A stretch of DNA of 64,000 bases from Lepus europaeus (Eukaryota; Chordata; Mammalia; Lagomorpha; Leporidae). Below, one piece after another: positions 1-64,000 of the stretch (position 1 is the stretch's first letter; every line of letters begins with the position of its first letter). The notes beneath the pieces were generated by a model that ran no database searches, had not been told where the DNA came from, and was given only the letters and a program-made list of their open reading frames with translations. The stretch covers positions 98,581,388-98,645,387 of the forward strand of contig NC_084828.1 of assembly GCF_033115175.1 (NCBI RefSeq), given 5' to 3'. Both the position numbers and the translations under genes were made by a program.

Positions 1-1020
1 GAAGTCCCTGCTTGCCAGGGGTGGGTCAATGCAGTGGGATCTGGGCTCACACTGAGGACTGCACAGATCTTTGTGTGGTCCATGTGGAAGCACGGCTGAG
101 TAATACACATACTGAGGGCTAATACCCGGGCATTAATCACCTTGGAAGACAGGAGGCAAGGATGTGATCAAGCCAATGGAGCTGACAATACTGCCCTTCT
201 GTTAACAAGAGATCTACCATGGCCAACTTGGTTGTCACCCTCAATACTCGCTCCACCATGCAGCACTGATGAGAGTTACCCTGGCCAAACCCAGCATACA
301 CCTTTGGGTATCCACTAAAACAGATAGAATTAAAAAGGAGAGAATGATCAAACATGGGAAACGGGATACACAGCAGACTCATAGAATGGCAGATGCCCTA
401 AACAGCACTCTGGCCTCAGAATCAGCCTTTAAGGCATCAGATATGGTTAAAAAGCCCATGAGATTTTCTCAGGCATGGAAAGCCAAGACACTGCAGAAAA
501 AAAAAAAACAGGCCATCAAAGAAGGAGGTACCTTTCTCTGAAGGGAGGAGAGAACTTCCACTTTAACTATGGTCCTGCCTAATAAGGTCAGAGTTGGTGA
601 ACTCAAGAGACCTTCATAGCCTTGGCAGCTCATGACAAGAGCCTCAAATGATTACTGACATCATAAATAAGAGTGCCAATTGTTAAATCAACAATGGGAA
701 TCACTGTGCACTTACTCCCCATGTAGGATATCGGCCCTTAATGTGTTGTACTATGTAAATTAACAGGAAAACTGGTACTCAAACAGTACTTTTTACTTTG
801 TGTATCTGTGTGGGTGCAAACTGTTGAAATCTTTACTTAGTGTATACCAAGTTGATCTTCTATATATAAAGATAATTGAAAATGAATATTGATGAAGAAT
901 GACTGGATGAGGGAGTCGGACATGGGATGGTTGTGGGTGGGAGGGAGCTAATGGGGAGAAAATAATCTAAAAGTTGTACTTTTGAAATTTATATTTATTA
1001 AATAAAATTAAAAAAAAAGA
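1..1020 (+). mobile_element. Internally deleted L1: 5'UTR-like segment joined to 3'UTR
   Basis: From about 325 the sequence follows the lagomorph L1 3'UTR shared by the copies at 16697, 33317 and 58312: the 'agactcatagaatggcag' block, an internal A-run near 497, the G-rich block near 930 and a terminal AATAAA plus A-tail near 1000-1018. Bases 1 to about 310 instead resemble the L1 5'UTR at 1740-2000, with a shared 'cacactgagg' to 'tgtgtggtcc' stretch and a related 'agagat.tacca' block. ORF1 and ORF2 are absent between them. The element is old and its 5' end lies outside the window. The ORF at 269-541 is a chance reading frame across the junction. Confidence 0.6.
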
Positions 1021-1036
1021 AAATCCAAAAAAAATT

Positions 1037-1194
1037 GACACTATAGCCAAATGGACCTAACAGATACCTACAAAAATATCATCAACTTAAAGTTGCAGAA
1101 TACATATTCTTCCCACCTGTGCATGGAACCTCTCTAGGATTGACCACATGATAGGCCAGAAAACAAGTCTCAGCAATTTAAAATTAATCATATC
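1037..1194 (+). mobile_element. Old L1 ORF2 fragment, 5' part of split element (endonuclease region)
   Basis: The translation resembles L1 ORF2 endonuclease (IDHM-GxKTSLS-like, matching 58540-58690 of the younger copy). The fragment stops at a 14-bp direct repeat and its continuation lies at 6418, after a 5.2-kb younger insertion. It is degenerate and has no open frame. Confidence 0.85.
1181..1194 (+). repeat. Target-site duplication, left copy
   Basis: 'aaattaatcatatc' occurs here and again at 6404-6417, flanking the 1195-6403 insertion. The preceding TTTA|AAA context fits the L1 endonuclease preference for TT/AAAA. Confidence 0.9.
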
Positions 1195-2117
1195 GGAGAG
1201 AGCGGCAAGATGGCGGAATAGGCAGGGAGCACACTATTAGTCCGGGGGGAGAGAAAGTTTAATATAAGTGGAGATACTGCAGGGTCAAGGAAGAGTAGGG
1301 GATGAAACAGCAGAGGAAACTCTTCCGGAACTAGTGATTCACAGTGGACCTGCGTGGAGAGCGTGGGAGCCCAAGTTCGGGACACCAGCGGCAGACTCAA
1401 CACACCAGCGCTGGAACGCGAGGTGAGCCGAACCTCAATAGCCCGAGATACCAGCGGGCAAGCGGAAAGAGGAGGCTAGAGGGAACGAGGCTTGAAACTC
1501 CTTGGGGAAAAGTTCACCAGGCTAACTAGAAGAGAGATAGGAAAAAAATTAAAAAAGTGACCAATACGGACACAAGTTTCTCTCTCTCCGCTCACCTTTC
1601 AAAGGCGAGCAAGACAGAGCAGGCGCCATTTTGGACATACGTCATAAGCAGGGCGACCTCAGGTCTGCACCAGCCCTGAGCCCAGCAGAAAAACATGACT
1701 CTGGGGGGAGGGGTGAAATAACAGGAGATTAGCATCTAACTTGGCAACCCAGTGGGAGACTGCAGGAGAATTGGAGCCCACACTGAGGGCAGCAGAGATT
1801 CCCTGTGTGGTCCTTGGGAAAGAGCTTCCGATCTCTGGCTCCTGTGGGTATATCATTTGCCTGCTAACTACCTCCAATTACGTTCAGCTGTGCGGAATTA
1901 CTTCCCTTTTAAATCAAAAAAAGAAAGAGAGATTTACCACGCCTAACCTGGGAGTGTCATCCTTGACACACCCTCAACCCTGAGGAACCAAACACAGCTC
2001 TCAGGCCACACTCACCTCAAGCCTCTAAGGCTCCATCAAAAGCAGACAGTCCACTTAATATAGAGCCATAGCATAACAAGAAAAAAAACCACGGTGAAGA
2101 AACCAAATATCTCCAAC
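1195..2117 (+). promoter_or_regulatory. L1 5'UTR with internal promoter region
   Basis: The 5' end lies exactly at the target-site duplication and begins 'ggagagagcggcaagatggcgg', which includes a YY1-type AAGATGG core as in other mammalian L1 5' ends. The segment is GC-richer than its surroundings. Promoter activity is inferred from family knowledge. Confidence 0.6.
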
Positions 2118-3155
2118 ATGCCAAACAACAAACGCAAAAACTGAGGTAACAAGAACAAGGAAGACACTACGACGCCCCCAAATGAAAAAGACACCCCAAT
2201 TCAAGATTATGAAGATGATGAGATCGAAGAAATGCAAGAAGCGGATCTCAAAAAATTGATAAGAACATTAAGAAGTTCTCAAAAACAAATTATTGAACTA
2301 CAGAAATCCTTCATGGACAAGATAGAAAATCTCTCTTGTGAAAGTGAAATATTAAGGAGGAATCAAAATGAAATGAAACAACTAGTGGAACAAGAAATGG
2401 TGATAGTGACTAGAAATCATAATGAAATGAAGAACTCAATAGATCAAATGACAAACACATTAGAGAGCCTTAAAAACAGAATGGGTGAAGCAGAAGAGAG
2501 AATATCAGACTTAGAAGACAGAGAACAGGAAAGGAAACAGGCAAACCAAAGAAAAGAAGAAGAAATTAGAAATCTAAAAAATATTGTCGGGAATCTACAG
2601 GATACTATTAAAAAACCCACCATTCGGGTTCTAGGAGTTCCTGAAGGCATGGAGAGGGAGAAAGGATTAGAAGGCATTTTCAGTGAGATACTAGCAGAAA
2701 ATTTCCCAGGTTTGGAGAAGGACAGAGGCATGTTAGTACAGGAAGCTTATAGAACCCCTAATAAACATGACCAAAAGAGATCCTCACCACGACATGTTGT
2801 AATCAAACTCACCACAGTGAAACATAAAGAAAAGATCCTAAAAGGTGCAAGAGAGAAACGTCAGATCACTCTTAGAGGATCTCCAATTAGACTCACAGCA
2901 GACTTCTCATCAGAAACCCTACAAGCTAGAAGGGAATGGCGAGACATAGCCCAGGTACTAAGAGAGAAAAACTGCCAGCCCAGAATACTATATCCTGCAA
3001 AGCTCTCATTTGTGAATGAAGGTGAAATTAAGACTTTTCATAGCAAACAGAAACTGAAAGAATTTGTTGCCACTCATCCTGCCCTGCAAAAGATGCTTAA
3101 AGATGTCTTACACACAGAAACACAGAAACATGGTCACCAATATGAAAGAAGGTAA
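2118..3155 (+). CDS. L1 ORF1 protein (RNA-binding chaperone), nonsense codon near N-terminus
   Basis: ORF1p is the trimeric RNA-binding protein of the L1 ribonucleoprotein. The original ATG is at 2118, but codon 9 is TGA (2142-2144). From the in-frame Met at 2232 the frame is open for 307 residues. Counted from that Met, residues about 10-115 form a charged heptad-rich coiled coil, about 128-205 match the L1 RRM-like domain (start 'TIRVLGVPEG') and about 208-290 match the C-terminal domain (LRGSPIRLTADFS, YPAKLSF, NEGEIKTF). With the lost N-terminus the length would be about 345, close to other mammalian ORF1 proteins. Only one defect in more than 1 kb indicates a fairly recent insertion. Translation from the internal Met is possible but not shown. 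Confidence 0.85.
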
Positions 3156-4960
3156 AGGAAGGAAACCTCACAGCAAAAGATCACAGGAAGCTCAATTTCT
3201 CTTTGACATAGAATTAAACTCTGATGCTCTGTTAAAGCAATGTGTTAAAGTAATCTATTATGTTCTCTTGATGTCTGTTAAATTCTAATTGTTCAAAAAC
3301 AGCTGAATTTTTATTAAGAGCTATGGGTTATTTAAATATGTGCTTTTTTCAAAGATTTGAATAATCACCTTGTAACAATGATCAAATTTGGTCTATGTTA
3401 TGTCATGATTTTAAGAAATCTTATTTCAACCAGATATTTTGGATTTTGAGCCTTCTTGGCATTCTTGACAGGCATTCAAAAAATCAAAGTTTCAAACAAT
3501 CTGGTCTCTAAAATTTCCAGTAAATCCTGGACTTTGGTTTTTCCAGTTTGGGCCCAACTGAAAAAATCGAAGGACCTATGTCTCTCATCTTATAGAGACA
3601 CCAACTAATCAGGCTATTTGGATTATATTAGAAGTACTGTCAAGATGTGATGTGGTACCAAACTTTAAGTTTCTATAATGGAAAATGCTATTAATACAAA
3701 TGTTTGAGAATTAAAAAGTCTAAGGATCTTGTGTCACTAGACATGATAGTTATCTTAATGAGAAAGCCCCAGAGGCCTAAAGGGTTAAATACTTGTAAAA
3801 TCCTACAGGTGCTTTCAAAAATACTGTGAAGTAAGCAAGTGCCTCTTGTTGGTTGATGAGTTTATAATTTTAAACATGACGACTTAAAGTCTTTTGTCAT
3901 CCACAGTTATATATGATGTGCTGCTCATAAAACTAAAGCGTTGTTGGTTCTGTGTTTAGCTGTCCTCCTATAGGTTCCTATGGACTTTTTCCAGCCACTT
4001 CTATTGTATTCAGTACTTTGGGATGGCTCTGTAAACAGATGAAGCCAATAATGTATTAACAGTACCAACTGAGAGAAAGTATGGTTAACTGAGGTTACTA
4101 AAAACAAAAAGCAATTCAAATCAATTGGCAATCTACAAAAAGAGTTAAAGATTTTAAAAGCTATTATTAAAATTGCTATATTGGTCTACTATGCTATGTT
4201 ATATGTGTGTACATATTGTATGTCCACATGGGGAAATTTTATTAAGAGTTTTATTTTAAATGGCTTATAGATAAGATTGTCCATAAATTTAAGCTGCTAA
4301 AATCAATCAAAGATACATTTTAATTTGTGTGACCTGAATCTGTGTATCATATGTTTTAGACTTGTTGGTAGAAAGAAACTAAAAACATTTTAGATGGTTG
4401 TGCTTAAGTTTACTGGCTAAACAAACTACACCATGTTAGATATTTAAGAGGTGTTTTCAAATACATGATTCTTAAAATATATAGAAGGCATTGGACCTTC
4501 TGGTAAATGTTTTCTTAAGTTGTTATCTAATGGTTGAAACGGTTTGCTAAGTATTCATGTAATATTGCTATTATCAGCAAGCGATCTAGGACTTGCTCCC
4601 TCACTTCTCTATTCTAAGCCCAACTTGTTCTTTCATTTCTCTATTCTCTGCAAGGTAGGAAACTAATTCTATTATGAAGGAATCTGTAGGACACACAATT
4701 TAATTTTTAGACCTTATAAAAGAGATGGCTAACATTTTTCTGCAATAGCATAGCCAAAATAAGTACTTAAATAATAATCTCATAGCTAGATTCACTTCGC
4801 CATCAGCAAAGTATACAGTAAGTAGAAAAAACCTCCCTTTCAGACCAAAGGGGAAGAAAGTTTTAAAGTGAGAATATAATTTTCCTCATGGGCATTGTCT
4901 ACCTTAGAAAAAGTACTACAGAACATGCCTGTGACTAGAGACTTGTAGTTCAGGCCACCG
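3156..4960 (+). other. Unidentified AT-rich spacer in place of L1 ORF2
   Basis: The first 100-150 bases after the ORF1 stop may still be L1 inter-ORF sequence. The rest is AT-rich with short chance ORFs only and has no L1 ORF2 motif. I could not place it. Because it leads into the retrovirus-like stretch at 4960-5440, it may be the non-coding or decayed 5' part of an endogenous retrovirus, but I saw no convincing LTR or primer-binding site. Confidence 0.4.
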
Positions 4961-5440
4961 AAGATTAGAGATGGGACACGGGCACTCCCTTGACTTGCAT
5001 CCTCTGGTCTGCTTGAACACAAACCAGGAGGAAAAGAAAGCTAGGCATCAGAAGCAATGGGTGGCAGGCCTATTAATGGCTGATCTGTACAGTGATCTGC
5101 CCTCAAGGAGACCCAACAGGCCAGTCCACTGCAGTGGCTTTCAATGTGGTAAGCCTGGGCTTCAGCAGAAGTCAGCTTGTGAAGAGCCCTGGCAGCTCTG
5201 CCAAGAGTTGGATCACTGGAAATGGACCTGCTCTGGAGTCGAAGGATGCCCAGGTCAGAGCCACAGATCTTATTGGCTCTAAGCTGAAAAGCCCCTCACT
5301 CAGCCCAACTTACAAAGTGACCACTGCAGCTGAGGGGATGGTCAAGTAGGGTCAGCAACATTGCAAACAGAACTGTAAATTTCTTGTTAGAGATGCCCCC
5401 TGTCTTTACCTGGCCAGCTCTCCTCCCAGGCCAGCCAAGT
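4960..5440 (+). pseudogene. Decayed retrovirus-like gag nucleocapsid to protease segment
   Basis: The frame starting at 4971 (103 residues) shows a basic run, then two zinc-knuckle-like units. In the first the residue pattern keeps Cys59 (5145) and GKPG, but the expected first Cys and the His are replaced. The second fits C-x2-C-x4-H-x4-C with Cys77 (5199), His82 (5214) and Cys87 (5229), its first Cys being Trp74. A protease-like start (NFLL-type) follows in a shifted frame near 5375. Tandem knuckles followed by protease fit ERV gag-pro. The segment is broken by substitutions, frameshifts and stops and encodes nothing functional. Family assignment by eye only. Confidence 0.5.
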
Positions 5441-5855
5441 AATGAAAGTCAACAGAGTGCCTTCCCCTAGGAGGTTCACACCTCCCTTAGGATATACCCC
5501 ATGTGAAGAGATAGATAGGTCTGGGCCTCTTAACTTACAAGGCCTAAAGCCCACCAGATTATTATCAAGCCCATTCTATCAGGTTCTATTTGCCTCTCAA
5601 TCAGAAAAATTACTTGTAGCTTAGACAGCACCTTTCTTAGCTCCTCTAATAATGACTCTGTCCTTTGTTCTAGGCCCTGTCTAGCGTACTTGGGCCTCAT
5701 TCCTTTGTAATCATAACCTCTACTCTACCACCAATGGCTCTACTCCCAACCTGTGTGTACTGATGGTCCTCTTCCCCACTTCATGCTGTATAATTGTTCA
5801 AACCTGGTAAATGCCACTCTTAGGATCATTGGTTACTATCCTCACTCTGTCTTTT
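5440..5855 (+). other. Unassigned segment before the L1 3'UTR of the chimera
   Basis: This short stretch has one 60-codon frame (5442-5624) and no L1 similarity. It may be further retrovirus-derived sequence, but I could not confirm this. L1 3'UTR similarity begins near 5855 ('gaccttgtctaaat'). Confidence 0.3.
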
Positions 5856-6306
5856 ATGACCTTGTCTAAATATGATCAGAGTCAGCAAACTTGGAAGGCT
5901 TCCATAGCCTTGGCAACTCATGACGACAGCCTAGGGTGGTTACTGGCGCCATAAACTAGAGTGTCAATTTGTTGGGTCAACAACAGGAGCCACTGTGCAC
6001 TTGCTCCTCATGTGGGATCTCTGTCCTTAATGTGCTGTCCATTGTGATTTAATGCTATAACTAGTACTCAAACAGTATGTTTCACTTTGTGTTTCTATGT
6101 GGATGCAAACTGTTGAAATCTTTATACTAAATTGATCTTCTGTATATAAAGAGAATTGAAAATGAATCTTGATGCAAATGGAAGGGGAGAGGGAGCGGGA
6201 GAGGGGAGGGTTGCGGGTGGGAGGGAAGTTATGGGAGGGGGAAGCCATTGTAATCCATAAGCTGTACACTGGAAATTTATATTCATTAAATAAAAGTTTA
6301 AAAAAA
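5856..6306 (+). mobile_element. L1 3'UTR of the chimera, first polyadenylation site
   Basis: It aligns by eye with the 3'UTRs at 17180-17640 and 62690-63136, including a G-rich block at 6180-6245, AATAAA at 6289-6294 and a short A-run at 6300-6306. It carries variant bases 'gatgcaaatggaagg' and 'attcattaaat', shared only with the copy at 46060. Confidence 0.85.
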
Positions 6307-6403
6307 TTTCTTTTATTTGCTATGGATCTTTTCTACTACCTATTATGTTTAAACATTTTGTAGCATGTTAAATAATAAAAGCATGATTGCTGTTTGAAAA
6401 AAA
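6307..6403 (+). other. L1 3' transduction with second poly(A) signal and tail
   Basis: 90 bp of unrelated sequence (6307-6396) lies between the L1 A-run and the true insertion tail. It ends with AATAAA at 6374-6379, 17 nt before a poly(A) tract starting at 6397, directly followed by the target-site duplication. This is the classical signature of read-through past a weak L1 polyadenylation site. Confidence 0.85.
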
Positions 6404-6417
6404 AAATTAATCATATC
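6404..6417 (+). repeat. Target-site duplication, right copy
   Basis: Identical to 1181-1194; its first bases overlap the poly(A) tail. Confidence 0.9.
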
Positions 6418-6612
6418 ATGCATCTTCTCAGACCACAATGCAATCAAGCTGGAAATCATCAACTCAGGAATTTCTAGAACATATGCAAACACACAGAGAC
6501 TGAACAACATGCTCCTGAATAAACTTTGGGTCATTGAAGAAATCAAAAGAAAATTTAAAAAATTTCTGGAAAAAAATGAAGATGACAATAAAATATATCA
6601 AAACTTTTGGAA

Positions 6613-6925
6613 GGGGCCAGCTCTGTTGCCTAGTGGGTAAAGCCACCACCTGCAGTGCTGGCATCTGATATGGGTGCTGGTTCAAGTGATGGCTGCTCCA
6701 AATTCTATCCAGCTCTCAGCTATGGCCTGGGACCTGCATCTGCATGGGAGACCTGGAAGAATCTCCTGGCTCTTGGTTTCGAATTGGCACATCTCCAGGC
6801 TCAGCGGCCAATTCGGGAGTGAACCAGTGGATGGAAGACCTCTCTGTCTCTCCTTTTCTCTCTGTGTAACTCTGCTTTTCAAACAAATAAACAAATCTTT
6901 TAAAAAAACAAACAAACAAAAACAA
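6613..6925 (+). mobile_element. C-SINE (older type)
   Basis: This is a tRNA-derived head (ggggccagc...gtgggtaaagcc, B-box-like 'ggttcaag'), a CT-rich zone and an A-rich tail. It interrupts L1 ORF2 within 'aaaactt'. Confidence 0.9.
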
Positions 6926-7641
6926 ACTTATGAGATACAGCAAAAGCAATGTTAAGAAGAAAGTTTATAGTGATTGGTGCCTACTTCAAGAACTTGAAAT
7001 GCACCAAATAAAACAGCTACCAATGCATATCAAGAATCTAGAAAAACAACTGCAAACCAAACCCAAAACTAGTAGCAGAAAAGAAATAATTAAAATTAGA
7101 GGGAAATCAACAAAAGTGAAACAAAAAAAATACAGAAGATCAGCAAAACAAAGAACTGGTTTTTTGAATAAGTAAACAAAATTGACAAACTGTTGAACCA
7201 ACTACCCAAAAGAAGGAGAGAGAAGATCCAAATCAATAAAATTAGAGATGAAAAAGTAAATGCAGCAACAGACACCATAAAAATAAAAAGAATCATCAGA
7301 AATTACTACAAAGAGTTGTATGCCAGCAAACGGGGAAACCTCAAAGAAATGGATAGATCCTGGACACATACAACCAAACTAAATTGAGCCAGGAAAATAT
7401 AGAAAACCTAAACAGACCCATTACCGAGATGGAAATTGAATCAATAATAAAGACCCTCCCAACAAAGAAAAGTGCAGGACCAGATGGCTTCACTGCTAAT
7501 TCAACCAGATATTTAAAGAAGAACTAACGAAATACTTCTCAAGTTATTCAAAACAATTGAAATGGAGGGATTCCTCCCAAATTCCTTCTTTGAAGCCAGC
7601 ATTACCTTAATCCCTAAATCTGTAAAAGATACAATGGAGAA

Positions 7642-7988
7642 GGCCGGCCGTGGCTCACTAGGCTAATCCTCCGCCTTGCGGCGCCGGCACACCAGGTTCT
7701 AGTCCCTGTCGGGGCACCGATCCTGTCCCGGTTGCCCCTCTTCCAGGCCAGCTCTCTGCTGTGGCCAGGGAGTGCAGTGGAGGATGGCCCAAGTCCTTGG
7801 GTCCTGCACCCCATGGGAGACCAGAAGAAGCACCTGGCTCCTGCCATCGGATCAGCGTGGTGCGCCGGCCGCAGCGCGCTACCGCGGCGGCCATTGGAGG
7901 GTGAACCAACGGCAAAGGAAGACCTTTCTCTCTCTCTCTCTCACTGTCCACTCTGCCTGTTAAAAATAAAAAAATTAAAAAATTTAAA
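7642..7988 (+). mobile_element. C-SINE, GC-rich young subtype
   Basis: It is flanked by a perfect 18-bp duplication 'aaaagatacaatggagaa' (7624-7641 and 7989-8006). The head 'ggctcactaggctaatcc' and B-box 'ggttctagtcc' are of the CpG-rich subtype. Confidence 0.95.
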
Positions 7989-9742
7989 AAAAGATACAAT
8001 GGAGAAAGAAAGCTAGAGACCAATTTCCCTAATGAATATAGATGCAAAACTCCTCAACAAATTCTAGCCAATAAAATCCAACAACACATCAAAAAGATTA
8101 TTAACCCAGAGCAATTGGGATTTATCCCTGGTATGCAGGGATGGTTCAACATTTGCAAGTCAATCAATGTACTACACCACATTAACAATCTGAAGAACAA
8201 AAACCATATTATTGTCTCAATGGATGCAAAGAAAACAATTGATAAAATACAACACCCTTTCATGATGAAAACTTTAAGCAAATTGGGTATAGAAGGAACA
8301 TTCCTCAACACAATCAAGGCAATTTATGAAAAACCCACGGCCAGCATCCTATTGAATGGAGAAAGTCAGAAGCATTCCCACAGAGATCTGGAACTAGACA
8401 AAGATGCCCACTCCCACCACTGCTATTCAACAAAGGCCTGGAAGTTTTAGTCAGAGCCACTAGGCAAGAAAATGAAATCAAAGGGATACAAATTGGGAAG
8501 GAAGAAGTCAGACTATCCCTCTTTGTAGATGACATGATTCTACATACAGGGTTTCCAAAAGTCTCCACCAAGAGACTACTGGAACTAATAGAAGACTCTG
8601 CTAAAGTAACAGAATATAAAATCAATACACAAAAATCACTAGCCTTTGTATACACAGACAATGCCATGGCTGAGAAAGAACTTCTAAAATCAATCCCATT
8701 CACAGTGGCTACAAAAAAAATCAAATATCTTGGAATAAATTCAACCAAGGATGTCAAAGGTCTCTACGATGAAAATTACAAAACACTAAAGAGAGAAGTA
8801 GAAGAAATTTTTAAAATGGAAAAATCTTCCATTTTCATGATTTGGAAGAATCAATATCATCAAATTGTCCATTCTTCCAAAAGCAATTTACAGATTCCAC
8901 GCAATACCAATCAAAATACCAGACATTCTGCTCAGATCTAGAAAAAATGATGCTGAAATTCATATGTATACACAGGAGTCTTCAAATAGCTGAAGCAATA
9001 TTATACAACAAAAACAAAGTCAGAGGCATCACAGTTTCAGATTTTAAGACATAGTGAAGGCAGTTATAATCAAAACAGCCTGGTACTGGTACAAAAAAGA
9101 TGGATAGAACAATGGAACAGAATAGAAATGCCAGAAATCAGTGCAAGCATCTACAACCAACTTATATGTGGAAAAGGAACTAAAATCAATCCCTGTAGCA
9201 AGGACAGTCTTTTCAACAAATGGTGCTGGGGAAACTGGATTTCCACATGCAGAAGTATGAAGCAAGACCCCCTACCTTACACCTTACACAAAAATCTACT
9301 CAAAATGGTTTAAAGACCTATATCTATGACCTGATACCATCAAATTATTAGAAAACATTGGGGAAATCCTGCAAGATATTGGCACAGGCAAAGACTTCCT
9401 GGAAAAGAACCCCAACACACAAGCAATCAAAGCCAAAATTAACAACTGGGATTATACCAAATTGAGAAGTTTCTGTACTGCAAAAGAAACACTCAGGAAA
9501 GTGAAGAGGCAACTGACAGAATGGGAGAAATTATTTGCAAAGTATGCAACTAATAAAGGGTTAATAACCAGAATATAGAGAAAGAGATCAAGAAACTCCA
9601 CAACAACAAAACAAACAACATAGTGAAGAAGTGGGCAAAGGACTTAGACATTTTTCAAAGGAGGAAATCCAAATGGCCAACAGACAAAAAAACTTCAGGA
9701 TAACTAGTCATCAGGGAAATACAAATCAAAACCACAATGAGA

Positions 9743-10070
9743 GGGGCCAGTGCTGTGGTGTAGCAGGTAAAGCCACTACCTGCAGTGCTGGCATCTCATA
9801 TGTGCACCAGTTCAAGTCCTGGCTGCTCCATTTCTGATCCAGTTCTCTGCTATGGCCTGGGAAACCATTGGAAGATGGCTTAAGTCCTTGGGCCCCTGTA
9901 CCCACTGAGAGACCCAGAATAATCTCCTGGGTCCTGGATTTGGACTGGCACAGCTCTGGCTATTGCAGCCATCTTGGGAGTGTACCAGCAAAGGGAAGAC
10001 TTCTCTCTGTCTCTCTCTTTCATGGTGTGTAACTCTTTCAAATAAATAAAAAATCTTAAAAAAAAAACAA
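9743..10070 (+). mobile_element. C-SINE (older type)
   Basis: Full-length C-SINE in L1 ORF2. 'acaatgag' is duplicated at 9734-9741 and about 10072-10079. Confidence 0.9.
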
Positions 10071-11179
10071 AACAATGAGGTTTTACTTCACTCCAGTTAG
10101 AATGGATCTTATACACAAACAACAAACAAAAAAATACTGGCAAGGATATAGGGGGGAAATGTACCCTAATCCACTGTTGGTGGGACTATAAACTGGTAAA
10201 ACCACTATGGAAGACAGTTTGAAGATACCTCAGAAATCTGAATATAGTCCTAGCATAGGACCAGCCATCCCACTGCTGGGAATTTACCCAAGAGAAATGA
10301 AATTAGCAAATAAAAGAGTTATCTGCACCCCCATGTTTATTGCAGCTCAATTCACAATAGCTAAGACATGGAATCAACCTAAATGCCCATAATGTAAGAC
10401 TAGATATGGAAATTATGGGATGTGTACTCCATGGAATACTGCACAGCAGTAAAAAGAAAATGAAGACTGGTCATTTGCAACAAATTGGATGAATCTGGAA
10501 ACATTAAACTTAGTAAAATAAGCCAGTCCAAAAGGGACAAATATCACATGTTCTCCCTGCTCTGTGATAGCTAATAGAGCAGCTAAAAGGAAATCTGCAA
10601 AAATGAAATAGACACTTTGAGAAGCAATGACTTGAAAGCCCTTGCCTTGACTGTAGAGGAACAGGGTTTTTTTTTTTTCTTCATACTATTTGTTGAACTC
10701 TTAACATAGAGTTAATCATATGTGTATATATAACTCAACAGAAAATAACCTCAGTTAAAAAATAAGAGTGGGAATAAGAGAAGGAGGAGGAAGTTTATAA
10801 ATGTAAAGCTGTATATTTCTGCATACATTCCTACAGACTACTTGTAAGGATACAGTTTAAAAACTTGCCATGAGACCCCAAATCCCATTAAGCTGGGTGG
10901 TAAAAATGCCATCTTAAGTGTTAAAGTGACAATATTAAGTGTTAAAGTGATCATATAGGTAGGATTAAGTGTTAAATAAGACCAATTATCTCATAATAAT
11001 ACTAGAATTAAAAGGGAGAGAATGTTCCAACATGGGAAGCAGTCCACACAGCAGACTCACAGAATGGCAATCACTTTAAATAGTACTCTGACCTCAGAAT
11101 AAACCCTTAAATAAACCCTTAAGGCATTCTGGTCTGGCTGAAAACTCCATGAGAACATTTCAGGCATGAAAAACCAAGA

Positions 11180-11516
11180 CACTGTGGCAAAAAAAAAAAA
11201 AATTGTCCTACATGAAGGATCTCTGTAAGAGAAACTCCAGTAAAAAGAAGTTTCCATCAAAGAAGGATTTACTTTTCTCTGAAGGGAGGAAAGAACTTCC
11301 ACTTTGCTTATGGCCTTATCTAAATACTGATGGAGATTGTGGATTCAAAAGACTTCTATAGCCTTGGCTGCTCACATCAAGAGCCTTGGGTGATTACTGA
11401 CGTCATACATAGAGGGTTAATTGTTAAATTAACAACAGGAGTCACTGTGCACTTACTCCCCATGCAGGAGCTCTACCCTCAATGGGTTGTAATATGAGAA
11501 TTAACTATAAAACTTG
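11180..11516 (+). repeat. Inverted repeat, arm 1 (L1 3'UTR)
   Basis: Its reverse complement lies at 15035-15367 with only about four differences outside the A-run length. See the finding on templated inverted insertion. Confidence 0.9.
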
Positions 11517-14371
11517 TTCACAAACAGATTTGTGTGTGTGTGTGCAAATTATTGAAATCTTTACTTAGTACAGAGTTGGTCTTCTGTGTATAAATTTAAT
11601 TGAATATGAATCTTAATGGAGAATGGGACTGGGAATGGTAGAGGGAGGAGCAGGTGGGGTAGGATTGGGGGTGGGATGGCGGGTATGGTGGGAAGATCAC
11701 TATATTCCTAAAGTTGTATTTAAGAAATTTGTACTCATTAAGTAAAAGGTTTCTTTGGGAATGAAAAAAGAGAAACGAAAGAAATATTAGAAATGAAGAA
11801 TTAAATAGATCAAATAAACAATGCAGTAGACTTAACAATAGAATCGGAGAGGCAGAAGAAAAAATATCCAAGCTGGAATACAACTGTTTGAAAATTTTAC
11901 AGGCAAACCAAAAAATGAAGAATACATTAGAAAAAATTAAAAACTGTTAGAAATAGTGCATCATAGAAGAAATCAAAAGATAAATCAAAAAATTTCTGGA
12001 AACAAAGATGATAATATATCATATCAAAACTTATGGGGATACAGCAAAAGCAGTAGTAAGAGAAGTTTATAGCAATTGGCACCTAAATCAAGAAATTAGA
12101 AAGGGACCAAATAAATGGGTTATCAGTGCATCTCAAGGACTGAGAAAAAAAACAGCAAACCAAACCCAAAATTAGTAGGAGGAAGACATAATTAAAATTA
12201 GAAAAGAAATAAACAAAATTGAAACAATACAAAAGATCAGTGAAATGAACAAGTTTTAAAAAAAAATAAACAAAATGGGTAAATCATTGGCCCAGCTAAC
12301 CAGAAAAGAGGGAGAAGACCCAAATCAATAAAATCAGAGATGTAAAAGGAAATGTAGCAACAGCTACCATGGAAATAAAAGGAATCATCAGGAATTACTA
12401 GAAAGAGCTGTATGCCAACCAATTGGGAAACCTAAAAAAAAAATGGATTTCCTGGACACATCATATTTACCAAAATGAGTCAGGAAGACATAGAACACCT
12501 AAAAAGACTGATAACCAAGATGGAGATTGAATCAGTAATAAAGACCCTTCCCAACAAAGAAAACCCAACTGGATGCCTTCACTGCTGAATTATATAGGAC
12601 ATTTAAAGAAGAACAAATTCCAATTCTTCTCAAGATATCCAGAACATCTGAAAGGGAGGGAATCCTCCCAAACTCCTTCAATGAATCCAGCACCACCTTA
12701 ATTCCTAAACCATAAAAAGAAACAATAGATAAAGAGAACTATAGATCAATATCCCTGATGAACATGGATGCAAAAAACCTCATCAAAATACTAGACAGTT
12801 GAGTCCATAACATATCAGAAAGATCATTAATCCAGACCAAGTGGGAATTATCACTGGTATGCAGTGATGGTTCAACATTTATAAATCACTAAATGTGATA
12901 TATCATTTAAACAAACTGAGGAACAAAGCCATATTAATTATCTCAATAGATGCAGAGAAACCTTTTGATAAAATACAACATCCTTCCATGATGAATACGT
13001 TAAACAAGCTGGGTATAGAAGGAACACTCCTCAACAAAATGAAGGCAATTTATGACAAATACACAATAAGCATCTTATTCAATAGGGAAAAATTAAATCA
13101 TTTCACTTAATATGCTAAACTGACAAGGATGCCTACTCTCACCATTGCTATTCAATGTAATTCTGGAAATTCTGGCCAGAGCCATTAGGTAAGAAAAAGA
13201 AATCAAAGGGATACAAATAGGTAAGGAGGAAGTCAAACAATCCCTATTTATAGATGACGTGATTCTATATATAAGGGATCCAAAAGCCTACACTAAGAGA
13301 CTACTGGAACTCACAAAAGAGTTTAGTAAAATTAGCATACAAAAATCAATAGACTTTGTATGCACAGACAAGGAAATGGCTGAGAAAGAACTTCTTAGAT
13401 CAATCCCATTCACAATAGCTACAAAAAAAATTAAATATCTTGAAATAAATTTAACTAAGGAGCTGAAAGATCTCTACAAAAAAATTACAAAATATTAAAG
13501 AAAGAAATAGAGGACCTCAAACAAAGAAAAAAATCTTCCATGTTTATGAATTAGAAGAAATAATATCATCAAAATGCCCATACAACCAAAAGCAATTTAC
13601 AGATTCAATGTGATCCAAATCAAAATATCAACAACATTCTTCTCAGATCTGGAAAAAATGATGTTAAAATTCATATGCAAACACAAGAGACTTCTAAGCT
13701 AAAGCAATCTTAAAGAACAAAAACAAAAACAGAGGCATCACAATACCAGATTTCAACACATCTTACAGAACATTTATTATCAAACAGCCCAGTACTGGCA
13801 AAAAAACAAACAAACAAACAAACAAAAAAGATGTGTAGCCACTTCGAACAGAATACAAATTCTAGAAATCAATCCAGGTATCTACAACCAACTTCTTTGA
13901 CAGAGGAGCTAAAATCAATCCCTGGAGAAAGGCCAGTCTCTTCAACAAATGGTACTGTGAAAACTGGATCACCATTTGCAGAAGTCTGAAACTTACACCT
14001 AACCTTACACCTAACACAAAAATCCACTCAAAATGAATCCAAGACACAAATTTATGACCCAATACCATCAAAGTACTAGAGAACATTAGGGAAACCCTAT
14101 AAGATTTTGCTTACACAAAGAGTTCTTGGAAAATGCACAAGAAGCACAGGCAATCAAAGCCAAAATTAACAAATGGGATTATATCAAGCTGAGGACCTTC
14201 TGCACTGCAAAACAAACATTCAGCAAAGAGGTGACTGATAGAATGGGAGAAAATATTTGCAAACTATGCAAGTAATAAAGGATTAATATCCAGAATCTAT
14301 AAAGAGCTCAAAAAAACAACAAAACAAACAATCCAGTTAAGAATTATCAAAGCACTTGAACAGGCATTTTT

Positions 14372-14704
14372 TTCTTTTTTAAAAGATTTATTTATTTACT
14401 TGAGAGATAGAGTTTCAGAAAGAGAGAGGAAGAGACAGAGAGAGGGGTCTTTCATTTGCTGGTTCACTCCTCAAATGGCAACCATGGCCAGAGCTAGACT
14501 AATCCAAAGCCAGGAGCCAGAGGTTCTTCCAGGTCTCCCATGTGGGTGCAGGGGCCCAAGCACTTGGGCTATCTTCTACTGTTTTCTCAGGCCATAGCAC
14601 AGAGCAGGATCAGAAAAGGAGAATCCAGGATATGAACGGGCACCCATATATGATGCTGGCACCACAGATGGAGCCTTAACCCACTACCCCACAGCACTGG
14701 CCCC
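14372..14704 (-). mobile_element. C-SINE, antisense
   Basis: It is flanked by 'aacaggcattttt' (14359-14371 and 14706-14718). It begins with a T-rich complement of the tail and ends with the complement of the GGGGCCAG head. Confidence 0.93.
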
Positions 14705-15034
14705 AAACAGGCATTTTTCAAAAGAGGAAATTTAAATGGCCAACAGACACATAAAAAAATGCTCAGGATCACCAGTCATCATGGAAATGCAAATCAAAAA
14801 CACAATGAGGTTTCACCTCACTCCTGTTAGAATACACAAAGAACAACAACAACAAAAAAAAATACTGGTGAAGATGTGGGGGAAAAGGAACCCTAATCCA
14901 TTGTTGGTGGAAATGTAAACTAGTTAAGCCACTGTGGAAGACAATATGGTGATACTCCAGAAATCTGAATATAGACCTACCATATGACCCAGCTATCCCA
15001 TTCCTGGGAATTTACCGAAATGAAAAGAAATCAG

Positions 15035-15367
15035 CAAGTTTTATAGTTAATTCTCATATTACAACCCATTGAGGGTAGAGCTCCTGCATGGGGAGTAAGT
15101 GCACAGTGACTCCTGTTGTTAATTTAATTAACCCTCTATGTATGACATCAGTAATCACCCAAGGCTCTTGATGTGAGCAGCCAAGGCTATAGAAGTCTTT
15201 TGAATCCACAATCTCCATCAGTATTTAGATAAGGCCATAAGCAAAGTGGAAGTTCTTTCCTCCCTTCAGAGAAAAGTAAATCCTTCTTTGATGGAAACTT
15301 CTTTTTACTGGAGTCTCTCTTACAGAGATCCTTCATGTAGGACAATTTGTTTTTTTTTGCCACAGTG
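15035..15367 (-). repeat. Inverted repeat, arm 2 (templated insertion in L1 ORF2)
   Basis: This is the reverse complement of 11180-11516. It sits inside L1 ORF2 C-terminal sequence that resumes after it ('agtgatctg...'), replacing only a handful of bases. It has no A-tail and no target-site duplication, so it was not inserted by target-primed reverse transcription. Confidence 0.88.
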
Positions 15368-15963
15368 ATCTGTTCTCCACGTTCATCATAGCTAAATTCC
15401 CAATAGCTAAGATATGTAATCAACCCAAATGTCCATCAACTGCTGACTGGATACAGAAATTAAATTTTGGTATATACTCTATGGAGTACTACTCAGCTAT
15501 TAAAAAAATTAAATCTTGCCTTTTGCAAAAAGATGGAAGCAACTAAAAACCAATATACTTAGTGAAATAAGTCAATCCCTAAAAGACAGATACTATGTGT
15601 TTTCTCTGATCTGATGTAACTAATAGAATAACTAAAATGTAATGTATTGGAGTGAAATGGACATTTTGAGATTTGATTATTGTTTACAGCCTTTGTCTAT
15701 TCTGTTGAAGAACAGCATTTCTTTCTTCATACTGTTGGTTGAACTCTTTGATTTAGTGTAGTTTTAGCTTTATGAGCATTAAGTAAACTGAAAATAGATA
15801 TTTGTATAAATTAAGAGTGGGAATGTGAGAGGGAGGAGGAATAATGTTCAGAGTGTGGATGGGATGGAGGGTGGGTTGGGAAGTATCACTATGTTCCTAA
15901 ATCTGTATATGTGAAATACATGAAACTTGTGTAACTTAAATAAAATTTAAAAAAAAAAAAAAG

Positions 15964-16690
15964 AATGGCACTCATACAGAAATCAACAAATAACAAATTT
16001 CAACAAGAATTTGGGGTAAAAGGTATACTAATATTGGTGGGAATGTAAACTGGTACAACCATTATTGAACAATATGGAAGACAGTTTTGAGATACCTCAG
16101 AAATCTGAATACAGACCAATTATCTTATATGAAAGAGTGATCTAAACCCCCATATTTATTACAGCTCAATTCACAATAACTAAGATATGGAATCAACACA
16201 GATGTTCATCACCTACCTGAACACTGGATAAAGAAATTAAGGTATATATACATTATGGAACACTGCAGAGCAGTTAAAAAAAAAAAAAAAGAAATCATGT
16301 TGTTTGTGACAAAATGGATGCAACTAGAAACCATTTTACTTAGTGAAATAAGCCAAAAAGCCCCCAAAAAAGACAAACATCATGTATTCTCTCTTGATCT
16401 GTGTTAACTAACAGAGTAACTAAGAGGTAATCTATAGTAGTGAAATTGACACTTTGAGATGTGTTGATTTTTACTAGCCCTTGTCTCAACTGTTGAGGAA
16501 ATGTGCTTTTTTATGTTTATGAGTATAAAATTAACTGAAAAATAGATCTTCAAGAAAAAGGATGGGAATAGGAGAGGGAAAAGGAAGTAGGTTGGGAGTG
16601 CAGGCAGGAGGGAGGTAAGGGTGGAAAGAATCAAGTGTTCATACATTTGTAAATATGAAATACATGAAGTTTGATTTCCTTAAATAAAAT
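15964..16690 (+). mobile_element. Old 5'-truncated L1: ORF2 C-terminus and short 3'UTR
   Basis: It starts at the ORF2 C-terminal region (tggtgggaatgtaaactgg block) and ends with 'cttaaataaaatg'. It is degenerate. Confidence 0.8.
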
Positions 16691-16696
16691 GTCTTT

Positions 16697-17640
16697 GGGA
16701 AATGCTCAATCTGACTTGACCCAAATGGTAGAGTTAGAAACGTGCCAGGGGATTCGAATTCAATCCCATCAAGATGGCATGTACCAAGGCCATCTCACTA
16801 GTCCAAGTGATCAATTTCAGTTCACAATTGATCACACTGATAGGTCTAAGAGTCAAAGAGATCACATAAATAAGACAAGTTTCTGCTAATACTAACTGAT
16901 GGAATCAAAAAGGGAGAGAAGGATCCAACATGGGAAGTGGGATACACAGCAGACTCATACCTAAACAGCACTCTGGCCTCAAATTATTCCTTAAGGCATT
17001 TGGATCTGGCTCAAGAGCCCATGAGACTATTTTAGGCATGGAAAGCCAAGACACTCTGGGAAAAAAAAAAAAAAAAAACACCCTAAATGAAAGATCTCTG
17101 CAAGTGAAATCCCAGTATAAAGAATGGGGCCATCAAAGAGGTACCTTTCTCTGAAGGGAGGAGAGAACTTCCACTTTGACTATGACCTTGTCTAAATAAG
17201 ATCAGAGTTGGAGAACTCAAAAGGCCTCCATAGTCTTGGCAACTCATGACTAGAGCCTAGGGAGATTACTGACGCCATAAACAAGAGTGTCAATTTGTTA
17301 AGTAAACAACAGGAGTCACTGTGCACTTATTCCTCATGTGGAATCTCTGTCCTTAATGTGTTATACAATATGAATTAATGCTATAACTAGTATTCAAACA
17401 GTATTTTACACTTTGTGTTTTGGTGTGGGTACAAACTGTTGAAATCTTCACTTAATACATACTAAATTGATCTTCTGTATATAAGGATAATTGAAAATGA
17501 ATCTTGATGTGAATGGAATGGGAGAGGGAGCGGGAGATGGGAGGATTGTGGGTGGGAGGGAAGTTATGGGGGGGAAAAGCCATTGTAATCCATAAGCTGT
17601 ACTTTGGAAATTTATATTTATTAAATAAAAGTTAAAAAAA
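16697..17640 (+). mobile_element. 5'-truncated L1, 3'UTR only
   Basis: It starts 'gggaaatgctcaatctgac', matching the 3'UTR at 62190, and ends with AATAAA and an A8 tail. It contains an internal A-run (about 17060-17079) and a G-rich block near 17520-17575. It is wedged between one copy of 'aataaaatgtcttt' and an antisense C-SINE. Confidence 0.9.
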
Positions 17641-17666
17641 ATTATTTGACAGGTAGAGTTTTAGAC

Positions 17667-17707
<41 letters not shown>

Positions 17708-17970
17708 AAGGTCTTCTTTTCGTTGGTTCAATCCCCAAATGGTTGCTACGGCTGGAACTGCACCGATCTGAAGCCAGGAGCCAGGTGCTTCCTCCAGGTC
17801 TTCCATGCGGGTGCACGGGCCCAAGCACTTGGGCCATCCTCCACCGCCCTCCCAGGCCACAGCAGAGAGCTGGACTGGAAGAGGAGCAAGCGAGACTACT
17901 ATCCGACACCCATATGGGATGCCGGCGCCGCAGGCAGAGGATTAACCAAGTGAGCCACGGAGCTGGCCCC
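17641..17970 (-). mobile_element. C-SINE, antisense, with (GA)n/(CAGA)n tract
   Basis: Complement of the C-SINE tail, CT zone (here a GA run then CAGA repeats at about 17668-17706) and head. It is followed by 'aataaaatgtcttt' at 17971-17984, the same 14-mer that lies at 16683-16696. Confidence 0.9.
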
Positions 17971-17984
17971 AATAAAATGTCTTT

Positions 17985-18331
17985 ATTTATTTATTTATTT
18001 ATTGACAGGCAGAGTGGATAGTGAGAGAGAGAGACAGAGAGAAAGGTCTTCCTTTGCCGTTGGTTCACCCTCCAATGGCCGCCGCGGCTGGCGCGCTGCG
18101 GCCCGTGCACCACGCTGATCCGATGGCAGGAGCCAGGTGCTTCTCCTGGTCTCCCATGGGGTGCAGGGCCCAAGCACCTGGGCCATCCTCCACTGCACTC
18201 CCTGGCCACAGCAGAGAGCTGGCCTGGAAGAGGGGCAACCGGGACAGAATCCGGTGCCCCGACCGGGACTAGAACCCGGTGTGCCGGCACCGCAAGGCGG
18301 AGGATTAGCCTAGTGAGCCACGGCGCTGGCC
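17985..18331 (-). mobile_element. C-SINE, GC-rich young subtype, antisense
   Basis: It is flanked by 'aataaaatgtcttt' at 17971-17984 and 18332-18345. CpG-rich head complement 'ctagtgagccacggcgctgg'. Confidence 0.95.
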
Positions 18332-18388
18332 AATAAAATGTCTTTAAAAAGACAATATAGTTAAGCTCTTCAAGATTAATGATAAGGA

Positions 18389-18619
18389 GGGGTCGGCATC
18401 ATGCTTGGTCCCCTGCACGCACATGGGAGACCAGGAAGGAAGACCTTTCTGTTTCTCTCTCTTTCACTGTCTATAACTGTACCTGTCAAATAAATAGGAA
18501 GGAAGGAAGGAAGGAAGGAAGGAAGGAAGGAAGGAAGGAAGGAAGGAAGGAAGGAAGGAAGGAAGGAAGGAAGGAAGGAAGGAAGGAAGGAAGGAAGGAA
18601 GGAAATAAATCTTTAAAAA
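18389..18619 (+). mobile_element. C-SINE with internal deletion and expanded tail
   Basis: It is flanked by a 17-bp duplication 'aagattaatgataagga' (18372-18388 and 18620-18636). The first dozen bases of the head (ggggtcggc) jump straight to the 'ttggtcccctgcac' region. The tail carries a pure GGAA microsatellite. Confidence 0.9.
18497..18604 (+). repeat. (GGAA)27 microsatellite
   Basis: 108 bp of uninterrupted GGAA units in the A-tail of the surrounding C-SINE. GGAA is the ETS-factor core. Reading frames through it are artefacts. Confidence 0.98.
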
Positions 18620-19185
18620 AAGATTAATGATAAGGAAAATATTCTCAACTTTGCAAAAAAATAATAAAATAAAATAAAAGGATACCAATTTGTCTGAATG
18701 GAGACTTCTTAGAAGACTTACAGGTTAGCAGTGGATGAAATTTTCACAGTATGGAAGGAAAAAGTTGCCAGGTAAGTACAATACTGTACTCAGCAAATCT
18801 ATCCTTCAGGTATGAGGATGAGATAAAGACATTTCTTGAAAAACAAAAGCTGAGGGAATTTACCAATACCAGAACCATCTTAAAAGAATGATTAATGGAA
18901 TAAATAAAACTAAAACAAAGGGATGAGAACAAGTAAGAAGAATATATCACAAGGTAAAATTTTCACTGGTAAAAGACACAGAAGAATTTAGAATATTCTC
19001 ATATTGTAAATATATGAACAAACAATCCATATCTTTAGTGTGAAGACTAAGAAATAATTAAAATTATAATAACTGCAATTAAATGCTGAGACAGGCAATA
19101 CAGAGAGATAAAATCAGATATCAAAAATTCAAAATTCAAAATGTGGGGAGGAATGGAGTTCAAGTGTAGTATTCTTTATTGTTAT

Positions 19186-19573
19186 TTCTTTTTAGAGGTT
19201 TGTTTGTTTATTTATTTATTTATTTATAAGCCAGAGAAACAGAGAAGGAGGAGACAGGGAGGAAGAGAGAATGAGCTATGGAAAGAAAGAGAGATATGTG
19301 GAAAGAGTGAGATCTTCTTTCCATCTGCTGATTTACTCCCCAAATAGCCATAACAGCCAAATCTGGATCTAGATGAAGTCAGGAGCTAGGTACTCCATCA
19401 AGGTCTCCCATAAGGGTGCCAGAGGTCCAAGTACTTGAGCCATCTTTGCTGCCTTTCAGGTGCACCAGCAGGAAGCTGAATTGAAAGTAAAGCAGGACTA
19501 AAATTGATATTCCAATATAGGAGGCTGGCATAATAAACACTGTTTTAACCAGCTGTGCCACAGTGCTGGCCTC
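19186..19573 (-). mobile_element. C-SINE, antisense, old
   Basis: T-rich start, purine tract, then complement of the C-SINE body ending 'ccacagtgctggcc'. An imperfect duplication around 'tagtattt.ttat' flanks it. Confidence 0.85.
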
Positions 19574-21032
19574 CTATTAGTATTTATTATCTCTTTCTTT
19601 TTCTTTTTTCTCTATATTTATAATCTGTGTTAAGTGTCACGTTTCTGTCACTTGAAAATAATTGCTGTAAACAAGGTTTTTGAAGGCTCATGGTAAATAC
19701 AAAGCAAAAATCTATAACAGAATTACCAAAGTAGTAAGATAACAAGACACACTGCTAGAAAACATCATTTAAGTGCAAAGAAAAATTATGAGAGGAAGAA
19801 AAAAATGAATTATAATGAAATTACAGAACAAGTATAAAAATTGAAGTAATAATTATCTATCAATAATTACCTTAAATATAAGTGGATTGAGTTCTCCAAT
19901 TAAAAGCTATAAAGTGATTTAATGAAAACCCAACTACATGCTATTTACAAGAAACTGAATTCATTCCACATCTAAGGACATACACAGATTGAAAATAAAG
20001 GAGTATGATATCCTATGCAAAGAGAACCAAAAAGACTAAAAGTGAAAGAATGGAATAGATATTCCACACAAATGGAAGCCCCCCCAAAAGCAGGAGTATC
20101 CATACTCATATCAAATAAAGCATATTATAAATCTAAAGCTTAAAAAGAATCAAGAAGGCCATCATATAATGATAAAGGGTTTAATTCAGCAAAAGAAAAT
20201 AAAAATTATAAATATATATGCACCCAACACCAGAGTACCAAAATACACAAAGCACACATTAATAGACCTAAAGAAGGAGATAAATTCCAATAATAGTAGG
20301 AGACTTTAACACTCTGCTTTCAGAGACAGAAAATCAACAGAGACAGTAGAGTTTATTTGTACCCTAAATCATTTGCACCTAACAGATCTACAGAACATTC
20401 CAACAGCTATAGAACACAATTTTTTCTCAATAGCACATAGAACATTCTCAATGATAGGTGATATGGTAGGTTACAAAATAATTCTCAACAAATTTTTAAA
20501 AATAGAAATCATAAGGAGAACTTTTCTGACCATAATGCAATAAAACTATGAATCAGTAACAACAAAAATATTGAAAACTACATAAATACATGGAACTTAA
20601 ACAACTTACTCCTGAAGAAGCAATAGATCAAGGAGAAAATTAAGAAGTAAATTTGAAATTTTGTTAAATGAGTGAAAATGGAAATACAACATAACAAAAA
20701 TATGGGATACAAGAAAATCATACATCAAAAAAAGAAATCAGAAAGATCTCAATATGCAGCTTATAACTGCGCCCCAAGGTACTATAAAAATAAGAACAAA
20801 TCAACACCAATGAGTATAAGAAAAGAAATGATACATTTCAGAGAATAAATGACATACAGACTAAAAAATACAAAAAAAAAAATCAGATGAAGAGATGGTT
20901 CGTTAAAAAGATAAACTAAGTTAATAAAACCTTAACTAGACTAATTAAGAAAAAAGGGAGAAAATACAAATATATAAAATCAGAGATCAAAAGGGAGATA
21001 TTACAAGTGATATCATAGAAATACTCTCTACT

Positions 21033-21361
21033 GGGGCTGGTGCTGTGGCACAGCAGGTTAATGCCCTGGCCTGAAGTGCCGGCATCCCATATGGGCGCCG
21101 GTTCAAGACCCGGCTGCTCCACTTCCAATCCAACTCTCTGTTATGGCCTAGGAAAGCAGTAGAAGATGGCCCAAGTCCTTGGGCCCCTATACCCACATGG
21201 GAGACCCGGAAGAAGCTCCTGGCTCCTGGCTTCAGATCGGCACAGCTCCAGCCATTGCAGCCATCTGGGGAGTGAACCATAGGATGGCGGACCTCTCTCT
21301 CTATGCCTCTCCTCTCTGTGTAATTCTGACTTTCAAATAAATAAATAAATCTTTAAAAAAA
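21033..21361 (+). mobile_element. C-SINE, sense
   Basis: Full-length: A-box-like 'tggcacagcaggtt', B-box 'ggttcaagacc', CT zone and (AAAT)n tail ending in an A-run. Confidence 0.93.
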
Positions 21362-22992
21362 GAAATTTTATAAATCTAACAATCTTAGGATTGCTAGAGA
21401 TTACTCTTTAACATTTACATCAGAACAAATTTGATAACCTAGGAAAAATGGACATATTCCTGGATAGATATTCCTTACCAACACTGAATCATGAAGAAAT
21501 GGAATACCTAATAGATCGATAATGAGTAGCAAAATTGGATCAGTAATAAAAATATTTTCCATCAAAGAATAACTCATCACTATATGGCTTCACTTATGAA
21601 TTCAAACATTTCCAAAAGAGTTAACATGAATTCTTGAATTATTCAAAGCCAGCAGAAGGGAGAATTCCTATAAACTCAATCTACAAGGCCAATATTACTT
21701 TGATACTAAAACAAGACAAGAATCCAATTATTAAAAATCTACAGACCAATATCCTTGATGAACATAGATGAAAAAATCCTCACCAAAATACTAGAAAAAC
21801 AATACAACAGCACTTTTTAAAAGGATTACTTACCATGATCAAATGGGATTCATCCCAGGAATACAATGATGGTTCAACATACACAAATCAATAAATGAGA
21901 TACAGCAAATCAACAGAAAAAAAGACAGAAATCATATAATCATCTCAATAGATGCAGAAAAGCATTTGGTAAAATTCAATATCCCTTCATGAAAAAAACT
22001 CTAAACAAATTAGTCACAGAAAGAATGACTCTCAACATAATAAAGGCCATATATTGGGTTGTACACATCCCATATCATAGTGCCGGTTGGAGTCCCAACT
22101 ACTCTCCTTCTGACAATTTGCTTTTTCATTGGTGTGTTTAACCTGTCCACATTCAGTATGAGTGTTAATATGATTTGGTTTATATCTGGTACTTTGCTAT
22201 CTGCTTTCTGTTTATTTCACAAATATTTTGTTTCTCTATTTCTCTTTTACTGTCTGCTTTTATGTTAAGCATATAGATCTTTATTAGTATTTGTTGTTGC
22301 TTTCTTTAATAAAATATTTTAGATGAATTTTAGGTTCACAGTAAGATTGAGTATAATGTACAGTGAGTATCCACATCCCCTCAAAACTCTCCCCTGCCCC
22401 AGTCAATATTCACACAGCCTTCAGATCAAAGTGGTTCATTTGCTAGAGTCAATGAATCTTCGTTGACACGTCATTATTATCCAAAGTCCACAGCTTACTT
22501 AGGGGACACTCTTGGTGTTGTATATACTTTAGTTTTTTGATCAAAGTGTCATCATATGATTCACTGCTATAGTGTCTTCAGAATAGTTTCACTGCCCTAA
22601 AACAGCTTTTGTGTGTGCCTATACATCCCTCCCTCCCCACCAGCCCTTGGCAGTCACCAACCTTATTTATAGTCTCCATAGTTTTTCCTTTTCCATAATG
22701 GCATATAATTGGAATCACACAAAATGTAGTCTCTTCAGATTGGCTTCTTAAACTTAATAATATGCATATGCTTCCTCCAAGCCTTTCCATAGCTGATAGC
22801 TCATTTCTTTTTAGTCAAGTAATAATCCGTGGTATGAATGCAACAATTTTCCATTCACCTACTAAAGGACATATTGGTTGCTTCTGTGTTTTTATAATTA
22901 TAAATAAAGATGCTGTGTGTGGACATAATTTTTAAATTTATTTGAGTGAATACCAACAAGAACAATTGTGGGATCATATGTTGAGAATGCTT

Positions 22993-23328
22993 TTATTTTT
23001 TAGATTTGCTTATTTAGTTTGAAAGAGTTACAGAGAGAGGCAGGTAGAGAGAGAGAGAGTGAGAGAGAGAGATATCTTCCATCTGCTGATTCACTCCTCA
23101 GGTGGCAGAAATGGCCAGCACTTCGCCAGACCAAAGCCAGGGATCAAAAGCTTCATCTGGATCTCCCACATGGGTGGCAGAGGCCCAAACACTTAGGCCA
23201 TTTTCTGCTACTTTTCACATGCCATTAGCAGGGAGCTAGATCAGAAGTGGAGCAGCCAGGACACAAACCAGTGCCCATAAGGAATGTGTTGCATGCAGTA
23301 GCACTACCTACTACACCACAATGCCAGC
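22993..23328 (-). mobile_element. C-SINE, antisense
   Basis: Complement of tail, GA-rich zone (about 23035-23070), body and head ending 'ctacaccacaatgccagc'. Confidence 0.88.
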
Positions 23329-25084
23329 AAAAAAGGAGCATATCATTTTTGTAATAAACTGCCAAATTGTCTTCCAAAGTAGTTGTAAAATTCTGCATCC
23401 CCACCAGCAATAAATGAAAGTACCTGTTGATCCATGTTTACCAGTATTTGCTGCCGATTCGGGTCATTCTAGTTGGTGTGTAGTGGCATCTCATTGTTTT
23501 AATTTACATTCTCCTAATGATAATATGATGTTGAACATACTTCAAATGCTTGCTGAGTAGAATATATTTATAGATATAAAGTAACTGCTTTATTAGATAT
23601 GTGTTTTAAAAATATTTTCTCTCATATGTCATTTGTCTTTCTTATTCTCTTGATACTGTTTTTCACAGAACAGAAGTTTTGAGTTTTAATAAAGTCAAGC
23701 TAATCAACTGTTTCTTCCATGAATTTTGCCTCTGGTACTGCATCCAAAATATTATCATCATACCTAAGGTCATTTTGGTTTTCTCTTGTTATCCTCTAAG
23801 GGTTATATACTTTTGCACTTTATATTAAGGTCTATGACCCACTTAGAATTAGTTTTTGTGAAAGCTGTAAATTCTTGTCTAAACTCATTTGTTTCCTATG
23901 GATATCCATATATCCAGCATCATTTGTTGAAAACACTTTTCCATCTGATATTGTCTTTGCTCTTTTGTAAAAGATCAGTTGACTATATTTATTTGGTATA
24001 TTCTGTTCCATTGATTCATTTGTTTGTTCTTTCGCAGATACAACACTTTCTTGATTATTTTATCTTAATAGTAAGTCTTCGCATTAGGCAATGTCAGTCC
24101 TCCGGCTTTGTTCTTTTCATTTAATATTGAGTCAGCTATTCAGGGCCTTCTGCCTCTCTATATAAATTTTAGATTTAGTTTGTTGATATCCACTAATTTG
24201 CTAGGATTTTTATTGATATTTCAATAAATCTACGGATCAAGTTAGGAAAAACTAATATCTTGACAATATTGAGTTTTCCTATCCATGAACATGTAATATT
24301 TCTCCATTTACCTAGTTCTTCATTTATCTTTCAATCAGAGCTACATAGTTTTCTTCATATAGATCTTGTAGATATTTTGTTAGATTTACTCCCAAGTATT
24401 TCATATTGAAATGTGCTACTGTAACTGATAATACATTTATATTTCAGATTCAATTGTTCATTGCTGGTATATAGGAAAGTAACTGACTTTTGTGTATTAA
24501 CTTTGTATCCTGAAATTTTGCTAAAAATTGCTTATTAGTTCAGGAGTTTTTTGTTGAGAAAATTCTCTTCCACTCTTAGTTTGCTGAGAATTTTTTCATG
24601 AAAGGGTGTTAAATTTTTTAAGTACTTCTTCTGTATTTAGTGATATGATCATCTGATTTTTCATGTTAGGTTGCTGATGTGATAGGTTTCATTAATTTGA
24701 TTTCTAGCCAGACTTGCATATCATGGATAAATCTCACTTGGTTGTAATGCATTAATTCCTTTTATACATTATTGGATTCAATTTGCTAATATTTCATTGA
24801 AGATTTTTGCTTCTACACTCATGAAAGATATTGACCTGTAGTTTTATTTTAATATCATTGGATTTAGTATAGGGTAATGATAGGTCTTATAAAATGAATT
24901 TTAAGAATAATTCTACTTTTACCATCTGAAAGTGATGGTAGAGAATTGATGGAATTTCTTCCTTAAATATTTGATAGAATTCACCAGAGAACTAATCTGA
25001 GCTTGGTCCTTTCTATTATGGAAAGCTATTAATTATTGATTTATTCTGTTTGAAATAGACCAATTCAGATTGTTACTTATTCTT

Positions 25085-25340
25085 AAATATATTTTAATTG
25101 AAAAAGTATACATCTTTATGGGATACAGTGTCATATTTCAATACATGTATATAATGTGTAATGTTCAGATCAGGGTAACTGGCATATTCATAATTTCAAA
25201 CACTTATTATCATTCATATTGAAAATATTCAAAATCCTCTCTACTAGCTATTTTGAAGTATACATTTAATTGTTGTCAACCTTAGTTACCCTACTGTGTT
25301 ATGGAAATTAGAAGCCATTCCTCCTATTCAACTGCAGTCG
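25085..25340 (-). mobile_element. L1MA/L1MB-like 3' end, antisense
   Basis: The stretch 'gtatacatctttatgggataca', then 'tgtaatgttcagatcagggtaa', then 'tctctactagctattttga' is the complement of the common eutherian L1MA/MB 3' terminus. Family named from memory. Confidence 0.6.
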
Positions 25341-27232
25341 TGTACTTGATAGCCATCCATTCTTTGTGCATTATATCCTCTGTCCATTATGTCCTATTGA
25401 GTTTCACTATGTCCTTATGATTTTCCGCCTGTTGTGGCTGTTCATTTCTGATACAGGAGTGTTGAAGTCTCCAACAGAAACAGTGGATTAATCTCTTCCT
25501 TTGCAGTGCTACAAATTTTTGCAAATACACATTGAAGATTGTTGTCTTCCTGCAGTATTGATTGCCTTACCATTATGTAATGCTACTCCTGATCCTTAAT
25601 TACTTTACTTGCTTTCAAGTCTACTCTTTCTGTAATAAATGTAGCTACCCCCAATTTCTTTTGATCAGTATTGGCAGGTTACATCTTTGTCCATCCCTAC
25701 ACTTTTTTTCCTCTTTTATTTTTGAGATAACTGACCCTATGCTTTTAACCTATATGTGTCTTTATATTCATAAAGTGGATTTCTTATAGACAACAAACAA
25801 TTGAGCCTTGTTTTTAAGTCCACTCTGACAAATTCATTGTCATTCATGTATTTATACCATTGATTTTTAAAGTATTTACTGATATAGCCACTCCACTTTT
25901 CTTTGTTCCTATTTTTCCCTCTGTGAATTTTTCTTGATAGACATGATATGCAGGGTAAAACTGGTATGGTGAATAAGGCTCCAGTGATGTAGTGGTAAAG
26001 CACTGGGCAAGGAGAAGCATGATTTATTCCTATATTAGGTTTCAGTCAGTGAGACTGTGATCCTGGGCTGTGAGCTGCACTAGTGCTTCTCAGTTTTCTC
26101 CTGCAACGTAAATATGACAGGATGGTTTGAGGGGACTGCAATTTCCCTTCCACCACAGGAAAGCTAGAGTGGGCTGGAGTTGGATATTTCCATTCTTCCA
26201 GGTAGGTTAGATACTGATAAAACCCCAGAAGGCAGGAGCTTATAAAATAGTTTCTTCTGAGTGTAAGACTTGTTAGGAAGAACAGAAGGTTCTAATACAA
26301 TCCAAAACATTTCCTTTTCCCCAACCCCTGCCAAAAATAACAGGATATTTTTCTCCGATATTCATCAGAACTCCTGAGAGTAAAATTCACAAATGTGTGG
26401 AGACTCCCCTGTGAGGGAATCCTCCTGGAGATTTTCTCTCTCTGAGGTCTACACTAAGCCTCCAATAACTAATCAGTTCCAATTTAGATCTTCCCGCCTC
26501 ATTACTAGTTCCCACAGATGGTTCTGCTCCAGTAATTGTGATTCTCTGTAGCTGTTTCCCTCTACAATTTGGGAGAGCAGCTGTTTGCACTCTGACCCCA
26601 CTGATCTAAGAAGAGTTGTTGATTTTTCAATTTGTTCAGCTTTTTACCTCTGTAAAGACAGAGTGTCTTATATGCCAAGCAAGACACTGAAGTCCCTTTC
26701 TTGCTTTTTAAACTACATTATTAGTTACTTTATTATTGATTGTTCTGGTAATCACAATATTCATCTCACTTTATCATAATTTGCTTTGATTAATTTGATT
26801 CTAGTAAAATACAGAAATATTGTCTCAATATAGTTCCACTTGATCTCCTCTCCTTTGTGCTATCACTGTCATATATATCTTTACATGTTATAATCCCAAT
26901 AATACATCTCTATTACTGTTATTTTAAACAATCTTTAAATTCAATTAAGAGAAATATACAATGGATAGATGATACATGGTAGAATCTTTTATACATACCT
27001 ATATGTTTGCCCCATCAGTGTTCATTCTTCATTTAGATTCAAGTTACTATTTGTTAGCATCATTTCTTTTTAGCCTGGATTTCCTTTTGAAATAAGCATA
27101 CTACCAACAATAAATTCTCTTAATCTTTATCTGGGATTTTAAAATATCATTTTATTTTTGAGGGAATAGTTAGCTGAATATAGAATCATCAATTGACAGA
27201 TTTTCCCACAGTGTTTTAAAATATGCCATGCC

Positions 27233-27850
27233 TTGGAAAGCCAAGACACTCTGGAAAAAAAAAAAAAAAAAAAACCAACCAACCAACCTAAATGAAAGAT
27301 CTCTGTGAGTGAGATACCAGTGGAAAGAACGGGCCATCAAAGAAGAGGAGGTACCTTTCTCTGAAGGGAGGAGACAACTTCCACTTTGACTATGCCCTTG
27401 TCTAAATAAGATCAGAGTTGGCAAACTCAAAAGGCCTCCATAGCCTTGGCAACTCATGACTAGAGCCTAGGGTGATTACTGACGCCATAAACAAGAGTGT
27501 CAATTTGTTAAGTCAACAACAGGAGTCACTCTGTACTTATTCCCATGTAGGATCTTTGTCCTTAATGTGTTGTTCAATGTGAATTAATGCTATAACTAGT
27601 ACTCAAACAGTACTTTACACTTTGTGTTTTGGTGTGGGTACAAACTGTTGAAATCTTTACCTAGTAAATACTAAGTAGATCTTCTGTATATAAAGATAAT
27701 TGAGAATGAATCTTGATGTGAATGGAATGGGAGAGGGAGCAGGAGATGGGAGGGTTGCGGGTGGGAGGGAATTTATGGGGGGGGGGAGCCACTGTAATCC
27801 ATAAGCTGTATTTTGGAAATTTATATTTATTAAATAAAAGTTAAAAAAAT
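27233..27850 (+). mobile_element. 5'-truncated young L1, 3'UTR only
   Basis: It is flanked by the 15-bp duplication 'aaaatatgccatgcc' (27218-27232 and 27851-27865). The internal A-run at 27258-27279 is followed by (AACC)n. Terminal AATAAA and A-tail. Confidence 0.95.
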
Positions 27851-28776
27851 AAAATATGCCATGCCTATTTCCTGGCCTCAATGGTTTCTGAGAAGATAAT
27901 TACTAATCATATTATGTTTAGCTTGTATAGGAACAGTTTTTTCTTACTGATTCCAGGATGTTTGCTTCATATTTTAACAACTTAACTATGATGTGTCTAG
28001 GTGTGGATATCATTGTGTTTATTCTACTAGAGTTATTAAACTTCTCATATATACAAATTAATATTTTTCTTCAAATTTGGGAAAAATGTGGGCATTATTT
28101 CTTCAAATATTTTTCCTCCCATGTTAAATCTTTCTCTTGGCTTCCTGGAGCTCCCTTTATACATATGCTAATATAATAGATCCCACAGATCTCTGAGGCT
28201 CTGCTCATTTTTCTACATTCTTTTTTTCTTTGTTCTTTATATTTCATGGTTTCTATTGATCTATCTTCAAGTTTACTGAATCTTTCTTCTGCCAGCTCTT
28301 ATCTATTTATTCCCCTCTAGTAAATCTTTTCATTTCAATTCTTTTACTTTTCAATAACAGAATCCCCATTTAATATTTTTGTCATTTCCATGTCTTTACT
28401 GAGGTTCTCTATTTGATGAGTCATTTAAAATATGAGTGTTGTCATACTTTCCTTTAATTTCCCACACACATAGATATAATTGCTTTTTCATCTTTATGTG
28501 CTAAGTCCAATATCAAGGCCCCCTCAAAGACAGTGTCAATAGACTGCTTTGGAACCTGTGATTAAGTCACATCTTCCATTTTTATATGGCTCATAATTTT
28601 TGACTGAAAAATTCAGATAATATATTAAAGCACTGTGGATTCTTGGCCCTCTTTTCAGTGATTATGGTTGTCCCTGAGCTTTGTCTTTTGGTTTTATGAT
28701 TCACCTGCATGACTCTGTCTCCTGTATAATGAGGACTCACCAGTGTTTCTACCCAGTTTTTGTCCTGATTTTAATT

Positions 28777-29991
28777 TTTTATTACACACAACTCCTTTAT
28801 TACGCTAACATGGAAGAGAGATTTAGCAGTTCATAAGCCTGCATAGCAGGGCCAAGCAACTGGAAAATATGATTCCGAATGACAATAAAAGATGCACTTC
28901 AACAAGAGGCATTTCACTGCCACAAAACAAGGCAGAGGAGGAATCCTAAGATACACAGCAGGAGGCACTCAACCCCTATGGGCCAAGTTAACCCCACATT
29001 GTTGTGAGGAATGGCATATTTTCTGGTGGCCACATGAGAAACTATCTGAACCACATCTAGGAACCCCAGAAAGGCTTTTGTTTAGTATCAGTTTTACACA
29101 CACACACACATACATTTTGTAAAAGCAAATACATCACATAAACTTAATCTGGGTTTGATCCCAACCTTCTGGAACCTGCTCCTTTAGGGTCAGGGAAGAA
29201 GGAGTGGTTGCTTTTTAAATAACGATGCAGGTTACATTCATCTTCCATTGGATGAAAATTTGAAACCCATAAAGCCCACAAAGTTCCTGGTGAATGCATA
29301 AAGCTATGGAAGCTGTGACTGCCTAGGGCAAGGCCAAGAAGTGAAGGTGCATGGACATAATACTATCTCCAGCACCAACCTCTCTGGAATGAGCCCACTA
29401 TCCCCACCCCTAGGTAGTGACATGACTGCTGAAGTGCAGGCTCTTCTACCTCTCCTCATTGTTCAGGTATTAGCATGGCTCCTCCCTCTCCCTACTCCAG
29501 CAGACCCTTAATAACCAGAGCACTAGCAGACACGTGCATTTTGACTGCCAACTCTGTTGGGTGAGACAAAGCCTTCCTTTGGCTTAGGCTGAATGCCCCA
29601 GGACTGCTGTCCTGACTAGAGTCTGTGAAGGCAGTGGTGCAGGAGACAAAAATGGCTGAAAGGAAAGCAGGAGCACCAGTCCTTACCTACAGCTACAACC
29701 TGAGATGCCTACAGATGTGGTCAGTGTTTCCTGTGCAGGGAAAAGGTGTAGAGAAATGGGCAGGCAGGGAGGTTGGTGCTGGCTCTTTTCTATACCAAGG
29801 TAAAGCAGATGTCAAATTCACAGCCAGCATCTTCTAGCATCTGACTCGTGCTTTGCCTCCTAGTGGTCTGCTGGGCTCTGGTTGGTGTCAGACCAGCCAC
29901 TGAAGCTGTTCTCCTGGTGCCAGGCACACTTGAAGTGCCAGATCAGCACCAGCTTGTAGGCAGCCATTATGGAGAGAGACAAAGAGATCTT
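28777..29991 (-). pseudogene. PGAM1: Scrambled processed pseudogene of phosphoglycerate mutase 1
   Basis: PGAM1 is the glycolytic enzyme that interconverts 3- and 2-phosphoglycerate. Three pieces are seen. On the minus strand the start ATG at 29967-29965 begins MAAYKLVLI and runs to about codon 62 (to about 29795). The catalytic RHGE is altered, with only His11 kept, and codon 36 is TAG (29862-29860). Next, in the opposite orientation, about 29250-29795 (+) carries the last codons (AMEAV..GKAKK, TGA at 29342-29344) and apparent proximal 3'UTR. Then 28777-29249, again minus, looks like distal 3'UTR with AATAAA (complement 28796-28801) next to a T-run. Most of the coding region (about codons 63-220) is missing. 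Flanking 'tttttgt...ttttaat' near 28757-28776 and 29992-30006 fits an imperfect target-site duplication. No introns are present. The UTR pieces are inferred from position. Confidence 0.85.
29250..29795 (+). pseudogene. PGAM1: Inverted internal segment of the PGAM1 pseudogene
   Basis: It encodes the PGAM1 C-terminus in the orientation opposite to the N-terminal piece: KPxKPxxFLG-like at 29265-29290, then AMEAV at 29303-29317, an in-frame TAG replacing a Gln codon at 29324-29326, then GKAKK and stop. The following 450 bases are G/C-richer 3'UTR-like sequence without an ORF of note. Confidence 0.8.
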
Positions 29992-31029
29992 ATTTTTGTT
30001 TTTAATCCTGGATTCCTAGAAGGAAGTTTTCCTGTGTAAACACAACTGAATGTTCAGCCAGTGATTGGTCAGAAGTTGTACTCAAACACCATGAGCCAGT
30101 AAGGTTTCCACAGTTTGCCAGTGGATATGTGTATGAGCTAGGGGAATGCACTGAAGTTCATACAGTTTACAAGTTGTTCCCAACTCTTATTTTCTCCTGG
30201 ACTGTCTCATTTCTCCTCTGTTCATGCATAGCACATTGCATTAAGCTGGAGGCACATGGATAATAAAGGTTATCTCTAATTTCTCCTCAGTATGTGCTCA
30301 GACCTGTATAATTTTCACAGACATCCATCCCATCAGAAATACAGCAAACTTTATCAGTGCCTACCATAGCTATCACATTCTCTTAATATCTCCGTAATAT
30401 TTGTGAATATTCTGACAATCTGTTGCTTCCCCAATGTAGAATTAAAATTTCAGGCTACCTAAATATTGGTTCATCTGTTCATTTTTCACTGAGATTGTTA
30501 CTGTTTTTGACAATACCTAATGCTGTCAGCTTTCTCTGCATATTGCACAAATCAAGTCAGCCTCCTCAAGAGACAAAGCTATTGGTTCTCTCAGTAACTC
30601 TCACTCTGATAGAACTGTGATAATGGATTCGAGGAGAAGGGTGGGAATGAGAGCAGGGTTACGCTAAAATGCCAAAAACTCTGATTATTCTTACATAAAG
30701 GTCAGTAGTTTTTCTTGAATAAAATTCTCAGCTTTTTGTTATGCCTCTAATGAATTTCTAATTAATTTGGACATTTTGATCAGGTGTATTTATCCTTTTT
30801 GGGGAGAAGATCTGTTAAATTCTTAAATGCCATTTTTATAGTACTATAGTTTGTGTTTTTTCTTAGATTTTTTTAAAAAGTTTTGTTTAAATTTTGAATC
30901 TCTAAAATGAGAAAATCAAAAACATAATTTAAAGATGTTTTAAACTTTTTTAAAAAGAAAATATCAAGAGTAACACATTTGACTAACAAATCATATATAA
31001 TACAACATATAAATCCTATAAATCAATTA

Positions 31030-31940
31030 GACAGACAGAAAGAGAAAAAATGGGAAAAACTGCTCAATTTACAAAAGAGAATTTCCAAAATTTCAATAAA
31101 TACATGAAAAAAATATTCAATCTCAGGACCAGCATTGTAGCACAATGGATTAAGCCACTGCCTGCAACACTGGCATCCCATACGAGTGCTGGTTTGAGTC
31201 CAAGCTGCTCTACTTCCAACCCTCTGCTAATGCACTTCCTGCTAAAACATGGAAGACGTAGCTGTTGCAGTCATTTGGGAAATGAATCAGCAAATAGAAG
31301 ATATCTTGCTCACTGGCTATCTCTCCTCCCCCTCTCTCCCCCTCTTTCTTTCACTCCACCTTTCAAATAAACAAATAAATCTTAAGAAAGAAACAAAAAG
31401 TACTCAATCTCATTAGAAATATAAAATTTAAACCACAAATTTCACTTCCCACTCACCATACTGGCTTATAAACTAGTAAAACATTGAATGATAGATTACC
31501 TTTATAAAATGAGGTTGATGATATTATCAGTATTTTTATTTTGGGATTAAAGAAAATTTTGCATATGTACATTAGGGCATATGTCCAGCATATTCACTAT
31601 GGCCTCAAGCTATAAATAGCCTTGATTTTCACTGACAGAATAGAAAAATAATACAGTATGATATGGTAACAACAATATGGTAGTCACATGATAGACTACT
31701 AAGCATCTGCATACATCCACACTGTTAAATCTCATAAATATTGAGCAAAAGAAGTAAGTAATAAAAGAATACAGATTAAATTCATTTATACAAAGTTCAA
31801 TAAAAAGAAAAGTTAAGAGATAGATATAACTGAAAAATACAAATGAAATTACACAATTTCCCAAAAGTCAAGTTAGTAGTTACTTCTGGAATAAAAATGG
31901 ATGTATTGTTAGCAGCCAACTCAGAGCTTCTAGAATTAGA
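31030..31940 (+). mobile_element. Ancient L1M: ORF2 C-terminus and 3' end, sense
   Basis: 'caaaagagaatttccaaa' and 'acatgaaaaaaatattcaa' match the conserved ORF2 C-terminal region. 31720-31830 shows the 'gagcaaaagaagtaag' and 'ttcatttatacaaagttca' blocks typical of the L1M end. A C-SINE interrupts it. Confidence 0.7.
31127..31395 (+). mobile_element. C-SINE, old, with internal deletion
   Basis: It begins 'ggaccagcattgtagcacaatgg'. The middle is shortened (no 'cttgggcccctgcac' block). Duplication 'tctca' with 'actcaatctca' flanks it. Confidence 0.85.
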
Positions 31941-31957
31941 ATTGTCTTCTATTTCTT

Positions 31958-32314
31958 TTTTTTATTTATTTATTTTTTTATTTTTGACAGGCAGAGTGGA
32001 CAGTGAGAGAGAGAGAGAGACAGAGAGAAAGGTCTTCCTTTGCCGTTGGTTCACCCTCTAATGGCCGCCGCGGTAGCGCGCTGCGGCCGGCGCACCGCGC
32101 TGATCCGATGGCAGGAGCCAGGTGCTTATCCTGGTCTCCCATGGGGTGCAGAGCCCAAACACTTGGGCCATCCTCCACTGCACTCCCTGGCCACAGCAGA
32201 GAGCTGGCCTGGAAGAGGGGCAACCGGGACAGGATCGGTGCCCCGACCGGGACTAGAACCCGGTGTGCCGGCGCCGCAAGGCGGAGGATTAGCCTGTTGA
32301 GCCGCGGCGCCGGC
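31958..32314 (-). mobile_element. C-SINE, GC-rich young subtype, antisense
   Basis: Perfect duplication 'tgtcttctatttctt' (31943-31957 and 32315-32329). The CpG-rich body is nearly identical to the copies at 17985, 41728, 43818 and 53377. Confidence 0.95.
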
Positions 32315-32329
32315 TGTCTTCTATTTCTT

Positions 32330-33029
32330 GATGTCAGTTACCATTTATATGAATGCTTGTTTTTTAGTTGTTCACCAAGTTATACATTTTTATATAGTTT
32401 TATGAATTATAGTATAGTTTATAATTTTTAAATAATATTTTTACAACATGTGAAAGAAATTTAAATGCCACTGTGGTTATTAATGAAACATATTTTCACA
32501 GATATTGATACCACTGGGATGGACTATAATCATTCACTTAGGCATATATTCAACAAAAACAATGATGTATTCTTCAGTATTCAGTATTCCAAACATTAAA
32601 TCAGACTCCATGGAGGACAGAGAGATGAATAAGACACAGAATAAATACCGGAGTATCTCATAACCTAGTGAGAATGCTGGGTACACATACTTTTTCATAG
32701 GTAATAGAAAGGCACAAGTGTTTCAAAAAAGATCCAAAATCAGTTTACAGAAAGACTACTTCAAGGGTAGGATTCATGGAGGACTTGCAGTTAGATGGGG
32801 GTGGGCTATAAGGGATAGGGTCTGAAAAAATGTGAATAACCTTCTCATTGGTAAGGTTCCTCAAGTAGCTTAGGGAAGTTAGAGTAGATAGTGCAGGGGG
32901 GCGGAGGCCAAAACCAGGCTAGAGAAAGAGGCAGGCACATTGCCTTTAAGATTTGGCAAGGAAAAGTGTCCATTTTTTCCAAAAGCAAGTGGAATCATTG
33001 AAGGATTTGAAGAAAATAATAGGGACACT
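32330..33029. other. No recognised feature
   Basis: AT-rich single-copy-looking sequence, possibly the last L1M tail at 32330-32450. No gene-like ORF or repeat that I recognise. Confidence 0.5.
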
Positions 33030-33316
33030 TTTAGTTTCCCATGTTACCATAAACTTGGTAGCCTGAAACAGCAGAAATTTATTCTCTCACATTTCTGGAA
33101 ACCAGGAGTGCAGGATCATCAGGATTGGTTCCTTCTGGAGAATCTTACGGATAATCTATTACATATCTCTTACCTAACTTCAGGAGACTGCCTGCAATAC
33201 TCAGCATTCCTTGACTGTAGGCACATCACAGCCATCTCTGCATCTGGCCTTCTCCTCTCTATATATTTCTGCATGTCAAATCTCCCTATCTTTTCTCTTA
33301 TGAGAACTCAGTGTTG
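33030..33316 (-). mobile_element. MLT1-type MaLR LTR, antisense, left part
   Basis: 'aacagcagaaatttattctctcac' followed by 'tctggaaaccaggagt' is the complement of the MLT1 3' region also seen in sense at 46400-46520. The LTR is split by the L1 at 33317 and resumes at 35649 (to about 35775: 'ctttaatccaattatatctc'). Confidence 0.7.
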
Positions 33317-34434
33317 TAGAAACACCAGAAATCAATCCAAACATCTACAGCCAACTTATATTTGATCAAGGATCCAAAACCAATCCCTGGAGTAAGGACA
33401 GTCTACTCAATGAACGGTTCTGGGGAAATTGGATTTCCACATGCAGAAGCATGAAACAAGACCTCTACCTTTCACCTTACATAAAAATCCACTCAACATG
33501 GATTAAAGAAATAAATCTATGACCCGACACCATCAAATTATTAGAGAACATTGGAGAAACCCTGCAAGATATAGGTACTGGCAAAGGCTTCTTGGAAAAG
33601 ACCCCAGAAGCACAGGCAGTCAAAGCCAAAATTAACATTTGGGATTGCATCAAATTGAGAAGTTTCTGTACTGCAAAAGAAACAGTCAGGAAAGTAAAGA
33701 GGCTACCAACAGAATGGGAAAAAATATTTGCAAACTATTCAACAGAATCTACAAGAGATCAAGACTCCAAAACAACAAAACAAACAACCCACTTAAGAGA
33801 TGGGCCAAGGACCTCAATAGGCATTTTTCAAGAGGAAATCCAAATGGCCAACAGACACATGAAAAAATGTTCAAGATCACTAGCAATCAGGGAAATGCAA
33901 ATCAAAACCACAATGAGGTTTCACCTCACCCTAGTTAGAATGGCTCACATACAGAAATCTACCAACAACAGATGCTGGCAAGGATGTGGGGAAAAAGGGA
34001 CACTAACCCACTGTTGGTGGGAATGCAAACTGCTTAAGCCACTATGGAAGTCAGTCTGGAGATTCCTCAGAAACCTGAATATAACCCTACCATACAACCC
34101 AGCCATCCCACTCCTTGGAATTTACCCAAAGGAAATTAAATTGGCAAACAAAAAAGCTGTCTGCACCTTAATGTTTATTGCAGCTCAATTCACAGTATCT
34201 AAGACTGGGAATCAACCCAAATGCCCATCAACAGTGGACTGGATAAAGAAATTATGGGACATGTGGGACATGTACTCTAGAGAATACTATACAGCAGAAA
34301 AAAAAAAAAAACACAACAATGAAATCCGGGCATTTACAACAAAATGGAGGAATCTGGCAAACATCATGCTGAGTGAATTAAGCCAGTCCCAGAGGGACAA
34401 ATATCATATGTTCTCCCTGATCAGTGACAACTAA
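33317..34434 (+). pseudogene. L1 ORF2 C-terminal remnant
   Basis: An open frame runs from 33592 to 34434 (280 codons). It includes the C-terminal cysteine knuckle [18 protein letters not shown] at about 33970-34025 and the [16 protein letters not shown] block, ending FSLISDN. Near 33745-33830 the reading frame is displaced by one indel (a short deletion in 'acagaatctacaag') and restored by another ('tcaagagg' versus 'tcaaaagagg'), so the ORF stays open although about 28 residues are out of native register. Upstream of 33592 a stop in the native frame (near 33520) breaks it. Without endonuclease and reverse transcriptase it is inactive. Confidence 0.85.
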
Positions 34435-35045
34435 CTGAGCACCAAAAAGGAAACCCATTGAAATGAAATGGACACTATGAGAAAGAATGACTTGATTGGC
34501 CCTTGTTCTGACTGTTGATGTATCACTTAATACTTTATCACTTTTAATATTTTTTTGTTCTAGTTAATACTATTGGTTGAACTCTGTAATTAACACACAA
34601 TTATTCTTAGGTGTTTAAATGTAACTGAAAAGTGATCTCTGTTAAATATAAGAATGGGAATGAGAGAGGGAGGAGATGTACAATTTGGGACATGCTCAAG
34701 CTGACTTGCCCCTAGTGGTAGTTAGAAATGTGCCAGGGGATTCTAATTCAATCCCATCAAGATGGCATGTACCAAGGCCATCTCACTAGTCCAAGTGATC
34801 AATTTCAGTTCACAATTGATCACACTGATAGGTCTAAGAGTCAAAAGGATCACATAAACAAGACTAGTGATAGAATCAAAAAGGGAGAGAACGATCTAAC
34901 ATGAGAAGCGGGACACACAGCAGACTCATAGAATGGCAGATGTCCTAAATAGCACTCTGGCCTCAGAATCAGCCCTTAAGGCATTCGGATCTGGCTGAAG
35001 AGCCCATGAGACTATTTTAGGCATGGAAAGCCAAGACACTCTGGC

Positions 35046-35076
<31 letters not shown>

Positions 35077-35634
35077 AAATGAAAGATCTCTGTGAGTGAG
35101 ATCCCAGTAGAAAGAATGGGGCCATCAAAGAAGGAGGGACCTTTCTCTGAAGGGAGGAGACAACTTCCACTTTGACTATAAGATCGAAGTTGGCGAACCC
35201 TAAAGGCTTCCATAGCCTTGGCAACTCATGACTAGAGCCTAGGGTGATTACTGACGCCATAAACAAGAGTGTCAATTTGTTAAGTCAACAACAGGAGTCA
35301 TTGTGCACTTATTCCTCATGTGGAATCTCTGTCCTTAATGTGTTGTACAATGTGAATTAATGCTATTACTTGAACTAAAACAGTATTTTACACTTTATGT
35401 TCTGTGTGGGTGCAAACTGTTGAAATTTTTACTTAATATATATACTAAGTAGATCTTCTGTATATAAAGATAATTGAAAATGAATCTTGATGTGAATGGA
35501 ATGGGAGAGGGAGTGGGAGTTGGGAGGGTTGCCAGCGGGAGGGAAGTTATGGGGTGGGGGGGCGGGGAATCCACTGTAATCCAAAAGCTGTACTTTGGTT
35601 ATTTATATTGCTAAATAAAAGTTAAAAAAAAAAA
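33317..35634 (+). mobile_element. 5'-truncated young L1 (ORF2 C-terminal third and 3'UTR)
   Basis: 14-bp duplication 'agaactcagtgttg' (33303-33316 and 35635-35648). ORF2 remnant to 34434, then 3'UTR with an internal A-run (35046-35072), a G-rich block near 35500-35570 and an A-tail. Very similar to 60830-63136. Confidence 0.96.
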
Positions 35635-35648
35635 AGAACTCAGTGTTG

Positions 35649-35775
35649 GATTTAAGTTTCAGTCTAATTCCAAGATGATCCCAGCTTGCTATCTTTAATC
35701 CAATTATATCTCAAGAGCCCTAATTCCAATGAAAGTTCAGGGGAAACTTTGGGAGATGACTACTCAATCCACTAC
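35649..35775 (-). mobile_element. MLT1-type LTR, antisense, right part
   Basis: Continuation of 33030-33316 after the L1 insertion. Confidence 0.6.
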
Positions 35776-36261
35776 AAGCACATTCCACCAGATTGGTAGG
35801 ATCAAGCTTGGAGGTAAAGGTGTCCCTCAGAAACACACATAAACGTCCAAAAAGACAAGTGCCCACTCTCGATTTATGGAATTATAAATTGCCATTGGAA
35901 AAACAGATAACAATGTAAAGGTCAGGCAATAGGGGATTAGGGACTGCATCTGTACAAAATAACACTGTGCTGATGCTAAAAAAGAATAAGGCAGATCAAT
36001 TTACACTGATATTAAAAGACATCAGTGAAATATTGAGAAAAAATTCAGGCTACAAACTGTATAAGGTATGATAAAGTTTATGGTAAAAACAAAGTAGCTA
36101 AAATAATATTCATAGTCATTAATAGTGTTTATCCTGTGGTACTAAGTCTAGGGGAGTAAGAAATTAGAGAAAACTTTTATACATTAATGTATTTTTAATA
36201 CTAAAGGGGTAGTGTATTACCCTTATAAATGTAAAATATATGGACCAACAGTGTGAACATT
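35776..36261. other. No recognised feature
   Basis: AT-rich, no ORF of note, no repeat recognised. Confidence 0.5.
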
Positions 36262-36487
36262 GTTTAGGGGACTGCTTATGGACTGGGAAAGTAGTAGAAG
36301 AAGGTCCAAGTGCCTGGGACCCTGCACCCTCGTGGGAGACCCAGAAGAAGCTCCTGGCTCCTGGCTTCAGATTGGCCCAGCTCTTGCCATTGCAGCCATT
36401 TGGGGAGTGAACCAGCAGATGAAAGATTTTCTCTCATTCTCTCCCTCTCTCTGTAACTGTGCCACTCAAATAAATAAAATCCTTTAA
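36262..36487 (+). mobile_element. C-SINE, lacking most of the tRNA-like head
   Basis: Starts near 'tatggactgggaaagtagtag' and includes the 'ctgcaccctcgtgggagac' and 'ctcctggctcctggcttc' body and tail. Confidence 0.88.
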
Positions 36488-36506
36488 AAAATGGAAAATA
36501 TATACA

Positions 36507-36630
36507 AGGGTACTTCAAAAAATTCTTGGATTGTGGAATTAAAGCAAATTTATTTTGTTATAAGGAAAAGCTGAAATTCATGCATAGTTTTTCATAATTC
36601 ACATGTTCCAAGAGTTTTTTGAAGACCACT
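36507..36630. mobile_element. Mariner-type MITE
   Basis: Terminal inverted repeats: 'agggtacttcaaaaaattc' at 36507 onward and its complement 'agagttttttgaagaccact' ending at about 36630. Interior contains 'aatttattttgtta'. No coding capacity. A second copy lies at 52021. The TIR resembles irritans-type mariners of mammals. Confidence 0.75.
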
Positions 36631-37958
36631 TTTATATGTACCCCCCTTTAGAAGAAACTATATGTTTAGGAGGGGAGAAAATGTTCAGTTTGAAAGAAAC
36701 ATGCAATCTGACTTAATATGACTGAAAAAATTAAGACCATAAGGAAATTTAAATGTAAGAAGATGAAGAAATACATTTTCAAATTCTATAATACCTACTG
36801 ATGCTATATATTGGATAAATTCTGACAGTTAAAGAAACATTTTTAAGAATATCCTACAACAGATTAATTCACAGCAAAGAATATGCTGACCATCTACCAT
36901 TATATTGCTGATTTAGCTAGGTTAGAGAGCAGGTTTCAGACTCAGGCAAGTGATTACAACAGTCTCACAATTCTAGCCCTGAATCACCATGACAACATGA
37001 ACATATAATTATATACATGCATTGGGAGAAAACCAAAGAATGAGAAATACAAAAGCATGTGGTATAATTTTTTTTTTGGTTTTTGAGGAGGAAAACACAG
37101 AAATGAATGATTTTTTTTAATGTTTCTTACAAAAGAACACCATGTTTGTGAAAATAGTTAATTAAATGGATGTTAAGTGTAACATAACTTAAACACTATG
37201 ACCATTTTCATGTTTCAGCCTTCTTGATTTATCAAAGCTCTCAATAGCACACTCAGGAGCATTCAAACAAAACTAAACAGCAATAAAGCTTTTCTAAGCT
37301 TCCTGTAATTTGAGTGACAATTTATATAATTACAAGTATTTGACAACTTTTTTATCATTTCTAAATGATTATAAATATCTGCAAGTTTAGAAGATTATAT
37401 CTTGAGATGTATTTACACACAAACCTGCCATAAAAAAGCAAAATAAATTAAGCTATTACTGTGTTTAGACTGGTGGTTTATAGTGTGATATATATATGGA
37501 ATAAAATTTTCAAATATAGTGAAAGTAAGTAGTTGGTTACTGGATCTAAACATGAGTAGCAGCAAGATGATTTCCCTTTGCTGGTGTTCAGCTCTCCCTA
37601 AGTTGAATCATGCAATTAGTCTAACTTGCATTGGAGAGATACAAAAGGAAATCCTTTAGAATATATGTATGTGCTGAACCCCAAGAATAAGCAAGAAAGG
37701 GAAATGATCAAATGCACCCGAAGCATCCATTAACACTCTAGATCTAGGGATACTAAGTCAGATTGCCAGCCCTTGAGGATAAGGAAGATCTTCTTTGTTC
37801 AACATTAAACAAGCATTTATAGCACTGTGCAGAGCATTTGGGATAAAAGATAATTATTATCAAGTAGCTCACTGACTTATTGGGAAGACAGACAAGTCAA
37901 TGATTGCCAGAGTGGCACATCCCAATGCTGAGACAATTGCAGTTTCTATCTATTATCC
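36631..37958. other. No recognised feature
   Basis: AT-rich sequence with no convincing ORF or repeat. Confidence 0.5.
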
Positions 37959-37970
37959 TAGCATAATTTT

Positions 37971-38254
37971 TTAAAAGATTTATACATTTATTTCAAGAGT
38001 TAGAGAGAGATCAATCTTATATCCACTGGTTCACTCCCCAGATGGCCAAAATGGCCAGTGCTAGGCCAGGCAGGTCTCCCATGTGGGTGGCAGGGGCCCA
38101 AACACTTGGGCCACCTTTTGCTGCTTTTTCCCAGGCCATTAACAGGGAATTGGATCAGAAGTGGAGCAGCCATCCAGTACACAAACCAATGCCCACATGG
38201 GATGCATGTCACAAAGCAGGTGGCTTTACCTGCTTTGCCACAATGCCAACCCCT
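37971..38254 (-). mobile_element. C-SINE, antisense
   Basis: Duplication 'tagcataatttt' (37959-37970 and 38257-38268). The GA-rich zone is very short. Confidence 0.92.
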
Positions 38255-38268
38255 CATAGCATAATTTT

Positions 38269-40258
38269 AAAATTAGAGCTAATAATTTCAATCTCAAATG
38301 TGTTCCAGTTTAGGCAATTAATGATGGGATCACATTTATAGGGCTATTATGTGAGTCACTGAAAGGCACTTAATCTAGCACTGGGAGGCCTTCCTAGAGG
38401 AGGTGCAGCCTGAGGAAAGTCTTAAAGGATAAATTAATTAACCAAGCAGAGAGTAGAGGGCCCAGCAGACACTCAAATTAAACTAATGACATCCTTTCCC
38501 AGGAGACCTTTCCTTTGCACTCAGAGTTATAGAATCTCACATATGTGGGGAATCCAGTTCCTCAAATTTCCTTAGCAAGCCTCTGGAAGATTCAAATTCC
38601 AGCAGCACATATGCAAATGAAGCTAGGGCATTTCTTTACAGTTGTATGTATCTTGTTTTCTTCCTAGGCATTGGGGAGAATCAAGATCACAGCAGGGCCT
38701 ACAAGTTGCAATTACGTTTTGTCAACATATGTTACATTTGTCAGCCCAGTCTTTTTTCCTCCAGAAAAGGCTCCTTCCCCAGCAAGTAATGTCAGTTCAC
38801 AGGCCCACTCCTCACACCATACAGGAGGGCAGGCAACCCAGCAGGGCGGAGTCCTTGTAGAGAGCTAATCAGGATGCTAGCACATCAGCAAACACTATGA
38901 GCTGCTGGTGGCCTATTTTTTGCCACTACTTGTTAAATTCCTGCCTAAAAGAAAAGTCAATTTGGAATAACATAGACCTGAGAGATGGAAAAGAGAATCC
39001 TGAAGACATTCTTTGAATCCTTAGGTGTAACAATGCCTGATACGCTTAGACTTTCCCAGTACATGGGATAACAAGTCCACTCTCAGTTGTACAGTAAAAC
39101 CTTTTTATTTTATTTCTCTGTAACTGTGTAGTAGTGAGGGTGGTGGGATGGAGAAAATAGTCTCATCTGGTAACCTCAGTCAAAGCCAATAATTTAACTC
39201 AGTCTTTGCTTAAGATACCGAAGGAAAACTCCATAGTTCAAAGTTCTGAGTCCTCTCACACCTATTCAAGAAAACACAGAAGTATGTGCAAGGAGAAAGT
39301 GCTTTTATGGCCTGGTGACATGGGCAGAGAACATTGAAGTTGTTTTTTGAGTTCTTGTTGGTCTCTATGAAGAGCAGTTGGTCTGGTTACTTCCTGGACT
39401 GCTAACCAGGTAAGAATGGTCCATCCAACATATGATCATTCTGCGGGCACTTGTTGCTGAAGACTACAGGTGTTCTCTTGGCTGAACAATGCTTCAGGGA
39501 GCACCAGTCATCTCTGGTGCTGAACTGGTCCCCACCCCTCATGATGTCTTCCCCAGGGCAGTTTAGGATTCCCAGGTCACCTCTGACCCAGGTATCCAGT
39601 CCATGGCAGGATTCTTCAGATAAGCCCACCATCAGAGGGTACAGCTGAACTCCTGGATTCTTCTCACACTACATGAGATGACACTCAAGTCATCTAACTC
39701 AAATCCTCTCTCAATGTAGCCTTGTTGAGCAACCAAGGTAACTTTGATATGACTGTGCAAACTGCCAAGATTATCTCTTTCAAGACTGCAAAGGGCACTA
39801 GGGCAGGGATCCCTATATCTATGACCTCCTCCACTAAGCCTTCAGCCAGGAGAAAGACATATATGTCATAGCTGCCTTTCCCATTCTCAGTCCACCAAAG
39901 AGAAAAGATCAGCTTTTCCTATTTTTCCTTTACCAACACCTTCCATCTAAATCTCTTTGATCAAAATAAAACAAAATAAAAACTTCCTAATTAGATCACC
40001 AGTCTTGTCTCTTCATTTCAAAGGAAACTAAGGAGTAAAAAGTCTTTTTCTCTGCCAATCTAGTCTTACTTTCAAAGCTGTTACCTTTCTCCATGCTTGA
40101 AAATTCTGTTCCAGCAATAGCTGATTATTATTCATTTCTTTCTCTTTGCATCCCTGCAGTTACAATACTAATGTAATCCTCTCCCCTGCCTCAAAGTCAT
40201 GTACCCAAAATGAATGTGATAAGCATGTTAATTTATTTTTCAAATTGTTACCCTAGAT
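38269..40258. other. No recognised gene; mostly unique sequence
   Basis: Chance ORFs of up to 76 codons only. The 38375-38450 stretch (ggaggccttcctagaggagg) looks like an old mammalian repeat but I cannot name it. Confidence 0.45.
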
Positions 40259-40423
40259 TAATGGTTCTCAAAACATGAGTCCCAGTTAGCAGCCTTGTTA
40301 GAAATGCAGATTCCTGCATCCTAGAACAAAAGAATCAGAAGTGTAAGGAATGAGATTCAAAAGTCTACATTTTACCAAACCTCTGAACTGATTCTGATGC
40401 ATATTAAAGTTTGAAAACCGTTC
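40259..40423 (+). mobile_element. MER5A-like hAT-Charlie MITE
   Basis: Ends 'taatggttctcaaaa' and 'tttgaaaaccgtt' are inverted. Interior 'cttgttagaaatgcagattc' and 'tgattctgatgcatattaaag' are hallmark MER5A words. Confidence 0.85.
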
Positions 40424-41706
40424 CCTTGTGTGTATTTTTATAAAAAGATTCTTCTTCAGAATGATCAAGGTTTGTACAGTGTATCTCTCAAGGTCACAGT
40501 ACCATTTTGGAAGGGTTACTCTGGGCAGCAACGATGCATTCTCTGAGAGAAGAAGCAACAGGGAAATTGGGAAGCTGTACAGAAATAGTCATCTTTGGAC
40601 ATGAGAAACACAAACATGAAGCACCTGGGAAACACAACAAAAATCTATAACTATCAAATTCTCCATCAGGGCTTCATGTCCCTGATTTGACACACTCTGT
40701 CATGAGAAAGCAGAGTCCCTCCTTAAGGCACCTCTCTGGCCTAATCTGGTTTGCTGGTTACCCTTGGAAGTATTCAAGACCTTGCACACATTGTCTTTCT
40801 TATATTTCTTCTTTTCCTAAAGAATTTAGAGTCTGTCTGCTATTGAAGCTTAATTAACAAGGTAGAGGGTACTTTCTTCCTGGCCAAAAATTTCCAAACC
40901 CTGAAGGCATGAGCTATATCTAGTTGTCTGAGACATAATGCCAAACAGACTGCCTGTCATAATCTCTAAGAAACTTAAAATACACCAAAGAGCAAAAGGT
41001 ACAATATATGAATACAATAACAATAGCCTTCTGATCTGAGGCTGATTTTACTTTAGCTTCATGATAACCCTATGAGCTTGTCGACCAAGTTCGGAAGCAA
41101 CAGAAACCAAATCTAGCCACATTAAGCAGAAATATGAACTACCAGAAAGCAATTAAAAGAGATGGAAGGCTGCACAATAAATTTTCTCTCATTTGGGTAG
41201 AAATGGAAACATTCAAAGCAACTGTATGAATCTAAATAGGATGAGTTAGTGGATGTCTCTTCAAGGAGTCACCACCAACATGAGCCAGAAACAAAAGCAT
41301 TATTTCCCCTTTTTGTAATACCCTTAGGAAATAAAGTCTGACAGAAAGTCTCTGATAGGTCAGTTTGAGAGACATGTTCACCCCTTGGCCAGAGAAAGGC
41401 AGAACACCTTGGAAGAGTTTCACCAGGGGGCAAGAGTAACTCTCCAAACAGAAATCAAGTTGTTGTCACAAAAGAAAATAAGATATTGGGTGATCAAGAA
41501 TGTTCCATCACAAATACAGCAAAAAGCAAGAGTTAGATGAGGAACTGGGGAAGCCCTGACTACCCCAAATCCCATAGGCAGTAAAAGTCAAACTAAACCT
41601 GAGTTTCTCACATGTACATCATCCCTTTTCTCTTTTGACTCCACTCATCTGATTTTGGGACATTAAACTCTGAAGTAGACTATGAGTTCTGCATTGACAT
41701 AATAGT
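40424..41706. other. No recognised feature
   Basis: Unique-looking sequence with short ORFs only. Confidence 0.5.
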
Positions 41707-41727
41707 AAATATGAACATTAACTTTCA

Positions 41728-42081
41728 GGCCGGCGCCGTGGCTCACTAGGCTAATCCTCCGCCTTGCAGCGCCGGCACACCGGGTTCTAGTCCCGGTCGG
41801 GGCACCGATCCTGTCCCGGTTGCCCCTCTTCCAGGCCAGCTCTCTGCTGTGGCCAGGGAGTACAGTGGAGGATGGTCCAAGTCCTTGGGCCCTGCACCCC
41901 ATGGGAGACCAGGATAAACACCTGGCTCCTGCCATCGGATCAGCGCGGTGCGCCGGCCGCAGCGCGCCAACCGCGGCGGCCATTGGAGGGTGAACCAACG
42001 GCAAAAGGAAGTCCTCTCTGTCTCTCTCTCACTGTCCACTCTGCCTGTCAAAAAAAAAAAAAAAAGAAAAAGAAAAAGAAA
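41728..42081 (+). mobile_element. C-SINE, GC-rich young subtype
   Basis: Perfect 21-bp duplication at 41707-41727 and 42082-42102. The tail is A16 then (GAAAAA)n. Confidence 0.96.
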
Positions 42082-42101
42082 AAATATGAACATTAACTTT
42101 C

Positions 42102-42404
42102 AAAAAAAGATCTATTTATTTAAAAGGCACAGAAAAGAGAGAGAGAGAAAATCTTCCATCCACTGGTTCACTACCCAAATGGCAGCAACGGCCAGGGCTG
42201 GGCCACGCTGAAGCCAGGAGCTTCTTCTGGGTCTCCTTCATGAATGGCAGGGGCCCAAGGAATTGGCCATCTTCTGCTTCCATACCAGGCACATTAGCAG
42301 AGAGCTGAATTGGAAGTGGAGCAGCTGGGACAAGAACCAGTGCCCATATGGGATGCCAGCACTGCAGATGGTGGTTTAATCCTCTACAACACAGTGCCAG
42401 TCCC
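42102..42404 (-). mobile_element. C-SINE, antisense, older type
   Basis: 'acattaacttt' precedes it (42089-42099) and follows it (42405-42415). The same word also precedes the neighbouring younger copy at 41714-41724. Confidence 0.92.
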
Positions 42405-42415
42405 TGACATTAACT

Positions 42416-43808
42416 TTAAAAAGCCCAAGGCTCTCATGGTAGAAGAGTGCCCTACATGCATTTCCTTCCCCACTTTCTTCACTCTTCCTCTTATGCTTAG
42501 ATTAAATGCTTCCTATTGTGCTTAGACTAAGCTCCGTGATGCCCCAGAGAGTGCACTGCACTTGAAGTAAATTATCAGTTTTACTGTGGACCAGCCTTGA
42601 GATCTTGGACAGGTTGCTTCCCATCCCCAGGCAACAGTTTTCTCTTCTTTAGAGTGAATGGACTAGATCAGACCACTTAAATATCATCTCCAAGACCTTA
42701 GGCAATTCAAACAAAAATAAGATAGTTATTTCTACAATTTCTCTAGGTCTGTAAACTCCTGGAGAGCTTACATTGTATCCCACACACTGTATCCCATTCA
42801 GTGTAACTTTTCTAGCACTTATGAAAGAAACCTCCCCTACAGAAAGCTTGTCTTCCACCATCATTTTTAGAAGTTGTAATCAAACAATAAGGAGATTAGC
42901 CCTTCAATGAAGTCACAGAAAGGAAGGTACCTCTGGTTTATCAGAGCTTGGGTTGACCTTCTTTCTCCCATCAAGTCAGACACATAAAAGGTATAATAGT
43001 TAAACCAAATCTATGTATGTGTTAATAAATATAAAGTAGAAGCATCTTAATAACACAAGAAATAGCCAAATAGCCTGATATCCATCCCTGATTTTTTTTA
43101 ATTCACCAAATAATATCACAGAGAAGTATAAATTTTTAAACTATAAATATATCTACCTTTCATGCCACTGCATTAAGCTAGCCCTTTATGTGAAACAATA
43201 CTGCTAATTCCCATTAAAGCTTCCCTGAATAAAAAGCTATTTTGTGGACACAGAAATCCACTTTTTCTAAATCTCATTTCTTTTTATCTTTGCCACCGCC
43301 ATTCTGCTCTTTCTTTGTGCAAAAGAGTAAATCCTTTCAGAGCCAACAGGCTCAAATACCATAGCGACTGAGATTACCAATACTGACATCCCAGCTGAAT
43401 AAACGGGAAGGAACGTTTCTTCTCACCTTTCACCTTGAAATAATCACAGCAGTGGAAGTGCAGGCTCCTTGGTGTTCAAAATGACAGGAAAATCATCTCT
43501 CAGACTTTAGCCTTGGAAACTGACTTCAATAAGGATGTATAAAGTTACCCTTTTAAAAATAAATTTTGCCAGGAATAGTATCAAATTTAAAAAGAAAAAC
43601 TTATATAAACAACAGAATATCTTTATTTTTGCACTCACTCATGAATGCTTCAAATCTCCTCCACTATGCTGTAATTTAACAGAAATACTTTCACTTATGA
43701 ATGGCTTAGTATTTTTAAAGTATTGGTTGAGAAAGCTTCATTCATCCTATTATCAGTAAATTATATGAGGCACAGATTAACTCTTCCATTGCTAATGACT
43801 CTCACTTT
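42416..43808. other. Mostly unique sequence with one MIR
   Basis: Apart from the MIR at 42590-42690 I see no repeat or gene. Short ORFs only. Confidence 0.5.
42590..42690 (+). mobile_element. MIR fragment
   Basis: 'gagatcttggacaggttgctt' followed by 'cagttttctcttctttagagtgaatgg' follows the MIR core order (gaccttgggcaagt, then cagtttcctcatctgtaaaatggg). Confidence 0.6.
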
Positions 43809-43817
43809 ATAACCTTT

Positions 43818-44151
43818 TTTTTTTTTTTTTTGAAAGGCAGAGTGGATGGTGAGAGAGAGAGAGACAGAGAGAAAGGACTTCCTTTTTGCTGTTGGTTCAC
43901 CCTCCAGTGGCCGCTGCAGCCGGCGCATCACGCTGATCCGAAGCCAGGAGCCAGGTGCTTCTCCTGGTCTCCCATGGGGTGCAGGGCCCAAGGACTTGGG
44001 CCATCCTCCACTGCCTTCCCGGGCCATAGCAGAGAGCTGGCCTGGAAGAGGGGCAACCGGGACAGAATCCGGTGCCCCAACCGGGACTAGAACCCGGTGT
44101 GCCCGTGCCGCAAGGTGGAGGATTAGTCTGTTAAGCCACGGCGCCGGCTAA
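43818..44151 (-). mobile_element. C-SINE, GC-rich young subtype, antisense
   Basis: Duplication 'ataaccttt' (43809-43817 and 44152-44160), T18 start, CpG-rich body. Confidence 0.95.
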
Positions 44152-44160
44152 ATAACCTTT

Positions 44161-44649
44161 GTAAAGTAGTGTACAAAAGCATGCTACACAGATTTTTAAA
44201 GTACTCATTATAATAATTTTAAATTCCTTGACAGATGCAAATATGTGTGTAGGCATAACTCAATGTCCTGGAATCGAAGATCAAAATTTGGTCAAAACTA
44301 TTCCAAACACATTGTCTTCTCCCCTTTCCTCCATATTTCCATCTTACCATATTTCTGTCATCAGTCTCTTAAGTATCACCAAATGGCAAAGTTTTATCAC
44401 ATATAACTCCTCTCACCCCTCAAATCAACACGTCACTAAATCTCCTGGCATTTACTGCCAATGTTCCATCTCATCTCTAGCCTGTGTACACTGCCTTAAA
44501 GCAGATGCCTCTCCTCTCTTAAATGAAGTACTGTAATAGTTTTCAGTCTTTAGTCTTCTGATCCTCTTGGCATTATCACCTACCATGCTATGGTTTTACA
44601 GTTGGTCTCTGAACTCAAGTAGTTTAAACTTCAAAGCTATAATTAATGG
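44161..44649. other. No recognised feature
   Basis: Unique-looking; the 102-codon ORF at 44228-44536 has no recognisable domain and no supporting signal. Confidence 0.45.
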
Positions 44650-44984
44650 CACTGAAAGAATGAAAACTTAATCCAATTACAGTATTTAGAAATGGGTCCC
44701 TTGAGAAGTGATTAGATTGGATTAGGTCATTAGGGCAACTGAATCATGGCTTTATCAAGAGACATTGACAAGCATGCTCTCTGTCTCTTACTGCATGATG
44801 CCCTGTGTCTCTGGGATTCTCCCAGTAAGAATACCATCAGCAGAGGTTGAACAAATGAAGGCTGCCCAGTATTGGACTGTGAACTTCCAAAGCTATAAGC
44901 CAAAATAAATTATTTTCCTTTATAAAGTTAGGCTGCCACAGATGTTTTGTTACAGTGGTGAAAAGCTGACTAATGGCTATCTCC
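44650..44984 (+). mobile_element. MST-type MaLR solo LTR
   Basis: 'gaaaacttaatccaattac', 'gagaagtgattagattgg', 'ggactgtgaacttcc', 'agccaaaataaat' (polyadenylation signal) and the end 'ctgactaatgg' follow the MST LTR in order. Confidence 0.75.
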
Positions 44985-45919
44985 TCAAAACATTGTGATG
45001 ACCATATCAGCTTCCATTTTGCCACCCTATATGTAGACAAATCAGACACTGACCTAAATGGAGCAGTAAAGTTGGAAGGGAAACTAAAAAGACCCAACTT
45101 CTCTCTCCTCCTACCCTCTGGCCAATCTCCTGTTATGCTATCTCATTGGTTGAATCCACCTAGAAGCCAAAAACAATCTTGGGTGATACAGACTGTAAGG
45201 ACAGAGAGTGGAACTAGGTGGGCAAATGGAAAATAACCTACATATCCTCACAATTTCTTCATTTTTCAGGTACCCACTCAACCCAGCTCTAAAATTATCT
45301 TCCCAGGCAGATTTATCCCATCCTGTTTTTATTTTGCTCATATCTATATCTATACATAACTTATAACATTTCATTACAACTTGTCTGTTTACTTATCTTT
45401 TTTGCCCAATTCCTTAGCCTGTCCAAGACTGGATCACTCTCTTATGTTTCATTCAGTTCACACAGTCCTTGATATATTATTGCCCCATCTCTGTATGTTA
45501 AGTAAAAGAATTGGGAGACAAACATGGCTTACCCTAATTTTTAACATGGAAAGAAATAGCAATAAAAATTATATATGATTATATTTGACCCATAGGCCTT
45601 TCGTGATGCCAGACAGCAGTCCCCTGTGTCCATGTTGCCTCAAGGAAGCACATGAGGCGTAAACCAAAAACCAATCAAGAAAGAACTCACAAATGGATTA
45701 CTTAATGAATCACTCAACTTGACATCAACCAGTCACACAGATTCCCCTAAAACTCCCTGGCAAGGCTGTACCTCAAAGCTGCTCATGATAACATTTGATT
45801 TTTGTGCTCTAAATGCCATTACCCAAACAGGATAGCTTCAATGATCCCACTAAACTTGAAATTGGTATTATCTGTGTTCACTTATAAATATTATATTCTC
45901 TAGAGAGAATATAATAATT
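44985..45919. other. No recognised feature
   Basis: Unique-looking; chance ORFs of up to 87 codons. Confidence 0.45.
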
Positions 45920-46521
45920 ATATAGAGAAGGAGTATTTGATCTTAAGACGAGACTACCCTGGATTACATGGGTGGGCTCCAAATGCCCTCACAAGTGTCC
46001 TTATAAAATAAAAGCACAGGAAGATTTAACATGAAGACACACATAGAAAAAGGCAATGTAAACTGTTGAAATCTTTACTTAATATATACTAAACTGATCT
46101 TCTGTACATAAAGAGAATTGAAAATGAATGTTGATGCAAATGGAAGGGGAGAGGGAGCGGGAAAGGGGAGGGTTGTGGGTGGGAGGGAAGTTATGGGGGT
46201 GGGGGGAAGCCATTGTAATCCATAAGCTGTACTTTGGAAATTTATATTCATTAAATACAAGTTTAAAAAAAAAAAGAAAAAGGCAATGTGAAGACGTTGG
46301 CAGAGATGGGAACCATGAAGCCACAATCCCAAGAATGCCAAGACAGGCACCAGAAGCTGGAAGAGAAAAGGAATAATTCACCCTAGAGCTCCCTAAAAAT
46401 GTGGCTCTGCAGGATTTCAGACATTTAGCCCTCACTCAAACTGTGAGAGAATCAATTTCTATTTTTTTAAACTACCAGATTGTTGTAATTTGTAACAGCA
46501 GCCATAGGAATCAAATACATT
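45920..46521 (+). mobile_element. MLT1-type MaLR LTR, split by a short L1
   Basis: 'gtgggctccaaatgccctcac', 'gtgtccttataaaat', then after the L1 'gaccacaatcc..gaatgcc', 'actgtgagagaatcaatttc' and 'gtaatttgtaacagcagcc' match MLT1 in order. Confidence 0.75.
46060..46274 (+). mobile_element. Short L1 3' end of the chimera's 3'UTR variant
   Basis: 15-bp duplication 'agaaaaaggcaatgt' (46045-46059 and 46275-46289). Shares 'gatgcaaatggaagg' and 'attcattaaata' with 6166-6295, unlike the 3'UTRs at 17511, 27716, 35488 and 63010. Confidence 0.95.
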
Positions 46522-46928
46522 CATTAAAAACAAAGAAAGTCTGAGAAACTGTCATAATCATGATATGACATAATCAAGACATGATAACCAAATATAATGT
46601 GGTATAAAATCATGGGGAGAAAGTATACACAATAAAAACTATGGAAATCTGAACAAAATATAGACTTTGCTTAATAATACTATACCAATGTTGGTTCATT
46701 AATCACAACAAATGTGCCATATTAATATAAGATATTAACATAAGATATAATAATAGGGAAAACTGGTACGGGAATTATATGAGTATTACCATCTTTTCAG
46801 TTCCTCTGTGGCTATGAAACTGTTCTAAAAATGAAGTATTTTAAACACTAATAAAGAAATGACACTCTAGAAACAAAATCTATATGACTACAACACATTT
46901 TCTTTATAAAAGTTAAAAGAAAGGGAGG
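46522..46928. other. Old repeat-like sequence, unnamed
   Basis: 'tctgagaaactgtcataatc', 'accaatgttggttcattaatc' and 'tgtgccatattaatataag' occur in an order I know from an ancient mammalian repeat 3' end, but I cannot name it with confidence. Confidence 0.4.
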
Positions 46929-47157
46929 TGGGGCTGATATTGTGACACAGCAGGTAAAGCTGCCACCTGCAATGCTGGCATCCCATATGGGCACTTGTTC
47001 ATGTTCTGGCTGCTCCATTTCTTTGGACTAGCTCAGCCCTGGCCAGTGTGGCCACCTGGGGGAGTGAACTGGCAGATTGAAGATCTCCCTGTGTCTCTCT
47101 CTGTAATTCTGACTTTCTCTCCCTCTCTCTCTCTGTAACTCTGACTTTCAAATTAAA
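46929..47157 (+). mobile_element. C-SINE with internal deletion
   Basis: Head with 'acacagcaggtaaagc', then a jump from the 'ggctgctccatttct' zone to 'tagctcagccctgg'. CT zone partly duplicated. Confidence 0.88.
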
Positions 47158-47329
47158 ATGGAGGAGGAGTTGGAGGAGGAAGAAGGGAAGGAATGAGGTT
47201 AGGATACAAACAATCATTAATTTTTTCACATATAAAATATGTTTTGATATGTCAATCTCAAATTTTACAATAAAAAATAGAAAAAAACTCAAGCCTCCAG
47301 AAGGGATAAAAGAGCAGAGAAAATTATCT

Positions 47330-48113
47330 AGCAAAAATCAGTATAATAAATATATATAATAACCATTGATCAAATGAAAACAGAACAAAACAATGAGAAC
47401 AAATCAAATGTATCAATAAGAGTAAATTAAACTTAGATTTAATTCCTAAAAGCATGCAACTTATAATAAACAACAAAGATTAAAAATAAGGCACAGAAAA
47501 ATACATCAGGGAAGTCACAGTAAATGAAAGTGTATAGCATTATTATCATCATAAAAAGTAGAACTCAAATCAAAAAGATGAAATGGGACAAGGAGGGATT
47601 TATAATGATATAAGCTGTAATTCCTTCAAGAAGATAACTATAGGCATGAACTCTCATGCCTAAAGAGCCTATCATGAAAATACAAAAGTAAAGCTGCTAG
47701 AAAAAAATATGTATTTATCAAAGCAAAATTATTCCAGAAAAACATTATCTCTTTCAGAAAAGGGTAAGCAAACAAAAAGAATACCATTAGTATCAAATTA
47801 ATTTTATTAATATATGAATACCATATATGCAGAAAAATCTTTCAACAACTCTGAAATATTATCAAAAATGGGCATATTTTAAGTCACAAACTCTCAAAAT
47901 ATTTCTCAAAGTTGACATTCACAAGTAATATTAGATATAATCACAATATTATAAATTCACAACAAAAATAAGATTATGAAATTCCACTAAAATTAATTTA
48001 CTCAACAGAAAAAACTATATGAACTATATATTAAAATTTATGGGATACAGCCAAAGTGCTTCTTAGAATCAAGTGTAAAACTAAGAAATGCTTATTAGAA
48101 AACAACTGAAAGG
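47330..48113 (+). mobile_element. Ancient L1M ORF2 (endonuclease region), sense
   Basis: 'gggacaaggagggatttataatgat' and 'tttatgggatacagccaaag' correspond to conserved L1 ORF2 blocks. Decayed. Confidence 0.65.
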
Positions 48114-48448
48114 GTCAGCACTGTGGCGTAGGAGGTAAAGCCATCACCTGAGACACTGGCATCTCATATGGGCACCTGTTAGAGTCCCGGCTGTTCCACT
48201 TCTGATCCAGCTTTCTGCTATGGCCTGGGAAAGCAGTGGAAGATGGCCCTGCACCCACATGGGAGACCCAGAAGGAGCTCCTGGCTTAGGATTGGCGCAG
48301 CTCTGGTCATCAAAGCCAACTGGGCAATGAACCAGCAGATGGAAGACATTCGTTCTCTCTCTCTCTCTCTCTCTCTCTGCCTCTCCTTCTCTCTGTGTGT
48401 AACTCTTACTTTCAAATAAATAAATAAATAAATCTTTAAAAAAAATAA
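48114..48448 (+). mobile_element. C-SINE, sense
   Basis: Head 'gtggcgtaggaggtaaagcc', (CT)n at about 48355-48378, (AAAT)n tail. No matching duplication on its right side. Confidence 0.92.
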
Positions 48449-48454
48449 AAAGAG

Positions 48455-49773
48455 CTTTGCCCATTTCTTAGTTGGATTGTTTGCATTGTTGTTGAGCTCT
48501 TCAGAGATTCTAGATATTAACCTTTTATCAGCTGCTTAGTTTGCAAATATTTTTCCCATTCTTTTGGATGCCTCCTCATTTTGCTGAGTGTTTTCTTTTG
48601 CAGTGTAAAAGTTTCTCAACTTGATGCAACCCCATTTATCAATTTTGGCTTTGATTGCCTGTGCCTCTGGGGTCTTTTCCAAGAAGTCTTGCAGAGTTTC
48701 CCCAATGTTCTCTAGTAATTTGATAGTATCATAATTTTAGGTCTTTAATACATTTTGAGTGGATTTTTTTGTATAAAATGTAAGGTAGGAGTCTTGTTTT
48801 GCACTTCTGAACGTGGATATCCTGTTTCCCCAGCACCATTGGTTGAAGAGACTGTCCTTGCTCCAGGAATTGACTTCGGCTCCTTTGTCAAAGATAAGTT
48901 GGTTGTATATGCATGGATTGATTTCTTGATTTTGTATCCTGTTCCATTGGTCTACATGTTTCTTTTTGTGCTGGTACCAGGCTGTTTTGATTATAACTGC
49001 CCTGTAGTATGTCTTGAAATCAGGTATTGTGATGCCTCTAGCTTTGTTTTTGTTGTATAAGATGGCTTTAGCTATTTGGGGTCTCTCGTGTTTCCATATG
49101 AATTTTAGCATCATTTTCTCTAGATCTGCAAAGAATGGCATTTTGATCGGGATCACACTGAATCTGTAAATTGCTTTTGATAGTATGGACATTTTGATGA
49201 TGTTGATTCTTCCTATCCACAAAGATGGAATGTTTTTCCATTTTTTTTAATGTCTTCTATTTCTTTCTTTAGTGTATTATAATTTTCACCATAGAGATCT
49301 TTGACACCCTTGGTTAAATTTATTCCAAGGTATTTAATTTTTTTGTAGCTATTGTGAATGGGACTGATCTTAAAAGTTCTTTCTTAGACATGACATTGTC
49401 TGTGTATGCAAAAGCTATTACGCTATTAATTTTTCTGTGTTGATTTTATTTCTTGCCACTTTACTGAACTCTTTAGTGAGTTCCAACAGTCTCTCAGTGG
49501 AGTCTTCTGGATCCCTATATAATCATGTCATCTGCAAACAGGGAGAGTTTGATTTCCTCCTTTCCAATTTTTATCCTTTTGATTTCTTTTTCTTACCTAA
49601 TCGCTGTGGCTAAAACTTCTAGGACTGTATTAAACAGAAATACTGAGATTGAGCATCCTTGCCTGTTTCCAGATCTTAGGAGAAGTGCTTCCAGTTTTTC
49701 TCCATTCAATAGGATGCTGGCTGTGGATTTATCATTAATTACCTTAATTGTGTTGAGGAATGCTCCTTCTATA
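48455..49773 (-). mobile_element. L1 ORF2 fragment, antisense, lacking both ends
   Basis: On the minus strand it reads from reverse transcriptase (LNGEKLEALLLRSGNRQGC-like at about 49660-49720) to the region upstream of the cysteine knuckle. The 48737-49222 frame (161 codons) holds the '[12 protein letters not shown]' and '[12 protein letters not shown]' blocks. No 3'UTR and no A-tail. Confidence 0.88.
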
Positions 49774-49775
49774 AA

Positions 49776-50130
49776 AATAAGACTTCTTAAAATGAAGAAA
49801 TATATCATGATACTTAATGGCAATATTGTAAAGATATCAACACTTTCTGTATTTAATCTATCAACTAAAAGTAAAATCAAAATTTTCATTGATTTTAATA
49901 TAGTTGTTTTAAATTAGACTTTCCAAAATAAAAAATGTAGAATTATTAAGAAATTAATTTTAAAAATAAATTAGTCTAGTCTTACACATTGAAATACCTT
50001 AATGTCAGCAATTTTCAAAATTGTTCACAGTACAGAAATTGAAAAATAGGTCAGTGAAAGAAATAGATCCCAGAATTAAGACCAGGCATATGTAAGAATA
50101 TAAAGACATTTTTCAAATTTATGAGGAAAT
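49776..50130 (+). mobile_element. Ancient L1M ORF2 (post-RT region), sense
   Basis: The frame near 49790-49915 (NIVKISTLSVF..IKIF) resembles the L1 '[21 protein letters not shown]' block, so L1M resumes here in the same sense as 47330-48113. Confidence 0.5.
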
Positions 50131-50941
50131 GATGGATCACTCACCACATAATATTAACACAGTTATATGGAGGAACTTTCTAAAGAACTGTGTTATAGTT
50201 ATCCTGATTTGTATAGAGGAAAAGCAATAGTTATAATAAGTATGTTTGTTTCTACATTATGCAGATTTTAGTTTGCAATATATCATTTGAATAAATAAAT
50301 TAGAAATAATTTTATATTTGTCAATTAATATTAGGCACAAAAATGTTTGATTTTCAGTAGTGTTACACAGCCTTTGTTTGCAAGATAACACAGTAAGAGG
50401 ACCTCTTCTTCCAATGAACTAATCTTAGGGGTACTATCTGCAAGAGCCAGATTTTCACTTGGGCAAAGACAAGCCATGTGAATGAGTGAGAAAATGGAGT
50501 GCTGCCTTAGGTTCTGCCTGCTAAAATCTATCCAGTCTTGTGATACTCTGAGACTCAGACCTTCTCAGGTTTTCTAGTTAGGTGCTGTGGTCCATGAAGA
50601 TCGTATGTTTCCAGCATCTGTGCTGGAAGATACATCTTATAAAAGGACGAATAGTACAAGAGTATCTTTCCCTAAGACCCATAGCTGGTAGACAGGATCC
50701 AGGCATTGCTCCTTTATCTTCCCTCATCCCTTTAAGAGTAGTTTTTAGGTACTGACCACTAGAGAATTGTAGTGGGACAGCAGATGTCCTACTGATATCA
50801 CTGAAACTGTTAGAGCTTCCTGCAGGCTCACAATTTGGGGGAGGACTTAGCTATTGTTCAATTACTAGGAGTTTGGGCTAGAGTCTCCTGAGCTCAATTA
50901 AAAACCACAGTACATCACCAGACTCCTGGTACAGTGAGATA
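50131..50941. other. No recognised feature
   Basis: No convincing ORF or repeat. Confidence 0.45.
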
Positions 50942-51280
50942 CAGTTGCCTCTCAGGAGCATGGGGATTGCTTCCAGGACTCCCACAACATCAAAATCAAC
51001 AGATGCTCAACTCCTTCACATAAAACGATATAGTATTGCCTATAATCCATGTACATTCTCCCATATACTTTATGTTATCTTTGGATCACTTATAATATCT
51101 AATATAATGAAAATGTTATGTAAATATTTGTTGTATTATTTAGGGAATGAAAAAAAAATCTTCACATGTTCAGTACAGATGTAATTTGTAGATATATATG
51201 CAGTGTGTGCACGTGTATATTGATCTACAATAGGTTGAATCCTTGGATGCAGAACACACAGATACATAAGGCTAATTGTA
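50942..51280. mobile_element. Tigger/MER2-like DNA transposon, non-autonomous
   Basis: Terminal inverted repeats 'cagttgcctctcagg' and 'aaggctaattgta'. Inside, 'attgcttccaggactcccac', 'tcaacagatgctcaa', 'acatgttcagtacagatg' and 'ggttgaatccttggatgcag' are typical Tigger/MER2 words. No transposase. Confidence 0.82.
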
Positions 51281-52020
51281 GTGATAAAATTCTTAGGCAT
51301 CAACACACTGAAAAAAGTGCCTATACTTTTATTGTGTACCTACTAACTTTATAAAATGGCATATTGTACATAATCTCTGACTGAATATTGTATCCATCAA
51401 ACAAGAGACAGTCTCTCCATCCTTCTGGATAAGACACATAGAAAATGGCACAAGTTCCAAAGTTTCAATCCAAATTGCAAATTTTGCTCCCAAACTTCTA
51501 ACTTGAAGGATTCAGTGAGGCTGAGAACCCTACAGAAGAGTACTTATACTCTAATTAAGTCAGTGCTAACCTAGCACAGAAGATATACAGGATGTGAACC
51601 AGAATAGATTTTAGATGAGGATCATGAGACAATGCATGACAAACCACAACAACAGGAATGCACCTGTAATGCAGAAGTACTTCCATATATAAGCTAATCT
51701 ATATTTTTCATTAATTTCCCAATGAGAACAGGTGAGAAGTAGATATTTAGAATCTTAGGAGGAGTTTATTGCTTATTATAAAATCAGTAAACCTTACAGT
51801 TTATTTCTTAGTATCATTTACACCATGCTCAATAATTTCTTGTATCTTTACTTTTTTTAAAAAAACTGAAGTCTCAAGTTAGATCATCTGTAAAAGATAA
51901 AATAGCTGAACCAGATGAGGTCAAATTACAATTGGGTGACTTTGAATCCCAGTTTCACAGAGCAGATAACCCCATTTTCTTCTTTCTTCCTATCTGGGTG
52001 TGCCACAGGTAGCTTATATG
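51281..52020. other. No recognised feature
   Basis: Unique-looking sequence. Confidence 0.45.
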
Positions 52021-52147
52021 AGGGTACTTCAAAAAGTTCATGAAAACTTGAATGAGAAGATAAGTTTATTTTGGTGCAAAAACAAAAAATTAAAATCTAT
52101 GAATAGCTTTTTCATAGCATTTTTTCAATGAAATTTTGAAATCTCCC
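52021..52147. mobile_element. Mariner-type MITE, second copy
   Basis: 'agggtacttcaaaaagttc' start, 'aagtttattttggtgcaaaaa' interior and a degenerate inverted end 'caatgaaattttgaaatctccc'. Same family as 36507-36630. Confidence 0.75.
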
Positions 52148-52404
52148 GTTATAATATTCCAACTGCTTTATCATCATCTCAAAAATATCAAAGTTGTCCT
52201 TTCTGTATTTGCCAAATAAAACATTTTTATTCTCTTTATTGCCTCAAACCATATTGACAGTTCTCTGTGCCTAGAGATTAAAGCCAAAGAACTAACTAAA
52301 TACAAACAATGTCTTCTCCTCAGTCTTTTTTCTTAACTGAATCAATTAAACAGAATTGAGATCCTGAACAAACCCGAGGATCTAGAATTAAAAAAAAAAA
52401 AAAG
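52148..52404. other. No recognised feature
   Basis: Unique-looking; ends in an A13 run at 52391-52403 just before a C-SINE. Confidence 0.4.
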
Positions 52405-52662
52405 AGGGGTTGGCGCTATGGCATAGTAGGTTAGGCCTCTCTGCCTGCGGCACCAGCATCCCATACGAGTTCCTGTGAGTCCCAGCTGTTCCACTTCCAA
52501 TCTAGCTCCCTGCTAATGACCTGGGAAAGCAGTGAAACACGGCCCAAGTGCTTAGGCCATGCATCCATGTGGGAGACCAGGAAGAAGCTCCTGGCTCCTG
52601 GCTTTGGATTGGCGCAGCTCTAGCCATTGTGGCCATTTGGGGAGTAAAACAGAGGATGGAAG

Positions 52663-52702
<40 letters not shown>

Positions 52703-52733
52703 CTCTGCCTCTCAAATAAATAAATAGATCTTT
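52405..52733 (+). mobile_element. C-SINE, first of a head-to-tail pair
   Basis: Full-length with (CT)n at about 52666-52698. Its tail ends 'aaataaatagatctttt' directly at the head of the next copy. Confidence 0.92.
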
Positions 52734-53065
52734 TGGGGTCGACGCTGTGGCGTAGTGGGTAAAGCCGCCACTGAAGTGCCAGCATCCCATATGGGTGCTG
52801 AGACCCGGCTGCTCCACTTCTGATCCAGCTCTCTGCTATGGCCTGGGAAAGTAGTAGAAAATAGTCCAAGTCCTTGGGCCCCTGCACCTGCGTGGGAGAC
52901 CTGGAAGAAGCTCCTGGCTCCTGGCTTTGGATTGGTGTAGCTCCAGCTGTTGCAGCCAACTGGGGAGTGAACCAGCAGATGGATGACCTCTCTCTCTCTC
53001 CTTCTCTCTCTGTAAATCTTTCAAATAAAATAAATAAATCTTAAATAAATAAATCTTTAAAAGAA
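52734..53065 (+). mobile_element. C-SINE, second of a head-to-tail pair
   Basis: Starts 'ggggtcgacgctgtggcg'. Part of the head is missing ('gtgctg|agacccgg'). Tail of (AAAT)n with a repeated 'aataaatctt' unit. Confidence 0.92.
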
Positions 53066-53376
53066 AAAGAAAGGTCTATGTATACCAGTCTTGCTGCAAA
53101 TATAGTTTTGTCAAACTTTGTTTCATACCTTTGTCAACTAATGGTTAAGAATGTTATTCTACTATAGTTTTAATAATTTGTGATTACTTTGAAATTTACT
53201 ATCTATGGATGAAATAGTCATTTTTCCATGTGATTACTGTTCATAGCCCTTGCCTATATTTCCACTAAGCTAGGTCCTTTTTTCTTTTTACTTGCTCAAT
53301 TCTTTATTTACTGGAGCATTAAGCCCTTGACTACAATGCAAATTAAAAATATGTTATTTCAAAAGTGAAGGGAAGA
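53066..53376 (+). mobile_element. Older lagomorph L1 3' end, left part
   Basis: Parallels 57425-57720 ('gctacaaatatagttttgtcaaac', 'attaagcctttgactataatg', 'attaaaaatatgttat'). Interrupted by the C-SINE at 53377 and resumes to about 53880 ('gatctatgaactacattgaac'). Confidence 0.7.
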
Positions 53377-53722
53377 GGCCGGCGCCGCGGCTCACTAGGC
53401 TAATCCTCCGCCTTGCGGCGCCGGCACACCAGGTTCTAGTCCCGGTCAGGGCACCGATCCTGTCCCGGTTGCCCCTCTTCCAGGGCAGCTCTCTGCTGTG
53501 GCCAGGGAGTGCAGTGGAGGATGGCCTCATGTCCTTGGGCCCTGCACCCCTGGGAGACCAGGAGAAGCACCTGGCTCCTGCCATCGGAACAGCGCGGTGC
53601 GCCGGCCGCAGCGCGCCAGCCACGGCGGCCATTGGAGGGTGAACCAACAGCAAAAGGAAGACCTTTCTCTCTCTCTCTCACTGTCCACTCTGCCTGTCAA
53701 AAATTAAAAAAAATAAAATAAA
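53377..53722 (+). mobile_element. C-SINE, GC-rich young subtype
   Basis: Duplication 'aaaagtgaagggaaga' (53361-53376 and 53723-53738). Representative of the six CpG-rich copies. Confidence 0.96.
53387..53442 (+). promoter_or_regulatory. RNA polymerase III internal promoter (A and B boxes) of the C-SINE
   Basis: A-box-like 'gcggctcactagg' at 53387-53399 and B-box 'ggttctagtcc' at 53432-53442 (consensus GGTTCRANNCC with one change) have tRNA-like spacing. Activity is inferred. Confidence 0.6.
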
Positions 53723-53738
53723 AAAAGTGAAGGGAAGA

Positions 53739-53880
53739 AGAAAGGGGAAAGGGGGAGGGAAGAAGAAAGGGAATATCATCATATCCTCAGAATGAGATCT
53801 ATGAACTACATTGAACTTATTAAAAACTAAAACAAAATTTAGAAAAGTAAATGGCAATCAAATATAATGTTGAATGAAAA
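53739..53880 (+). mobile_element. Older lagomorph L1 3' end, right part
   Basis: G/A-rich block, then 'tgaactacattgaacttattaaaa', as at 57820-57860. Confidence 0.6.
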
Positions 53881-54449
53881 AAGTAAATAAACAAACCCAG
53901 AGGTTTTTTCCTCAACACCTCCTATGTGGAGTGTGACTGATCAGATTACCAGTCATAATATCACCTACCACCATGTACTCTTCCTCAATCTCAACTGATT
54001 CTTGCCGCATCAATGTCTCTCTTTTAAACTTCTGAAAACTATTAGTGATGCTTAATAATGTCAAATCTACATCAAAAGGCAAATACCTAAAATGAAACAT
54101 CACTAAATCCTGTAACTATATAAAAACTCCACTTTGACTTATCCCCTTGACTCTCCATGTCATTTTCAGTCTTGAATCCTGAGCATCTTTGTATATGAAA
54201 AAGGAAACAGCCAGATCAAATGAGAATAAAAAAGAGAATCTTCAATGATTGATCCAGACCTCATCTTAATTGATCCAAGACAATTACCCTTTACCCATCA
54301 TTTGGGATCCTACAACATCACTGGGAAAATCTTTTATAAAGGAAGATTAACTGTGTTGTTAAGATCCCCATTCAGAATGGATCCCGCAGTCCATTTAAGG
54401 AAGCTTACATCTCAGAAATGGATTCTTTTTCCTGAAGATTAACATTTTT
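53881..54449. other. No recognised feature
   Basis: Unique-looking; ORFs of 65 codons or fewer with no domain. Confidence 0.45.
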
Positions 54450-54543
54450 AAAACTACCATTTATCAAACACACATGAACTGTGAGACACTATGCTAAGAC
54501 TCATTGCTTTCATCAGCCCCAATCCTCATAACACTGAGAGATA

Positions 54544-54596
<53 letters not shown>

Positions 54597-54735
54597 ACAC
54601 ACACATGTATGGCAACTAGAGATTCAGAGACATTAACTTACTACAATTACAAAAACAATACATAGCTGAACTGGAACTCAAATCTAGCACATCCTGACTT
54701 CAGGACACACGCTCTTTCCCCTCTACCACACTTAA
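54450..54735 (-). mobile_element. MIR, antisense, with a hexanucleotide expansion
   Basis: 'gagacactatgctaagactc', 'caatcctcataacac' and 'agagattcagagacattaac', then 'gaactggaactcaaatc' and 'ctctaccacac', follow the complement of MIR. A (TATATG)n array splits it. Confidence 0.75.
54545..54597 (+). repeat. (GTATAT)n microsatellite
   Basis: About eight perfect hexamers followed by ACACAC. Confidence 0.95.
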
Positions 54736-54749
54736 TCCATCTTGTCTAC

Positions 54750-55130
54750 GCACAGATTTGCATTTGACTATTACAAGCTGAATTGGACCTCCCAAAATGA
54801 TACAGAACCTACAGACATCCACAGTACTTGTGAATGTATTCTTATTTGGAAACAAGGTCTATGTGATGACCAGGCCAAACAGAAGCCACTGGACTGGACC
54901 TTCATCCAATACGACTACATCTGTATGAAAGAGAAAAGCTGGATGCAAGGCCAGATAAGCATAAAGGGTAAACAACTGAAGGAAGACACAGAAAGTCACC
55001 TACAAGCCAAAGAATTCCAGAAGCAACTAGAGGCTGGATAACAGGCATGGAACAGAATCTGCCTCACAGTCCTCAGGAGAAACTGACCCTGCTCAGGAGA
55101 AACACTGTGATGTCCACAACTATAAGGTGA
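54750..55130 (+). mobile_element. MLT1-type MaLR LTR, sense
   Basis: 'ctgaattggacctcccaaaa', 'gtgaatgtattcttatttgg', 'aacaaggtctatgtgatgac', 'cctacaagccaaagaa' and 'gaaactgaccctgct' follow MLT1 in order. The 99-codon ORF inside is a chance frame. Confidence 0.72.
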
Positions 55131-55267
55131 TAAATTCCTTTTATGGTACTTTCTCACACCAGTCCCATAAGATGAATACATTAATCATCCTAAAAGATTT
55201 CTTCCTTCTCTAATAGGTCTCTCCCTCTATCTCAACCCTGTGTAATAACTCCACGTTTCCATTTTTT

Positions 55268-55573
55268 AAAAAAAAGATTTATTTATTTATTTATTTGAAA
55301 GGCAGAGTTACAGAGAGGGGGAAAGACAGAGAAAAGGATATTCCATCTGCTGCCAGGGCTGGGCCAGGCCAAAGCCAGGACCCTGAAACTCCAACTGGGT
55401 CTCCCACCTGGGTGGCAGAGTCCAAGTACTTGGGTCATTTTCCACTGCTTTCCCAAGTACATTAGCAGGGCATTGGATTGGAAGTGGAGCAGCCAGGATT
55501 CAAATTGGTGCTCAAATGGGATACTGGCATTGCCAGTAGCAGCTTAACCCACTGTGCCACAATGCTAGCCCCC
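55268..55573 (-). mobile_element. C-SINE, antisense
   Basis: Starts with complement of the (AAAT)n tail and ends 'tgtgccacaatgctagcccc'. Confidence 0.93.
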
Positions 55574-57351
55574 AATTTTCCAATTTTAATATGTCTGATA
55601 TTCTCTCAATGTCACCCAGGCTTTCCTCATTTCCTATGCTATAATTTGTATCCTCCAAAGACGTCTCCTGTTTGTGCTTCTGTACTTTTCCAACCACAGC
55701 ACAATCTCAAATATTAATTTTATAATGTTATTTCTTCCTCTCTCAAATGTATCACTTGTTTTATGTGGTCAAAAATAGGATATTGTACCTGGCAAGTGTG
55801 CAAATACATTTGTTTGCATTCATTTATTTTTGAGATATAATTGTTGCAACCCTTTAGAAAAGGATTTTAATAACATAAATCAAGAGTTCAAGAGGCCTGC
55901 AATGTTTAACTTAGTATTCCCACCATGAAGAATTTAGATTGTATAAATAAATTAACAGAGGAAAAGACACAGGCACTGCAACAGTTCTAGAATGAAAATG
56001 TGGTAATAAATCTAAAATATTCCATGTAAAAACATAACAAAATAAATCAAGTTAACTGAATCTGCTGAAATATCATTGATTCACCAGAAAGGATATCTAG
56101 AAAGAATATACATAAACATGGGAAAATATTTTGTGTGTGATATGAAAAATAGCATATACTGGTAATATAAATACAACTGTGAGACAATGCCTAATTAATC
56201 AAATAAAATATGCAAATAAAAATACACTTTTTTTTGTTTCCATGATTTTAAATGGTTAGGGGGAAGTCTGCTAAATTAATTTGCAAGTATTTTCCTCGTG
56301 TCCTTCACAAGGATTGGATCATGGTCTCTATACTAGAGAGCAATCTGGGGTACCTTGTGTTTTGAGTTGTTGACACCCTGCAGCAGCAAATCCACACAAT
56401 GAGCCTTGGCTATAGTCTGTGTAAGCACAGAGACTAGGTCAACTGCACTGAATTTAGCACTTTTTAGCCCCTTCCATCATTGATGGCTCTGAGCATGCTA
56501 TTTATTTCTGAGCTAAAGCAACAGGAAGAACATGAACCTAAAACGAAAAATTAGTCAAACTCTACAAATAGATGTCACAGCTACAGATCAAAGGACATTC
56601 TTAATACCAACACAGTGTAAAAGTGCCTGTTCCCATATCACCCTTCTCGGTCCCACCTGTACACCCATAAATTAGAGGCTTCTCTGAGTGTGCATATATG
56701 TGAAATAGTGGCCATAATCTATATCACATTAATTATCTTGCAGACTTCCAGCGGGTACTTCAGTACATTGTTTTCAGAAAACTGGGCTCATGGTGTTATC
56801 CTCACCCTCCTAATCAGCTCATTCCTTACAACATCTCCTTCATCTAAGATTTATCTTGCTACTTCATGAGTGAACTCTTTACACACCTGTTCATTCTCTA
56901 TGCCACCACTAAATTATATGTGTATGTATAAATTTATATACATATAATTATATAATTAGCAACTTAATCCATTAACTATCTACTGTTTCTCTACAAACCA
57001 CTGGAAATTTAATGTTGGATAGATCACATCCTCATATAGCTCAAAATTTGTGGGAAAGACAAGTATTAATGGCCAAAAATACCAAATAAATGGGCAGCTA
57101 CATCTATGACAAGAGCAACAAAACAAAGGCACACTCTGCTATATGCAGTAGAGGATTGATCTATCCGGGAGGGCAAGAAAGACTTGCTTGAAGTAATAGG
57201 TATCAAGTGGAAATACAAAGAAAAAGCAGGAGTTAAAGAAGTAAAAGCCAAACAAGCCGGAAGAGGTGGTGGGGCTACATGTGAAGGACCTTATAGGATA
57301 TGTTAAGAATTTGGTCTTACCTTAAGAATAACAGGAGATTGTTTTGACTGA
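55574..57351. other. No recognised gene or repeat
   Basis: The longest unique-looking block in the window. ORFs are short and unsupported. Confidence 0.5.
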
Positions 57352-57870
57352 AACAAGCCACACACAGAAAGACAAACACCACAGGTTCTCCCTTATATGT
57401 GGGAGCTAAAATTAAAAAAAAAAAAAAACATGCTTCTGTATAGCAATCAGTATTGCTACAAATATAGTTTTGTCAAACATTGTTTTATATATCTTTTTCA
57501 AATAGTTAAGAATTACATACTACTGTAGTTTTAATGATCTGTGGTTATTTTTAAAATTTACTATATATGAGTGAAATTGACATCTTTTCATTTGATTATT
57601 GTTTATAGCCCTCGCCTATATTCCTGCTGAACAAAGGTCTTTGTACTTGTTAATTGTTGAACTGTTTATATGGTGGAGAATTAAGCCTTTGACTATAATG
57701 TAAATTAAAAATATGTTATCTGAAAAATTAAAACAGTGAGAGAGAAAGAGAGAGGGAGAACAGAGGGAGGAAAAGAGGCAGGGAGGAAGAGAAGTATCAT
57801 TATATTCAATGGAATAGTACCTATGAATTACATTAAATCTGTTCTGTATATATTAAAATAAATAAAAAGA
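57352..57870 (+). mobile_element. Older lagomorph L1 3' end (ORF2 terminus and 3'UTR)
   Basis: 'gacaaacaccacaggttctcc' with 'atatgtgggagctaaaa' is the L1 ORF2 terminal block. The 3'UTR ends 'attaaaataaataaaaag'. Same family as 53066-53880. Confidence 0.75.
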
Positions 57871-58311
57871 ACAATAGGAATTAACTTGAGCATTTTAAGT
57901 TCAGAGGAACATGATCATATTTATCTATAGCAAAAAATCCTTTTGGTTGCTAAATAGAGATTATTCTAGAGAAAAATCAGAATGTTTGCAAAAATACCAG
58001 TTCAAAGGTAACTGTGGTAATCCTGGTGTGGGTTGTGTGCAGTGTTAACCAGTGAAGATGGTAATAAAAGCGATTATGTGAGAGATATTTAGATGGCAAA
58101 ATCAACAGAGCTTGGATGTGGCAGAAAAGAGTACGTTGTTAAGACTGCCTCCTGGATTCCCAGTTCATGTTGGATAGTAGAGTAGTTTACTGAAATAAGA
58201 AAACTAAAAATATCAGGTCTTAGAAGAAAACTGTGAAGTCCATAACAAACATATCAACAGTGAAGTGCCTTTGGATTAGTCACGTGAAGATACCAAGGAG
58301 AGAGTAGAATC
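57871..58311. other. No recognised feature
   Basis: Possibly an old mammalian repeat; not assignable by eye. Confidence 0.4.
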
Positions 58312-61300
58312 ATGAATCTAGAGTCCCAAAGAGAGGTACAGTTTGAAAAAACTATTATAAATTTATATGCACCTAATTACAGGGCACTGGTTTATTTAAA
58401 AGATTTGTTAAGGCACTTAAAGGGAGACTTAGACTCCCATACAATAGTACTGTGGGACTTCAATACTCCACTCTCAGACAGATCAACCGGACAGAAGATC
58501 AACAAGGATACAGTAGATTTAATCGACACTTTACCCCAAATGGATCTAACAAATATCTACAGAACTATTCATCCTACACAGAAAGCATTTACATTCTTCT
58601 CAGCAGTACATGGAACCTACTCTAGGATTGACCACATACTAGGCCATAAAACAAGTCTCAGCAAATTCAAAAGAATTAGAATCATACAATACTGCTTCTC
58701 AGATCATAGGGGAATGAAGTTTGAAAATAGCAACTCAGGAATCCCTAGAGCACGTGCAAACACATGGAGATTGAACAACATGCTCCTGAATGAACACTGG
58801 GTCACAGAAGAAATCAAAAGAGAAATGAAAAATTTTCTGCAAGTAAATGAGGATAACAGCACAACATACCAAAACTTATGGGATACAGCAAAAGCAGTGT
58901 TAAGAGGAAAGTTTATAGCAATAGGTGCCTACATCAAGAAATTGGAAAGGCACCAAATAAATAAGCTTTCAATTCATATCAAGGGTCTAGAAAATCTGCA
59001 GCAAAACAGACCCAAATCTAGTAGGAGAAGAGAAATAATTAAAATCAGAGAAGAAATCAACAGGATTGAATCCAAAAAAACATTACAAAAAATCAGCCAA
59101 ACGAGGAGCTGGTTTTTTGAAAAAATAAACAAAATTGACACCCCATTGGCCCAACTAACTAAAAAAAGAAGAGAAAAGACCCAAATCAATAGGATCAGAG
59201 ATGAAATGGGAAACGTAACAACAGACACCACAGAAATAAAAAGAATCATCAGAAATTACTACAAGGGCTTGTATGCCAGCAAACAGGGAAATCTATCAGA
59301 AATGGACAGATTCCTGGACACATGCAACCTACCTAAATTGATCCATGAAGACATAGAAAACCTAAACAGACCCATAACTGAGACAGAAATTGAAACAGTA
59401 ATAAAGGCCCTCCCAACAAAGAAAAGCCCAGAACCAGATGGATTCACTGCTGAATTCTACCAGACATTTAAAGAAGAACTAACTCCAATTCTTCTCAAAC
59501 TATTCAGAGCAATCGAAAAAGAGGGACTCCTCCCAAATTCCTTCTATGAAGCCAGCATCACCTTAATCGCTAAGCCGGAAAAAGATGCAGCATTGAAAGA
59601 GAATTACAGACCAATATCCCTGATGAACATAGATGCAAAAATCCTCAATAAAATTCTGGCCAATAGAATGCAACAACACATCAGAAAGATCATCCACCCA
59701 AACCAAGTGGGATTTATCCTTGGTATGCAGGGATGCTTCAGTGTTTGCAAAACAATCAATGTGATACACCACATTAACAGACTGCAGAAGAAAAAACCAT
59801 ATTATTATCTCAATAGACACAGAGAAAGCATTTGATAAAATACAGCACCCTTGTTCTGGGTCCATGTGCATTTATGGGTCCCACACACTTTCACTGCCAT
59901 GGTGGCTGGGCCAGACTCTATCTCTTCTCCCTGGGGCGGGGGTCTACTCTGGCTGTGCTGGTGAGGCTTGTATGGAAGGAACATTCCTCAATACAATCAA
60001 AGCAATTTATGAAAAACCCACGGCCAACATCCTATTGAACAGGGAAAAGTTGGAAGCATTTCCACTGAGATCTGGTACTAGACAGGGATGCTCACTCTCA
60101 CCATTGCTATTCAATATAGTTCTGGAAGTTTTAGCCAGAGCTATTAGGCAAGAAAAAGAAATTAAAGGGATACAAATTGGGAAAGAAGAACTCAAACTAT
60201 CCCTCTTTGCAGATGATATGATTCTTTATTTAGGGAATCCAAAGAACTCTACTAAGAGATTATTGGAACTCATCGAAGAGTCTGGCAAAGTAGCAGGATA
60301 TAAAATCAATGCAGAAAAATCAACAGCCTTTGTATACACAGGCAATGCCACGGCTGAGAAAGAACTTCTAAGATCAATCCCATTCACAATAGCTACAAAA
60401 ACAATCCAATACCTTGGAATAAACTTAACCAAGGACGTTAAATATCTCTACGATGAAAATTATAAAATCTTAAACAAAGAAATAGGATACCAAAAAATGG
60501 AAAAATCTTCCATGCTCATGGATTGGAAGAATCAATATCATCAAAATGTCTATTCTCCCAAAAGCAATTTATACTTTCAATGGGATACCAATCAAAATAA
60601 CAAAGACATTCTCAGATCTGGAAAAAACAATGCTGAAATTCATATGGAGACATAGGAGACCTCGAATAGCCAAAGCAATCTTGTACAACAAAAACAAAGC
60701 CAGAGGTATCACAATAACAGATTTCAGGACATACTACAGGGCAGTTGTTATCAACACAGCATGGAACTGGTACAGAAACAGATGGATAGACCAATGGAAC
60801 AGAATAGAAACACCAGAAATCAATCCAAACATCTACAGCCAACTTATATTTGATCAAGGATCCAAAACCAATCCCTGGAGTAAGGACAGTCTATTCAACA
60901 AATGGTGCTGGGAAAATTGGATTTCCACATGCAGAAGCATGAAGCAAGACCCGTACCTTACACCTTACACAAAAATCCACTCAACATGGATTAAAGACAT
61001 AAATCTACAACCCAACACCATCAAATTATTAGAGAACATTGGAGATATCCTGCAAGATATAGGTACCAGCAAAGGCTTCTTGGAAAAGACCCCAGAAGCA
61101 CAGGCAGTCAAAGAAAAATTAACATTTGGGATTGCATCAAATTGAGAAGCTTCTGTACTGCAAAAGAAACAGTCAGGAAAATGAAGAGTCAACCAACAGA
61201 ATGGGAAAAAATATTTGCAAAGTATGCAACAGATAAAGGGTTCATAACCAGAATCTACAAAGAGATCAAGAAACTCCAAAACAACAAAACAAACAACCCA

Positions 61301-61822
61301 CTCAAGAGATGGGCCAAGGACCTCAATAGGCATTTTTCAAAAGAGGAAATCCAAATGGCCAACAGACACATGAAAAAATGTTCAAGATCACTAGCAATCA
61401 GGGAAGTGCAAATCAAAGCCACAATGAGGTTTCACCTCACCCCAGATAGGATGGCTCACATTCAGAAATCTACCAACAACAGATGCTGGCAAGGATGTGG
61501 GGAAAAAGGGACACTAACCCACTGTTGGTGGGAATGCAAACTGGTTAAGCCACTATGGAAGTCAGTCTGGAGATTCCTCAGAAACCTGAATATAACCCTA
61601 CCATACAACCCAGCCATCCCACTCCTTGGAATTTACCCAAAAGAAATTAAATTGGCAAACAAAAAAGCTGTCTGCACCTTAATGTTTATTGCAGCTCAAT
61701 TCACAGTATCTAAGACTGGGAATCAACCCAAATGCCCATCAACAGTGGACTGGATAAAGAAATTATGGGACATGTACTCTATAGAATACTATACAACATT
61801 AAAAAAAAAAAATGAAATCTAG
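58312..61822 (+). pseudogene. L1 ORF2 (endonuclease/reverse transcriptase) with frameshifts and a foreign block
   Basis: ORF2p nicks DNA and reverse-transcribes L1 and SINE RNA. The frame at 58312-59835 holds the C-terminal part of the endonuclease (WDFN where GDFN is expected, then IDHILG and the SDH motif at about 58700), the linker ([13 protein letters not shown]) and the start of reverse transcriptase ([19 protein letters not shown]). A 1-base loss near 59795 shifts frame. The native register continues through the insert at 59851-59974 into FADD (60206-60217). A 2-base loss near 60484 and a 1-base loss near 61115 shift frame again. The final frame (61142-61822) has the cysteine knuckle [18 protein letters not shown]. 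The first endonuclease half is missing. Not functional. Confidence 0.9.
59851..59974 (+). other. GC-rich foreign block inside L1 ORF2
   Basis: Between 'aaatacagcaccc' and 'gaaggaacattcctc', other L1 copies (8270-8300, 12985-13020) have 34 bases. Here there are 124 of unrelated, GC-richer sequence. The net gain of 90 bases preserves the reading frame, with no stop. Origin not recognised. Confidence 0.85.
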
Positions 61823-63149
61823 TCATTTGCAACAAAATGGAGGAATCTGGCAAACATCATGCTGAGTGAATTAAGCCAGTCCCAGAGGGACAAATATCAT
61901 ATGATATCATATGTTCTCCCTGATCAGTGACAACTAACTGAGCACCAAAAAGGAAACCCGTTGAAATGAAATGGACACTATGAGAAAGAGTGACTTGATT
62001 GGCCCTTGTTCTGACTGTTGATGTATCACTTAATACTTTATCACTTTTAATATTTTTTTGTTCTAGTTAATACTATTGGTTGAACTCTGTAATTAACACA
62101 CAATTATTCTTAGGTGTTTAAATGTAACTGAAAAGTGAACTCTGTTAAATATAAGAGTGGAAATAAGAGAGGGAGGGGATGTACAATTTGGGACATGCTC
62201 AAGCTGACTTGCCCCAAATGGTGGAGTTAGAAATGTGCCAGGGGATTCTAATTCAATCCCATCAAGATGGCATGTACCAATGCCATCTCACTAGTCCAAG
62301 TGATCAATTTCAGTTCACAATTGATCACACTGATAGGTCTAAGAGTCAAAGGGATCACATAAACAAGACTAGTGTCTGCTAATACTAACTGATAGAATCA
62401 AAAAGGGAGAGAACGATCCAACATGGGAAGTGCGATACACAGTAGACTCATAGAATGGCAGATGTCCTAAACAGCACTCTGGCCTCAGAATCAGCCCTTA
62501 AGGCATTCGGATCTGGCTGAAGAGCCCATGAGACTATTTTAGGCATGGAAAGCCAAGACACCCTGGCAAAAAAAAAAAAAAAAAAACTAAATGAAAGATC
62601 TCTGTGAGTGAGATCCCAGTAGAAAGAATGGGGCCATCAAAGAAAGAGGTACCTTTCTCTGAAGGGAGGAGAGAACTTCCACTTTGACTATGACCTTATC
62701 TGAATAAGATTGAAGTCAGCGAACTCAAAAGACTTCCATAGCCCTGGCAACTCATGACTAAGCCTAGGGAGGTTACTGACGCCATAAACAAGAGTGTCAA
62801 ACTGTTAAGTCAACAACAGGAGTCACTGTGCACTTACTCCTCATGTGGAATCTCTTAATGTGTTGTTCAATGTGAATTAATGCTATAACTAGTACTGAAA
62901 CAGTATTTTACACTTTATGTTCTGTGTGGGTACAAACTGATGAAATCTTTATTTAGTATATACTAAATTGATCTTCTGTATATAAGGATAATTGAAAATG
63001 AAACTTGATGTGAATGGAATGGAAGAGGGAGCAGAAGTTGGGAGGTTTGTGGGTCAGAGGCAATTTATGGGGGCGGGGGGGGAGCCACTGTAATCCATAA
63101 ACTGTACTTTGGAAATTTATATTGCTAATAAAAGTTAAAAAAAAAAAAG

Positions 63150-63842
63150 AAAAAAAAATCTCCTGAGTCAAAGGAAGCTACCCCTCTTTACTCATTCATT
63201 CAATTGTAATATTATTGAATTCTTACATTGTGCCAGGCACTGTATTAAAAACAGCTGGCAGGGAAAATACTAAGACACCAACTCTTCTCTCCAAGAACAG
63301 TTCCTCTATCTTTCCTACAAAGTAAGATCCAAATATTTTATATTGGTAATATTCCAGTTACTTCAAAATCAGGCCTCAAGTTACTCCACCATTTCCAAAG
63401 GTAAACACTCAAGCTCCAAAATCTTCCAGGCCAGTCAAACTATACTGCATGCAATCCTCCATACCTACATGAAGAGTTCTTCCCTCTTCATCTTTCTCCC
63501 ATCCCAGTGTTCCTCTAGCTCCTAGCTCAAGCTGCCTTCTTTCAATCCCCTCTACCCACGGCAAATTCTCCAGGAAGTGGATTGTTTCAGGTGCTTCCTC
63601 CCCAGCAGATTTTTCAGAGCTGAACAAGAATGTGAATTACTTTCTCTTCACTGCAAAATTCACAAATGTGTTTTCAATGGGAATTCCACCCCCAACAATT
63701 CAATTGGAGTATTGTTAGCAAAGACAAAATTCTTTAGCAGGTAGCCATTTTTGCAAATGATGTTAAGCCAAATGGTAAAGTGGGAATCATTCTCACTCTC
63801 ACAGTTTTCAGAACAGAACTTAAACTTTTTCTTTACATTATT
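63150..63842. other. Mostly unique sequence
   Basis: 63200-63250 ('ttacattgtgccaggcactg') is a possible antisense MIR scrap. No gene seen. Confidence 0.45.
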
Positions 63843-63884
63843 TTTTAAAGATTTATTTTATTTTAGGCTTTTTTCCAAAGATTT

Positions 63885-64000
63885 AGTGCTTGGGTCCTTG
63901 GACCCATGTGGGATTCTCAGAAGACGCTCCAGGCTCCTGGCTTCATCTTGCCCCAGCCCTAGCCCCAGCTGTTATAGCCATTTGGACAGTGAACCAATCT
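63885..64000 (+). mobile_element. C-SINE 3' half, cut by the window end
   Basis: 'agtgcttgggtccttggaccc', 'gctccaggctcctggcttc' and 'tttggacagtgaacc' match the C-SINE body. The head is missing and preceded by a T-rich stub (63843-63866, 'aaagatttattttatttt') that looks like an antisense C-SINE tail. Confidence 0.85.

What the first reader, a model, noticed from the sequence alone, without database searches (positions are those of the whole stretch)
1195..6403. ORF2-less L1 chimera carrying a retrovirus-like segment, inserted as one unit
The sequence shows an L1 5' end and ORF1, no ORF2, about 2.7 kb of non-L1 sequence with a gag-like double zinc knuckle, then an L1 3'UTR, all inside one 14-bp target-site duplication with a poly(A) tail. 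It must therefore have been a single transcript. ORF1-only half-L1 (HAL1) elements are known from other mammals and depend on ORF2p in trans. A lagomorph version whose ORF2 is replaced by ERV-derived DNA would be a distinct composite retrotransposon, and the nearly open ORF1 suggests recent activity. I cannot exclude that it is already catalogued under a repeat name.
Basis: partly seen in the sequence, partly recalled or inferred. Interest (0 to 1): 0.88.

Follow-up and report, generated by a model that had tools for sequence, protein, structure and literature searches.

The report
ORF2-less L1 parasite carrying foreign DNA
This is one copy of a large, young family of jumping genes in a rabbit-like animal that kept one of the two L1 genes, swapped the copying-enzyme gene for 2.7 kb of unrelated DNA, and appears to spread by borrowing that enzyme from ordinary L1 elements.

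Summary
In detail: L1 5' end, ORF1, a non-L1 body, L1 3' end and poly(A) inside one target-site duplication. It is no lone accident. In the held assembly (G000) the ORF1-body joint occurs 7,917 times and the body-3'UTR joint 17,038 times; marks along the body occur 7,090, 10,203 and 16,476 times from 5' to 3' (reversed controls 0), the slope expected from L1-type 5' truncation. Of 39 other copies fetched, 37 span the whole element; duplications were found in 33 of 38 copies tested. Mean pairwise difference is 2.1%, the closest pair 0.16%. ORF1 (345 codons) is intact in 27 of 39 copies read; the window's is stopped at codon 9. ORF2 is missing; L1s with long open ORF2 frames exist in the same genome as possible helpers. 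Best reading: a very successful half-L1 (HAL1)-type L1 satellite with ORF2 replaced by foreign DNA. Retroviral origin of the body is NOT established: one decayed zinc knuckle, no Pfam, PDB or protein match in the pieces tried, no LTR pair. The window copy's last 96 bp are not L1 and match one other locus: 3' transduction or template switch. Repbase and Dfam could not be searched.

The parts
1180..1194 (+). left target-site duplication, 15 bp, preceded by TT and starting AAAA (L1 endonuclease-like site)
1195..2117 (+). L1 5'UTR
   Evidence: spanned by 37 of 39 fetched copies
2118..3155 (+). L1 ORF1, 345 codons; stop at codon 9 in this copy; intact in 27 of 39 copies read
3156..3195 (+). L1 spacer after ORF1, up to the 5' joint
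   Evidence: 40-mer 3174-3213 across the joint counted
3196..5854 (+). foreign body replacing ORF2, 2,659 bp; longest stop-to-stop frame on its + strand 115 codons; no LTR pair; GC 31-35% up to about 4945, 43-52% after about 4700
   Evidence: genome counts
3306..4497 (+). interval inside which a short structural class lacks about 553 bp
5130..5280 (+). gag-nucleocapsid-like stretch, decayed; one knuckle with 3 of 4 ligands at 5190
5855..6306 (+). L1 3'UTR with poly(A) signal; 41-mer 5841-5881 across the 3' joint counted
6307..6402 (+). extra non-L1 tail with its own poly(A) signal and poly(A); one other place in the genome (C21) at 100%
6403..6417 (+). right target-site duplication

Best explanation
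The element is one member of a young, high-copy, non-autonomous L1 satellite of the half-L1 (HAL1) kind. Shown: it keeps an L1 5'UTR, ORF1 and L1 3'UTR, lacks ORF2, carries about 2.7 kb (about 2.1 kb in a short class) of foreign DNA between ORF1 and the 3'UTR, and inserts as a unit with poly(A) and target-site duplications of L1 type. Inferred: RNA polymerase II transcribes it from the L1 5'UTR promoter; ORF1p is made from intact copies and coats the RNA, probably in cis; ORF2p is supplied in trans by autonomous L1s of the same genome; ORF2p nicks TT/AAAA-like sites and reverse transcribes from the poly(A), giving 5'-truncated and full-length copies. The foreign body is most simply an old passenger left by an event that removed ORF2 from an ancestral L1. 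In the window's copy the RNA ended in extra sequence also found on C21, by 3' transduction from a source not seen in this assembly, or by template switching.
For: Genome counts: 40-mer across the 5' joint 7,917; 41-mer across the 3' joint 17,038; body marks 7,090, 10,203, 16,476; reversed-pattern controls 0 in each. 40 of 40 copies in hand carry the 5' joint and 39 of 40 the 3' joint. 37 of 39 fetched copies span 1207 or before to 6304 or after, 33 of them as one aligned piece. Target-site duplication of at least 9 bp in 33 of 38 copies with both ends, 28 of these at least 13 bp; swapped-flank control 98 of 1406 at least 9 bp, 10 of them at least 13 bp. Pairwise difference mean 2.1%, minimum 0.16%, over 661 pairs. 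ORF1 intact in 27 of 39. The top P0016 match, fetched as a presumed autonomous L1, was itself a composite (L048). Autonomous L1s: of 150 RT matches scored, 27 lie in open frames of 1274 and 32 of 1300 codons by my hand count. Composite ORF1s (24 of the 27 intact ones plus the window) form one clade (100/99) beside rabbit ORF1ps. Last 105 ORF1 codons against one autonomous L1: 18 synonymous changes, 6 nonsynonymous codons.
Against: No expression or mobility data. Within the family, (nonsynonymous plus stop):synonymous counts do not differ significantly between singleton and shared variants (124:54 against 19:14, p = 0.22; non-CpG p = 1.0), so selection on ORF1 inside the composite lineage is not shown; the low ratio could come from the autonomous branch. 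The 39 copies were the best matches to one 245-bp probe, lean towards young copies and hold none of the short class. In 5 of 38 copies no duplication was found, and L025, L034 and L042 are doubtful by position. Cis preference of ORF1p and trans supply of ORF2p are drawn from known L1 biology.
Confidence: 0.9

Rival explanations
1. Secondary insertion: an ordinary full-length L1 lost ORF2 and received an ERV fragment after insertion at this one locus.
For: Would explain a single chimera with one duplication.
Against: Thousands of copies with the same two joints; in those fetched, different flanks.
Confidence: 0.01
2. ORF1 is only a passenger: the RNA is mobilised like an SVA or processed pseudogene and ORF1p from this element is not needed.
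For: Within-family selection on ORF1 not significant; 27 of 39 intact is about what neutral decay at roughly 1% per copy would leave (my estimate).
Against: ORF1 has stayed open in the lineage that made the copies; 1 stop among 61 shared variants, none among the 33 shared by three or more (weak); few amino-acid changes against an autonomous L1.
Confidence: 0.25
3. The body is a retroviral gag-pro fragment captured when an ERV inserted in an L1.
For: Knuckle-like residues at 5130-5280 and, from recall only, protease-like residues near 5390-5500; the GC content changes near 4700-4950, so the 3' part may have its own origin.
Against: No Pfam match at E up to 10 for six pieces, no relevant PDB match for two pieces (best 0.33, unrelated enzymes), no protein candidate for one piece among proteins of like length, no LTR pair, one other knuckle locus is not alike, and no long frame in the AT-rich first 1.7 kb.
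Confidence: 0.5
4. The family is already catalogued under a lagomorph L1 or HAL1 repeat name.
For: Its abundance means a de novo repeat library should contain it; HAL1s arose several times in mammals (PMC5753468, passages).
Against: Nothing on it in the listings of the paper searches made, which cover open-licence papers only; the key HAL1 paper (Bao and Jurka 2010) is not held.
Confidence: 0.4

Closest known systems
HAL1 (half-L1) elements
   Same: L1-derived, ORF1 only, poly(A), target-site duplications, said to depend on RT/EN of full-length L1 (PMC5322556 and PMC5753468, passages)
   Different: This family carries 2.7 kb of foreign DNA in place of ORF2, is young, and has 17,038 matches of its 3' joint in one genome, against nearly 2,100 HAL1 copies given for human in PMC5322556. 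Whether other HAL1s carry foreign bodies I could not check (Bao and Jurka 2010 not held).
SVA and LAVA composites of hominoids
   Same: Composite non-autonomous elements mobilised in trans by L1; SVA holds a SINE-R domain akin to HERV-K env and LTR (PMC4859970 passages; PMC7353768 abstract)
   Different: SVA is described as non-coding; this element keeps an L1 5'UTR and an ORF1 that is intact in 27 of 39 copies read, and has no VNTR.
Autonomous leporid L1
   Same: ORF1 end and spacer 92% over 357 bases in one copy; 3'UTR 84% over 312 aligned columns in two copies
   Different: ORF2 absent; the 3'UTR between 5855 and 6007 follows the older L1 type seen elsewhere in the window, not the two autonomous copies sampled.

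Membership tests
HAL1 (half-L1) | L1 ORF1 present and intact in many copies | tested here: met
   27 of 39
HAL1 (half-L1) | ORF2 absent | tested here: met
   no ORF2 frame; the joint lies before the ORF2 start
HAL1 (half-L1) | poly(A) and L1-type target-site duplication | tested here: met
HAL1 (half-L1) | multi-copy family amplified as such | tested here: met
HAL1 (half-L1) | mobilised by ORF2p in trans | not testable with these tools
   long open ORF2 frames exist in the same genome; no mobility data
Endogenous retrovirus fragment | LTR pair or significant retroviral protein match | tested here: not met
   on pieces only
Endogenous retrovirus fragment | gag nucleocapsid double knuckle | tested here: inconclusive
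   one site with 3 of 4 ligands, the other out of register
SVA-like composite | VNTR and no coding capacity | tested here: not met
   one short 21-bp-period array (1.9 copies, in ORF1) only; intact ORF1 in copies

The most novel reading that the evidence does not exclude
A coding L1 satellite that has become a major young L1-type lineage of its host: it kept ORF1 under selection for its own RNA, dropped ORF2, and uses the foreign body as a functional RNA module (stability, packaging or ORF2p recruitment), competing with its autonomous helper much as a defective interfering genome does.
Probability: 0.2. Interest if true: 0.8.

Novelty: new variant of a known kind. Interest (0 to 1): 0.62.

Why it matters
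The HAL1s I know of (recall) are mostly fossils. A young family with many intact ORF1 copies, beside L1s with long open ORF2 frames, gives a natural system for asking whether ORF1p in cis lets an RNA win ORF2p from its owner, and how far satellites can burden or restrain L1. It also shows that the whole of ORF2 can be exchanged for unrelated DNA without stopping amplification.

Tried and rejected
ERV identity: Pfam, PDB and protein search on pieces gave nothing relevant. Rfam gave one match below its threshold, a CPEB3-ribozyme-like stretch at 5145-5220 (17.2 bits against 35, E 0.73), taken as chance. A degenerate knuckle pattern gave 7 places; one read (L053) was a composite copy with one changed base, another (L052) was a different knuckle-like locus without similarity above shuffles (score 27, shuffle maximum 36.5); the other five were not read. 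Viral contigs: 32 stretches matched a pattern, none a relative; none matched a body 25-mer. A source element for the extra tail: C21 holds the 87 bases at 100%, but a longer query matched there only from window 6303 on, so no close composite 3' end adjoins it in this assembly; its upstream letters could not be read. Species from papers: none found.
Full report
Observation. The window holds, on the + strand, a unit from 1195 to 6402 between two 15-bp copies of one target-site duplication (1180-1194 and 6403-6417). It starts as an L1, carries ORF1 at 2118-3155 (Pfam L1 RBD-like and dsRBD-like domains), then 2.66 kb that is not L1, then an L1 3'UTR: of eight matches of other L1 copies in the window to this end, five begin at 5854-5855. 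In this copy ORF1 is stopped at codon 9 and open afterwards. The L1-derived part ends at 6306; the last 96 bases are something else.

Is it a family? Yes. The genome in which the window lies (G000, 2.93 Gb) was searched with 3156-3400: 87 candidates, 40 scored, all 40 at 99-100% identity over at least 243 of 245 bases. The 39 other than the window's own were fetched. Of these, 37 match the window's element from 1207 or before to 6304 or after, 33 in one piece and 4 in two pieces because of internal gaps or insertions; L035 starts at 2321 and L019 covers only 1939-4194, ending there in a run of A. In 38 copies with both ends (the window included) a target-site duplication of at least 9 bp was found in 33; L025, L034 and L042 are doubtful by position, and 5 have none. 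Swapped flanks gave 98 of 1406. The 5' joint is in 40 of 40 and the 3' joint in 39 of 40 copies in hand, the window included.

Copy number. Pattern counts over the whole genome with 2-3 mismatches allowed: joint of ORF1 spacer and body 7,917; body at 3273, 7,090; at 4498, 10,203; at 5708, 16,476; joint of body and L1 3'UTR 17,038; reversed controls 0 in each. So the body's two ends occur about as often as the two L1 joints: it is carried by L1 ends, not found loose. A mark at 3637 counts 4,585; its window version is rare among the copies in hand (neighbouring 33-mers exact in 3 of 40), and it lies in the interval where the short class has a gap. The rise towards the 3' end is the signature of 5' truncation in L1-type reverse transcription. 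A rough sum gives about 30 Mb, near 1% of the genome (inference).

Structural classes. Pairing exact places on C1 (83 of the 100 listed starts typed in), the start-to-mid distance is close to the window's 1225 in 28 of 43 pairs (1204-1227) and 670-691 in 10, with five others; 40 of 83 starts had no exact mid partner. A short class thus lacks about 553 bp inside 3306-4497; start-to-end distances agree. It is not among the fetched copies.

Age and ORF1. Pairwise difference over the aligned pieces is 2.1% on average (1.7% outside CpG-bearing columns), 0.16% for the closest pair; the window's nearest relative in the sample differs by 1.9%. ORF1 is intact in 27 of 39 copies read (38 fetched and the window; L035 not covered). 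Variant counts (nonsynonymous plus stop: synonymous) are 124:54 for singletons, 17:11 for those shared by two and 19:14 for those shared by three or more, a non-significant difference (singletons against three or more, p = 0.22; outside CpG p = 1.0). Selection on ORF1 within the family is therefore not shown.

Helpers and parent. An RT-domain search scored 150 of 34,329 candidates; by hand count 27 of the 150 lie in open frames of 1274 codons and 32 in frames of 1300. In one copy ORF1 is followed by the same spacer and then by the start of ORF2; identity to the composite is 92% over 357 bases and stops at window 3195. Over the last 105 ORF1 codons there are 18 synonymous changes and 6 nonsynonymous codons, but which branch they fell on is unknown. 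The 3'UTRs of two autonomous copies match the composite over 312 columns at 84%. The composite's 3'UTR from 5855 on resembles older L1s in the window (82-87% for the four best matches). The composite thus seems to have branched from an L1 lineage that differs from both sampled autonomous copies. When a rabbit ORF1p (P0016) was used to look for autonomous L1s, 118 of 68,503 candidates were scored; the best match (L048) was a composite, and of the six matches on C1 four lie at the expected distance from a composite mark (listed places; those lists show only exact matches and are cut at 100, so the other two are undecided).

Species. Named relatives of ORF1p are rabbit proteins at up to 92% identity. 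That P0016 reaches only 92% here, and that 25 composite ORF1s form their own clade beside the rabbit set (bootstrap not fully settled), suggests a leporid other than Oryctolagus.

The foreign body. Its longest stop-to-stop frame on the + strand has 115 codons; there is no LTR pair, and the pieces tried gave no Pfam, relevant PDB or protein match. GC is 31-35% over about the first 1.7 kb and 43-52% after, so it may have two origins. One knuckle-like site retains three of four ligands; the first is out of register. Residues near 5390-5500 look protease-like to me from recall. Retroviral origin is possible, not shown.

The extra tail. The 87 bases at 6308-6394 occur once more in the genome, on C21, at 100%. 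With a longer query the C21 match begins at window 6303, in an A-run, so no close composite 3' end adjoins it in this assembly. Either the source copy is missing from the assembled haplotype, which would mean a polymorphic or lost source, or ORF2p switched templates.

Literature. Passages read say that HAL1s encode ORF1 only, arose several times, number nearly 2,100 in human and depend on full-length L1 (PMC5753468, PMC5322556; PMC4161310 calls the last likely). The founding HAL1 paper is not held. Of a Tibetan hare genome paper passages were read: LINEs are its largest repeat class, and 'HAL1' does not occur in the text (PMC10858874). SVA and LAVA were compared from passages and an abstract. 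In the listings of searches I saw no paper describing this element; they cover open-licence papers only.

Verdict. A real, abundant, young composite of the HAL1 kind with a foreign body in place of ORF2: a new variant of a known kind, unless a repeat library already lists it.

Noticed in passing
window 6307-6402: Extra non-L1 tail with its own poly(A) signal; its only other place found is C21:71164377-71164468 at 100%, with no close composite 3' end beside it in this assembly.
   Followed up: partly
window 46056-46271: A 5'-truncated L1 3' end with a target-site duplication by eye, 89.8% to the composite's 3'UTR and 87% to an autonomous one; its lineage is unclear.
   Followed up: partly
L019, about 3739 after orientation: A composite copy that stops in the foreign body at window position 4194, followed by a run of A: premature polyadenylation or internal priming.
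   Followed up: no
G000 C1, e.g. 2944573 to 2946453: Short structural class lacking about 553 bp of the body; may be ancestral or derived.
   Followed up: partly
window 5145-5220: Full-length but below-threshold match to the CPEB3 ribozyme model (17.2 bits against 35, E 0.73); probably chance.
   Followed up: no
window 3196-5854: GC content steps from 31-35% to 43-52% near 4700-4950: the body may be two pieces.
   Followed up: no
L050 and L051: The autonomous L1 3'UTR seems to contain a partial internal duplication (two stretches match the same composite region).
   Followed up: no
window 1021-1179 and 6418-6600: The element seems to sit inside an older L1 ORF2 fragment (reading, from recall of L1 ORF2).
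   Followed up: no
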